Below, piece by piece: positions 1-37,130 of a stretch of 37,130 nucleotides of DNA. Numbering within the stretch: the first letter of the stretch is position 1; each line of letters starts with the position of its first letter. The stretch comes from a virus. Location of the stretch: positions 1 through 37,130 of IMG/VR virus record IMGVR_UViG_3300023219_000132, one strand, 5' to 3'. The notes below the pieces were generated by a model. The model ran no database searches. It worked only from the letters and a program-made list of their open reading frames with translations, and had not been told where the DNA came from. Both the position numbers and the translations under genes were made by a program.

Positions 1-476
1 CGCTCGGTACCGGTCCTGTTCCACTCGGCCATACGATCGATGAGCGGGACAGTGATGCTGTTGCCCTCCTCGCCGTTGCCCGCGTAGGAGAACTTGGCGG
101 CATCCATGCGCCCGCTGAACAGGATGTCGGCGGCATAGGTACCGTCCCGATCGAACACCACGAACATCAGCTTGCCGTTGCGCCCCCGGCACCCCTTGAG
201 CGAAGTCTCGGTGATGATCTGGGCGTCCAGGCCGTTGAGGGTCAGCTCTACGGACATGGGCGACCCCGAGTTGCTGCTTTCCTGCGACTGGCCAACCGAC
301 CCGAAACTGCCAACCCCCTGGTAGGTGATGCCGTCGATCACCAGGTCACCGGTTCCGGTGTGCGCGAAGACCATGCCGTCGGGGAAGTCCAGCTGGCAGG
401 CATAAACCGCCATGAAGTTGCCTTGGGCGATGATGTCGACAACTGTCTGGCTGAATGGAAAAACACTCGTGGCCAT
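1..476 (-). CDS. Minor tail protein, partial (C-terminus outside window)
   Basis: The open frame starts at ATG 476 and runs without a stop to the left edge, so at least 158 residues are present. The protein begins MATSVFPFSQTVVDII and is soluble and beta-rich, with repeated short strands and glycine turns (for example GDLVIDGITYQGVGSFG). Its stop lies outside. The start overlaps the stop of the upstream gene (TGATG), so the two are translationally coupled. It is the second gene after the tape measure, where siphophages encode baseplate or tail-tip components, and this position is the main reason for the call. I do not recognise a named family with confidence. Confidence 0.7.
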   Translation of the reverse strand, partial: MATSVFPFSQTVVDIIAQGNFMAVYACQLDFPDGMVFAHTGTGDLVIDGITYQGVGSFGSVGQSQESSNSGSPMSVELTLNGLDAQIITETSLKGCRGRNGKLMFVVFDRDGTYAADILFSGRMDAAKFSYAGNGEEGNSITVPLIDRMAEWNRTGTE

Positions 477-1060
477 CAGAATGCCTCGCGGAATTGCAGG
501 GTCGAGTTCGAGACCACCGGCTGGGTGGTCCATTCATTGGTGTCGTCCATGCGCCGCATCTCGCAATATGGGTTCTTGTACTCGACCACGCTGCCGGCCG
601 GGATCACCTTGCGGATACGCTTGTTCACCGAGACCAGGGCCTTGCCGGTGGCGTCGGACGTGGCCCGCTCGACGACTTCGAACATTTCGCCCTTGATGGT
701 GATGAGATCTCCACGGCTGAACACCGGACGGCTGGCCAGCAAGCCCTGCAGTTGCATGATGCTGGCCTGGGCATTGGCCACGGCAACAACCGGAGCGCCA
801 ATGTTGTCCGTACGCGGTCGGGTGAGATACGGAATGTTCACCGTGCCGAACATGCCCTGCAGGCGGCCCAGCAACGAGGTCAACTCGCGCTCGTCTTCGT
901 CGTACAAGACGCCGAAGGTCATTGAGCACTTCCAATAGGCGCCCGGCTGAGCCACAACCTGCTGGGCATTCGACAGCGAGGAGGTGAACCCTCGGTTGTT
1001 GTAGACGACGCCCCAGGTGACCTCAGTGGGCTCCAGGTCCTCGGGCCATGGCTCCGCCAT
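476..1060 (-). CDS. Minor tail / tail-tip protein
   Basis: This protein of 194 residues, starting MAEPWPEDLEPTEVTWGVVY, follows the tape measure gene and precedes the partial minor tail gene with a 1-nt overlap. The composition is mixed alpha/beta with no signal peptide or membrane segment. A glycine-rich stretch (LLGRLQGMFGTVNIPYL) is followed by a C-terminal half rich in beta strands. Position immediately after the tape measure matches the distal tail or tail-tip adaptor slot of lambda- and HK97-like phages. The start is supported by GGGAG upstream. No enzymatic motif is visible. The function is inferred from gene order only. Confidence 0.7.
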   Translation of the reverse strand: MAEPWPEDLEPTEVTWGVVYNNRGFTSSLSNAQQVVAQPGAYWKCSMTFGVLYDEDERELTSLLGRLQGMFGTVNIPYLTRPRTDNIGAPVVAVANAQASIMQLQGLLASRPVFSRGDLITIKGEMFEVVERATSDATGKALVSVNKRIRKVIPAGSVVEYKNPYCEMRRMDDTNEWTTQPVVSNSTLQFREAF

Positions 1061-1069
1061 TGGGTCACT

Positions 1070-1096
1070 CCCAAAAGAAAGCCCGCCGAAGCGGGC
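1070..1096 (-). terminator. Intrinsic terminator after tape measure gene
   Basis: On the minus strand a 6-bp GC stem (GCCCGC/GCGGGC) with a TTCG tetraloop is followed by TTTCTTTT. It lies 10 nt after the tape measure stop and just before the GGGAG ribosome-binding site of the next tail gene. It sits inside the late operon, so full tail expression presumably needs antitermination. Confidence 0.6.
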
Positions 1097-1105
1097 CGGA
1101 TATAG

Positions 1106-4100
1106 TTACCGCCGTTGCAGCATCTGCCGCCCGGCACCGTTGGTCTTGAAGTCTCGCAGCATGAGCTCGTAGCCATCCCGCGCGCCCTGCTCGGCAGCAC
1201 GCCGAACGTCGGCCAGGGTGGCGGCGTTGGCTTGCCCTGACACCTGGATGTGCTGGGTGATGCCGCCAAAGCTGATGGACGACTGCCCACCGCCACCCCC
1301 GGCGCCAGCAGCCATGACACCGAGAGAACCATCCGGGCCACGGTGCAAGGGCAGAATCGCCTCTGGCCCGGCCTCGGCGAAGACGCCAGCGCCCTTGGCA
1401 AAAGCGAACATCTGCGGGCTGTCATAGACGCCACCTGAGTAGGCCGACAGGCTGGGCGAATCGTAGACACCACCTTTCGCATTCGGGATGACCTCACTGA
1501 AGCCCGTCATCGTGCCTTGGCCAAGTGCCTGGGTACCGCCACCAAGGAAACCAAACGCCGAGCTGAGGAAGCCAGCAGCCGCCTGGCGCACCTGGATGCG
1601 GATCAGATCCTCAATCACGGAGTCGGCGAAGTCCTTGAACTGGAACTTGCCGGTTTTCACGAACTGAGTGATGCCATCCTCCAGGTTGCCGAAGGCATTG
1701 GAGAACAACTCCTGCGTCTGGCCGGCTACATCGGCGGCACTGTCGAGGTAGTTTTCCAAGGCAGCTGACGCGCCATTTGTCCAGTCAGACTGAGCCGCGT
1801 CGATCTTGACGAAGGTGTCTTCTTGGACCTGTACCAGCTTGGCCCCGTACTCTTGCCTCAAGGCAATCTGCTTCTCCAGCTCCTGGCGCTGTTTCTCAGT
1901 GCTGGCTGTAGCCAGCTCGTCTCGCAGTGCCAGAATCTTGCTGTTGTTTTCCTGCTCGAGGGCCAGGCGCGACTGAGCGCGGCCAGCCCGCTTGTCGCCC
2001 ATGCCTACCGCTGCCGCTGCGGCATCGCCCTGCTGCTGGGCAATCGCCAACTGGCGCTCAAGATCGGCCTGGTACTTCATGGCCCGCGATAGGCCGGTCG
2101 AGGCCTGCACGGCATTATTGAATTGCTCGGCGAGCGCACCGATAGCTTTACCGTACTCCCCAGTCGTGATCTTCTTCTGCGCCAGCAGCAGGTCGAGATT
2201 CTTGGTTTGCTTCTGAAACTCATCGGATGCTGCACCGACAGGGTCAAAAGCCTTCTTCAACTGCTGGTAGGCAGTTTCCGCCTCTTTTAGCTGCTGGGTG
2301 AGCTTGGTCTGCGCCGAGGTGGCATCCTTGGTTTGCTGCTTCGCGCCCTGGTTGGCTTTCTTCTGTGCTTCGATCGCGCTCGCCGCCGACAGAATTGCCT
2401 GCCGGTCTGTTTCGGTAAGGTCGGCGTGTTCAGCAAGATAGCGATTAACGATCTTGGTAGCATCGCCATTGTCTTGCAGGCCCGCCAGCTGCTTCTGCAA
2501 CGTTTCGAGGTAGGTCTGACCGGCCGTGCTCATGCCAGCCTTGGCGGCGTTGTTTTCCTGCGTCGAAACGGTGTTCCGGTCAGTCTCGCTGGTCAGTTCC
2601 GAAAATTTGGATCGCAGATTGGCAAGCGCGGCGCTGAGTTCAGATGCCCTGATCTGACCTGTCTCGATGGCCTGGGCCATCGCCTCAGTGACGCCGGGAA
2701 TTCCGCGCACCTGATCTGCTACGGCCTTCCAGTCAACTACTGCGCCCTTTGAGAAGTCATTAGCGGCTGTTCGCACTATCTCGAGTGCTTTCCGTGCCTC
2801 CTCGGGCATTGGCGCCAGCCCGGCGATGAACCCATCAACGCCAGCGGCCCCCAAACCGCGGAGGTCGTTCTCGAATTTGTCGGCAATCGCGCCCGACGTC
2901 TGCCCCAGCTGGCTCTGCAGGTCGTCGATCTTGTCTTGCAGTTCCCTCAGAGCCACCGCCTGGGTCGCCCTGTTCAGCTTGTTGAAGCGCTCGACCAGCT
3001 TATCGAGCGGATCGCTGAGGTCTCCTAACTTCTTCTCGAGTGAGTCGGAGTTGTCTCGCAACAGGAGGAAACTGGCCGCAGCCGTGCCGGCCAGAATCGC
3101 CAACCCCATCGGGCCGCCCAGCGCCGTCAGCAAACCACCGGTAGCGGCACGTGTTAGGTTGGCCTGGGCAATGGCCAGCGCCTCGGTTGACGCCGTGAGG
3201 GCCGCTTGCTTTGGCAATAGCTGGGTCTGAACCAGGCTGAGTCTATTCAGGCCAGTCGCGGCTGCTACCGAGGCCTCCGCTTGCCGCACCTGCGCCTGGG
3301 CGTAAATGCGCTGGGCCTCAGCACCGCTTAAAGCAGCTTGGGCATTCCTGAACTCTGCTACCCGCTGAGCTACGGCAGCCTTCACTGCCATGTATGTTTT
3401 GGCGGTATAGGAAGTAAGCGCCGCAACACCGACACCGCCAATGGCTGTCGCGACTAGATCGAAATGCTCTCCGAGCGTGACGATGACCTTCGAGAGACCG
3501 CCAACGGCCCCGGTTTGCTCTTCCATCTTTCCAAGGAAGTTGCCAATCGCGTTGCTGATGTTGTTCAAGGCATCTTGAACACTGGTAGACATGTCGGCCG
3601 CTGCTTTGCGGTTTACCTCAACACTTTTCAGCAGACCGATGTTAATGTCATCCAGAGCGAGCTTGCCCTCGCTGCCCAGCTTGCGCACTTCGTCGGTGCT
3701 CTTTCCGGTCGCGCGGGCAATCGCGTCCACGATTGTCGGCATCGCAGTTTGGATAGAAATCCACCCATCCGCATCTACCTTCCCTGTAGCCAATGCTTTT
3801 GAATAGGCGTCCAGTGCCGAGCTTGCTTTGTCCGCTGACGCGGCGTTGGTTACGAGCAGGAAACTGAAGCTGTCGGTGATATCGAGCGTCTGCTCGGTGT
3901 TGAAGCCTAAGCTGCGCATCACATCCGCCGTGCGGATATACAGTTCTTGCGCCTCAGCCAGAGGTCGGTAGGTTTCCTGCGCGGTCTGCATCAGGTGCTC
4001 TTGCACAGCCTGGTAGTCGGCAGCACTTCCAGTAGCTGCCTTCATCCGGTCAGACATCTGGCCGTAGGCATCCACTTGCTTGATGATGCCCCCGATCAGG

Positions 4101-4321
4101 CCGGCGCCCGCTACCGCGGCAAAGGCCCCGCGCATGAGTGTTCCCGCGCCTTGAGCCGCAGCGCCCGCTCGCTCAAACGCGGAGTCAACCGTCGCCAAGT
4201 TGCGATCAATTGCCTGACTGGTCTTGGACACCAGCTGATCGGCACTCGCCAACTCGCGCCGTAACTGCGCGGTGGTGGCCTCAATCTGGACGAGCATTCC
4301 TTGAATTTGTTGGTCAGCCAT
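1106..4321 (-). CDS. Tail tape measure protein
   Basis: At 1071 residues this is by far the longest phage gene in the window. It determines tail length and is threaded through the tail tube during assembly and DNA injection. Features seen are an N-terminal region with a small hydrophobic Gly/Ala segment (about residues 70-82), a tape-measure N-terminal-type domain (about 75-270, with FGxxTEQ-like and DGWISIQTAMP segments), long Ala/Gln-rich helical stretches (about 300-800), and a C-terminal lambda gpH-like region (about 800-1000). It follows the tail chaperones and a moron gene. The Gly-rich C-terminal segment (GAGGGGGQSS) is typical. The family call is by composition, length and position. 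Confidence 0.93.
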   Translation of the reverse strand: MADQQIQGMLVQIEATTAQLRRELASADQLVSKTSQAIDRNLATVDSAFERAGAAAQGAGTLMRGAFAAVAGAGLIGGIIKQVDAYGQMSDRMKAATGSAADYQAVQEHLMQTAQETYRPLAEAQELYIRTADVMRSLGFNTEQTLDITDSFSFLLVTNAASADKASSALDAYSKALATGKVDADGWISIQTAMPTIVDAIARATGKSTDEVRKLGSEGKLALDDINIGLLKSVEVNRKAAADMSTSVQDALNNISNAIGNFLGKMEEQTGAVGGLSKVIVTLGEHFDLVATAIGGVGVAALTSYTAKTYMAVKAAVAQRVAEFRNAQAALSGAEAQRIYAQAQVRQAEASVAAATGLNRLSLVQTQLLPKQAALTASTEALAIAQANLTRAATGGLLTALGGPMGLAILAGTAAASFLLLRDNSDSLEKKLGDLSDPLDKLVERFNKLNRATQAVALRELQDKIDDLQSQLGQTSGAIADKFENDLRGLGAAGVDGFIAGLAPMPEEARKALEIVRTAANDFSKGAVVDWKAVADQVRGIPGVTEAMAQAIETGQIRASELSAALANLRSKFSELTSETDRNTVSTQENNAAKAGMSTAGQTYLETLQKQLAGLQDNGDATKIVNRYLAEHADLTETDRQAILSAASAIEAQKKANQGAKQQTKDATSAQTKLTQQLKEAETAYQQLKKAFDPVGAASDEFQKQTKNLDLLLAQKKITTGEYGKAIGALAEQFNNAVQASTGLSRAMKYQADLERQLAIAQQQGDAAAAAVGMGDKRAGRAQSRLALEQENNSKILALRDELATASTEKQRQELEKQIALRQEYGAKLVQVQEDTFVKIDAAQSDWTNGASAALENYLDSAADVAGQTQELFSNAFGNLEDGITQFVKTGKFQFKDFADSVIEDLIRIQVRQAAAGFLSSAFGFLGGGTQALGQGTMTGFSEVIPNAKGGVYDSPSLSAYSGGVYDSPQMFAFAKGAGVFAEAGPEAILPLHRGPDGSLGVMAAGAGGGGGQSSISFGGITQHIQVSGQANAATLADVRRAAEQGARDGYELMLRDFKTNGAGRQMLQRR

Positions 4322-4332
4322 TTCATAGCCTA

Positions 4333-4357
4333 CAAAAAAGCCCGCTCAAGGCGGGCT
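4333..4357 (-). terminator. Intrinsic terminator between moron and tape measure
   Basis: On the minus strand a 7-bp stem (AGCCCGC/GCGGGCT) with a 5-nt loop is followed by six T. It ends transcription of the secreted-protein gene just upstream of the tape measure gene. Late transcription must read through it to reach the tape measure. Confidence 0.75.
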
Positions 4358-4377
4358 TCAATAAGTTGGAAGGAAGA

Positions 4378-4704
4378 TCAAATTCCTTTTTTTGAACAAA
4401 CTTGTCCGGCAGCCTCTCCCACATCAATAACAACGAAATTACCGCTAGAAAGTTTCACCGCCATGAAAGGCTCAAATCCGACATACGCACCATATGAGTT
4501 TTTTGAGTTCACAAGGCCACAAGTCGCTTTATCTTTGCCGATCCTCACATTTTTAAATTTTGCACTGTCTGCATCTTTCAACCGATCTTCCATCGCTATT
4601 TTCAGTGCCGCTAGGTCATCATTTGATGCCGGGGTGCCGGCGGCGAAGGCGAGCGAAAAAACAGCGCACTGGGCAAAAACTCCCAAGCCAATCTTCCTGA
4701 TCAC
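4378..4704 (-). CDS. Secreted small protein, moron inserted in tail module
   Basis: This protein of 108 residues starts at GTG 4704 with GAGGAG 7 nt upstream. An N-terminal signal peptide (MIRKIGLGVFAQCAVFSLAFA, cleaved near residue 22) is followed by a small mature domain containing TCGLVNSKNSYGAYVGFEPF and a second Cys near the C-terminus, so a disulfide is possible in the periplasm. The CGxVNxKNSxGxYxGFxxF pattern is one I associate with small periplasmic proteins widespread in Proteobacteria, of unknown function. The gene is more AT-rich than its neighbours, is not needed for tail assembly in related phages, and has its own terminator. This is the usual look of a lysogenic-conversion moron. 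Its role is unknown. Confidence 0.7.
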   Translation of the reverse strand: MIRKIGLGVFAQCAVFSLAFAAGTPASNDDLAALKIAMEDRLKDADSAKFKNVRIGKDKATCGLVNSKNSYGAYVGFEPFMAVKLSSGNFVVIDVGEAAGQVCSKKGI

Positions 4705-4759
4705 GGTAGACTCCTCACGAAAATGACTACCATATCAAGAAGACGATCAAGGCGCCTGG

Positions 4760-5340
4760 TTAGTAAGACTTTCTCCCAGTCAACGCCATCCTCAGTTTGT
4801 CGGCCACATTCGAAGCACTTGGTTTCTCCTTCACGCCCTGCTTCTTCCCGCTGCCGAATGGGTTAGTCATCTGAGCCCATTCAATCCTGGCATCCATGGC
4901 CATGAATAGCTCAGGCAGCGGCGTACACCAGGCCACATCCGGCGCCCATCCCAGCCACCCGGTGGCGATCCCATACAGCCGGTCGACGTAGCTGCCGTCC
5001 TCGACAGCGCTTACGCCGTCCCGGCTTGGTCGTTTCCCGGGTCACCGCCTCGCGGATTGTAGAGAGCGCCAAGGTACTTGGTGACTACCGGCGTCAGCCC
5101 GGCCACACCCTCCTGCCAGACCTTCTCGGGCAGCGCTTCGGCAGCCTTCCCTTCCAGGCCGGCGCCGGCGGCGATGATAAAAGCCACCGCATCTACGCCG
5201 ACTGCATGCAGGGCTGCGGATGCACCGCGCAGGCCGCCGAAGCGGCTTTCGATAGCACGAACTGCCTTTAGGGTGGGCTGTAGAGTGTACTCTTCATCGC
5301 CCAGTTTGACGGTCACGGTCCCGTGTAGAGTTTTGCTCAC
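4760..5340 (-). CDS. Tail assembly chaperone long form (gpGT-like, -1 frameshift product)
   Basis: Reading the short chaperone frame to AAC at 5034-5032 and shifting -1 gives 103 + 90 = 193 residues. The extension has no internal stop and ends at TAA 4762-4760. It begins RPSRDGVSAVEDGSYVDRLY and contains GWAPDVAWCTPLPELF and ARIEWAQMTNPFGSG, a sequence type I know from the T-like half of siphophage tail chaperones. There is no credible independent start for this half. As in lambda G/GT, a minority fusion product would recruit tail tube subunits to the tape measure. The gene lies exactly between the tail tube and tape measure genes, apart from the moron. Confidence 0.8.
5011..5340 (-). CDS. 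Tail assembly chaperone short form (gpG-like)
   Basis: This protein of 109 residues, starting MSKTLHGTVTVKLGDEEYTL, lies directly after the tail tube gene. The pattern of an N-terminal beta strand, then TLKAVRAIESRFGG, then a helical Ala-rich part and a LYNPRG-type tail resembles the gene-transfer-agent gp10 / phage tail assembly chaperone family. It coats the tape measure protein until the tube polymerises. A slippery heptamer near its 3' end makes a longer product. Confidence 0.85.
   Translation of the reverse strand: MSKTLHGTVTVKLGDEEYTLQPTLKAVRAIESRFGGLRGASAALHAVGVDAVAFIIAAGAGLEGKAAEALPEKVWQEGVAGLTPVVTKYLGALYNPRGGDPGNDQAGTA
5032..5038 (-). other. -1 ribosomal frameshift site GGGAAAC
   Basis: On the minus strand the zero-frame codons CCG GGA AAC place the heptamer G GGA AAC in the exact X XXY YYZ phase needed for -1 slippage. 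Lambda uses GGGAAAG at the same place in gene G. The -1 frame is open from here for 90 codons, while the zero frame stops 6 codons later. This is seen directly. Shift efficiency is unknown. Confidence 0.85.
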
Positions 5341-5352
5341 AGAGGCCCCCTA

Positions 5353-5850
5353 TCAGGCAGCGGCGGCGGCCGGAATTTCCAGCACGTCGGAGTTGATGCC
5401 CATGGTGATGTTGCGGCGCACCACGTTGTCAGCAGCACCTGGTGCAACGGTGTTATTCATCACCTTGACGCGCATGTAGAAGGTGGTCGGATTGATAACT
5501 GGGGTTGCGGTCGGATCACCGTCATTCAGGGTGATCTTGACGTTGTAGTCGCCCTTGCTGCGGTCCTTGTGCGCGGTCTTGACTGCACGCTGGCCTGCGT
5601 CACCACTGTCCAGGCCGACAGTAACGGTCAGGTCGCCAGCGTCAGCAGTGCCCTTGTACTTGCGCACACGCCCGTCTTTCAGCGAAGTGAAGTTCACGTT
5701 GCTGAAGGTGTCACCAAACTCGCCCAGGTCCTCGATCTCACCCACTTCGACGTAGGTATCGGCCTTGTATTCAGTTTCCGTGTCCGCGCCGGTCTTGCCA
5801 CCGATGAAGATGCGGCAGCCAGCGGCTGTGTTGAGGTTGTCTTCGGCCAT
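5353..5850 (-). CDS. Major tail tube protein
   Basis: This protein of 165 residues, starting MAEDNLNTAAGCRIFIGG, is followed by the tail chaperone gene. It is beta-rich with acidic segments (YVEVGEIEDLGEFGD, KGTADAGDLTVTVGLDSGD) typical of siphophage tail tube subunits, which hexamerise into stacked rings. A short Ala-rich C-terminus ends the protein. It lies between the tail-completion (DUF3168-like) gene and the chaperones, the canonical order. The ribosome-binding site is GGAGG before ATG 5850. Confidence 0.88.
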   Translation of the reverse strand: MAEDNLNTAAGCRIFIGGKTGADTETEYKADTYVEVGEIEDLGEFGDTFSNVNFTSLKDGRVRKYKGTADAGDLTVTVGLDSGDAGQRAVKTAHKDRSKGDYNVKITLNDGDPTATPVINPTTFYMRVKVMNNTVAPGAADNVVRRNITMGINSDVLEIPAAAAA

Positions 5851-5904
5851 GGGGGTTCCTCCAAAGGCACATTGGATAAAGCCGCAGCGCGGCCGGTGGT
5901 TAAA

Positions 5905-6291
5905 TCAGTGGGTGGTGATGACGCGAACCGTGATCGAGCCCTGATAGGTAACGCCGTCAGCATCCCGCTGGGCGTCCGACTGGATGACGCGTACCGATAC
6001 AGCGCGGCCAACCTCCAGCGGCAGCGGGCGCTCGTCCAGGGCGGCGATCACCTCGCCGTTGATGCGCTTCACTTCGGCCTGGCCGACAGCATCAGACCAG
6101 ACGGACAGGTACAGCAGGCGCTGCTCGCGCTTGCGCCCGGAGATCGGGCTATCGTTGACCGAGACCTCGCGGTCAATCGACACGTAGGGCATATCGGCGT
6201 TCAGCGGTGCGCCGTCGTAGATCGGGCAGCTGACTTCGGCCTTGAGCCTGGCAAAGATGGCCTCCTGCAGGGCCAGTGATGGATCAGCCAT
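5905..6291 (-). CDS. Tail completion / terminator protein (DUF3168-like)
   Basis: This protein of 128 residues, starting MADPSLALQEAIFARLKAEV, contains PIYDGAPLNADMPYVSID and a SVWSD segment. These are typical of DUF3168 proteins (lambda gpU / HK97 gp10-neighbour type), which cap the tail tube at the head-proximal end. It overlaps the upstream gene by 8 nt. Position between the HK97-gp10-like gene and the tail tube supports the role. Confidence 0.82.
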   Translation of the reverse strand: MADPSLALQEAIFARLKAEVSCPIYDGAPLNADMPYVSIDREVSVNDSPISGRKREQRLLYLSVWSDAVGQAEVKRINGEVIAALDERPLPLEVGRAVSVRVIQSDAQRDADGVTYQGSITVRVITTH

Positions 6292-6859
6292 TACCTACCC
6301 CCTGGCTTGCCTTGCGCAGGGTTCGGCGAACTGCCTCCTCAAGGTCGGCCATGACGTACTCGCGGTTTACGTCCAGGGATGGGCGAAGCCACGGGTGGGC
6401 CGGCCTGGCGGGTATGTCCGGGTACTTGCCGAAGAAGTGCTGTCCGTCGGACTTGTTCTTCGTGTCGCGCTGCCGGATCGAATTGCGCCGGCCTTTCAGC
6501 TGCGACTTGTCGCGATTGTTGGTGTGAACGCCGCCGACCGCATCCCGATCAGCTCGCTGGTAGATGCTGCCGGTGTAGCCCTTGGTGCCGTACTCGAGGA
6601 ACCTCAGGTAGAAGAAGCGGCGATTGTCCCGTTTGCCCCTGATGCCGACCTGTGCATCCAGCCCGCTGGGTGCGACGTAGACTCGCAGGGCCGCCGAGGC
6701 AGCGCCGGTGTCCTTCGGGATCAGCTGCTGCTGGGTAGCCAGCACGCGCGCGGCCGCCTTGGCCATGGCCGGCTGCAGTTCATTGTCCATCGTCTTGTGG
6801 ATGTTGCGCAGCGTCCGCCGGAGGCGGATGTCGCCGCGCATCTTCGAGCGGCGCGCCAT
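6284..6859 (-). CDS. HK97 gp10-like head-tail joining protein
   Basis: This protein of 191 residues is strongly basic at both ends (MARRSKMRGDIRLRRTLRN). It has the gp10 core signature of a helix with AAARVLATQQQLIPKDTGA and a later FLEYGTKGY segment. It probably contributes to the connector/tail joining region. A long basic insertion (about residues 105-145, NNRDKSQLKGRRNSIRQRD) is larger than in many family members. It lies in a run of overlapping connector genes. Confidence 0.82.
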   Translation of the reverse strand: MARRSKMRGDIRLRRTLRNIHKTMDNELQPAMAKAAARVLATQQQLIPKDTGAASAALRVYVAPSGLDAQVGIRGKRDNRRFFYLRFLEYGTKGYTGSIYQRADRDAVGGVHTNNRDKSQLKGRRNSIRQRDTKNKSDGQHFFGKYPDIPARPAHPWLRPSLDVNREYVMADLEEAVRRTLRKASQGVGNG

Positions 6860-6862
6860 GGG

Positions 6863-7033
6863 CTACTCCTTGGCCGGATCGGCCTTCGCTGGCTTGACGG
6901 CCTTGTCGGCCACGGCCTCAGCGTAGCCACGAGCAATCAGGCCTTCGCCCTGCTCCTTGGTCACCTCGAATTCCTCGCCCTTCTCGCGCTCACCAGATGC
7001 GCCCGTCAGCGGGCCCAGTGCACGAATTTTCAT
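6863..7033 (-). CDS. Small phage protein of the connector module
   Basis: This short gene encodes 56 residues, starting MKIRALGPLTGASGEREKGE, with start ATG 7033 and stop TAG at 6865-6863. It has an N-terminal beta hairpin, then EFEVTKEQGEGLIARGYAEAV, then a Lys/Ala-rich tail. The GEEFEVTKEQGEGLIARG pattern recurs in small virion-module proteins next to capsid or connector genes. It resembles the N-terminal part of the 93-residue gene at 7675-7956, so the two may be distant relatives. The function is unknown. Confidence 0.7.
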   Translation of the reverse strand: MKIRALGPLTGASGEREKGEEFEVTKEQGEGLIARGYAEAVADKAVKPAKADPAKE

Positions 7034-7041
7034 GGTTCACC

Positions 7042-7368
7042 TCATGGGTTGGGGACGCTGGAGCACAGCAGCCGCAGCATGTCCCGGTCGTTGTTGAGTA
7101 GCGGGGCCTCGACCTTGTAGGTCACGCCCGAGCGCTTCTCGGTCAGTCGCCAGCCGGCAACAATGTCCGACCGGGGCCGGATACGGATCTCGGCACTGAT
7201 CACCGCCTTCAGCTGTTCGGCCACGGGAGTAACCCGACCTGTCGGCATGGTGACCTCTGCCCAGACCTCACCAACCTCCACCCAAGTCTCAACGAAGCCG
7301 CCAGAGCGGTTCTGTTCCCTATGTGGTTTGAAGACTTTGCAGCGGTGCCGCATTGGACCGGCTCTCAT
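7042..7368 (-). CDS. Head-tail adaptor / stopper protein
   Basis: This protein of 108 residues starts MRAGPMRHRCKVFKPHREQN and continues GGFVETWVEVGEVWAEV. This is the characteristic N-terminal pattern of the phage head-tail joining family (SPP1 gp16-like, PF05521-type): basic start, Gly, ET/W, then VWAEV. These proteins ring the connector and close the capsid until the tail docks. It overlaps the gp6-like connector gene upstream by 4 nt. Confidence 0.87.
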   Translation of the reverse strand: MRAGPMRHRCKVFKPHREQNRSGGFVETWVEVGEVWAEVTMPTGRVTPVAEQLKAVISAEIRIRPRSDIVAGWRLTEKRSGVTYKVEAPLLNNDRDMLRLLCSSVPNP

Positions 7369-7682
7369 AGATTCACCCAGCGGTGCGGAAGCCAGAGGGC
7401 ATTGGTGGCAAGCGGCAGTTCTGTGGCGATGGTGCCCGTGGTCACCGCCTCGCGGTTTGCATACCAGTGACCGATCAGTAGAAGCGCCCCCTGGCGTATT
7501 GCCTTGGTGATGATCAGCGCGTTCCCTGCAGGGTCAGGCAAGGCCTCGCCCTCGGCAATCAGCCGGCGGTTCGTCCACAGCTCGAAGGTACTGATGGCGG
7601 CGTCGATATAGCCTTGAATCAGGCTGTCCTCCTCGTCGCCATCAACCCGCAGGTGCGCCTTCACGGTGGCGAGGTCAATCAT
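7365..7682 (-). CDS. Head-tail connector protein (HK97 gp6-like)
   Basis: This protein of 105 residues starts MIDLATVKAHLRVDGDEEDS and then reads LIQGYIDAAISTFELWTNRRL. The leading helix followed by DxxxLxxYIxAA is the hallmark of the gp6-like connector family (PF05135-type). The protein forms the ring below the portal. The LLIGHWYANREAV segment in the C-terminal half is also typical. The start overlaps the preceding gene by 8 nt. Confidence 0.9.
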   Translation of the reverse strand: MIDLATVKAHLRVDGDEEDSLIQGYIDAAISTFELWTNRRLIAEGEALPDPAGNALIITKAIRQGALLLIGHWYANREAVTTGTIATELPLATNALWLPHRWVNL

Positions 7683-7956
7683 TGCTTGGCACCAGGGCCT
7701 GCAGTTCTTCCTTCTTCGCGCCTGGCTCGAAAGCGATGCCTTTGGCCGTCAGCCATTCCTTCAGCTCTGGCACCTTCATCTTGAGCGGATCGCTTTCAGG
7801 AGGGCCCGAGCCGTCCAGATACTCGGCCACGCCGAGGTGCTCGACCGCCACCAGGGCGCAGCGCTCCGACACTTCCTGCTCGCCCGTCTGGATCTCAACC
7901 ACCTGGTTGCCGTCGACAGCGAACGGGAACGCCTTCTTCACGGAAATGATTGGCAT
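7675..7956 (-). CDS. Phage protein with C-terminal HeH/LEM-like helix pair
   Basis: This protein of 93 residues starts MPIISVKKAFPFAVDGNQVV at ATG 7956, with GGAGG 7 nt upstream. The N-terminal half is a small beta domain. The C-terminal LKEWLTAKGIAFEPGAKKEE is a helix-extended loop-helix (HeH/LEM type) that often binds DNA or proteins. It lies between the major capsid and gp6-like connector genes, where HK97-type phages carry small accessory head genes. A longer in-frame extension upstream runs into the capsid gene and lacks a ribosome-binding site, so it was not used. Confidence 0.75.
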   Translation of the reverse strand: MPIISVKKAFPFAVDGNQVVEIQTGEQEVSERCALVAVEHLGVAEYLDGSGPPESDPLKMKVPELKEWLTAKGIAFEPGAKKEELQALVPSND

Positions 7957-7994
7957 AAATCCTCCAGAGTGGGCGCCCGAAGGCGCCCGCCCGA

Positions 7995-9197
7995 TCAGGC
8001 AGCGCTCAGGGTCAGAACCTTGATCGCCTGGGAGTCGACAAGCATGCCGCCGACGCGCTTGGTGGTGTAAAAGCCAACGAACGGCTTGTTGGTGTAGGGG
8101 TCGCGCAGTACGCGGGTACCGATACGGTCCACGATGGTGTAGCCGCGCTTGAAGTCGCCGAACGAGATCGCATTGGCGTCCGCAGCAACGTCGGGCATGT
8201 CCTCGTTCTCGGTGATGCCGTAGCTCAACAGAGTCGATGGCTGGCCGAGTTCCAGGCCTGGGCGCCACAGGTAGTTGCCCTCGCTGTCCTTCAGCTTGCG
8301 GACATAAGCGACGGTGAGGTTGGTCATCATGAACCGGGCGTTTGCCCGGTACCCGGCCTTGAGCGAGTGGATCAAGTCGATCAGCTTGTCGCCATTGAAG
8401 CCGCCAGCAGTGCCGGAGATCAGCTTTTGCAACTTGCCAAACGCCCGGGTTTTGTCGCCGTCGGTAACCAACTCATAAGCCAAATAGCCTTTTGGCTTGT
8501 TGATGCCGTTGCCGAGAGTGAACGCGTTGCCCTCCTTCTCGGAAAACTCGCGAGACACCTCGCTGTTCAGCCAGCCTTCAGCATCGAAGAAGATATCGTC
8601 CAGGCTGGTTTGAGTGGCTTGCGGGTTGGCGTAGATCTCGCCCATGAAAGAGGAGATCTGGCCGAGGGTCGGAGTGCCGGTCGCTGGCCGTGGATCGGTT
8701 TCGCCTACCCAGCCCGACCCAGCGCCACCGAGGCTCACCAGGCGGCGATAGTCTGGAGAGCCAACAGTGATCTGGTTACAAACCTGGCGCATCGGCGAGG
8801 AGTCTTTCAGCAGTTCGATGATGCTGCGATCCAGCTCCTCCGGTACCGCGTAGCCGCCGTCGGCATCGCTTCCGATCTGGAGCGCTTTGGCCTGCAGGTC
8901 GCCCAGGCCGGTGTCGATGCCTTTGCGAACGAACTGCATGAAGGCAGTCTTGTGCTCGCTCGCAGCCTTAGTGCCGCTGCCGTCCGGGCGCTTCAGTTCG
9001 GCCAGCTCTTTTTCCAGAGCAGATTTCAACTCGTCGAGCTCACCCAGTTTTTCGTTCAGGGTGTCGACCTGGCCGGACAGCTTGCCTTTCTCCTCTTCCA
9101 GACCTTCGATGCGTTTGTCGTTGGTCTTCTTGAATTCGTCGAACTTTTTGCCCAGGGCTTCAGCGACGTCATCGATGTCTTTCTTTTCAACAGCCAT
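7995..9197 (-). CDS. Major capsid protein, HK97 fold, with scaffold domain
   Basis: This protein is 400 residues long. Residues about 1-75 are a charged coiled coil (KGKLSGQVDTLNEKLGELDE), the built-in scaffold or delta domain normally removed by the prohead protease. The capsid core follows (DADGGYAVPEELDRSIIELL at about 110-130, a family-typical start of the mature subunit). Late segments FKRGYTIVDRIGTRVLRDPY and KPFVGFYTTKRVGG match the C-terminal beta region of HK97 gp5-like proteins. The protease gene lies immediately upstream. Whether it forms covalent crosslinks cannot be judged here. Confidence 0.95.
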   Translation of the reverse strand: MAVEKKDIDDVAEALGKKFDEFKKTNDKRIEGLEEEKGKLSGQVDTLNEKLGELDELKSALEKELAELKRPDGSGTKAASEHKTAFMQFVRKGIDTGLGDLQAKALQIGSDADGGYAVPEELDRSIIELLKDSSPMRQVCNQITVGSPDYRRLVSLGGAGSGWVGETDPRPATGTPTLGQISSFMGEIYANPQATQTSLDDIFFDAEGWLNSEVSREFSEKEGNAFTLGNGINKPKGYLAYELVTDGDKTRAFGKLQKLISGTAGGFNGDKLIDLIHSLKAGYRANARFMMTNLTVAYVRKLKDSEGNYLWRPGLELGQPSTLLSYGITENEDMPDVAADANAISFGDFKRGYTIVDRIGTRVLRDPYTNKPFVGFYTTKRVGGMLVDSQAIKVLTLSAA

Positions 9198-9207
9198 GAG
9201 AGGCTCC

Positions 9208-9861
9208 TTACATTTTGTCCAAAAGGGATTTCAGGGATTGAAGTGCTTCGTCGGCACCCGCCTCTCGCGGTGAAACTGCGCCGTAGCCCTTAGCCATGAA
9301 GGCCTTGGCCTGGGAGCCGGAAAACCCTACCTCTCGCAGGGCCCGCTCCACTTTGCTGGGCGGTGGGGTCTCACCGCGGGCCAGCAGAGATTTCACATCG
9401 GTTATCCGGGCCTCGTCGTTGGCCGGGAAAGTGACCAGGGACAGCTCCCACAGGTCGATCTGTTTCAGGATCCAGACGCCCTTTTCCTTGTCGTACTCAT
9501 AGTCGTCCAGCATGTAGCCTATAGAGGTGCCCGTCAGGCTGCCGGCCTTCATGTGCGCATGGGCGCGCTTGGCGAGCGGGTCGTCCTCGATGAGCAAACG
9601 CCCCTTGAAGAACAACCCCACATCGTCCTCGCGCATCTCGGTGTAGATACCGATTGGCTCGCTCATGTTGTGCTGCCAGAGCATCGCCGGCAGCCGGCCC
9701 TTCTCTTTCCACCGAGCCAGGCTGGCTTCAAAGGCGCCACGTACCACCACATCGCCGTAGCTGTCCTCTACGCCGAAGACGGAGCCATATCCCTCGAATT
9801 CGCCCGTTTCGCTGACCGACTTGATGGTCAGCGGTCGATCAAGGCGCTGTTTTGTCTGCAT
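9208..9861 (-). CDS. Prohead maturation protease (S78, HK97 gp4-like)
   Basis: This protein of 217 residues starts MQTKQRLDRPLTIKSVSETG, followed by FEGYGSVFGVEDSYGDVVV, the classic opening of HK97 prohead proteases. The candidate catalytic His is in MLWQHNMSEPIG and the Ser in MKAGSLTGTSIGYML. The family uses a herpesvirus-protease-like His/Ser centre. It cleaves the capsid scaffold domain during maturation. It overlaps the portal gene by 23 nt. Confidence 0.95.
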   Translation of the reverse strand: MQTKQRLDRPLTIKSVSETGEFEGYGSVFGVEDSYGDVVVRGAFEASLARWKEKGRLPAMLWQHNMSEPIGIYTEMREDDVGLFFKGRLLIEDDPLAKRAHAHMKAGSLTGTSIGYMLDDYEYDKEKGVWILKQIDLWELSLVTFPANDEARITDVKSLLARGETPPPSKVERALREVGFSGSQAKAFMAKGYGAVSPREAGADEALQSLKSLLDKM

Positions 9862-11050
9862 CGTCGGCAGCCTCTGGTTTGGTGGTCATGTTCAATGGGC
9901 TCAGGTACATGTCGCCGCCTTCGCGCGGATTCATATCCTCGAGGTCGCGACACTCGTTGGGACTCAAGATGCTCCACTGAATACCTTTTGCGTACGCCTC
10001 GTACCGCCCCTTGAGATCGCCGCGCATGAGCGCGCCGGCATTGAATTTGGCGTAATGGGTCAGCCGGTCTTTCTCGCTGAGCAGGCCAACCTGCACCCTG
10101 TGCTCAATGCGGGTGATGATCGGTACGAGGGAGTAGTTCACGAAGTTCATGCCCATCTGCTCAACGTTGTTGAGCGTCATCTTGTCCATGTTCGCTACCA
10201 GGTGCGGCGGCACCCGGAACAGGCCGCATAGCTGCGCCTCGGTCATGCGTTTGGATTCGATAAACTGCGTGTCCTGGGCATTCAAGCTGATAGGTTTCCA
10301 GTCCAGCCCCATCTCCAAGATCATTGGCTTGTAGGCATTGGCCACCCCCATGTGCTCGCCCTGGAACTCCTCTTTAAGCCGACCGAACGCTTCGTCGGTG
10401 AGCGTTTGATCCGTTCGCAGGACCCCGCTGGTAACTGCGCCGTTGGTGAACAGCTTTCCAGCATGAGCATCCATCGCCTGGCCAAGTCCAAGCGTCTGGC
10501 GGGCGTAGGCGATTGGGTTCAAGCCATTCAGCCCATCCAGCGTGAACAGCCGAACGTGCCAGATCTCTTTTTGCGTAAGCGTTCTCGGTCCAGTTTTGAA
10601 ATCGACTTTGTATTCAACTGACCAGTCGTCGTTGAGCTTCGGGTGGACGATGTCCGGATTTAGTGGCAACAACTCGATGACGTTACCCAAGGCCTCGACC
10701 TTGTAGGCGTAGAAGTTGCCGCGTAGGCACAAGCACGCTACCAGCATTTCCCAGAATTCCTGGGCGGTCATATAGCCGTTAGGAGCCATGGACAGCAGCG
10801 GATACAGCCGATGACCTGTAGCTGGTAACCGTACCTTGTCCGTCTGCTTCATCAGCCGGCAAGGCAGCATGCCTATCGACTCGGACAGCACGCGAACGCA
10901 GTTGAAAACCACCAGCTGCTGCAGGGCACTGGAAGTCGTCACACGCTGGCCAGTGGAGGTTTCATAGCCGGAGCCCAACGCCTGTGCCAGTTTCTCCGGC
11001 GTGTCGATGATCAACGTATTGCTCTTTCTTCCAAGGAGCGCTCGGAACAT
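9839..11050 (-). CDS. Portal protein (HK97 gp3-like)
   Basis: This protein of 403 residues contains NCVRVLSESIGMLPCRLM, LLSMAPNGYMTAQEFWEMLV, GNFYAYKV, and later RMTEAQLCGLFRVPPHLVA. These are strongly diagnostic for HK97-type portal proteins (PF04860-type). The dodecameric portal forms the DNA channel at one capsid vertex and docks the terminase. The start ATG 11050 overlaps the stop of the preceding small membrane protein gene (ATGA). Confidence 0.95.
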   Translation of the reverse strand: MFRALLGRKSNTLIIDTPEKLAQALGSGYETSTGQRVTTSSALQQLVVFNCVRVLSESIGMLPCRLMKQTDKVRLPATGHRLYPLLSMAPNGYMTAQEFWEMLVACLCLRGNFYAYKVEALGNVIELLPLNPDIVHPKLNDDWSVEYKVDFKTGPRTLTQKEIWHVRLFTLDGLNGLNPIAYARQTLGLGQAMDAHAGKLFTNGAVTSGVLRTDQTLTDEAFGRLKEEFQGEHMGVANAYKPMILEMGLDWKPISLNAQDTQFIESKRMTEAQLCGLFRVPPHLVANMDKMTLNNVEQMGMNFVNYSLVPIITRIEHRVQVGLLSEKDRLTHYAKFNAGALMRGDLKGRYEAYAKGIQWSILSPNECRDLEDMNPREGGDMYLSPLNMTTKPEAADDADKTAP

Positions 11051-11259
11051 CAGCTACCCCCTCGAATGATGGCGTAGGCAGACAGCCCCATCAGGATGGT
11101 GCCGCATACAGAAAGCGACACTGCCTCACCGAAGCCAACCCAGAGGCCGCGCGCCAGAAGCCCGAAGCCAACCATGCCCACCAGGTCCGGCAGGCTTTCG
11201 CGCAGACGAGCGAGGGTCGACACCTCGTCTTCGCGAGGCGCCTCTTGTTCAGTGGTCAT
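11050..11259 (-). CDS. Small membrane protein between terminase and portal
   Basis: This protein of 69 residues starts at ATG 11259 (MTTEQEAPREDEVSTLARLR). A charged, soluble N-terminus is followed by two hydrophobic segments, LVGMVGFGLLARGLWVGFG and SLSVCGTILMGLSAYAII, probably two membrane helices. It overlaps the terminase stop by 4 nt and the portal start by 3 nt. Small membrane proteins in this slot are common in HK97-type Pseudomonas phages. No function is known to me. Confidence 0.7.
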   Translation of the reverse strand: MTTEQEAPREDEVSTLARLRESLPDLVGMVGFGLLARGLWVGFGEAVSLSVCGTILMGLSAYAIIRGGS

Positions 11260-12932
11260 AGCGATCTGATTCCGTGCTTCATGATGTGGTCCGAGAGCGT
11301 TTTCTCGGGTTGTGGATTCAATGCCATCAACGAGACGGCGTTGAAAGTGGCCATCAGCGGGTCGATTTTTGCTGTGCCGGAAGCCTGCTTTGTGATCAGG
11401 AAAGCGTTCGCAGAAGGAACGCCCTTGGCGTTGCCGCAGGCCCACGCCATGAGAGGCTGCCCGCAGTGCTGGAGAGAACCATCCGCTAGGCGCCGCTCTG
11501 TGGTTTTGATCGCCCCCGTGAGCTTCCAACCCTGGGAAATCCCGATCACTTTGTCTTCCGGAACTCCAGCCTCGGCCAGCGCGTCGAGCACAGCCCCAAT
11601 CCCCGCCGGGTCGAGCCCCACCTTATCCAGTAGGCCGGCCTGGTGGATTCTCGCCACAATGGCTGCAAGCTGCTCAACGTCGTCACCGATGCGCTCAACT
11701 ATGGTGAGGTCACCCGTGGCCTGCAGGTCGAGCAGCCTGGGTGCCTCCGACTTCCGCCTCTCCAACACGGATGGATGGGCCCAGGCATGTGCCCAATGTA
11801 GCCAGGTGCGCGTTTCTCGCATCCGCCCGACTGCCGCAAGCCCGAGCAAGTCATCCAGGCCACCACCATCCCCACCAACCGCAATGACATCACATAGCTC
11901 GAGCATCCTGTCGAATGTGAGTCCTGGCTTGGCCTGGGGCTCCCAGTACGCCGCCCCAACCCAGCTGTCGGACATCAGCGCAAGGCCGATCTCAATGTTG
12001 AGGTGTTTGGCAAGGAAGCCACGCATCTCCGCCTCGCCGTCGATCTCCGCCTGCATGTGCAGGCGCTCGAGCGTTGGGCGGTCCACCGAGTAGCCCATGT
12101 TCGGGTTGACCAGGTGGAAGTTTTCGGGCTTACGTGCATCCCCACTATCGATCATCTCCTTGGAGAACTCGTAGATGACCGGGAGGAAGCGGTTGTCGTT
12201 GATGCGGCCGTCGCGTACGCCTCGTGCGTAGTTCAGCTTCGAGCGGAACACGCCAGCTGGCGGTTCGTTCGACTGTGTGGTCAGCCAGATAATGAAACCT
12301 TCCGGGCGAGACAGCAGCCCGCCGGTGGCCTCGCGGATCATGTCCGCAGCCTTGGGGTTCTTGCCGAACAGCCAGGCTTCGTCGATCAGCACACCGACCG
12401 CTTTCTTGCCGCCAACCACATCGCTGTCAGCGGCCACCACCTTTAGCGTGGCGCCTGTTTCCCGATGGGTGATCAACCGGAGGTGTGGCTGAACGTGTAG
12501 CAGATCCTTCAGCTCATCATCGTTGTTGACCATGTCCTTGGCCGGTACGAAGGCGTTGTCGGCAATTTCTTTGGTCGGCGCGAGGATGATGAACTCGGCC
12601 GACATCCGCCAATTGCGGACCAGGGCCGTCAACATGATCGCGGCAGCGATCGTCGACTTGCTGTTCTTCTTCGGGATGCAGAGCATGAACTCCCGAATCA
12701 GGCGCTCCCCGGTCTCGGTGTTGTAGCTACCGAACACCGCACCAGCGAAAGCGAGCACCCAAGGTGCGCACGCGCTCTCGATGGTTGGGCTGCCCGGGGC
12801 GTCGACAATGCGAAGCCCCTTGAATACCTCAATGCTCTCCTCTGCTTCCTGCGGGAACAGCGGCTCGGGAATGATCGACTCGCCGGCAGCCAATCGCCGC
12901 CACCAGTCCGGGCAGGCCGTTGTCCAAAGCAT
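11256..12932 (-). CDS. terL: Terminase large subunit
   Basis: This protein of 558 residues is the ATPase and nuclease that pumps DNA into the prohead and cuts at the packaging site. A variant Walker A motif lies in REFMLCIPKKNSKSTIAAA (about residues 83-101; the family usually has KNGKST, here Ser replaces Gly). Walker B is AVGVLIDEAWLF (about 178-189), with the coupling motif IIWLTTQSNEPP following. The nuclease domain contains GGDGGGLDDLLGLAAV (a family-typical acidic cluster) and a late DKVGLDPAGIG. It follows the small subunit with a 3-nt gap. Confidence 0.95.
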   Translation of the reverse strand: MLWTTACPDWWRRLAAGESIIPEPLFPQEAEESIEVFKGLRIVDAPGSPTIESACAPWVLAFAGAVFGSYNTETGERLIREFMLCIPKKNSKSTIAAAIMLTALVRNWRMSAEFIILAPTKEIADNAFVPAKDMVNNDDELKDLLHVQPHLRLITHRETGATLKVVAADSDVVGGKKAVGVLIDEAWLFGKNPKAADMIREATGGLLSRPEGFIIWLTTQSNEPPAGVFRSKLNYARGVRDGRINDNRFLPVIYEFSKEMIDSGDARKPENFHLVNPNMGYSVDRPTLERLHMQAEIDGEAEMRGFLAKHLNIEIGLALMSDSWVGAAYWEPQAKPGLTFDRMLELCDVIAVGGDGGGLDDLLGLAAVGRMRETRTWLHWAHAWAHPSVLERRKSEAPRLLDLQATGDLTIVERIGDDVEQLAAIVARIHQAGLLDKVGLDPAGIGAVLDALAEAGVPEDKVIGISQGWKLTGAIKTTERRLADGSLQHCGQPLMAWACGNAKGVPSANAFLITKQASGTAKIDPLMATFNAVSLMALNPQPEKTLSDHIMKHGIRSL

Positions 12933-12935
12933 GCA

Positions 12936-13436
12936 TCACCCCTTGACGACAGTGAGGGGGGGCTTGCTCTGGGAGTACCTGCCCCTGCCGGCCACTTTCG
13001 CGGCCTCCGCCTTCTGTTCCTTCTTCCCGGCCTCGGCTTTTTTCCCGTGGATATAGGGGACTGCCGTCTGCGCGGCGTTACGCCGGTCGAAAACCTTGGC
13101 TCGGGGTTCATTCATCAGGGCCAGCAACCACTCCAGAGGGTCCTGGGTGGAAGGCAGGCAACTGAGAAATTCACCGTCTGCCTCATTGACCTCCACGGGC
13201 TCGCCATTGGCCTCTTCAGCTTTCGGCTTTCTGCTTCGCTTCTTCGGCTCAGGGTTAACACTGAGCTCCGCTTTGCGAGCCAGAATGGCTGCGGCGATTT
13301 TCGGATCATTGGCCCAGCGCGACCCTGCCGCCGCAGCAGTCGAGGCCTTGCTGCCTGCGGCTTCCGCCGCTTCTTTGTTGGACGCACCTCGGGCTTTAGC
13401 GTCAACAAACTGTCGCTGTTTGTCTGTTAACACCAT
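12936..13436 (-). CDS. terS: Terminase small subunit
   Basis: This protein of 166 residues starts at MVLTDKQRQFVDAKARGASN, followed by KEAAEAAGSKASTAAAAGSR. This is the helix-turn-helix DNA-recognition domain typical of terminase small subunits. A basic linker (PKKRSRKPK) and a C-terminal helical oligomerisation region follow. It binds the packaging site and delivers it to TerL, whose gene is 3 nt downstream. An in-frame extension upstream to 13667 reads low-complexity sequence over the probable cos region and is not believed. Confidence 0.88.
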   Translation of the reverse strand: MVLTDKQRQFVDAKARGASNKEAAEAAGSKASTAAAAGSRWANDPKIAAAILARKAELSVNPEPKKRSRKPKAEEANGEPVEVNEADGEFLSCLPSTQDPLEWLLALMNEPRAKVFDRRNAAQTAVPYIHGKKAEAGKKEQKAEAAKVAGRGRYSQSKPPLTVVKG

Positions 13437-13594
13437 TAACAAAAACCTTGAGGGGGGAGAAAAATGTGCACGTGGGGTCGGTGGCGGTCTAGCTAGGTGA
13501 GAATCGCTATATTTTGACCTCCCCCCACCCTCGAAGCACGCCACTGACGTGCTTCGAAGGTGCCTCGGGCGACCGCGCGCCATTCCGCTGACGG
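13437..13594. other. Probable cos / packaging region
   Basis: This is a 158-bp gap between the HNH endonuclease and terminase small subunit genes. In HK97-like phages the HNH gene is at one genome end and terS at the other, so the cohesive-end site lies between them. Seen here are a perfect 10-bp inverted repeat (TCGAAGCACG at 13531-13540, its complement at 13548-13557) and a C-rich run just before it. The exact cut position cannot be read from the sequence. Confidence 0.4.
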
Positions 13595-13933
13595 TCAGCC
13601 CATCAGGCCAGCAGCCTCCTCGGCTTGCTTGACCGAGTCGTGGCAGGGCTTGCACAGCGGCTGCCAATTGGCCTGATTCCAGAAGAGATCCTTGTCGCCT
13701 CGATGCGCCACGATGTGGTCAACGACGCTGGCCGCTGCCGTTCGCCCCTGCCGGGCGCAGTAAGCGCACAGCGGGTTGTCACGCAGGTACTGTTCTCGGG
13801 CCTTCTGCCACTTGTAGTCGTAGCCACGCTGGGAGCTGGTCATTCCACTCCGCCAGCTGCCAGGGCTCACCACCTTGACCCGCGAGCCTGCGCTTTCCTT
13901 GATGCGCGGTCCCAGTGTCTTGAGCCTGGCCAT
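13595..13933 (-). CDS. HNH endonuclease, packaging-associated
   Basis: This protein of 112 residues starts at ATG 13933, overlapping the upstream stop (TGATG). The zinc-finger HNH core is intact: CAYCARQG, then VVDHIVAHRGDKDLFWN, then NWQPLCKPCHDSV. This gives two CxxC pairs, the DH pair and the final N..H. An N-terminal basic segment (RGYDYKWQKAREQYLR) is typical of gp74-like HNH proteins, which assist terminase cutting at cos. Adjacency to terS fits that role. Confidence 0.92.
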   Translation of the reverse strand: MARLKTLGPRIKESAGSRVKVVSPGSWRSGMTSSQRGYDYKWQKAREQYLRDNPLCAYCARQGRTAAASVVDHIVAHRGDKDLFWNQANWQPLCKPCHDSVKQAEEAAGLMG

Positions 13934-14091
13934 CAGCGCACCTCGACCTTGATGCCGCGCTCTATCCATCGGAATACACGGCCAGGGTCCGGCTCGCGGC
14001 CTGTGATATGGGTCATGACCAGGACGCCGGCCAGGTAGTACTTCAGCCACCAGCGTTGGCGGCAAACGATTGTTGCGGTAACGCTAGCCAT
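13933..14091 (-). CDS. Small hypothetical phage protein
   Basis: This protein of 52 residues starts MASVTATIVCRQRWWLKYYL, with an aromatic/basic N-terminal half containing one moderately hydrophobic segment (WWLKYYLAGVLVMTHIT). The C-terminus is charged (RWIERGIKVEVR). It is tightly coupled to the HNH gene by a 1-nt stop/start overlap, which is the best evidence that it is translated. I recognise the general look from other Pseudomonas prophages but no function. Confidence 0.6.
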   Translation of the reverse strand: MASVTATIVCRQRWWLKYYLAGVLVMTHITGREPDPGRVFRWIERGIKVEVR

Positions 14092-14133
14092 CACCAACCT
14101 CCTGCCATCTTGCTCCCGATCACTGGGCCTCTG

Positions 14134-14424
14134 TCAGCAGATAAGGCTAGCGACAGCGTGGCCTTGGTCCGCGACTCTGCTGGTCAACTTCGTTACGGCT
14201 TGGGCATGAGCAACGCCACCAATCTGAAGGCCATACTGCGGGGTCACCTTCACGAAGACCGCCTGCAAGTGCTCAGTGATGGACTTCCACTGCTCGACCG
14301 TTGGGCGCTCGCCGCCATTCAGCTCAGCGAAGCCGTTCAGCCAGTAAGCGAACTGCTCTGGCGTCATGCGCGGCTGAGTCGGCTGTGAGATGTTGGCACT
14401 AGTGACGGTGGTAGCAAGTGTCAT
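14134..14424 (-). CDS. Hypothetical phage protein
   Basis: This protein of 96 residues has a disordered N-terminus (MTLATTVTSANISQPTQPRM) followed by TPEQFAYWLNGFAELNGGER and a helical EQWKSITEHLQAVFVKVTP segment. The MTPEQFAYWLNGFxEL pattern is common in Pseudomonas prophages near the packaging genes. It has no known activity. It lies between the holin and the HNH pair and reads with the late operon. Confidence 0.7.
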   Translation of the reverse strand: MTLATTVTSANISQPTQPRMTPEQFAYWLNGFAELNGGERPTVEQWKSITEHLQAVFVKVTPQYGLQIGGVAHAQAVTKLTSRVADQGHAVASLIC

Positions 14425-14481
14425 GGGATTACCTCAGATGTTCGCGCCACGAAACGGCGCATCGTCAATTTGTGGCGCGGG

Positions 14482-14805
14482 TCATGGACCGTCGACCTTA
14501 CGCTCAGCCCAGCGCCTGCCGAGCTGACGAGCCTGCTCAACCCCAAGCACGCCGACAAAGCCAGCGGTGGCGAACGACCAGGCAATGCTCAAGCCGAACT
14601 CCTTCACGGTCAGCCCTACCACCATCACGATCAGCGCACCGAGCGTGGCCTCGATCAATTGGCGAACAGGGCGCGTTTCCTGGCCGTCGTACTGGATCCG
14701 TAACCAGGTCAAGGCGAACGTCAGGCCCATCGCCAGGCCGTTCTCTCTCAGGGCTGTCACTACAAGCACCCAAAAGGATGGGTCTTTCTCTGGCATATGG
14801 GCCAT
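14482..14805 (-). CDS. Holin (LydA / phage holin superfamily III-like)
   Basis: This protein of 107 residues has a soluble start (MAHMPEKDPSFWVLVVTALR) and three hydrophobic segments: about 10-32 (LVVTALRENGLAMGLTFAL), 50-66 (TLGALIVMVVGLTVKEF) and 70-88 (SIAWSFATAGFVGVLGVEQ). The C-terminus is charged (RQLGRRWAERKVDGP). This fits class-I-type holins, which open the inner membrane for lysis. GGGAGG precedes the start. No endolysin or spanin gene is adjacent, which is unusual for a lysis cassette. Confidence 0.75.
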   Translation of the reverse strand: MAHMPEKDPSFWVLVVTALRENGLAMGLTFALTWLRIQYDGQETRPVRQLIEATLGALIVMVVGLTVKEFGLSIAWSFATAGFVGVLGVEQARQLGRRWAERKVDGP

Positions 14806-14832
14806 CTCGATTCCTCCCGTTGCGGGGAGCGC

Positions 14833-14857
14833 AAAAAGAAACCCGCTGAAGGCGGGT
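14833..14857 (-). terminator. Intrinsic terminator upstream of holin
   Basis: On the minus strand a 6-bp stem ACCCGC/GCGGGT with a 5-nt loop is followed by TTCTTTTT. It lies between the DUF1983-like gene and the holin ribosome-binding site, inside the late operon. Confidence 0.6.
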
Positions 14858-14868
14858 CATGGTGTGAC

Positions 14869-15669
14869 TCAGGATCGGTGAAGAATCCCGCCAGGCTGAA
14901 GCTCTTCGCGGAGCAAGCGCCGCACGTCCTTTTCCAGGCCAGGGCCGAGCTTCAGCTCGCTTGCAACGATGCTGGCATCAATTCCGACACCAGCGACGTA
15001 GAAGCGGCCCTCATTATCCAAGTCCACCTTTACGCTGTAAGGGCTTGGCCCAACGGCAGCGCTTTCGACTGTCGCCTTGGTGATGAACGCTCGGGCATCA
15101 ACAACGAAAGGCTTTTCACCCTGGCTGTCACGCTTAACGACCTCCAGCTGGCCGGCGCCGGCTGCACGCAGAACTTCCTGCACGTCACGGATCGCTCTGG
15201 CCGACTCACCGTAGAAAGTGACGCCACCCAAGATTAGCGACTCCACCGGCTTGCTCGAGGAGGCCTCCAGCTTTGGGTCCTCCGCACTGACGACGCGGGT
15301 GGTCAGAAAGGAGGTGGCCGAGGTATCTGCACGATGGTCCTGCAAGTTACAAGTGAGCACCCCGATGCGACTGGCCAGGGCATCGTCCGCACTGACCCTG
15401 GCGCTAGCCTCGCTGGTAATCGCGCCGGTGATCGCATGGACAGGAGAGGAAATGGCGTGCCCCTGAGCAGCAGTCGGCGCGCCCCGGGCCGCGACCTGAC
15501 TTCCGCCTGCGACAACCTGGGCTTCGCAGGCGGTGACGCGGGATGCAAGCTCTGAAACGAAAGAGGCTTCTGCTTTGCTCGAGACCATCATCTGCAGAGT
15601 GACGCTAAAGCCGTGCAGCGCTTCGATGCTGGAGCGCATTGACGCGATGGCTTCTTTGGTTTCGGACAT
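14869..15669 (-). CDS. Tail-tip-fibre-like protein (DUF1983-like C-terminus)
   Basis: This protein of 266 residues has an N-terminal helical part (MSETKEAIASMRSSIEALHG) and an Ala/Ser-rich helical middle (about 60-105). The C-terminal region reads GEKPFVVDARAFITKATVES then NEGRFYVAGVGIDASIVASE, which resembles the FVVDAxxF / RFYVxGxGI strands of the DUF1983 segment in host-specificity tail proteins. A standalone copy ahead of the holin is odd, because such modules normally end the tail gene block. It could be an accessory tail fibre or a relic. GGAG is 8 nt before ATG 15669. Confidence 0.55.
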   Translation of the reverse strand: MSETKEAIASMRSSIEALHGFSVTLQMMVSSKAEASFVSELASRVTACEAQVVAGGSQVAARGAPTAAQGHAISSPVHAITGAITSEASARVSADDALASRIGVLTCNLQDHRADTSATSFLTTRVVSAEDPKLEASSSKPVESLILGGVTFYGESARAIRDVQEVLRAAGAGQLEVVKRDSQGEKPFVVDARAFITKATVESAAVGPSPYSVKVDLDNEGRFYVAGVGIDASIVASELKLGPGLEKDVRRLLREELQPGGILHRS

Positions 15670-15676
15670 TTGCTGA

Positions 15677-15692
15677 CTCCAGATACGAAAAA
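15677..15692. repeat. 16-bp direct repeat, copy 1 (terminator tail plus RBS)
   Basis: CTCCAGATACGAAAAA is present here and again at 16056-16071. On the minus strand it reads as the T-tract of a terminator running straight into the GGAG ribosome-binding site of the next gene. The two copies are in equivalent positions before two different genes. Confidence 0.7.
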
Positions 15693-15713
15693 GGCCCGCC
15701 GTTATGGCGAGCC
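15688..15713 (-). terminator. Intrinsic terminator upstream of DUF1983-like gene
   Basis: On the minus strand an 8-bp stem (GGCTCGCC/GGCGGGCC, one G-U) with loop ATAAC is followed by five T. The T-tract merges into the next gene's ribosome-binding site through the shared 16-bp repeat. Confidence 0.7.
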
Positions 15714-15777
15714 CTTGGATACGTGAAAAGGTGGCCCCGTGCTATCGTCGAGCTTCCACACAAGACGTTTCACAGAG

Positions 15778-16050
15778 CTAAAAACGATGAAGGTAACCCT
15801 CAAGTGCGCCAAGTGCGGCAGTGACAAGTTCGAGGTTCCGGCTAGGCCGAACGACAACTCGAAGGTCACCTGCGGCAAGTGCGGCGCTGTCGAGACTTAC
15901 GGAAAGCTCATGAAGGCTGTGGGTGACAAGGTCACGAAAGACCTGGAGCGGCAGCTCGGGAAACTGTTCAAGTGACTTGAGCGTTTCGCCCAGAGGGCGC
16001 AGGAAGTCAGCGGCGCCCTCAACCTCAACGTCGAGCTGTAGCTTTTCCAT
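15778..16050 (-). CDS. Possible small late protein, antisense to zinc-ribbon gene
   Basis: The open frame has 90 codons from ATG 16050, preceded by a strong GGAGG 5 nt upstream and by a terminator, exactly like the neighbouring late genes. The N-terminal third (MEKLQLDVEVEGAADFLRPL) looks like real protein with good codon use. The rest lies antisense to the zinc-ribbon gene and has poorer codon use. Either this is a real late gene overlapped by the opposite-strand gene, or only its start region survives. The function is unknown. Confidence 0.4.
   Translation of the reverse strand: MEKLQLDVEVEGAADFLRPLGETLKSLEQFPELPLQVFRDLVTHSLHELSVSLDSAALAAGDLRVVVRPSRNLELVTAALGALEGYLHRF
15787..15975 (+). CDS. 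Small zinc-ribbon protein
   Basis: This protein of 62 residues starts MKVTLKCAKCGSDKFEVPAR and contains two CxxC knuckles (CAKC, about 7-10; CGKC, about 29-32). A basic C-terminal helix (DKVTKDLERQLGKLFK) follows. It resembles the ECs_2282-type small zinc-binding phage proteins, function unknown. It is on the strand opposite to the surrounding late genes. Codon use is good Pseudomonas style. The ribosome-binding site is weak (GAGC, 10 nt upstream). Confidence 0.75.
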   Translation: MKVTLKCAKCGSDKFEVPARPNDNSKVTCGKCGAVETYGKLMKAVGDKVTKDLERQLGKLFK

Positions 16051-16055
16051 ACAGC

Positions 16056-16071
16056 CTCCAGATACGAAAAA
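16056..16071. repeat. 16-bp direct repeat, copy 2
   Basis: This is identical to 15677-15692. Here it joins the T-tract of the terminator at 16067-16093 to the GGAGG of the possible gene starting at 16050. Confidence 0.7.
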
Positions 16072-16093
16072 GCCCCGGCAGATACCGAGGCTT
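16067..16093 (-). terminator. Intrinsic terminator in late operon
   Basis: On the minus strand a 9-bp stem (AAGCCTCGG/CCGGGGCTT, one G-U) with a 6-nt loop is followed by five T. Confidence 0.7.
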
Positions 16094-16147
16094 GGAATGG
16101 GTGCGGAGGGCCGGTGCATACCCGGCTTGGTGGCCTGGATCGCTGGG

Positions 16148-16243
16148 TCACATACCCCAGACTCTCATCGCGTAGCCGATCAGGGAGCGCACGGCTTTGA
16201 TCGACGCCACTACCGACTTAGTCCAGCTGCCTGAGCGTGTCAT
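16148..16243 (-). CDS. Possible micro-ORF
   Basis: The open frame from ATG 16243 encodes 31 residues (MTRSGSWTKSVVASIKAVRS then LIGYAMRVWGM). It lies in an otherwise empty 180-bp gap between two terminators. It is basic with an amphipathic helix, but there is no convincing ribosome-binding site, so it may be chance. Confidence 0.2.
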   Translation of the reverse strand: MTRSGSWTKSVVASIKAVRSLIGYAMRVWGM

Positions 16244-16250
16244 CCGCACA

Positions 16251-16272
16251 AAAAAGCCCGCACAGGGCGGGC
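16251..16272 (-). terminator. Intrinsic terminator after PagL-like gene
   Basis: On the minus strand GCCCGC-CCTGT-GCGGGC is followed by six T, 20 nt beyond the pagL-like stop codon. Confidence 0.75.
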
Positions 16273-16291
16273 AAAGAGGGATCGTGCTTTT

Positions 16292-16801
16292 TTAAATCTG
16301 GTGGCTGTAGAACAGCGAGTACGACTCGATACCGTCGTTGGGCTGCTTAATGCCAGCGTTGGAGTAGTGAATCGCTCGGATGCCAACCTTCTGCGTCTCG
16401 CCGATCTTCAAGCCCGCACCGATGCGGTCTTCGAAGTTGAAGGCCGAACCAAAGTCCTGGTCACCTGCGGAGGTACCAGAGAAGACCGCCAGGCCGATGC
16501 CAGCCTCAACGAATGGCTTCACGTTACCGCTACCGAACTCGTAAACGAAAACTGGCGCAAAGGACAGCGAGTGAGCCCCACCTGAAGCATCGCCTGCTTC
16601 CCAGTAGGTGTAGCCAGCATCCCAATAACCGGTGAGACGGCCAGTACTGGATTCAAACCAGCTTTTGTCCCAGTTAAAGCCAATGCCGACGCGCGCTGTA
16701 AGACCACCTTGGCCTGTCGCGCCAAGCGCTCCGGATAGCTCAGCCGCTCCGGCGGACGCAGCGAAAAGGGAAAGCGCCACAACGGCGAGAACGTTTTTCA
16801 T
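16292..16801 (-). CDS. pagL: Lipid A 3-O-deacylase, PagL family (prophage-borne)
   Basis: This protein of 169 residues starts at ATG 16801 with a Sec signal peptide (MKNVLAVVALSLFAASAGAA). The mature part is an eight-stranded outer-membrane barrel pattern (alternating polar/aromatic strands, final SYSLFYSHQI ending on a hydrophobic residue). The PagL active-site segment is intact: IRAIHYSNAGIKQPNDGIE, with His and Ser in HYS and a following Glu. The enzyme removes the 3-position acyl chain from lipid A in the outer membrane. Lying between the antiterminator Q and late genes, and flanked by terminators on both sides, it is a strong candidate lysogenic-conversion gene. A longer frame to 16870 exists but would bury the signal peptide. 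Confidence 0.87.
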   Translation of the reverse strand: MKNVLAVVALSLFAASAGAAELSGALGATGQGGLTARVGIGFNWDKSWFESSTGRLTGYWDAGYTYWEAGDASGGAHSLSFAPVFVYEFGSGNVKPFVEAGIGLAVFSGTSAGDQDFGSAFNFEDRIGAGLKIGETQKVGIRAIHYSNAGIKQPNDGIESYSLFYSHQI

Positions 16802-16920
16802 ACTCACGGTCTTCCATATTATTGAGTAGCAACCTATCAGAATCATAGCGCTATCAAATCGTTCCCTCATACAAGAAAAATGCTTTTTCTGGAGGGCTAC
16901 CTGAATCGAAGCCCCTCAAA

Positions 16921-16949
16921 AACACAAAACCCCGACACGATGGCCGGGG
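16921..16949 (-). terminator. Intrinsic terminator after Q
   Basis: On the minus strand a CCCCG/CGGGG stem (16930-16949) is followed by a T-rich tract (TTTTGTGTT). It ends the early operon just after the Q-like gene and sits where lambda has its first late terminator. The loop is 10 nt, so the stem is modest. Confidence 0.55.
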
Positions 16950-17025
16950 TTTCCCTGTGTCGCGTTGCTTGCAAGCTGGACACGCTGCTATGAAAACAGG
17001 TGTTTATCCGGCATGAAAGAACTTT

Positions 17026-17400
17026 TTAAGCCGCCTCGCTGATTCCGTGCAGGTAGCCATCGATGAAGCCGACCCCACCCTTGACGATCTCCCTCGCTGA
17101 CCGTTCTGACATTCCCGCTGATTCGCCAAGTCGCACCATGGTCCACTTCGAACCGAAGTAGAGCCAGACGAAGTCACCCATTTGCTGGTTGCGCTTTGTC
17201 AGCTTGGCCACTGCTGAGTCAATCGCCAGCGCATCGTCGTCGGTGAGGCTGTACTTGCATCCGCCCGCCGCCTCTGCCGCCGTGATCGACGGCGATACGT
17301 AACGGGGCACACCCATCCCATCCATCCGCCAGCTGCCCCATTGCTCGAGCAGCCATTCGGTATCGCCCAGCGGCTTGTCCACGTAGGTTCTTTTCTTCAC
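17026..17400 (-). CDS. Q: Antitermination protein Q-like
   Basis: This protein of 124 residues starts at GTG 17400, overlapping the upstream stop (GTGA). The pattern LLEQWGSWRMDGMGVPRYVS, then a Cys (GGCKYSLTDDDALAIDSAVAKL), then YFGSKWTMVRLGESAGMSER and a final GFIDGYLHG, follows the phage-82/HK022-type Q family (WGxW, C..DDDA..ID, helix-turn-helix-like C-terminus). Q proteins load on RNA polymerase at the late promoter and let it pass terminators. It is the last gene of the rightward early operon and is followed by a late operon with many internal terminators, exactly where Q is expected. Confidence 0.8.
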   Translation of the reverse strand: MKKRTYVDKPLGDTEWLLEQWGSWRMDGMGVPRYVSPSITAAEAAGGCKYSLTDDDALAIDSAVAKLTKRNQQMGDFVWLYFGSKWTMVRLGESAGMSERSAREIVKGGVGFIDGYLHGISEAA

Positions 17401-17684
17401 GCTGCTTTCCTCGGATCTGGATCACTCAAACCAAACAGGTCGCGCAGCAACCGATCGGCAGGTTTGTTCTTGGCGTTGCCTTCGATCAGCCAGCGCTGGC
17501 CGAAGTCGTGGAAGCCGATCTGCGCACGATTGCCGTGCCAACTGGCGACCATGTCCAGCAGGTAGGCCAGTGCGGTTGGTCCGCCCACTTTCACCTCGGC
17601 CAGTTCTGCGCCGGCAATTTTCAGGAAGCGGCGCTCCAAGTCGCTCATGCTCTTGCTCGGCAGTGCCGCAGTTACGTTGCTCAT
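17397..17684 (-). CDS. Hypothetical phage protein before Q
   Basis: This protein of 95 residues starts at ATG 17684, overlapping the upstream stop by 4 nt, and its own stop overlaps the Q start. Sequence segments are LERRFLKIAGAELAEVKVGG, LDMVASWHGNRAQIGFHDFG and RLLRDLFGLSDPDPRK. It is mostly helical and soluble. Tight coupling on both sides shows it is a real gene of the early operon. I do not recognise the family. Confidence 0.7.
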   Translation of the reverse strand: MSNVTAALPSKSMSDLERRFLKIAGAELAEVKVGGPTALAYLLDMVASWHGNRAQIGFHDFGQRWLIEGNAKNKPADRLLRDLFGLSDPDPRKAA

Positions 17685-18193
17685 CGAGCGACTCCTTGGG
17701 CCACACGGGCCTCGGCAATTCGCACATAGCCCAAGAACTGGTCGGCGGGCAGCGACTCCTTGATCACATCGAGGATGACCCGGTCCATGTTCTGCTGGGC
17801 GTGCGCCTTGGCCTCCTTGCGCAACTGGCCGCATCGGTACAGCAGGCGGGTGCGGTCATGGTTGATGTGCTTGAGCGCAGCCTTTGCTCGGTTGTACCAG
17901 CTGCGGTCGTATGGACGCCCCTGAACAGCGCCCTCTTGCGCCTGGCTCAGCGCCAGCTCCAGCCGAATTGCGTCACTCACCAGCTGCTCGTGCAGGGCTT
18001 CGCAGGCCTCAAGGGTTTCCGGCAGCTCGCGGGGCCCCACAAGCCGTGGATGCGCTTCTGCGAGTTTCGGGGCATTGCCAGTGGCAACAGGCTGGTCGGC
18101 GCCGGCTCGCTTGGTCACAGTCACCGAGACAACCGGGTTTGCAGGATTGCGGGCTGGCGGCTTGTGGCCTGGCCACAGATCAGAAAGTTTCAT
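17681..18193 (-). CDS. Hypothetical phage protein after helicase
   Basis: This protein of 170 residues has a disordered, Pro/Ala-rich first third (KPPARNPANPVVSVTVTKRA). A helical remainder contains YDRSWYNRAKAALKHINHDR and RLLYRCGQLRKEAKAHAQQN. The start overlaps the helicase stop by 14 nt. Genes of this kind follow DnaB-like helicases in several Pseudomonas phages, but no activity is known to me. A replication-accessory role is a guess from position. Confidence 0.7.
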   Translation of the reverse strand: MKLSDLWPGHKPPARNPANPVVSVTVTKRAGADQPVATGNAPKLAEAHPRLVGPRELPETLEACEALHEQLVSDAIRLELALSQAQEGAVQGRPYDRSWYNRAKAALKHINHDRTRLLYRCGQLRKEAKAHAQQNMDRVILDVIKESLPADQFLGYVRIAEARVAQGVAR

Positions 18194-19592
18194 GGTGCTT
18201 GCTCCCCTTACGGTGTTTGGAGAAATTCACGACGCGGCCCATCTCGACCTCGTCGTCAGGCGGGAGGCGGTTGCCGGCGAAGTTGACGAAGCGGGCGTAC
18301 TGCCCTTGGCGCTGGACTAGGCACGAGCCCTGCGGGGCCTGGCGCCCCTTGTCGAGGATCAGCTCGGTGACACCCTGCTCACCCGCTTCCGACTCTGGGT
18401 CGTGGTGGACCAGGATCACGGCGTCGGCGTCCTGTTCGATCTGGCCGGAGTCGCGCAGGTCGCTGGCTTGTGGCTTCTTGCCGGGGCGGCTCGCCGGGTT
18501 TCGGTTGAGCTGCGCCAGCACCAGCACCGGAACGCTCAGTTCCTTGGCCAAGTTCTTCAGGGCAATGGATATCTTGGCCACAGCGTCGGTACGGCTCTGG
18601 TTCTTGCCTTCGGTGCCCACCAGGCCCAGGTAGTCGATCATCAGGATGTCGAGGCCCTGCTCGCGTTGAAGCCGCCTGGCATCTGACCGGATAGCGCTCA
18701 TGGTCAAGCCGGGCGTGTCGTTCAGGTACAGCTGAGCAGACTCGATCTTGCTGCCGGCCGTCCCAATGCGCTGCCATTCGTCCTCATCCAGGCTCTTGAC
18801 CTCCTCCATCCGGCGCAGGTCAATACCGCCCTGAGAGGCGATGGTGCGGACGGTCAACTCCTTCTCGTCCATCTCCAAGCTGAAGATCAGGCCCACACCA
18901 GCACCACGGATTGCGATGTGGTTGACGATCTGAAGGCCCAGCATGGTCTTGCCGCTGCCAGGGCGACCGGCGATCACCACCATGCTCTTGGGGCGAAGGA
19001 AGCCGATCAGCTTGTCCAGGTCGACCAGGCCGGTCGAGAGCTTCGGTGGAGCGCGGTCATCCAGCACTTCCTGCATACCGTCGAATACCTTGGGCAGCAC
19101 CTCGGCCATTCGCTTGTACCCGGCCTTGCCAGAACTCTGTAGATCGCGCAGGTCGGCCATGGACTGCTGGGCTTGCGCGATGATCTCGTCTGGCACCAAG
19201 CCGCTTGCCACCGACGCCTCTGCCGAATGGCCAATGCCGATCACCTGACGGATCACCGCCCACTGCTTGACCTGCTTTGCATAGGTCATGACGTTGGCCA
19301 CCGAGGGCACGTCGCGACTCAGCTCTGCCGCATAGGCCAGCGTGCTCTTGCCGCTCGGGAGAACACGCTGCACGTCACCCACCGTTACCGCATCCACCGG
19401 TATGCCGCGCTCACGGCAGTCCCGGATCACGTCGAACAGCGCCGCATGGTCGTCGTACAGGAAGTCGCCACTGGCCATCTGGCCAACGATGTCGTCCGCC
19501 AGGGCGTGGTTGCCATCCAGCGAGGCGATCATGATGGCGCCCAGGACGCCCTGCTCGGCCTCGGGGTAACCCATCACCAGTTCGCGACTCAT
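18180..19592 (-). CDS. dnaB: Replicative DNA helicase, DnaB-like
   Basis: This protein of 470 residues has a DnaB N-terminal domain (about 1-110, PEAEQGVLGAIM..., FYDDHAALFDVIRD-like) and a RecA-type helicase domain. The helicase domain has Walker A GRPGSGKTMLGLQIVNH (about 208-224), Walker B LDILMIDYLGLV (about 315), and the DnaB-typical VLVLAQLNRNPASRPGKKPQ and DLRDSGQIEQDADAVI segments. It unwinds phage DNA at the fork. The loader gene directly upstream overlaps its start by 4 nt. Confidence 0.95.
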   Translation of the reverse strand: MSRELVMGYPEAEQGVLGAIMIASLDGNHALADDIVGQMASGDFLYDDHAALFDVIRDCRERGIPVDAVTVGDVQRVLPSGKSTLAYAAELSRDVPSVANVMTYAKQVKQWAVIRQVIGIGHSAEASVASGLVPDEIIAQAQQSMADLRDLQSSGKAGYKRMAEVLPKVFDGMQEVLDDRAPPKLSTGLVDLDKLIGFLRPKSMVVIAGRPGSGKTMLGLQIVNHIAIRGAGVGLIFSLEMDEKELTVRTIASQGGIDLRRMEEVKSLDEDEWQRIGTAGSKIESAQLYLNDTPGLTMSAIRSDARRLQREQGLDILMIDYLGLVGTEGKNQSRTDAVAKISIALKNLAKELSVPVLVLAQLNRNPASRPGKKPQASDLRDSGQIEQDADAVILVHHDPESEAGEQGVTELILDKGRQAPQGSCLVQRQGQYARFVNFAGNRLPPDDEVEMGRVVNFSKHRKGSKHHETF

Positions 19593-20362
19593 GCTTCACC
19601 CCGCGCAGACGACCAGGTGAACAGAACTGCAGGCCCGCCAGCATCAGTCAGTCGGTCGACAGCACGGTCTCCCAGGCACTTGCGCAGGCCGGCTAGGCCC
19701 AGGTTGGAGATCACGATGGTCGGCATCAGCTGCCGGTACCGGGAATCTATCACCTCGAACAGCACCTGCCGCTCGAAGTCGCTGCCATGCTGAACACCAA
19801 CCTCATCGATCACCAGCAGGTCCGGCGCCAGCAGGCAGGCATACACATCGCGCTCGGTCTGCTCGGACTTCTTGTCAAAGGTCATCTTGATGTCGCGGAT
19901 GATCTCGATCGCCATGGTGTAGCGCGCTGACGCTCCATAGCTGCGGATCACCTGCTGGGCAATGGCACAGCCCAGGTGCGACTTTCCTGTGCCTACGTCG
20001 CCCAACAGCATCATCGAGCGGCCCAGTTCCCAGTTTCGCTCGAACCCATGCACGTAGTCGCGGCACTCAGTCAGCGCCACGGCCTGCCCTTCGGTTTCGG
20101 CGCGGTAGGTGTCCAGGGTGGCACCGCGGAAGCGCAGCGGGATATCAGACGCCATCAGGCTGACGTTCATCGCCCAGTCACGTCGCAAAGCTTGCGCCGG
20201 CTTGCGGACAGCTTCGTTGGCAGAGTGCAGTGCGTCGAATTGGCAGCGAGTGCAGCCCTGCCAGAAGTGTTCGCCCGAGAACGACTCAATCAGTTCGTCA
20301 GTGAAGTCGCCGTGCACGCGGCACTGGCCAGGTTTGAATTCCAGAGTCTTTGGCGTGGTCAT
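19589..20362 (-). CDS. Helicase loader, DnaC-like AAA+ ATPase
   Basis: This protein of 257 residues has an N-terminal region with a Cys/His cluster (CRVHGDFTDE, then FWQGCTRCQFDA), probably a zinc site. The AAA+ domain has Walker A LGDVGTGKSHLGCAIAQQV (about 121-139), Walker B DLLVIDEVGVQ (about 180), and sensor region TIVISNLGLAGLRKCLGDRA. A PLRFRGATLDTYRA motif precedes the AAA+ core, as in DnaC/phage P-type loaders. It places the DnaB-like helicase at the origin. Confidence 0.92.
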   Translation of the reverse strand: MTTPKTLEFKPGQCRVHGDFTDELIESFSGEHFWQGCTRCQFDALHSANEAVRKPAQALRRDWAMNVSLMASDIPLRFRGATLDTYRAETEGQAVALTECRDYVHGFERNWELGRSMMLLGDVGTGKSHLGCAIAQQVIRSYGASARYTMAIEIIRDIKMTFDKKSEQTERDVYACLLAPDLLVIDEVGVQHGSDFERQVLFEVIDSRYRQLMPTIVISNLGLAGLRKCLGDRAVDRLTDAGGPAVLFTWSSARGEA

Positions 20363-21153
20363 GATCTTGCTACCCGGTAAGTACCGTTGGGCTGGCGTAC
20401 CAGGCCTTCGGTGTGGTCAATCTTGTCGAGGTCGGTGTGGTGCGATTGGCCCTGCGCAGGGCTGGCGCGCGGATTGACACTGACCCTTTGGTTGCGCACC
20501 CAGTTACGCCAGGTCGCATCCCAGTTGAGCTTGGTGGCGTCCTTACCGGTCTTGGAGATCCAGAAGTCTTTGAACGAGTCAGCCATGGCCTTGATCATTC
20601 GGTCATCAAGCTCCGGCCTTTCCGCTTTCGCCCATGCAGCCAGTTCTGGAGATAGAACCCAGTCATCAGGCAGGCGAGTACCGCGCTTTCGGCCATCCTG
20701 CTTTGGCTCAACCTGGCCAGGCGGCGCGCCAGCGGCGCACTGCTCTTGATCTTCTGGTTCTTGGTTAATGGTTAGTGGTTCTTGGTTAAGGTTATGTTTG
20801 GGTTCGTCTTGGGAACCGCTTGGGTTTTCAACGGGTTTCTTTGGCCTCCCGCCACGGCTCCCGTTCTCACGATTTGCAGTCGCTTTCGCGTGGTACTTCG
20901 CGATCTCTTCGTCACACCGATGATGGTGATACCCGTCAGATTCCAACGTGAAAAACTCCCCCAAAATCACCCCGACCGATTCTTCGTGGCCCGCTAATCG
21001 CAACCGACGAATAACCGACTTGGTTTCTTGTGGGATCGGCTTTTCGCTCTCGTAGTAGTGGTCGAGAAGGCGCCGGTAGACGCCCTCCTCTTCCACGGAG
21101 AGGTGCGCGGTATCCCGCGTCCAATCCTTGATGTTGAACTTGTAGTAATGCAT
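20359..21153 (-). CDS. Replication initiation protein, DUF1376 (O-like)
   Basis: This protein of 264 residues begins with the DUF1376 signature (MHYYKFNIKDWTRDTAHLSV, then EEGVYRRLLDHYYESEKPIP). A basic linker (ANRENGSRGGRPKK) and a low-complexity acidic/Gln stretch (HNLNQEPLTINQEPEDQEQ) follow. The C-terminal helical domain is often seen in these proteins (DSFKDFWISKTGKDATKLNW). It precedes the loader and helicase, in the position of lambda O. The low-complexity part is encoded by short DNA repeats that may be the origin. Confidence 0.82.
   Translation of the reverse strand: MHYYKFNIKDWTRDTAHLSVEEEGVYRRLLDHYYESEKPIPQETKSVIRRLRLAGHEESVGVILGEFFTLESDGYHHHRCDEEIAKYHAKATANRENGSRGGRPKKPVENPSGSQDEPKHNLNQEPLTINQEPEDQEQCAAGAPPGQVEPKQDGRKRGTRLPDDWVLSPELAAWAKAERPELDDRMIKAMADSFKDFWISKTGKDATKLNWDATWRNWVRNQRVSVNPRASPAQGQSHHTDLDKIDHTEGLVRQPNGTYRVARS
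20755..20789. repeat. Direct repeats inside the DUF1376 gene, candidate origin iterons
   Basis: TGGTTCTTGGTTAA occurs at 20755-20768 and again at 20776-20789 (21-bp period). A partial unit TGGTTA lies between them and AGGTTA follows. The block is AT-richer than its surroundings. Lambda-type phages carry origin iterons inside the O gene, so this is a candidate origin. The repeats could instead reflect only low-complexity coding. Confidence 0.4.
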
Positions 21154-21156
21154 GGC

Positions 21157-21387
21157 TCAGAGGTCCAACTCAGTACAGACACGACGGACAAACTGGTCGT
21201 AGCTCTCGGCCATCTGGAATCCCTGAAGCTCCAGCGCCTCGCGATACGCCTTCGCGCTGCCGTACAGCACCCAGCGCTCGCGCTCTGGTAGATTTCGGAA
21301 TGCGGCATAGCTTGGCCAAGGGCCGCTGATGATCGCTGCGCCCACGCTTTGTGGGAGCGCCTGGGCGGGGTTCGGGGTCGTGGTCAT
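21157..21387 (-). CDS. Hypothetical phage protein
   Basis: This protein of 76 residues starts MTTTPNPAQALPQSVGAAII. The middle PSYAAFRNLPERERWVLYGS and the final YDQFVRRVCTELDL give a compact helical protein. It overlaps the upstream stop by 4 nt and precedes the DUF1376 gene by 3 nt. The family is seen in Pseudomonas prophages next to replication genes. The function is unknown. Confidence 0.68.
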   Translation of the reverse strand: MTTTPNPAQALPQSVGAAIISGPWPSYAAFRNLPERERWVLYGSAKAYREALELQGFQMAESYDQFVRRVCTELDL

Positions 21388-21758
21388 TGCAGGGTCTCCC
21401 CGCTCAGCGTGGCGCGCTTCACAACTGCCGGGGCCGGACGCTTCAGTTGGTCGCCGGTGTTGTCCATCAGGTTTCGCACAGCCGTGTCGAGACGCCGCTT
21501 GACGTTGTACCGATGCTGCTTGGCCTGGCTCATACGCTCATAGCTTTGGGCGGTCGCGCGGATGACGCCGTCGTAGGCAGGATCGGAATAGTCGATGCCG
21601 TGACGGTTCGGGTACGGCTCGCCATGAACCCGGAAGTAGCGAAACACCTCGCCCTTGTAGTCTTCTCGCAGGCAGGTGACCGCGTAATGGGCGTGGCGGT
21701 GCTCAACAGCCAGCTCGGCAATGCGCTCGATTAGTTGCTGCTTAGTTGGTTTCTTCAT
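21384..21758 (-). CDS. Hypothetical phage protein
   Basis: This protein of 124 residues starts at ATG 21758 (MKKPTKQQLIERIAELAVEH), overlapping the Rha-like gene's stop by 4 nt. It is basic and helical throughout, with YKGEVFRYFRVHGEPYPNRH in the middle. The start was chosen for the coupling overlap and GAGG upstream. The longer frame to 21839 lies wholly within the preceding gene. The family is unrecognised. Confidence 0.68.
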   Translation of the reverse strand: MKKPTKQQLIERIAELAVEHRHAHYAVTCLREDYKGEVFRYFRVHGEPYPNRHGIDYSDPAYDGVIRATAQSYERMSQAKQHRYNVKRRLDTAVRNLMDNTGDQLKRPAPAVVKRATLSGETLQ

Positions 21759-22501
21759 GGCTGCTGCCTCGGATGAATCTTGAACCGTCCCTGGGGGATT
21801 TCGGGGTGGGTAGCGCGCTCCGCGGTCTCGTAGGCGCACTCGGTCACGAACCGGTCGAACCTCTGGGTGACGGCTGGCCTGGGCCAGATAGCGAAGGGCT
21901 GCCCGCCTTCATCAGCGTGGCGACTGCGGACAAAGGCGTACGGCAGCGGAGCACAGGAAACCTCCCGCATCACAGCATTCACCACCCAGGCCGGCAGGCC
22001 GTGACGGCGATTGATGCGGTCGCGGATCGTGGTGATGGTCTCGAAGCCACTGGGCACCGAATCGAGGTAGCGGATTTGCTCAAGCCTGGCGGTGCGATCC
22101 TCGACACGCTCCAGCGCCAGCTGCTGCTCGGCCTGCTGGCGCTCGATTGCCACAAGCTGGTTCGCGCTAGCTGCGATCAACTCGGCCTGGGTCATAGGTC
22201 GGCGGGCCTGGCCTTCCAGTTCGTTCAGTCGAGCCAGGACGCGCCGACGCACCCCCTTCGACTCACGCATAGCAACCAACTTGCATTGGTCGGCGGTGAG
22301 GCGAAGTTCTTCGGACTGGGTATTGTTCAAATTTTGCACTACAAAAGTTTTGTAGTGCTCGCCTTCAAGCTCATCCTTACAGCGCTCGACAAAAACGTTT
22401 CGCCTTACAGTGGGCTCACCGAACTCGGCTCGAGCGTCATTGACCAGCGCCAGCAGTTCGATGGTGTCCATGGCGTCGGAGGCGGTGGTGACCAGGTTCA
22501 T
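21755..22501 (-). CDS. Rha-like phage regulatory / antirepressor protein
   Basis: This protein of 248 residues starts at ATG 22501, preceded by GGGAGG. The N-terminal region (MDTIELLALVNDARAEFGEP, then HYKTFVVQNLNNTQSEELRL and LTADQCKLVAMRESKGVRRR) follows the Rha-type DNA-binding pattern. A coiled coil with ARLNELEGQARRPMTQAELI continues into a Gln-rich helix (about 120-155). The C-terminal part (about 160-248) is unique. Rha proteins interfere with lysogenic regulation in other phages. That role here is inference from family resemblance and operon position. Confidence 0.6.
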   Translation of the reverse strand: MNLVTTASDAMDTIELLALVNDARAEFGEPTVRRNVFVERCKDELEGEHYKTFVVQNLNNTQSEELRLTADQCKLVAMRESKGVRRRVLARLNELEGQARRPMTQAELIAASANQLVAIERQQAEQQLALERVEDRTARLEQIRYLDSVPSGFETITTIRDRINRRHGLPAWVVNAVMREVSCAPLPYAFVRSRHADEGGQPFAIWPRPAVTQRFDRFVTECAYETAERATHPEIPQGRFKIHPRQQP

Positions 22502-22788
22502 GCCGCACCTCCCGCGCCACGTTTTGCAGGGGCAGGTTTTTGTGGCGCGGAGCATGCCGAATCGATGCGCTCCTCCAGGGTCTCCCGCTGGCCATCCAAG
22601 GCGTTGTGCCAGTCATCGGCGTTGTAAATTGCCAGGTTCGCCATGTTGGCGCCGTGCTTATCACCTGCGGTTTTGAGGCGATCCTCAAGCAAATGTAAAA
22701 CGCTGCGCAGCCAGTCGATCTGGCACACGGCGCACTGAACCTGGAAGGTAGCGTCCTGGGCGATGGTTTCAAGTTCGTCCATGCTCAT
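22498..22788 (-). CDS. Hypothetical phage protein
   Basis: This protein of 96 residues starts at ATG 22788 (MSMDELETIAQDATFQVQCA), overlapping the upstream stop. The segment VQCAVCQIDWLRSVLHLLED contains one CxxC but no second pair, so a zinc site is uncertain. The rest is helical with a basic Ala-rich tail. Coupled on both sides within the early operon. Similar proteins occur in Pseudomonas prophages. The function is unknown. Confidence 0.65.
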   Translation of the reverse strand: MSMDELETIAQDATFQVQCAVCQIDWLRSVLHLLEDRLKTAGDKHGANMANLAIYNADDWHNALDGQRETLEERIDSACSAPQKPAPAKRGAGGAA

Positions 22789-23054
22789 GCGGCACCTCTC
22801 TGCTCCGGAGCGACACCGGCATGGGCGGCATAACAAAGCGCGAGCGCTGCGTCGGCGGCGAAGTAAATCAAGGTGGCTTGGTTGGAAACGGTCGGTTCAG
22901 TCATTAGGTCGCGCAGACCAGCAAGAACCGCTTCCAGGCGATCAGTGGCAGCATCCAAGGACTCGTGAAGTGGAACGCCCGCCACCGCCTCAAAGACCTC
23001 GCTGGCGCCACTGGAAGCGAAAGGATGTGCAATCGTTGTGGGCTGATTAGTCAT
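22785..23054 (-). CDS. DUF3077-family protein
   Basis: This protein of 89 residues contains AGVPLHESLDAATDRLEAVL followed by an Ala-rich helix (LIYFAADAALALCYAAHAGV). This is the usual DUF3077 layout (GVP..ALe.A..LL...). Such small proteins are frequent in Pseudomonas genomes and phages, and none has a defined activity. It is a neighbour of a second, similar protein just upstream. Confidence 0.7.
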   Translation of the reverse strand: MTNQPTTIAHPFASSGASEVFEAVAGVPLHESLDAATDRLEAVLAGLRDLMTEPTVSNQATLIYFAADAALALCYAAHAGVAPEQRGAA

Positions 23055-23382
23055 TGCTCACCCCGCCGGCAGCTGCGTGGGCAACGCTCTTCTCTACCGA
23101 CCAGATCAGCGCGTGGACTGTCTCGCCCAGAAACGCGAGAGTCGCCGCGCCATCGCAATACGCCGACTCGCCCAAGTTCAGGCTGTCGTGCAGGTGGTGG
23201 CAAAGCTGGCTCAAACCCGAGGAAAGCGTGCGAGCTGCCCGCAGTGCGTCTTCGGCGTTCGTACCAGGCGCAACGGCGAGCAGTTGAATGCCCCGATTAT
23301 CAATCGGTGTATCGAGGAAGCCCGTCTCGGCGGTAAGGATGGGTTGCGCCGGTGATGGCGCGGTGGTATTTTTTGGGTGCAT
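23047..23382 (-). CDS. DUF3077-like protein, second copy
   Basis: This protein of 111 residues starts at ATG 23382, with GGAGG 8 nt upstream; an in-frame GTG at 23397 is less likely. An N-terminal disordered part is followed by VAPGTNAEDALRAARTLSSG and LCHHLHDSLNLGESAYCDGA, then a final helix with TLAFLGETVHALIWSVEKSV. The layout parallels its downstream neighbour, suggesting an old tandem duplication. It is the first gene after a 150-bp gap in the early operon. Confidence 0.68.
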   Translation of the reverse strand: MHPKNTTAPSPAQPILTAETGFLDTPIDNRGIQLLAVAPGTNAEDALRAARTLSSGLSQLCHHLHDSLNLGESAYCDGAATLAFLGETVHALIWSVEKSVAHAAAGGVSND

Positions 23383-23441
23383 GAAGTCGTCCTCCACAGA
23401 CGAAGATTCAAAAGGTCCCTGCCAGGGGACTGGTTAAGAAG

Positions 23442-23475
23442 CCCGGCCAACGAAGCCGGGTTTTCTGCTTTTTGG
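23442..23475. terminator. Hairpin with T-tract, probably + strand terminator
   Basis: CCCGGC-N7-GCCGGG (23442-23460) is followed on the + strand by TTTTCTGCTTTTT. The T-rich side is on the + strand although neighbouring genes read minus. On the minus strand only CTTCTT follows. It may block antisense transcripts or end an unseen small RNA. Confidence 0.45.
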
Positions 23476-23536
23476 GCTAGGCCAAATGCAGAAATTGGTG
23501 GGGCCGCGCGGTTAAGGCGGCTTTGCGGTGTCTGTG

Positions 23537-23695
23537 CTAATCATTCAAATTCCCCCTGCCTTCAAAGCTCTCACAGAAAAAGTCGGAATCAAGGCCTGGA
23601 GGCCGATCTGGCTTGAAAAGAATTTTGCCCTTGCCTTCCAAGCTCATGTATTTCTTGCCCATGACAGCTTTCTCGGGGGTGGTGACCAGGGTCAT
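23537..23695 (-). CDS. Possible small protein overlapping KilA-N gene end
   Basis: The open frame encodes 52 residues from ATG 23695 (MTLVTTPEKAVMGKKYMSLE) to TAG 23539-23537. It overlaps the last ~107 nt of the KilA-N gene in another frame. Its codon use is more Pseudomonas-like than the KilA-N tail over the same bases, suggesting it is the real coding frame there. An in-frame stop lies five codons upstream of the start, so it is not a simple extension. No clear ribosome-binding site. Confidence 0.4.
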   Translation of the reverse strand: MTLVTTPEKAVMGKKYMSLEGKGKILFKPDRPPGLDSDFFCESFEGRGNLND

Positions 23696-24203
23696 CAAAG
23701 CCGAAGGTCATTTGCAGGAGCTGGCGCCCACGCTCTACCTCGGCCAGCAGCGTTGGCTTTTCGCGGCGCCAACTGTTGAGTTCGCGACCGGCCGCGCTCG
23801 CGCTAGACTCGCGCACGTCAAACCGTTTGCAGGCGCGGTTGAAGTTATCGATCGCCAATGGGGCGCCGTGCAGAAGCTCTTCGATACGCGTGTCGCACCA
23901 AACCGCAAACTTTGCGCTCAGCCACCGGGCGAATGCGACCGCCAGTTTCGGGTGAATCCACGTTCCGCCACCGTTACCACGGCGAGTTTTCAAATACCCG
24001 GAATTCCGGGTATCTGAAATATTCGATTCGGCCCCTGTCAGGAACTCGTCCAGTGCCTGGACGTATTCCAACGTCTCTGCGTTGTCGAGCCAGTGATCGA
24101 TGCGCTTGCCGAAGCGCTCGGCAATCTTGGTTGCATGAAGCCAGCCATCCGTCGTGAAGCGCACCGGCTGCCCTTGATAGGTGAAGGGAATCACGTTGTT
24201 CAC
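23589..24203 (-). CDS. KilA-N domain protein (antirepressor-like)
   Basis: This protein of 204 residues starts at GTG 24203 (MNNVIPFTYQGQPVRFTTDG), with GGAGG upstream and overlapping the cro stop by 4 nt. The KilA-N DNA-binding domain covers about 1-115: GWLHATKIAERFGKRIDHWL, then GGTWIHPKLAVAFARWLSAK and FAVWCDTRIEELLHG. A helix with AGRELNSWRREKPTLLAEVE follows. The last ~35 residues have atypical codon use. KilA-N proteins act as phage regulators or antirepressors, and position just after cro fits a regulatory role. Confidence 0.88.
   Translation of the reverse strand: MNNVIPFTYQGQPVRFTTDGWLHATKIAERFGKRIDHWLDNAETLEYVQALDEFLTGAESNISDTRNSGYLKTRRGNGGGTWIHPKLAVAFARWLSAKFAVWCDTRIEELLHGAPLAIDNFNRACKRFDVRESSASAAGRELNSWRREKPTLLAEVERGRQLLQMTFGFDDPGHHPRESCHGQEIHELGRQGQNSFQARSASRP
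23994..24013. repeat. 20-bp perfect palindrome inside KilA-N gene
   Basis: ATACCCGGAATTCCGGGTAT reads the same on both strands. It encodes RNSGYL in the KilA-N protein. It could form a cruciform or RNA hairpin or bind a dimeric protein. No role is established. Confidence 0.6.
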
Positions 24204-24496
24204 TGCGCACCTCCGGTACTGGATGGATTCACAGAGGGTTTGCCCGACTCAACGGCAGCAGCCAGCTGGCGTATCGTTTGATCCAAGGTAGGGGCACAGC
24301 CAGCCTCCCGATCATGCCGGGCAGGAAACGACCGCACCTCTACGGCAGCGAAAGAGCCGTCGGTCTGTTGTGAAACGAAGACCATACGCCCAATGCGAAT
24401 GGCTTTACTCAACGCACCCTGGGTCATGCCCAGCAGTGACGCGGCATGCGGCTGCCCATATCCTTTAGCAAAATCTTTCAAGGGGACCATGATCAT
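24200..24496 (-). CDS. cro: Cro-like repressor
   Basis: This protein of 98 residues starts at ATG 24496, with GGAGG 6 nt upstream. The first ~60 residues follow lambda Cro closely in pattern: VPLKDFAKGYGQPHAASLLG, MTQGALSKAIRIGRMVFVSQ, then DGSFAAVEVRSFPA (lambda: LKDYA..FGQ..A..LG....AI.KAI..GR.IF.....GS..AEEVK.FPS). The ~38-residue C-terminal extension is not in lambda Cro. It is the first gene of the minus-strand early operon and faces cI. Expected to repress pRM and limit early transcription. Confidence 0.9.
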   Translation of the reverse strand: MIMVPLKDFAKGYGQPHAASLLGMTQGALSKAIRIGRMVFVSQQTDGSFAAVEVRSFPARHDREAGCAPTLDQTIRQLAAAVESGKPSVNPSSTGGAQ

Positions 24497-24525
24497 GGTC
24501 TGCCTCCAGCTAGTACTTTGCAGTG

Positions 24526-24554
24526 ATAGTACCTTTGGCATTTATTGCTTGCAA
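24526..24554 (-). promoter_or_regulatory. pR-like promoter for cro operon
   Basis: On the minus strand -35 TTGCAA (24554-24549), a 17-bp spacer and -10 TACTAT (24531-24526) precede cro by ~30 nt. Operator O1 lies between the boxes and O2 touches the -35, so repressor binding would block it. Confidence 0.8.
24528..24542. promoter_or_regulatory. Operator O1 (cro side)
   Basis: AGTACCTTTGGCATT fits the dyad ATTRCC-N3-GGYAAT in 9 of 12 half-site positions. It lies between the -35 and -10 boxes of pR. Confidence 0.7.
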
Positions 24555-24567
24555 TACCTTTGGCATT
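24553..24567. promoter_or_regulatory. Operator O2 (cro side)
   Basis: AATACCTTTGGCATT lies 25 bp from O1. It overlaps the pR -35 and ends at the first base of the pRM -35, the lambda OR2 arrangement. Confidence 0.7.
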
Positions 24568-24595
24568 TGATGGGCATTACTAACGGGAATATTAT
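24567..24595 (+). promoter_or_regulatory. pRM-like promoter for cI
   Basis: -35 TTGATG (24567-24572), a 17-bp spacer and -10 TATTAT (24590-24595). The expected start of transcription is 7 nt further, at 24602, which is the A of the cI ATG. The mRNA would be leaderless, as for lambda cI from pRM. Confidence 0.7.
24576..24590. promoter_or_regulatory. Operator O3 (cro side)
   Basis: ATTACTAACGGGAAT matches 10 of 12 half-site positions of the dyad. It lies inside pRM, where Cro or excess repressor would shut off cI. Confidence 0.55.
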
Positions 24596-24601
24596 GTGAC
24601 C

Positions 24602-25348
24602 ATGAAAAAGCCATTACCTGCTGATCGCGCTGAAGAATGCCAAAGACTCAAGGCGATCTTCGACGGCAAAAAAAAAGAGCTGAAGCTCACTCAAGAGAAG
24701 CTTGCGCACCGCTTGGGTATCAACCAGAGCTCTGTTAGCCATTATTTGAACGGCGTGAACCCACTGAACGCCCCAGTAGCCGCAGCCTTCGCCAAAAGTC
24801 TTGGGGTACCTGTTAGGGATTTCAGCCCCCGCCTTGCGGACGTGATTGAGTCCTTTGCGGATGACTTCAAGGAAACCTGGTCTCGCAGCGCCAAGGTATT
24901 GGATGCCGTACCTCACGAACAGTACGTGCTCATTCCTCAGCTTTTGGACGATAACTCATTTGTTCCTGGGGTAAACGATGAGCACGTAGGGCTTACTGAG
25001 GGAATGTTGTTCCGCCGCGGCTGGCTTAGAGACATGGGCCTTCATTACCCTCACCTCAGAATCTTGTACGTTACAGACGACAGCATGGCTCCACATATCG
25101 CTCGCGAGGACGTGGTCATGATCGACACATTCAAGAAGATACTTGAGGATGGAAAGATTTTTTTAATCAGGCGTCCTGATGGGAAGACCAGCATCCGCAG
25201 GGTCTTCCAAATGATTGCCGGCGGCTGGGCACTGAGGTGTGACAACCTGGATAAACAGAGGTATCCAGATGAGACGCTTAGCAGTGAGGCTGCCGATAGG
25301 CTTCCTGTCGTAGGCCAGATAGCCTGGCGCGGAGGAAGCTCCAGATGA
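24602..25348 (+). CDS. cI: CI-like prophage repressor (HTH + S24-like domain)
   Basis: This protein of 248 residues has an N-terminal HTH (about 28-52: LTQEKLAHRLGINQSSVSHY) and a C-terminal S24/LexA-like domain (about 150-245). The nucleophile-type Ser161 is in TDDSMAPHI (usual GDSM, here DDSM). The lysine that completes the catalytic dyad is expected in the TSIRRVF strand but is Arg there (199/200), and no Ala-Gly or Cys-Gly cleavage pair is visible in the linker. The domain may serve only for dimerisation. ATG 24602 was chosen because pRM would start transcription there. An in-frame GTG at 24596 is the alternative. It keeps both early promoters off in the lysogen. Confidence 0.9.
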   Translation: MKKPLPADRAEECQRLKAIFDGKKKELKLTQEKLAHRLGINQSSVSHYLNGVNPLNAPVAAAFAKSLGVPVRDFSPRLADVIESFADDFKETWSRSAKVLDAVPHEQYVLIPQLLDDNSFVPGVNDEHVGLTEGMLFRRGWLRDMGLHYPHLRILYVTDDSMAPHIAREDVVMIDTFKKILEDGKIFLIRRPDGKTSIRRVFQMIAGGWALRCDNLDKQRYPDETLSSEAADRLPVVGQIAWRGGSSR

Positions 25349-25370
25349 CTATGCCAATAGGGCCACACTG

Positions 25371-25395
25371 AAACCGCTTTCGAGCGGTTTTTTTT
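25371..25395 (+). terminator. Intrinsic terminator after cI
   Basis: An 8-bp stem AAACCGCT/AGCGGTTT with TTCG loop is followed by eight T on the + strand, 23 nt after the cI stop. Confidence 0.9.
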
Positions 25396-25412
25396 CGCGC
25401 CACCAAATAAAT

Positions 25413-25427
25413 ATTACCAAAAGCATT
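25413..25427. promoter_or_regulatory. Operator OL-a
   Basis: ATTACCAAAAGCATT is a copy of the same dyad seen on the cro side, overlapping the -35 of the pL-like promoter. Confidence 0.65.
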
Positions 25428-25454
25428 TACACAATAAATTGCCTTTGGTAATTT
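25426..25454 (+). promoter_or_regulatory. pL-like promoter for the + strand early operon
   Basis: -35 TTTACA (25426-25431), a 17-bp spacer and -10 TAATTT (25449-25454) lie 35 nt before the ATG of the HTH gene. Both boxes are overlapped by operators. Confidence 0.75.
25438..25452. promoter_or_regulatory. Operator OL-b
   Basis: ATTGCCTTTGGTAAT is the best operator in the window: perfect ATTRCC/GGYAAT halves around TTT. It is 25 bp from OL-a, the same spacing as O1-O2. Confidence 0.8.
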
Positions 25455-25488
25455 TATCTCCATCGACTCGTCGCATGGAGCACCTCGC

Positions 25489-25878
25489 ATGACCACTCAG
25501 ACCATCACCGTCAGCGGCTGGACCGGTTTTCTCGGCATGGGGCTTGCTCCGCGTGAGCTTGAGGCGACGCTGCATGCAGCCAGCGACCTGACCCAGAAAG
25601 AGATTGCACGCCTGATGGGGATCAGCCCCAAGACCGTTGAAAAGCGCATCGAGGACGCCCGATTCAAGCTCGGTGCCAAAACCATGCGTGGTCTGGTCCT
25701 TGAGGCGTTCAAGCGCCAAATAATTACCCCATCGGTCATGGCCCTGATAGCGCTGCTGACCACTCATGCAGTGATCGGTGAAGACCACATGCTTCGCGTC
25801 CGGCGCAGCGGTAACGGCGGTGAGCGCCGGGTCGAGCTTCGTGTTGCGGCGCGGCGGGTCGAGCAGCAGGTGGCGTAG
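25489..25878 (+). CDS. LuxR/GerE-type HTH protein, first gene of pL operon
   Basis: This protein of 129 residues has GGAG 9 nt before the ATG. It carries a GerE-type helix-turn-helix (about 20-70: LAPRELEATLHAASDLTQKE, then IARLMGISPKTVEKRIEDAR and FKLGAKTMRGLV), with no receiver or ligand domain. A hydrophobic stretch (SVMALIALLTTHAVIG, about 82-97) follows, then a basic tail (RVRRSGNGGERRVELRV). Similar HTH proteins occur early in Pseudomonas phages. It may regulate early transcription, in the place of lambda N, but sequence does not show antitermination. Confidence 0.8.
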   Translation: MTTQTITVSGWTGFLGMGLAPRELEATLHAASDLTQKEIARLMGISPKTVEKRIEDARFKLGAKTMRGLVLEAFKRQIITPSVMALIALLTTHAVIGEDHMLRVRRSGNGGERRVELRVAARRVEQQVA

Positions 25879-25886
25879 CAGCGGCG

Positions 25887-26640
25887 AGGGTTTTCCGATT
25901 TCAGATCGGAGAACCCTGTCCGGTGCAAGAGCACTGTATGGCCGGGTTAGGCGTGGCGCGGCCCGGCGAGGCAAGGATAGGCCAGGCGAGGGCTGTAATC
26001 AGCGGCGAGTCCGTTCACAGAGCGGGCTTTCCGGTGGCTTCAGTCACCAAGAGGCACGGCATTGCGGGGCAGGCATGGGTGTGGTTTGGCTGGGTATGGC
26101 GTGGCAGGGGCTGACAACAGCGTAATGCCGATTGGCAACAGTCGGTATTGCGGTGTGAAAACACCACACGGCCAGGTTTGGCGAGGCACGTCCTGGCAAG
26201 GCACGCCGAGGCGAGGCAAGGGCTACAACGTAGCGGCCAGCATCTTCGCAGAGGGTGCTTTCCGGTACCGAGTACCACGAGGCAGTGCGAGGCGAGGCTT
26301 GGCGCGGTCGGGCAGAGCGCGGCATGGGCTGATTCAGCGTTCAGCCACTTCGCAAGAGGTGGTTGAACGGTGCGAAAGCATCACGCGGCATAGCTCGGTT
26401 CGGCTTGGCATGGCCGGGCATGGTGTGGTTCGGTCCGGTATGGCAGGGGCTGCTGGTCAGCGTAATGGCCTTTCATTGAGAGGTCATTACGGTGCGAAAG
26501 CGCTATCCGGTAAGGCACTGCTCGGTGCGGCTGGGCACGGCAGGTTAGGGCGGGGTCGGGCAAGGGCGGTAATCCGCACGGGGTCACCAGCGTATCTGGT
26601 GACAACTTGAAAGCATCTTCAATAAGGATGTTTTCAAGTT
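25887..26640 (+). ncRNA. Candidate large structured RNA of repeated hairpin modules
   Basis: This ~750-nt stretch has no credible gene. Type-A hairpins sit at 25887-25917, 26008-26028, 26124-26149, 26239-26259, 26338-26369, 26462-26490 and 26604-26640. Their stems differ in sequence yet pair, and four have the loop TTCNNNNAG (TTCACAGAG, TTCGCAGAG, TTCATTGAG, TTCAATAAG). A type-B hairpin follows the first six (for example GGTGT-GAAA-ACACC 26152-26165, GGTAC-CGA-GTACC 26264-26276, GGTGC-GAAA-GCATC 26369-26382). A small type-C stem joins each pentamer array to the next A hairpin (GCTG/CAGC, GCTA/TAGC, GCG/CGC). Changes on both sides of stems point to selection for pairing. Orientation + is assumed because pL reads through. 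Cas7/RAMP-like and partner genes follow directly. The function is unknown. Confidence 0.6.
25940..26570. repeat. Six arrays of GGNNN pentamers (period 5)
   Basis: Between the hairpin clusters lie arrays at about 25940-25994, 26052-26112, 26170-26224, 26280-26330, 26387-26451 and 26508-26570. In them GG recurs every 5 nt with few phase breaks. In 25940-25994 all 11 successive pentamers begin GG. In 26387-26451 12 of 13 do. The third base is mostly C or T and the last two vary. Most arrays end in GGGCT. A 5-nt period cannot be codon-driven. Confidence 0.85.
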
Positions 26641-26708
26641 CATCAACGCAAGCAAAGTGCATCGCACAGGGCGAACTCGCACACGCAGCGAAACTAAGAG
26701 GAACCACC

Positions 26709-27275
26709 ATGCAAGTTTTGAAAGTTAAAATCATTGGCACCCGTCCGCTTTTGGTCCATAGCGACGTGTTTGCTGACCCGTTGAATAAGTTGACCAAAGC
26801 GCACAAGCAATTGACCGCGAAGCGCAAAAAGTCTGACGAAGACCATGAGCTTATTGCTCGAAGCGAATGGCGCGGTGGACTTTATTTTGATGAATCCATC
26901 GGCCCCTTCTTGCCCGGTATCAATATTGAGTCCGCACTTGTGGCGGGCGGCAAACTTTCGAAAATGGGAACCCAGCTCAAGCGCTCCGTCGAGATCATGG
27001 ATACCCGCTGCCCGATCATTTACGAAGGCCCGCGCACTGTCGAAGGCCTGTGGGATGAGCAGTTTTACGATGCCCGCTCCGTCAAGGTCGGCACTGCCCG
27101 AATCACGCGATATCGCCCCCTCTTCCGCTCCTGGGCCGTGGTCTGCGAGATCGCCTACGATCAAGAATCCATCGACCGTGACCAGGTGCTGAAATGCCTG
27201 GAGGACGCCGGCCAGTACTGTGGTGTCGGTGACTACCGCCCGAAATTCGGCCGCTTCGCCGTGGAGGTGCTGTGA
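26709..27275 (+). CDS. Cas7/RAMP-like single-domain protein
   Basis: This protein of 188 residues starts at ATG 26709, with AGAGGA 7 nt upstream. Three segments look like the RAMP (Cas7-type) fold: an opening strand and loop VKIIGTRPLLVHSD (about 6-19), FLPGINIESALVAGGK (about 67-82; RAMPs have IPGSSLKGALR), and a C-terminal Gly-rich loop GVGDYRPKFGRFAVEVL (about 172-188; RAMPs have G.G...GFG). No nuclease residues are obvious. Similar phage proteins exist as unnamed hypotheticals. There are no cas genes nearby. It sits directly after the structured repeat region and overlaps the next gene by 1 nt, so the pair is probably a functional unit. RNA binding is inferred from fold only. Confidence 0.6.
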   Translation: MQVLKVKIIGTRPLLVHSDVFADPLNKLTKAHKQLTAKRKKSDEDHELIARSEWRGGLYFDESIGPFLPGINIESALVAGGKLSKMGTQLKRSVEIMDTRCPIIYEGPRTVEGLWDEQFYDARSVKVGTARITRYRPLFRSWAVVCEIAYDQESIDRDQVLKCLEDAGQYCGVGDYRPKFGRFAVEVL

Positions 27276-27754
27276 TGCCTGTAGTTCCGCTCAAGCCGAA
27301 CAGCTGGAGCCTGGACAAGGCCATCGAGCAGTTCCTGGCTGACAAGTTCGAAGACGGCCAGCTCATAAGCCACGCCTGGTTGGAGTGGGCACTCAACCTG
27401 CCGAAGCCAAGCACCGCGAAGGAAATGGTCAACTGTCAGTTCGTGATTCTTGACCGCGTCGAGCAGTTCAAAGAAGCCCTGCTGACTCAGCATCAAATCT
27501 ACATCGTTAGCGTGCGCGGCAAAGGTTACCGGATCGTCCCGCCAAGCGATCAAGCATTCATCGCTGTCGACAACGCCATGCAAGGAGTTCGTCGGGAGTT
27601 CAGCAAGTGCGAGAAGGTCATGAAGAATACTCGACTTGGCGAACTTGATGCCGACCAGATTAAGCGTCATACCGATGCGCAACTGAAAGTATCTGCGATC
27701 GCCGGAATGGTAGGAAAAGGAAAGCGCGAAGTATTCAGCCTGTTCAAGGCATAA
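27275..27754 (+). CDS. Partner protein of the RAMP-like gene, unknown function
   Basis: This protein of 159 residues starts at ATG 27275, sharing one base with the upstream stop (TGATG), with GGAGG 7 nt before it. The N-terminal half is helical (LDKAIEQFLADKFEDGQLIS). In the middle a strand motif reads IYIVSVRGKGYRIVPPSDQA, and the C-terminal part is helical and basic (LKVSAIAGMVGKGKREVFSL). The GYxIVPPxxQ segment recurs in phage proteins I have seen next to the RAMP-like family, so the pair appears conserved. No catalytic motif is seen. Confidence 0.65.
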   Translation: MPVVPLKPNSWSLDKAIEQFLADKFEDGQLISHAWLEWALNLPKPSTAKEMVNCQFVILDRVEQFKEALLTQHQIYIVSVRGKGYRIVPPSDQAFIAVDNAMQGVRREFSKCEKVMKNTRLGELDADQIKRHTDAQLKVSAIAGMVGKGKREVFSLFKA

Positions 27755-27839
27755 CTTCGCCCAAGTAACACCAACAACTTCTATCGAAAGCCAAGTTACT
27801 CGGCGGGTACTCGCTCGTCTTCAATATGGAGATTCAAAC

Positions 27840-28235
27840 ATGCTCATGCTCAGCCGCAACATCGGAAAGGCCGTCATCATCGGCGGCAACATCCGGGTCA
27901 CTGTGGCCCATGTAGACGGCTGCCAGGTTCGCCTCGGCATCGAGGCCCCGCGCGGGGTGATCGTTGACCGCGAAGAGATCCACGCCCGCCGCGTGGCTGA
28001 AGGTGCCGTCGAGGAAGCGCCAGCGTTCAGCATCGACGAGCACGTCAAGCTGGTGGCTGATGCCCGCCGGTACCGGTGGCTGCGTGACCGCGAGCGTATC
28101 GAAGATCCCGACGAAGACCTGCTGGTGGTGCGCGGCGACAGCTGGCTCTCTGCTGGAGAGCTGGATCAGGAGATCGACACCGCCCTGCGCCTGGAAGCCT
28201 TGCAACAACAGGTGTTGCTGGAGCAGCAGTCATGA
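27840..28235 (+). CDS. Phage CsrA/RsmA domain fused to a C-terminal extension
   Basis: This protein of 131 residues has GGAG 9 nt before the ATG. Residues 1-50 are a CsrA domain (MLMLSRNIGKAVIIGGNIRV, then VRLGIEAPRGVIVDREEIHA) with the RNA-contacting L4, R6 and R44 present; the usual His43 is Asp. Residues about 65-131 are a separate helical module (LVADARRYRWLRDRERIEDP, LSAGELDQEIDTALRLEALQ) common at the ends of phage proteins. CsrA proteins bind GGA-containing hairpins and block translation. A phage copy could alter host Rsm control. This fusion is about twice the length of host CsrA. Confidence 0.85.
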   Translation: MLMLSRNIGKAVIIGGNIRVTVAHVDGCQVRLGIEAPRGVIVDREEIHARRVAEGAVEEAPAFSIDEHVKLVADARRYRWLRDRERIEDPDEDLLVVRGDSWLSAGELDQEIDTALRLEALQQQVLLEQQS

Positions 28236-28375
28236 GCCAGGCCGGCCTGCTCTTGCTGCTGTGGGATGCCCTGCAGCAGCGCCAAACCACCTTCGGCCAA
28301 ATCGCTGACTTGTCCGCCGCGTGCGGCCTGGACGGGCGCCGGGTGCTGGCCGATCACTTTCGGGGGATAGCATGA
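28232..28375 (+). CDS. Small hypothetical phage protein
   Basis: This protein of 47 residues starts at ATG 28232, overlapping the CsrA-fusion stop by 4 nt, and its own stop overlaps the next start (ATGA). It starts MSQAGLLLLLWDALQQRQTT, with a short Leu-rich helix, and continues FGQIADLSAACGLDGRRVLA. Coupling at both ends supports translation. The function is unknown. Confidence 0.6.
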   Translation: MSQAGLLLLLWDALQQRQTTFGQIADLSAACGLDGRRVLADHFRGIA

Positions 28376-29166
28376 TCAATTTGACCGACAACCTGGCGCA
28401 CCGCGCCCTCTTCACCCTGCCGCCGATCCGTCCGAGCGCAGAGTCTGCGCCAGCAGTCCGGGCTCTGCCCGAGCAGAAGGTCGTCACAGGCGACAAGGAA
28501 GTGGATGCTGTCCTGTGGCTGCGCGACGTAATCAAGACGGGTCAGGCCGGAGCTGTTGCCACTGCTCTGGAAGCAGCCAAGAAGATCAAGACGCCGCTCA
28601 AGGAGGTCGAGCAGCGGTATGTCGACTATGTGAAGCGCACCAGCGGAAACAACCCCTTTGCGGTGATGTTTTCGTACGGGTTTGCGGATCTTGAAGGGCT
28701 GGCCAAGGGTTCGCTGGAGAAGGCGGCCCTGGCATCCGAGGCGCGGGCCCGATTCGAGGGCGAGACGATCTTCGAAGATACGCCCGCCGAGCAGTTCTGC
28801 GAGAAGGCCTTGAAACGCTGCAAGGGCTTCAAAAGCTACTTCGAAAACGACAAGACCCAGGTGGCCAAGCGTTTCCGCAAGCACGCCGATCTGATGCCAA
28901 GCACCCTCGATGACTGCCTGTACGAGATTGCGTACTGGGGCCGGCTGTATGTCTTGCGCCACGCTGCCGGCGAGTGGGGTGATGGGATGCATGAGGCTAT
29001 CGCGCGCGAATGGTTTGTCCAGGGGCTGCTTTCGGAGATCAAGCCGCGCGACGAGGCCGAGGCTCTGCGCGTTCTGGATTACGCCGCACAGTCCGAGAGC
29101 ATTGAGCATGACGGCATGGTGGCCATTGCACGAAACCTCATCGCCTCGGGAGGACTGCCGGCATGA
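28372..29166 (+). CDS. Hypothetical phage protein
   Basis: This protein of 264 residues starts at ATG 28372 (MINLTDNLAHRALFTLPPIR), overlapping the upstream stop by 4 nt. It is soluble and mostly helical, with ERARFEG-like charged stretches and KALKRCKGFKSYFENDKTQV in the middle, and EIAYWGRLYVLRHAAGEWGD towards the end. I know the general type from the early region of Pseudomonas phages but no function. The start was chosen by overlap; the in-frame codons before it overlap the previous gene. Confidence 0.7.
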   Translation: MINLTDNLAHRALFTLPPIRPSAESAPAVRALPEQKVVTGDKEVDAVLWLRDVIKTGQAGAVATALEAAKKIKTPLKEVEQRYVDYVKRTSGNNPFAVMFSYGFADLEGLAKGSLEKAALASEARARFEGETIFEDTPAEQFCEKALKRCKGFKSYFENDKTQVAKRFRKHADLMPSTLDDCLYEIAYWGRLYVLRHAAGEWGDGMHEAIAREWFVQGLLSEIKPRDEAEALRVLDYAAQSESIEHDGMVAIARNLIASGGLPA

Positions 29167-29939
29167 CCAAGCGCCGCACAATCAACCCCGCCGCCCTGCC
29201 CGCCGTGGGCCAGCCCTTTGGTGGTGGATTCTTCGCCGGGCGCCTGTTCTTCGACGGCGCCGAGCACGCGGTTATCGATGCAGGCCGGGACTTTGAAGTC
29301 GCCGCACACTGGTGGCAGGAGGAAGGCCCGCGCCCACGCATCCGTGGCGCCACGTCGCGCTTTGACGGCATGGCCAACACCCAGGCGATGGCCTCCGAGG
29401 GCAGCGCTATTGCCCGCAAGGTGCTGGGCATGAACATCCGTGGCACCTGGGGCTGGCACATCCCTTCAATCGAAGAACTGCAGGTCCTACGCTGCAATCT
29501 CTTGCAGCTTCCAGAGTGGGGGCTCGACGGCTCGTACACAGTCAGGGGCGCGGCCCAGGCATTCGGCCTTAGCGAGTACTGGGCCAGCAGCCAGAAGGCG
29601 AACGCAGCGACTGCCTGGTGCCTGCACATGCTCCCTTGGTGCGTGCCTGATACCAACTGGGTGAGCAAGTGCAAGGGCATCCGCCCGGTGCGTACGCTAC
29701 TGATCAGCCAGGATGCTTTCGTGCACGCGCCATCGACCGATGCCGCGATGCCCAACGCCGATTTAAGCGGCCTGGCCAACCAGGCGGCGGTGGCCACAGT
29801 GCTCGAGCGGTTCGTGAACGAGGACGCCGGGAAGTTCTACGGGCGCACGGAAGCTTTGGTGGCTGAGCTGGCGGCCCTGGCCGCGACTGACGTGACAGAC
29901 CAGCGTGACAACCAAAACCTGACGCGTCAGGAGGAATAG
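29163..29939 (+). CDS. DUF1566-like phage protein
   Basis: This protein of 258 residues starts MTKRRTINPAALPAVGQPFG, with GGFFAGRLFFDGAEHAVIDA next and FDGMANTQAMASEGSAIARK after it. WGWHIPSIEELQVLRCNLLQ and SEYWASSQKANAATAWCLHM match the Lcl/DUF1566 layout (W.lPs..EL ... YWSS....A....). Such domains resemble C-type-lectin-like folds and occur in phage proteins of unknown role. The C-terminal ~60 residues are helical. It overlaps the upstream gene by 4 nt. Confidence 0.75.
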   Translation: MTKRRTINPAALPAVGQPFGGGFFAGRLFFDGAEHAVIDAGRDFEVAAHWWQEEGPRPRIRGATSRFDGMANTQAMASEGSAIARKVLGMNIRGTWGWHIPSIEELQVLRCNLLQLPEWGLDGSYTVRGAAQAFGLSEYWASSQKANAATAWCLHMLPWCVPDTNWVSKCKGIRPVRTLLISQDAFVHAPSTDAAMPNADLSGLANQAAVATVLERFVNEDAGKFYGRTEALVAELAALAATDVTDQRDNQNLTRQEE

Positions 29940-29941
29940 CG

Positions 29942-30286
29942 ATGGCAGCAGCAGAGAATATGCCCGACGACCATGTGCACGACAAGGTCACCGAGAAACG
30001 GATGGGCGAGTTGGTGGGGTGTACAGCGAAGGCGCTTCAACGAAAGCGTGAGAAAGGCATCATCCCCAACTGGGTGTGGATGAAGATCAACGGCAGGATC
30101 ATGTACAGCAAAAGGAGATATGACGAATGGATCGAAAGCCTATGGACCTGCCGGCCGGAGTCGAGCTTGTCGGGCGCTCAATCCGAATTCGCTTCACCTG
30201 GAACAAGAAGCGGTGCTGCGAGACGCTCCCCCTCCCTCAGACCCCGAAAGGGATCGCAGCAGCAGCGAATCTACGTGCTCAAGTAA
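29942..30286 (+). CDS. xis: Excisionase-like protein
   Basis: This protein of 114 residues has AGGAGG 7 nt upstream. The first ~65 residues form a winged-helix Xis pattern (KVTEKRMGELVGCTAKALQR, then KREKGIIPNWVWMKINGRIM and YSKRRYDEWIESLW). The C-terminal ~50 residues are encoded by DNA shared with the integrase start in another frame and are basic/low-complexity. It is expected to direct the integrase towards excision. The 160-bp overlap with int is longer than in lambda but the same arrangement. Confidence 0.75.
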   Translation: MAAAENMPDDHVHDKVTEKRMGELVGCTAKALQRKREKGIIPNWVWMKINGRIMYSKRRYDEWIESLWTCRPESSLSGAQSEFASPGTRSGAARRSPSLRPRKGSQQQRIYVLK

Positions 30287-31317
30287 AGGGGCTGGACAAG
30301 CTCGGCGCGCTGACGACAGAGAAGTACGCCGAGCTGTTTCCCAATACGCGCAGCGTGGTGGTTCAGGAGCAAACTACCCCGATCTTCTTTGATTACGCGC
30401 AGGACTGGCTGAACAGCTTGCAGATCGTGGAAGGTACTCGGAAGAACTACCGCTCTGCCCTGCAGGTGTATTGGGTTCCGTACCTGGCCGAGAAGCCGAT
30501 CGACACCATCACGTCAGTGCACTTGCGCAAGATCATGAACGACATCAAGTGGACCTCTCCGATACGCCGCAAGGGCGTGGTCGGCCTGCTGGTGTCGATC
30601 TTCCAGCAGGCGGTGACGGACGAGTTGATCGTTCGAAACCCGGCCCTGTCTATCCCGGGCGCCAAAGTGCCGAAGCGTGAGGTCGACCCTTTCACCAAAG
30701 AGGAAGCGGATTCGATCATTGCCCATCTTTACGAAACGACGAGCGGTTTGACGGCAATTTACGCGGCGTATTTCGAGTTATGTTTCTACACCGGTATGCG
30801 GCCTGGCGAGGTGATGGCTCTGCGCTGGAGCGAGATCGACAGGCGTGGAAAGACCGCCAACGTGTGCCGCATTCAGATCCGTGGAGTGATCCAGGATCGC
30901 ACCAAAACGAAGCGCGGCCGGAAAGTTTTATTGAACGATCGCGCCCTGCATGCGCTCGAAAAAGCCAGGCCGCTCACCGAGGCGCGTTCAGATTACGTGT
31001 TCGCACCCAGTGGGACGGGTGACCGTTCGGAGATGTTCATCCGCTCCGAGACGAGTCAAAAACGTTACTGGCTGGCAGCTCTGCGGAAGCTTGGCATCAG
31101 GCGCCGCAGGATGTACGACACGCGCCACACGTACGCGACCATGTGCCTGATGGCCGGCATGAACCCGGCATTCATCGCCGCGCAACTCGGGCATAGCGTG
31201 CAGGTGCTGCTTTCTACATACGCGAAGTGGATCAACTCGCCGAATGATTGGGCTGAGCTTGATAAGCTGAAATCGCTGGAAAGTGGTACAAAAATGGTAC
31301 GAGCTAAAAGCCAGTAA
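30127..31317 (+). CDS. int: Tyrosine site-specific integrase
   Basis: This protein of 396 residues has AGGAG 10 nt before ATG 30127. An arm-type DNA-binding domain (about 1-60, VGRSIRIRFTWNKKRCCETL) is followed by a SAM-like core-binding domain (about 80-170) and a catalytic domain. Catalytic residues seen are Arg in YTGMRPGEVMALRW (about 224), His and Arg in MYDTRHTYATM (about 330), His in AAQLGHSVQVLL (about 355), and Tyr in LSTYAKW (about 363). It integrates and excises the prophage. As the last phage gene it marks the attachment end next to the host NAGGN operon. Confidence 0.96.
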   Translation: MDRKPMDLPAGVELVGRSIRIRFTWNKKRCCETLPLPQTPKGIAAAANLRAQVKGLDKLGALTTEKYAELFPNTRSVVVQEQTTPIFFDYAQDWLNSLQIVEGTRKNYRSALQVYWVPYLAEKPIDTITSVHLRKIMNDIKWTSPIRRKGVVGLLVSIFQQAVTDELIVRNPALSIPGAKVPKREVDPFTKEEADSIIAHLYETTSGLTAIYAAYFELCFYTGMRPGEVMALRWSEIDRRGKTANVCRIQIRGVIQDRTKTKRGRKVLLNDRALHALEKARPLTEARSDYVFAPSGTGDRSEMFIRSETSQKRYWLAALRKLGIRRRRMYDTRHTYATMCLMAGMNPAFIAAQLGHSVQVLLSTYAKWINSPNDWAELDKLKSLESGTKMVRAKSQ

Positions 31318-31353
31318 CGCCAAGAGTGCCGAAACTCAAAGGGTTTACGTTAC
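31318..31353. other. Phage/host junction (attachment site region)
   Basis: Only 36 bp separate the integrase stop from the ATG of the first host gene. The crossover must be here or within the first codons of that gene. The exact att core cannot be seen without the other prophage end. The sequence also contains the gene's weak ribosome-binding site (AAAGGG, 10 nt before ATG). Confidence 0.55.
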
Positions 31354-33141
31354 ATGTGCGGATTAGCAGGAGAGTTGCGTTTCACCCCTATCGACCAAGC
31401 CCCTCGCCCAGCCGACCTGGCTGCGGTAGAGCGCATCACCCATCACCTGGCGCCACGCGGCCCGGATGCGTGGGGCTTCCATAGCCAAGGCCCGATTGCC
31501 CTTGGCCACCGGCGCCTGAAAATCATGGACTTGTCCGATGGCTCGGCGCAGCCGATGGTCGACAACACCCTGGGCTTGTCACTGGCTTTCAACGGTGCCA
31601 TCTACAACTTCCCCGAACTGCGCCAGGAACTGCAAGACCTGGGCTACAGCTTCTGGTCCGACGGCGATACCGAGGTGCTGCTCAAGGGCTACCACGCCTG
31701 GGGCGCGGCACTGCTGCCCAAGCTCAACGGCATGTTTGCCCTGGCCATCTGGGAGCGCGATAACCAGCGCCTGTTCCTGGCCCGCGACCGCCTCGGCGTG
31801 AAGCCCTTGTACCTGTCGCGCAACGGCGAGCGCCTGCGCTTTGCCTCTACCCTGCCGGCGCTGCTCAAGGGCGGCGACATCGACCCGATGCTCGACCCGG
31901 TGGCGCTCAACCACTACCTGAACTTCCACGCCGTGGTGCCAGCACCGCGCACCCTGCTGGCCAACGTGCAAAAGCTGGAACCCGGCACCTGGATGCGCAT
32001 TGACCGGCATGGCGAAGTAGAGCGCCAGACCTGGTGGCAACTGCAATACGGCGCCAACCCGGACGAGCGCGATCTCGACCTGGAAGGCTGGACCACCCGC
32101 GTGCTCGACGCCACCCGTGACGCCGTGGCCATTCGCCAACGGGCTGCCGTCGACGTGGGTGTGTTGCTGTCCGGCGGGGTCGATTCCAGCCTGCTGGTGG
32201 GCCTGTTGCGCGAAGTGGGCGTGGACGACCTGTCGACCTTCTCCATCGGCTTCGAGGACGCCGGCGGCGAGCGCGGCGACGAGTTCCAGTATTCCGACCT
32301 GATCGCCAAGCACTACGGCACCCGCCATCACCAACTGCGCATTGCCGAACACGAAATCATCGACCAGTTGCCGGCCGCGTTCCGCGCCATGAGCGAGCCG
32401 ATGGTCAGCCACGACTGCATCGCCTTCTACCTGCTGTCGCGGGAAGTGGCCAAGCACTGCAAAGGCGTGCAGAGCGGCCAGGGCGCGGACGAACTGTTCG
32501 CCGGTTACCACTGGTACCCGCAGGTGGCCGGCGCCGAGGATGCCTTTGCCGCCTACCGCGACGCCTTCTTCGACCGCAGCCATGCCGAGTACCGCGATAC
32601 CGTACAGGCCCCTTGGCTGTTGGAAACCGACGCCGCCGGTGACTTCGTGCGCGAGCACTTCGCCCGCCCCGGCGCACGGGACGCGGTGGACAAGGCCTTG
32701 CGCCTGGACAGCACGGTGATGCTGGTCGACGACCCGGTCAAACGGGTGGACAACATGACCATGGCCTGGGGCCTCGAAGCACGCACGCCATTCCTCGACT
32801 ACCGCCTGGTGGAACTGTCGGCACGCATCCCGGCGCGCTTCAAGCTGCCCGACGGCGGCAAGCAGGTGCTCAAGCAGGCAGCACGGCGGGTGATCCCGCA
32901 CGAGGTAATCGACCGCAAAAAGGGCTACTTCCCGGTGCCGGGCCTGAAACACCTGGAAGGTGCCACCCTGGGCTGGGTGCGTGAGCTGCTGACCGACCCC
33001 AGCCAGGACCGTGGGCTGTTCAACCCGGCCATGCTCGACCGCCTGCTGAGCAACCCCCATGGCCAGCTGACACCGCTGCGCGGCTCCAAGCTGTGGCAGC
33101 TGGCGGCGCTGAACCTGTGGCTGAGCGAACAAGGAATCTGA
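31354..33141 (+). CDS. asnO: N-acetylglutaminylglutamine amidotransferase
   Basis: This protein of 595 residues is of the asparagine-synthetase type. The N-terminal class II glutamine amidotransferase domain has Cys2 as nucleophile (MCGLAGELRF) and RGPDAWGFHSQGPIALGHRR. The C-terminal synthetase domain has the PP-loop VLLSGGVDSSLLVGLL (about 269-284) and SGQGADELFAGYHWY. It amidates N-acetylglutaminylglutamine to NAGGN, a cytoplasmic compatible solute made under osmotic stress. The next two genes complete the three-gene cluster. The prophage lies immediately upstream, so its native promoter may be displaced. Confidence 0.93.
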   Translation: MCGLAGELRFTPIDQAPRPADLAAVERITHHLAPRGPDAWGFHSQGPIALGHRRLKIMDLSDGSAQPMVDNTLGLSLAFNGAIYNFPELRQELQDLGYSFWSDGDTEVLLKGYHAWGAALLPKLNGMFALAIWERDNQRLFLARDRLGVKPLYLSRNGERLRFASTLPALLKGGDIDPMLDPVALNHYLNFHAVVPAPRTLLANVQKLEPGTWMRIDRHGEVERQTWWQLQYGANPDERDLDLEGWTTRVLDATRDAVAIRQRAAVDVGVLLSGGVDSSLLVGLLREVGVDDLSTFSIGFEDAGGERGDEFQYSDLIAKHYGTRHHQLRIAEHEIIDQLPAAFRAMSEPMVSHDCIAFYLLSREVAKHCKGVQSGQGADELFAGYHWYPQVAGAEDAFAAYRDAFFDRSHAEYRDTVQAPWLLETDAAGDFVREHFARPGARDAVDKALRLDSTVMLVDDPVKRVDNMTMAWGLEARTPFLDYRLVELSARIPARFKLPDGGKQVLKQAARRVIPHEVIDRKKGYFPVPGLKHLEGATLGWVRELLTDPSQDRGLFNPAMLDRLLSNPHGQLTPLRGSKLWQLAALNLWLSEQGI

Positions 33142-33144
33142 CCG

Positions 33145-34890
33145 ATGAAAGCCCATGAAATCGCTTACGGGCAGCGCCTGCTGCGCGGCCAGGCGCCGTC
33201 CTATGAGCGCCTGCAGGCGCGCCTGGCCGGCGACGGCAGCCAGCCCCACGACCAGCCGCGAGCCGTGCACTGCGGCTGGGGCCGGCTGCTGATCGGCCAC
33301 ACCTACCCCGACCCGGTTTCGCTGGCCGAGGACTTGCTCGACGAATGCCCCGGCGAGCGCGATATCGCCCTGTACGTGGCCGCGCCCCAGCAATTGCTGG
33401 CCCAGGCCCCACAGCAGTTGTTCCTGGACCCGTCCGACACCTTGCGCCTGTGGTTCACCGACTACCGCCCGGCGCAGCGGGTGTTCCGCGGCTTCCGCGT
33501 GCGCCGGGCGCAGAACCCCGCCGACTGGCAGGCGATCAACACCCTGTACCAGGCACGCAGCATGCTGCCGGTGGACGCCGAACTACTGACCCCTCGGCAC
33601 CTGGGCGGCCCGGTGTACTGGCTGGCCGAAGACGAAGACAGCGGCGCTGTGATCGGCAGCGTCATGGGCCTGAACCACGCCAAGGCGTTCGATGACCCTG
33701 AGCATGGCAGCAGCCTGTGGTGCCTGGCCGTGGACCCGCACTGCACCCGCCCAGGCGTGGGTGAGGTGCTGGTGCGCCACCTGATCGAGCACTTCATGAG
33801 CCGGGGCCTGGCCTACCTCGACCTGTCGGTGCTGCACGACAACCGCCAGGCCAAGCGCCTGTACCAGAAGCTGGGCTTTCGCAACCTGCCCACCTTTGCG
33901 GTCAAGCGCAAAAATGGCATCAACGAGCAGTTGTTCCTCGGGCCCGGGCCGCAAGCCGACCTTAACCCCTATGCCCGCATCATCGTCGACGAGGCGTTGC
34001 GCCGGGGCATCGAAGTACAGGTGGATGACGCCGCTGGCGGCCTGTTCACGCTGAGCCTGGGTGGGCGGCGCATTCGCTGCCGTGAATCGCTCAGCGACCT
34101 GACCAGTGCCGTGACCATGACCCTGTGCCAAGACAAGCGCCTGACCCAGCACGCCCTGCACAACGCTGGGCTGCAGGTGCCGGCGCAGCAACTGGCGGGC
34201 AATGCCGACGACAACCTGGCGTTTCTCGACGAGCATGGCGCAGTCGTGGTCAAGCCGGTCGACGGTGAGCAAGGCCAGGGCGTGGCGGTGAACCTGACCT
34301 GCATCGACGACATCACCCGCGCCGTGGCGCACGCCCGCCAGTTCGACAGCCGCGTGTTGCTGGAAAGCTTCCATGCCGGCTTCGACCTGCGCATCGTGGT
34401 GATCGGCTACGAAGTGGTGGCCGCCGCCATCCGTCACCCGGCGCAGGTGCTGGGCGATGGCAAGCACAGTGTGCGCCAGTTGATCGAGGCCCAGAGCCGC
34501 CGGCGCCAGGCCGCCACCAGTGGCGAAAGCCGCATCCCGCTGGACGACGAAACCGAGCGCACCTTGCGCGCGGCGGGCTTGGGCTATGACGACGTGCTGC
34601 CTGCCGGCCAGCGTCTGGCCGTGCGGCGCACCGCCAATCTGCACACCGGCGGCACCCTGGAAGACGTCACCGAGCGCCTGCACCCGGTACTGGCCGACGC
34701 TGCTGTGCGCGCTGCTCGGGCGCTGGAAATTCCGGTGGTGGGGCTGGACTTCATGGTGCGTGACGCCGGGCAGCCGGAGTACGTGATCATCGAGGCCAAC
34801 GAACGTGCCGGCCTGGCCAACCATGAACCGCAGCCAACGGCCGAGCGCTTTATCGACTTGCTGTTTCCGCATAGCCGACCTTTGGCCTGA
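33145..34890 (+). CDS. ngs: N-acetylglutaminylglutamine synthetase
   Basis: This two-domain protein has 581 residues. The N-terminal GNAT acetyltransferase (about 110-275) contains LWCLAVDPHCTRPGVGEVLV (acetyl-CoA site) and HDNRQAKRLYQKLGFRN. The C-terminal ATP-grasp ligase (about 300-575) contains HGAVVVKPVDGEQGQGVAVN and the metal site VIIEANERAGLANHE. It makes acetylated Gln-Gln, the substrate of the preceding amidotransferase. It starts 3 nt after the asnO stop, so the two are co-transcribed. Confidence 0.93.
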   Translation: MKAHEIAYGQRLLRGQAPSYERLQARLAGDGSQPHDQPRAVHCGWGRLLIGHTYPDPVSLAEDLLDECPGERDIALYVAAPQQLLAQAPQQLFLDPSDTLRLWFTDYRPAQRVFRGFRVRRAQNPADWQAINTLYQARSMLPVDAELLTPRHLGGPVYWLAEDEDSGAVIGSVMGLNHAKAFDDPEHGSSLWCLAVDPHCTRPGVGEVLVRHLIEHFMSRGLAYLDLSVLHDNRQAKRLYQKLGFRNLPTFAVKRKNGINEQLFLGPGPQADLNPYARIIVDEALRRGIEVQVDDAAGGLFTLSLGGRRIRCRESLSDLTSAVTMTLCQDKRLTQHALHNAGLQVPAQQLAGNADDNLAFLDEHGAVVVKPVDGEQGQGVAVNLTCIDDITRAVAHARQFDSRVLLESFHAGFDLRIVVIGYEVVAAAIRHPAQVLGDGKHSVRQLIEAQSRRRQAATSGESRIPLDDETERTLRAAGLGYDDVLPAGQRLAVRRTANLHTGGTLEDVTERLHPVLADAAVRAARALEIPVVGLDFMVRDAGQPEYVIIEANERAGLANHEPQPTAERFIDLLFPHSRPLA

Positions 34891-34904
34891 CAACTGCTCG
34901 GCGT

Positions 34905-35025
34905 TTTGTAGGAGCGGCCTTGTGTCGCGAAAGGGCCGCAAAGCGGCCCCAGCAATCTAAGCAGCGAAGCTGAAATCCTGGGGGCGCTTCGCACCCCTTT
35001 CGCGACACAAGGCCGCTCCTACAAA
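34905..35025. repeat. REP-like inverted pair (BIME)
   Basis: A 31-bp sequence (34905-34935) is repeated as its exact reverse complement at 34995-35025. It contains TGTAGGAGCGGCCTTGTGTC, the P. putida-type REP pattern. A small GGGCCGC-AAA-GCGGCCC hairpin follows the first copy. The pair lies between the synthetase and peptidase genes of the NAGGN operon and may stabilise or separate the mRNA. Confidence 0.85.
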
Positions 35026-35070
35026 GACCGCGCCACAGCCTGGAATATCAACCCGACCGGAGGCCTGGAC

Positions 35071-36255
35071 ATGTCCGAACGACTCCCCGAACCCGATCTC
35101 GACTACCTCAAACGTGTGCTCCTGGAAATGCTCGCCATCCCCAGCCCCACCGGGTTCACCGATACCATCGTGCGCTACGTTGCCGAACGCCTGGACGAAC
35201 TGGGCATCCCCTTCGAGCTGACCCGCCGTGGCACCATCCGCGCCACCCTCAAGGGCCGGCAAACTTCACCCGACCGGGCCGTGTCCGCCCACCTCGACAC
35301 CATCGGCGCCAGTGTGCGCCAGCTGCAGGACAACGGCCGCCTGGCCCTGGCGCCAGTGGGTTGCTGGTCCAGCCGCTTCGCCGAAGGCAGTCGCGTCAGC
35401 GTGTTCACCGATACCGGGGTGTTCCGCGGCAGCGTTCTGCCGCTGATGGCCAGCGGGCATGCCTTCAACACCGCCATCGACCAGATGCCTATCAGCTGGG
35501 ATCATGTGGAAGTACGCCTGGACGCCTACTGCGCCACCCGCGCCGACTGCGAGGCACTGGGCGTGAGCATCGGTGACTTCGTGGCCTTCGACCCTTTGCC
35601 CGAGTTCACCGAAAGCGGCCACATCAGCGCCCGCCATCTGGACGACAAGGCTGGCGTAGCCGCATTGCTGGCAGCATTGAAGGCCGTGGTGGAAAGCGGC
35701 CGGCAACCTTTGATCGATTGCCACCCGCTGTTCACCATCACCGAAGAAACCGGCTCAGGGGCAGCCGGTGCCCTGCCTTGGGACGTCAGCGAGTTCGTCG
35801 GCATCGACATCGCCCCGGTGGCGCCCGGGCAGGCGTCCAGCGAGCATGCCGTGAGCGTGGCCATGCAGGACTCGTCGGGGCCTTACGACTACCACCTGTC
35901 CCGGCACCTGTTGAAACTGGCCGGCGACCACGACTTGCCCGTGCGGCGTGACCTGTTCCGCTATTACTTCAGCGACGCCCATTCGGCCGTGACGGCGGGG
36001 CACGATATTCGCACTGCGCTGGTGGCGTTTGGCTGCGATGCCACCCATGGGTACGAGCGTACCCATATCGACAGCCTGGCAGCGCTGAGCCGGTTGTTGT
36101 CGGCGTACCTGTTGAGCCCACCGGTGTTCGCCAGCGATTCGCAACCGGCCAATGCGTCGCTTGAACGCTTCAGCCATCAGCTGGAGCATGATGCGCAGAT
36201 GGAGAGCGATACGCGGGTGCCGACGGTGGATAGCCTGGTTGGCAATAAAGGCTGA
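35071..36255 (+). CDS. M42-family peptidase of the NAGGN cluster
   Basis: This protein of 394 residues has GGAGG 8 nt before ATG 35071. The metal and catalytic residues of M42/M18-M20-type peptidases are in place: VSAHLDTIGA, SARHLDDKAGVAALL, TITEETGSGAAGALP, VGIDIAP, and a late DATHGYERTHIDSLAAL. It is the third gene of the conserved NAGGN trio (osmoprotectant-system M42 peptidase) and may process or recycle the peptide. The REP pair separates it from the two biosynthetic genes. Confidence 0.9.
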   Translation: MSERLPEPDLDYLKRVLLEMLAIPSPTGFTDTIVRYVAERLDELGIPFELTRRGTIRATLKGRQTSPDRAVSAHLDTIGASVRQLQDNGRLALAPVGCWSSRFAEGSRVSVFTDTGVFRGSVLPLMASGHAFNTAIDQMPISWDHVEVRLDAYCATRADCEALGVSIGDFVAFDPLPEFTESGHISARHLDDKAGVAALLAALKAVVESGRQPLIDCHPLFTITEETGSGAAGALPWDVSEFVGIDIAPVAPGQASSEHAVSVAMQDSSGPYDYHLSRHLLKLAGDHDLPVRRDLFRYYFSDAHSAVTAGHDIRTALVAFGCDATHGYERTHIDSLAALSRLLSAYLLSPPVFASDSQPANASLERFSHQLEHDAQMESDTRVPTVDSLVGNKG

Positions 36256-36261
36256 AGGCCC

Positions 36262-36282
36262 TGGGGCTGTTATGCAGCCCCA
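36262..36282 (+). terminator. Hairpin after NAGGN operon
   Basis: TGGGGCTG-TTATG-CAGCCCCA is an 8-bp perfect stem 6 nt beyond the peptidase stop. It is followed by AAACTCG rather than a T-run, so it is at best a weak terminator or an mRNA-stabilising hairpin. Confidence 0.4.
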
Positions 36283-36335
36283 AAACTCGAATGTTTCGCG
36301 TAGCATGGCCACACCTACTTCAGACACCACCCACC

Positions 36336-36563
36336 ATGCTGATCCCCTACGAGCAACTGCAAGCCGAAACCCTGACCCGCCTGATCGAGGACTTCGTCAC
36401 CCGCGACGGCACCGACAACGGCGACGACACCCCGCTGGAAACCCGTGTGCTGCGGGTGCGCCAGGCCCTGGCCAAAGGCCAGGCGTTCATCCTGTTCGAC
36501 CCGGAAAGCCAGCAGTGCCAGTTGCTGGCCAAGCACGATGTGCCCCGTGAGCTGCTCGACTAG
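36336..36563 (+). CDS. yheU: YheU-family protein
   Basis: This protein of 75 residues starts MLIPYEQLQAETLTRLIEDF, then VTRDGTDNGDDTPLETRVLR and VRQALAKGQAFILFDPESQQ. This closely follows the UPF0270/YheU family, whose biochemical role is unknown. It is host chromosomal. Its TAG stop overlaps the stop of the opposite-strand csrA paralogue in a shared CTAG. Confidence 0.92.
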   Translation: MLIPYEQLQAETLTRLIEDFVTRDGTDNGDDTPLETRVLRVRQALAKGQAFILFDPESQQCQLLAKHDVPRELLD

Positions 36564-36742
36564 CAGCTCTTGCCTTGTTTGGCCTCCTGGATGCGCTTGT
36601 ATACCTCGGCCCGATGCACCGGGACCTCGCGCGGCGCATCCACGCCAAAGCGCACCACCCCCTCACGGGTTTCCACCACCCTGATGCGAATATCATCGCC
36701 AATCACGATGGTCTCACCCACTTCGCGTCCTATTACCAGCAT
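36560..36742 (-). CDS. rsmI: CsrA/RsmA-family translational regulator (RsmI-type)
   Basis: This protein of 60 residues starts at ATG 36742 (MLVIGREVGETIVIGDDIRI), then VVRFGVDAPREVPVHRAEVY. The RNA-binding R6 and R44 and the VHRAE motif are present. MLVIGREVGE differs from the standard RsmA opening (MLILTRR) and matches the third Pseudomonas paralogue, RsmI, so the gene name is a likely but not certain identification. It represses mRNAs with GGA hairpins. A phage-borne CsrA fusion lies 8 kb away. Confidence 0.85.
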   Translation of the reverse strand: MLVIGREVGETIVIGDDIRIRVVETREGVVRFGVDAPREVPVHRAEVYKRIQEAKQGKSC

Positions 36743-36862
36743 GGTCCGGTCCTCCACCGAAAGGGAAAACCGGAGCCTGCCGTGTCGGCATTCCCCTACT
36801 CAATAGCTCTGCAGTGAATCAGAAGAACCCTACTCCGCCAGGTAAAATCTCCTACAGATTAT

Positions 36863-37130
36863 TCATCGCGCCTGGGCCTTGGTGCGCATTTTCACCGCCA
36901 TTTCCGCCATCTCGTCATACAGCCGCTCGGGGGCCTGGCGCTTCAATTGCCAGGCTTGGCGCCCTGCTTCGTGGGGCAGTATCAGAAACTCACCCGCGGC
37001 GACCTGCTGATGGATGTAATCGGCAATGTCCGCCGCGCTGATCGGCGAGCCTTCCAACAGCTTGCCAACCTGCGCCTTCATCGCCGGGTTCGGCCCACGG
37101 AACGAGTCCAGCAGGTTGGTCTGGAAGAAC
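36863..37130 (-). CDS. Short-chain dehydrogenase-like protein, partial (N-terminus outside window)
   Basis: The frame is open from the right edge to TGA at 36863. The visible end has 88 residues: FFQTNLLDSFRGPNPAMKAQ, then LLEGSPISAADIADYIHQQV and GEFLILPHEAGRQAWQLKRQ. The pattern of P.N..L......P...A..IAD.I......GEFLILPH is typical of the C-terminus of SDR-family NAD(P)H oxidoreductases. The cofactor and Tyr/Lys active-site region is not in the window. An internal ATG at 37081 is probably not the start. Confidence 0.65.
   Translation of the reverse strand, partial: FFQTNLLDSFRGPNPAMKAQVGKLLEGSPISAADIADYIHQQVAAGEFLILPHEAGRQAWQLKRQAPERLYDEMAEMAVKMRTKAQAR

What the first reader, a model, noticed from the sequence alone, without database searches (positions are those of the whole stretch)
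25887..26640. Large modular hairpin array, candidate new structured RNA
Seen directly: seven type-A hairpins whose stems have unrelated sequences but pair fully (6-14 bp). Four share the 9-nt loop TTCNNNNAG and the other three have shorter or looser loops. A type-B hairpin (GGTGN with GAAA, TTCA, AAGA or CGA loop) follows six of them, and a short type-C stem varies in a compensating way (GCTG/CAGC, GCTA/TAGC, GCG/CGC). Module spacing is about 100-140 nt. Conserved loops with covarying stems are what selection on RNA structure looks like. It is transcribed from the pL-like promoter if the operon is continuous. I know of no named RNA with this layout, but cannot search.
Basis: partly seen in the sequence, partly recalled or inferred. 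Interest (0 to 1): 0.93.

Follow-up and report, generated by a model that had tools for sequence, protein, structure and literature searches.

The report
Phage guide-RNA array against rival phages
The hairpin array is the scaffold around six guide RNAs of a recently described phage system called VIPR, and reading its code shows a Pseudomonas prophage carrying guides against rival phages and probable phage satellites, including the same weapon in its rivals.

Summary
Seven A hairpins, the B hairpins and the compensating C stems are at 25886-26641, fold far better than shuffles (z -9.7), and covary strongly across related phages. The next gene (26709-27275) encodes a RAMP protein 46% identical to SUSP1 Vipr. 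This is a VIPR (Viral Interference Programmable Repeat) system, described in a 2026 preprint (PMC13142463), so the kind is known and this is a new member.

I tested the reported code independently (NN dinucleotides paired, one target base skipped). With 86 guides from related loci, one-base skip gave 143 guide-target pairs at up to 3 mismatches; skips 0 and 2 gave 3 and 2, permuted guides 0-7. Exact IMG/VR matches fall in one homologous site per guide: a conserved gene start (T1, 10/10), an ORF6N antirepressor (T2, 3/3), a capsid gene in 10-13 kb elements (T3, 3/3), one ORF of satellite-like elements (T4, 14/14), phage csrA (T5, 32/32), rival vipr (T6, 10/10). The phage's own vipr has 3 mismatches to its anti-vipr guide. 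The A hairpins flank every guide (n+1), probably as processing or insulating elements. Expression and repression were not tested.

The parts
25886..25918 (+). hairpin A1, before the first guide tract; no C stem on its 5' side
   Evidence: (I1); weak model hit 25871-25939
25922..25935 (+). hairpin B1 (GGTGC-AAGA-GCACT)
   Evidence: sequence
25938..25992 (+). guide tract T1, 11 pentamers: AT CG TA GT GC CC GA AA TA CA (GA)
   Evidence: exact 1-skip matches at one homologous gene start in 10/10 viral contigs
25990..26049 (+). tail stem C + hairpin A2 + hairpin B2
   Evidence: model R1 63.4 bits; covariation
26051..26110 (+). guide tract T2, 12 pentamers: (GA) AC AT GG AG TG GT TT TG AT GT (AG)
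   Evidence: 3/3 exact matches in an ORF6N antirepressor-like gene
26108..26169 (+). tail stem C + hairpin A3 + hairpin B3
   Evidence: 56.8 bits
26168..26222 (+). guide tract T3, 11 pentamers: AC CA TT GA AC CT AA AC GA GA (AA)
   Evidence: 3/3 exact matches in an HK97-type major capsid gene of 10-13 kb elements
26220..26280 (+). tail stem C (GCTA/TAGC) + hairpin A4 + hairpin B4
   Evidence: 61.5 bits
26279..26328 (+). guide tract T4, 10 pentamers: GA AG GA GA TT GC CG AG GC (AT)
   Evidence: 14/14 exact matches at one homologous ORF of related elements
26326..26386 (+). tail stem C + hairpin A5 + hairpin B5
   Evidence: 60.4 bits
26385..26449 (+). guide tract T5, 13 pentamers: (GC) AT TC TC TT AT CG AT GT TC CC (AT AG)
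   Evidence: 32/32 exact matches in phage csrA genes
26447..26508 (+). tail stem C + hairpin A6 + hairpin B6
   Evidence: 61.2 bits
26507..26566 (+). guide tract T6, 12 pentamers: (CC) AA AC TC GC TG AC AG AG GG CG (AA)
   Evidence: 10/10 exact matches in vipr genes of related phages; own vipr has 3 mismatches
26564..26577 (+). last tail stem C (GCGG/CCGC)
26583..26603 (+). terminal hairpin D (GTCACCAG/CTGGTGAC)
26603..26641 (+). terminal hairpin A7, after the last guide (n+1)
   Evidence: (I6); weak model hit 26609-26635
26709..27275 (+). vipr gene: RAMP protein, 188 aa (phrog_4652)
   Evidence: 46% identity to SUSP1 Vipr over its length; PDB 36PP 'SUSP1 Vipr protein' E 1e-57; model resembles Csm3/Cas7
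27272..27754 (+). probable vap gene, 160 aa (phrog_5926)
   Evidence: 28% identity to the SUSP1 gene directly after vipr

Best explanation
The region is the guide-RNA array of a VIPR system (SUSP1 / P. fulva-like clade) in a Pseudomonas prophage. It is predicted to be transcribed as a precursor and cut into six vrRNAs. Each vrRNA carries an NNGGY tract and a 3' tail stem (C), and is bounded by A hairpins on both sides. Vipr subunits coat the tract, holding the GGY triplets and leaving each NN free to pair with DNA, one target base being skipped per repeat. The RNP then blocks transcription of the matched gene. The six guides are aimed at competing mobile elements: a conserved gene start (T1), an antirepressor (T2), a capsid gene (T3), an ORF of satellite-like elements (T4), phage csrA (T5) and the vipr gene of rival phages (T6). 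Shown here by sequence: anatomy, covariation, the Vipr homolog, the code and the targets. Reported in the preprint for relatives: transcription, RNP formation, DNA binding, repression. Inferred here: expression, processing at the A hairpins, repression of these targets.
For: Six tracts of 10-13 NNGGY pentamers, none in 500 shuffles or elsewhere in the window. Downstream RAMP protein 46% identical to SUSP1 Vipr, matching PDB 36PP, with a predicted fold like Csm3/Cas7. The same kind of array lies upstream of vipr in most relatives, and NNGGY tracts flank it in E. coli phages. One-base skip: 143 unique guide-target pairs at <=3 mismatches, against 3 (skip 0), 2 (skip 2) and 0-7 (permuted). Every exact IMG/VR match of each of the six guides falls at one homologous site or gene: 10/10, 3/3, 3/3, 14/14, 32/32, 10/10. 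Targets identified by families. Self-sparing of vipr (3 and 6 mismatches for two arrays). A T2 variant in another array matches the target variant exactly.
Against: No transcript, RNP or repression data for this phage. No clear sigma-70-like promoter on the + strand in 25340-27800. The first NN of T2, T5 and T6 and the last NN of most guides do not match the targets, so guide ends are uncertain. The covariance model of the Pseudomonas modules does not find the E. coli phage modules, so the scaffold is clade-specific.
Confidence: 0.93

Rival explanations
1. A new structured RNA whose function lies in the hairpins themselves (a scaffold or decoy RNA, or a regulator of the downstream operon), the pentamers being linkers.
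For: Strong folding and covariation of the hairpins; no Rfam match.
Against: The pentamer NN letters, not the hairpins, specify consistent exact targets in rival elements under a fixed skip rule; the next gene is a Vipr homolog.
Confidence: 0.03
2. A CRISPR array or a degenerate relative of one.
For: RAMP-type protein next to a modular array with variable parts; n+1 hairpins around n variable tracts.
Against: No constant repeat, no contiguous spacer, none of the neighbouring genes tested is a cas gene; zero-skip (contiguous) matches are at background.
Confidence: 0.01
3. A DNA-level element: an iteron-like origin, a recombination site, or a G-quadruplex / ring-protein (TRAP-like) binding array.
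For: Period-5 GG repeats could form two-tier quadruplexes or bind a ring protein; the modules occur in different combinations in different phages.
Against: One strand only; NN letters are specified and track target variants; Vipr homolog adjacent.
Confidence: 0.01
4. VIPR array, but a decayed or unexpressed one.
For: Several pentamers in T2-T4 depart from GGY (e.g. ATTGC, AGGCA, ACGTC).
Against: Intact vipr and vap frames, stems intact, exact matches for all six guides in present-day elements.
Confidence: 0.05

Closest known systems
VIPR of Escherichia phage SUSP1 (PMC13142463; KT454805; PDB 36PP)
   Same: Vipr 46% identical over its length, a gene after vipr 28% identical, NNGGY tracts, stem-loop tail, A-type hairpins with a TCTTCNNNGAGG-like tip.
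   Different: SUSP1 has one vrRNA before and three after the genes; here six lie upstream. The tail is a plain GCTG/CAGC stem, with no SUSP1-type pseudoknot seen; stems differ in sequence.
VIPR of the Pseudomonas fulva prophage clade (PMC13142463)
   Same: Pseudomonas prophage; many targets are lysogeny regulators of other prophages and rival VIPR systems, as found here.
   Different: No accession was available to me to compare directly. Here csrA and two kinds of satellite-like element are also targeted; I cannot tell whether those are in the preprint's supplementary data.
Class 1 CRISPR RAMPs (Csm3/Cas7)
   Same: Predicted Vipr fold matches Csm3 and type VII Cas7 chains.
   Different: About 12% identity, no CRISPR repeats, no contiguous guide, no cas genes alongside.

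Membership tests
VIPR | Vipr: small (~20 kD) RAMP homolog | tested here: met
VIPR | vrRNA tracts of 9-16 alternating GGY/NN repeats | tested here: met
   six tracts of 10-13 units
VIPR | structured 3' tail after each tract | tested here: met
   stem C after every tract, absent before the first; paired in 100% of cells, one pair with compensating change
VIPR | accessory gene (vap) next to vipr | tested here: met
   27272-27754, 28% identical to the SUSP1 neighbour
VIPR | targets follow the one-base skip rule | tested here: met
VIPR | vrRNA transcription and co-purification with Vipr | not testable with these tools
   needs sRNA-seq and pull-down
VIPR | target repression | not testable with these tools
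   needs a reporter assay
CRISPR-Cas class 1 | constant repeats with contiguous spacers | tested here: not met
   zero-skip matches at background; hairpin stems differ within the array
CRISPR-Cas class 1 | cas genes nearby | tested here: not met
   the neighbouring proteins tested have no Cas family match
Known Rfam RNA | match above a family's gathering score | tested here: not met

The most novel reading that the evidence does not exclude
The A hairpins are a separate, position-specific processing and insulation element of VIPR arrays: one more hairpin than guides, with stems kept different from each other within an array (4 same-family pairs of 76 against 15 expected). Such arrays in Pseudomonas prophages combine anti-vipr, anti-regulator, anti-CsrA and anti-satellite guides, and solo vrRNAs in vipr-less phages may work in trans or as decoys.
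Probability: 0.35. Interest if true: 0.65.

Novelty: new member of a known kind. Interest (0 to 1): 0.58.

Why it matters
It gives independent sequence support, from data gathered here, for the non-contiguous VIPR code, and a fully read array in which every guide has an exact target. It shows a prophage carrying guides against the same weapon in its rivals while its own copy carries mismatches, and guides against satellite-like elements and phage CsrA. These targets are ready for reporter tests in laboratory E. coli.

Tried and rejected
Rfam at two thresholds: nothing credible. tRNA search: none. Blastn of the array against phages: mostly GGC-rich chance or short matches, but it led to the solo vrRNAs of P. 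aeruginosa phages. Ideas of a TRAP-like or G-quadruplex array were dropped once the NN letters were shown to specify targets. Contiguous reading of NN (skip 0) and skip 2 gave only background. Pfam and NCBIfam do not know Vipr or Vap, and PADLOC gives only one marginal, unconvincing hit for Vap. The AlphaFold model from 16 similar sequences is only moderate (pLDDT 69), so the fold match is supporting, not decisive; the PDB sequence match decides. The SUSP1-type pseudoknot was not found by eye in the Pseudomonas tail. A search of Pseudomonas genomes with one guide failed for lack of a genome handle and was not repeated.

Full report
WHAT IS THERE. It folds far better than shuffles. Between the hairpins lie six tracts of 10-13 pentamers NNGGY in one register each. 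They are on the + strand only and occur nowhere else in the 37 kb; no shuffle of the region has even one.

RELATIVES. The next gene (26709-27275, phrog_4652) has relatives in 23 viral contigs, nearly all with the same kind of array just upstream. From these and other loci I read 96 tracts. Felix O1-like phages of E. coli carry the same gene with NNGGY tracts and similar hairpins. Across 32 distinct internal modules from the Pseudomonas-type relatives the C and A stems covary: 92% of cells paired, 12 of 17 pairs changed on both sides, covariation score 0.47 against 0.16 shuffled and at most 0.10 slid.

WHAT IT IS. A literature search found one paper describing alternating GGY/NN RNAs: the VIPR preprint (PMC13142463, read). 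It reports a phage RAMP protein (Vipr) with guide RNAs (vrRNAs) whose NN dinucleotides pair with DNA with one target base skipped, causing transcriptional repression, mostly of competing mobile elements. The window's protein is 46% identical to the SUSP1 gene in the expected place, matches the solved SUSP1 Vipr (36PP), and its model resembles Csm3/Cas7. The following gene matches the SUSP1 neighbour at 28%.

TEST OF THE CODE. I scanned all loci then held with 86 guides (last unit dropped). One-base skip gave 143 unique guide-target pairs at up to three mismatches, from 36 guides. Skip 0 gave 3, skip 2 gave 2, and ten permutations of the dinucleotide order gave 0-7. Skip 3 is the tracts matching themselves. 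I then searched IMG/VR for exact one-skip matches of each window guide (the first unit dropped for T2, T5 and T6). All matches of one guide fall at one homologous site: T1, a conserved gene start preceded by an AGGAG-type ribosome-binding site (10 of 10); T2, an ORF6N antirepressor-like gene (3 of 3); T3, an HK97-type major capsid gene in 10-13 kb elements, of which the one examined carries integrase, portal, terminase and adaptor genes (3 of 3); T4, one ORF without family match in related elements, of which the one examined carries integrase, AAA and capsid genes (14 of 14 at the same place by context); T5, phage csrA around GETIRINDDI (32 of 32); T6, vipr near its start (10 of 10). In T2-T6 the skipped base sits at the codon wobble position or in a frame compatible with it in the listed target ORFs; in T1 it does not. 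Calling the T3 and T4 elements satellites is an inference from size and gene content.

SELF-SPARING AND TRACKING. T6 has 3 mismatches to the window's own vipr and none to ten other copies; a vipr-directed guide in another array (L003) has 6 to its own and 0-2 to most others. T5 has 4 mismatches to the csrA at 36560-36757, which lies in the host flank, and the prophage's own csrA-like gene (27840-28235) lacks the motif. A T2 variant in L005 (AC AC GG...) matches exactly the target variant that the window's T2 (AC AT GG...) misses by one letter, and the reverse holds too.

HAIRPINS. The first A hairpin has no C stem before it, and every tract is followed by a C stem, so C belongs to the tract upstream (its tail). 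A hairpins number one more than tracts in the window (7 for 6), and other arrays show the same layout where my hairpin finder detected them. Within an array two A hairpins rarely belong to the same stem family (4 of 76 pairs, 15.1 expected, sd 3.5), though families also keep an order along the array, so common descent by position explains part of this. I infer that A hairpins are processing or insulating elements; this was not tested. Single-module folds alternate between three separate hairpins (C, A, B) and one long concentric hairpin (the consensus fold prefers the latter around A), so the exact pairing of C and B in the precursor is open.

LIMITS. No expression data. The promoter is unidentified. 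Guide ends are uncertain by one unit on each side. The IMG/VR searches lack a matched permuted control; the control is the scan. The preprint's supplements could not be read, so this particular array may already be in its tables.

VERDICT. Real, structured, and explained: a VIPR guide array, a new member of a kind first described in 2026.

Noticed in passing
L052:3456-3662 (MK510964) and about 25 similar P. aeruginosa phage records: A LuxR-type gene followed by one complete vrRNA unit (18 repeats in L052, flanked by two A hairpins) in phages with no Vipr found by tblastn. Possibly a trans-acting, decoy or remnant guide.
   Followed up: partly
window 31354-36757: Host chromosome flank: N-acetylglutaminylglutamine amidotransferase and synthetase genes, an M42 peptidase and a csrA on the minus strand; the prophage edge lies near the integrase at 30127-31317.
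   Followed up: partly
window 28321-29166 and L061:3413-4324: The same unknown family (phrog_6204) is found in this VIPR phage and in one of the elements that its guide T3 targets.
   Followed up: no
L053:2372-2661 (Mycobacterium phage Donkeykong): Five nearly continuous GGC-pentamer tracts inside the annotated gene 48; may be a staggered VIPR-like array mis-annotated as protein.
   Followed up: no
L055:1640-1760 (Gordonia phage MakoManhole): A pentamer tract before a Vipr relative follows a hairpin that resembles a tRNA T arm (GTGGGGTTCGACTCCCCAC).
   Followed up: no
window 25489-25878: A LuxR/sigma-region-4-like gene (phrog_3282) ends directly at the start of the array, and a similar gene sits before the array in most relatives; it may regulate the array.
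   Followed up: no
window 27840-28235: The VIPR prophage carries its own csrA-like gene while its guide T5 targets csrA genes of other phages.
   Followed up: partly

Follow-up and report, generated by a model that had tools for sequence, protein, structure and literature searches.

The locus and its phage setting

The window analysed here is the whole 37,130-nt stretch of the IMG/VR virus record IMGVR_UViG_3300023219_000132. An open reading frame with its ATG at 26709 and its stop codon ending at 27275 encodes a protein of 188 amino acids, which sequence comparison assigns to the named family Vipr. The stop codon is overlapped by 1 nt by an accessory gene, vap, and the ~600 bp upstream of vipr, overlooked in an earlier note on this DNA, consists of six GGYNN repeat arrays. 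Together they form a vrRNA-like array with six guides (25940-26603), directly upstream of vipr. The features are as follows, with each guide given by its NN units and the last unit in parentheses.

25887-25939, + strand: possible leader or vrRNA remnant, a tail-like hairpin and a GGTGCAAGAGCAC hairpin before the first guide, in the element order seen between the other guides
25940-25989, + strand: v1 guide, CG TA GT GC CC GA AA TA CA (GA)
25990-26035, + strand: v1 tail, GGGCTG..CAGCG stem and variable hairpin (alignment, covariation)
26053-26107, + strand: v2 guide, AC AT GG AG TG GT TT TG AT GT (AG)
26108-26153, + strand: v2 tail (alignment, covariation)
26170-26219, + strand: v3 guide, CA TT GA AC CT AA AC GA GA (AA)
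26220-26265, + strand: v3 tail (alignment, covariation)
26281-26325, + strand: v4 guide, AG GA GA TT GC CG AG GC (AT)
26326-26371, + strand: v4 tail (alignment, covariation)
26387-26446, + strand: v5 guide, AT TC TC TT AT CG AT GT TC CC AT (AG)
26447-26491, + strand: v5 tail (alignment, covariation)
26509-26563, + strand: v6 guide, AA AC TC GC TG AC AG AG GG CG (AA)
26564-26603, + strand: v6 tail, of a different class (GGGCGG..CCGC), last of the array in relatives too
26709-27275, + strand: vipr, predicted 188-aa RAMP-fold guide-RNA-binding protein (phmmer, PHROGs, fold model)
26742-26770, - strand: best self-match of v6, inside its own vipr, 17 of 20 guide bases and hence three mismatches
27275-27754, + strand: vap, accessory gene, 159 aa (phrog_5926)

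The phage genes include a CI-type repressor, a sigma-like gene, a DnaB/DnaC module, an HK97-type head, a tape measure and an integrase. The right flank (31354-37130) is Pseudomonas chromosome, with a best identity of 92% to a Pseudomonas genome, and the sequence places the virus in that chromosome as a prophage. The chromosomal flank carries an asparagine-synthase-like operon, and the host csrA lies in it at 36560-36757 on the - strand.

Vipr, vap and the absence of CRISPR components

The earlier note had read a RAMP fold from three motifs, and these are present where it placed them: PLLVHS at residues 13-18, FLPGINIESAL at 67-77 and GVGDYRPKFGRF at 172-183. An alignment of 14 homologues showed GTRPLL, GP..PG.N.E and CG.GD.RPKFGRF to be nearly or fully invariant, and a glycine-rich stretch, CGVGDYRPKFGRF, to be conserved. 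Near-invariance of the three motifs indicates that they are under selection and not a product of chance. A phmmer search of the PDB returned a single match, 36pp_D ("SUSP1 Vipr protein"), with an E value of 1.8e-52 along the entire length. Relatives were found by tblastn in 145 phage records, including Felixounavirus (46-47% identity), a Pseudomonas aeruginosa phage, and Mycobacterium and Gordonia phages. PHROGs assigns Vipr to phrog_4652, whose function is given there as unknown, and no model in Pfam, NCBIfam or PADLOC matched it.

The AlphaFold2 model of Vipr was built on a 15-sequence alignment; the best of five models had a pLDDT of 82.5 and the others ranged down to 46.3. Against the PDB, every one of the top 50 entries by Z was a CRISPR RAMP or an effector complex, with Csm3/Cas7 first (Z 9.8, rmsd 3.3, 147 residues, 12% identity), and the best Foldseek E value, again to CRISPR RAMPs, was 1.6e-5. 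Structural comparison of the model thus bears out the suggested fold, and Vipr is predicted to be a RAMP protein of the CRISPR type.

VIPR systems were described in a recent preprint as a Vipr protein, a vap gene and vrRNAs of alternating GGY and NN with a structured 3' tail, in which the NN dinucleotides pair with DNA and one base is skipped between pairs (PMC13142463, bioRxiv 2026). The systems reported, from Escherichia phage SUSP1 and a Pseudomonas fulva prophage, are both of type II and act by transcriptional repression, with targets in satellites, in other VIPR loci and in the regulators of lysis and lysogeny of prophages (PMC13142463). Type II systems have 9-16 GGY/NN repeats per vrRNA and an invariable structured 3' tail, a Vipr with a RAMP fold that has an RRM core, a G-loop and a thumb, and a vap product described as "predicted DNA-binding" (PMC13142463).

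The model of the vap product has an N-terminal, weakly OmpR-like winged helix and a C-terminal helical hairpin. A fold search gave no significant structural match for it, the best Foldseek hits being the OmpR-type DNA-binding domains of CadC and NsrR at an E value of 0.1. This weak likeness in the model is in line with the DNA-binding function predicted in the preprint (PMC13142463). Homologues of vap follow vipr in all VIPR loci compared, and the gene next to vipr in Felixounavirus is 28-29% identical to vap. A PADLOC match of vap to SIR2 (16 bits) was weak and was taken as noise.

The earlier note had also held that neither a CRISPR array nor another Cas protein is present and that the fold is used outside CRISPR. 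Both points held up in what was searched. Rfam gave 0 matches, none for the vrRNAs either, a tandem-repeat scan detected no CRISPR-like arrays and no identical repeats with spacers, and PADLOC identified no Cas protein among the 12 phage proteins tested; no multi-gene cas operon was found. The sequence family is Vipr, and it stands with a GGY-NN guide array. What did not survive is the description of the protein as solitary, as vap adjoins it downstream and six guide RNAs lie directly upstream.

The guide array and its tails

A scan of the 37 kb window for GGYNN runs yielded six between 25940 and 26563, each of them on the + strand, and elsewhere one weak run inside a coding gene. The six arrays hold 9-12 GGY/NN units each, and every run is followed by a GGGCTG-like tail. 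Among 25 closely related loci, which were retrieved by protein, nearly all have several GGYNN arrays just upstream of vipr, and the tail of the last vrRNA in each locus is of a different class. In the Felixounavirus VpaE1 locus the arrays number five, of which three precede the vipr-vap pair and two follow it.

Alignment of 30 tails supported two helices, in which 95.6% of the pair cells are standard, against 37-54% with slid partners. Both sides have changed in 11 of the 16 pairs, and the tail hairpin varies in sequence while its pairing is kept. From the element order, the segment at 25887-25939 is possibly a leader involved in processing or the remnant of a lost vrRNA. Scans for sigma-70 consensus promoters and terminators around the array gave no more than chance.

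Decoding of the guides

We decoded the guides by the published 1-nt-skip rule (PMC13142463) and scanned IMG/VR for the exact patterns. The last NN unit was left out of decoding; it is AA in 44 of 69 guides, and only 41% of its bases match the targets. All six guides have exact 1-nt-skip targets in other mobile elements, with 12 exact IMG/VR stretches for v1, 3 for v2, 22 for v3, 27 for v4, 4 for v5 and 10 for v6. The skip base falls on the third (wobble) codon position in five of the six guides (v2-v6). In the v1 target, which spans a start codon, the skip base falls outside the wobble position.

The target of v1 is the start region of an early gene (MSHPKNTT..) in related Pseudomonas prophages; one of two such genes tested weakly matched phrog_14643, to which the gene at 23050-23397 in the window also belongs. 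Guide v2 matches the beginning of an ORF6N anti-repressor gene (about codons 5-14), v3 the HK97-type capsid gene of capsid-forming satellite-like elements, v5 the 5' end of csrA-like genes in related phages, and v6 vipr codons 12-21 (RPLLVHADVF) in sibling VIPR phages. Guide v4 matches the ALRANSSL codons of a gene in Pseudomonas genomes and viral contigs that has no Pfam match and that, from a motif, we take to be Icd/Ash-like. Because just 16 bases are fixed by v4, chance probably accounts for some of the 27 matches in viruses, and those outside the ALRANSSL gene were set aside as probable chance matches. No v4 target was found within the elements targeted by v3.

Related loci carry variants of these guides. 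In L008 (9584-9638), a v2 variant with one base changed (AT to AC) fits anti-repressors reading LPVVEY and not LPIVEY. A guide in L014 (9689-9738) opens with the same eight NN units as v4 and ends differently; as the start is shared and the end is not, guides seem to move or recombine between phages.

Controls on the gapped code

Across all loci, 28 of the 69 unique guides have a target with 0-1 mismatches at skip 1, and the same guides gave none at skip 0, at skip 2, or in shuffled or reversed order. A reading at skip 3 returned only the array itself and was discarded. As the window's own guides had served to retrieve part of this DNA, a second test took the protein-selected loci only and left those guides out. 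This gave 8/63 guides with such targets, against 0, 0 and 2/315 shuffles, a weaker support than that from the full set. Among 298 Pseudomonas genomes there are 18 exact matches to the v4 pattern and 2 to the v3 pattern, and 0 to the backward version of either. Units that depart from GGY match like canonical ones (91/92 against 439/450 bases), a comparison that is conditional on good targets having been picked.

Related phages and satellite-like elements

Several contigs are matched by more than one guide: v1 and v2 in L028, v1 and v5 in L029 and L036, v2 and v6 in the L009/L089 contig, and v5 and v6 in the L010/L091 contig. The contigs of v1, v2, v5 and v6 are related Pseudomonas phages. One of the target phages has an integrase 91% identical to that of the window phage, one a CI repressor 97% identical and one an identical DnaB. 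Judged by this kinship, the phages targeted are close competitors.

Capsid-forming satellites (cf-PICI) are elements of about 10-15 kb with an integrase, primase, capsid, portal and terminase and with no tail genes. The elements targeted by v3 are 10-13 kb long, and their connector and portal proteins resemble those of the window phage. L041 carries an integrase, a primase/helicase, an HNH gene, a portal and both terminase subunits, L060 an integrase and L040 a capsid. No tail genes were evident in the ORF lists of L041 and L060, the two inspected. By gene content, the inspected v3 contigs have the layout of capsid-forming satellites, and we call them satellite-like. A sibling guide, of L006, matches the portal gene of v3-targeted elements at 21 of 22 bases; among the guides of other loci, one matches the v3 satellites at 1 mismatch and two at 2. 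So few near-matches are only suggestive of satellite targeting by sibling guides. The window's gene at 28321-29163 (phrog_6204, function unknown there) has a 48% identical homologue in the satellite-like L060 (3413-4324).

Self and non-self

The window's own copies of the targets differ from the guides. Against its own homologous gene v1 has five mismatches, and against the host csrA in the flank v5 matches at 17 of 22 bases, again five mismatches. The sibling vipr reading VHADVF is matched exactly by v6, whereas the window's own vipr, reading VHSDVF, is not. These differences suggest that the guides might discriminate self from non-self. In the reverse direction, 5/63 sibling guides match the window at two mismatches, against 1/252 shuffles. 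A phage CsrA-like regulator (27840-28232) lies right behind the VIPR locus, and v5 aims at the csrA-like genes of sibling phages.

Interpretation and alternatives

Taken together, family membership, the predicted fold and the guide array make it very probable that this temperate Pseudomonas phage carries a VIPR system of type II. The system type is already known from the 2026 preprint, and what is new here is a further member, decoded. By the mechanism proposed there (PMC13142463), Vipr would bind each vrRNA, in which the GGY of each repeat would stay unpaired and the NN units would each pair with two bases of duplex DNA, skipping one base between pairs. The bound complex would then block transcription, with vap helping (PMC13142463).

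In this prophage, the system would repress genes of related prophages with which it competes for a host, namely their regulators (csrA-like, anti-repressor), their vipr and an early gene. Also repressed would be the Icd/Ash-like gene and, in satellites that would use the phage's tails, the capsid gene, and the phage's own copies would differ enough to escape matching. From the targets we infer that competition with related prophages and satellites is its most likely purpose. A fuller reading, to which we give about an even chance, is that the Pseudomonas prophage VIPR fights on two fronts: rival prophages, through their regulators and vipr, and, together with its siblings, tail-taking capsid-forming satellites, through their capsid and portal genes. 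Guide variants would track amino-acid changes in the target by altering single bases of their NN units, the last NN would be a near-constant spacer that specifies nothing, and non-GGY units would still be read in register.

The main role might be thought to be regulatory, aimed at the host or at the phage itself (for instance the host csrA or the phage's own vipr), in place of inter-phage conflict, as v5 matches the adjacent host csrA at 17/22 bases and v6 its own vipr at 17/20. The exact matches of these guides, however, lie in the csrA-like and vipr genes of other phages, the own and host copies having 3-5 mismatches, and exact matches in mobile elements exist for the remaining four guides too, which makes such a role very unlikely. 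Even less credence can be given to a solitary RAMP relative, such as an RNA-binding regulator, beside unrelated repeats that are decaying or regulatory DNA. It would accord with the lack of a model for Vipr in Pfam, NCBIfam and PADLOC, but arrays stand upstream of vipr in nearly all relatives, the tails covary, the guides have specific targets under the skip rule, and vrRNAs co-purify with the Vipr homologues of SUSP1 and P. fulva (PMC13142463).

That the protein is the remnant of a diverged Class 1 CRISPR-Cas effector is a negligible prospect: closeness of the RAMP fold to Csm3 speaks for it, and the lack of CRISPR repeats and of any other Cas protein found, an identity of about 12% to Csm3 and the strong sequence kinship to phage Vipr speak against it.

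Relation to known systems

The locus resembles the type II VIPR systems of SUSP1 and P. fulva (PMC13142463; PDB 36pp) in its Vipr homologue (E 1.8e-52), the downstream vap, the GGY/NN vrRNAs with a structured tail, and the 1-nt-skip targets in phages, satellites and other VIPR loci. All six vrRNAs are upstream of vipr here, whereas SUSP1 has one upstream and three downstream, and the target set is its own, including the capsid gene of capsid-forming satellite-like elements. A VIPR-like locus in Pseudomonas phage LESphi2 has a Vipr 51.8% identical and three vrRNAs between a sigma-like gene and vipr. It differs in having fewer and different guides and a vap only 32% identical, and its proteins are annotated as hypothetical.

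With the CRISPR RAMPs Csm3/Cas7, the locus shares the protein fold (Z 9.8) and a guide RNA that is constant in one part and variable in another. Here, in contrast, there are no CRISPR repeats and no spacer acquisition genes, the code is noncontiguous and the identity is about 12%. TIGR-Tas (PMC12045711), as far as its description goes, is likewise carried by phages and directed to DNA by RNA guides, which it keeps in a tandem interspaced array; its protein family and the design of its guides are different.

VIPR, whose guides follow a gapped code, has only recently been proposed as a relative of CRISPR effectors and may be ancestral to them. The window independently supports this code in the Pseudomonas clade, with controls. 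It provides a complete six-guide array decoded, with natural targets that can be named, satellite-like elements among them, and that are open to experimental testing.
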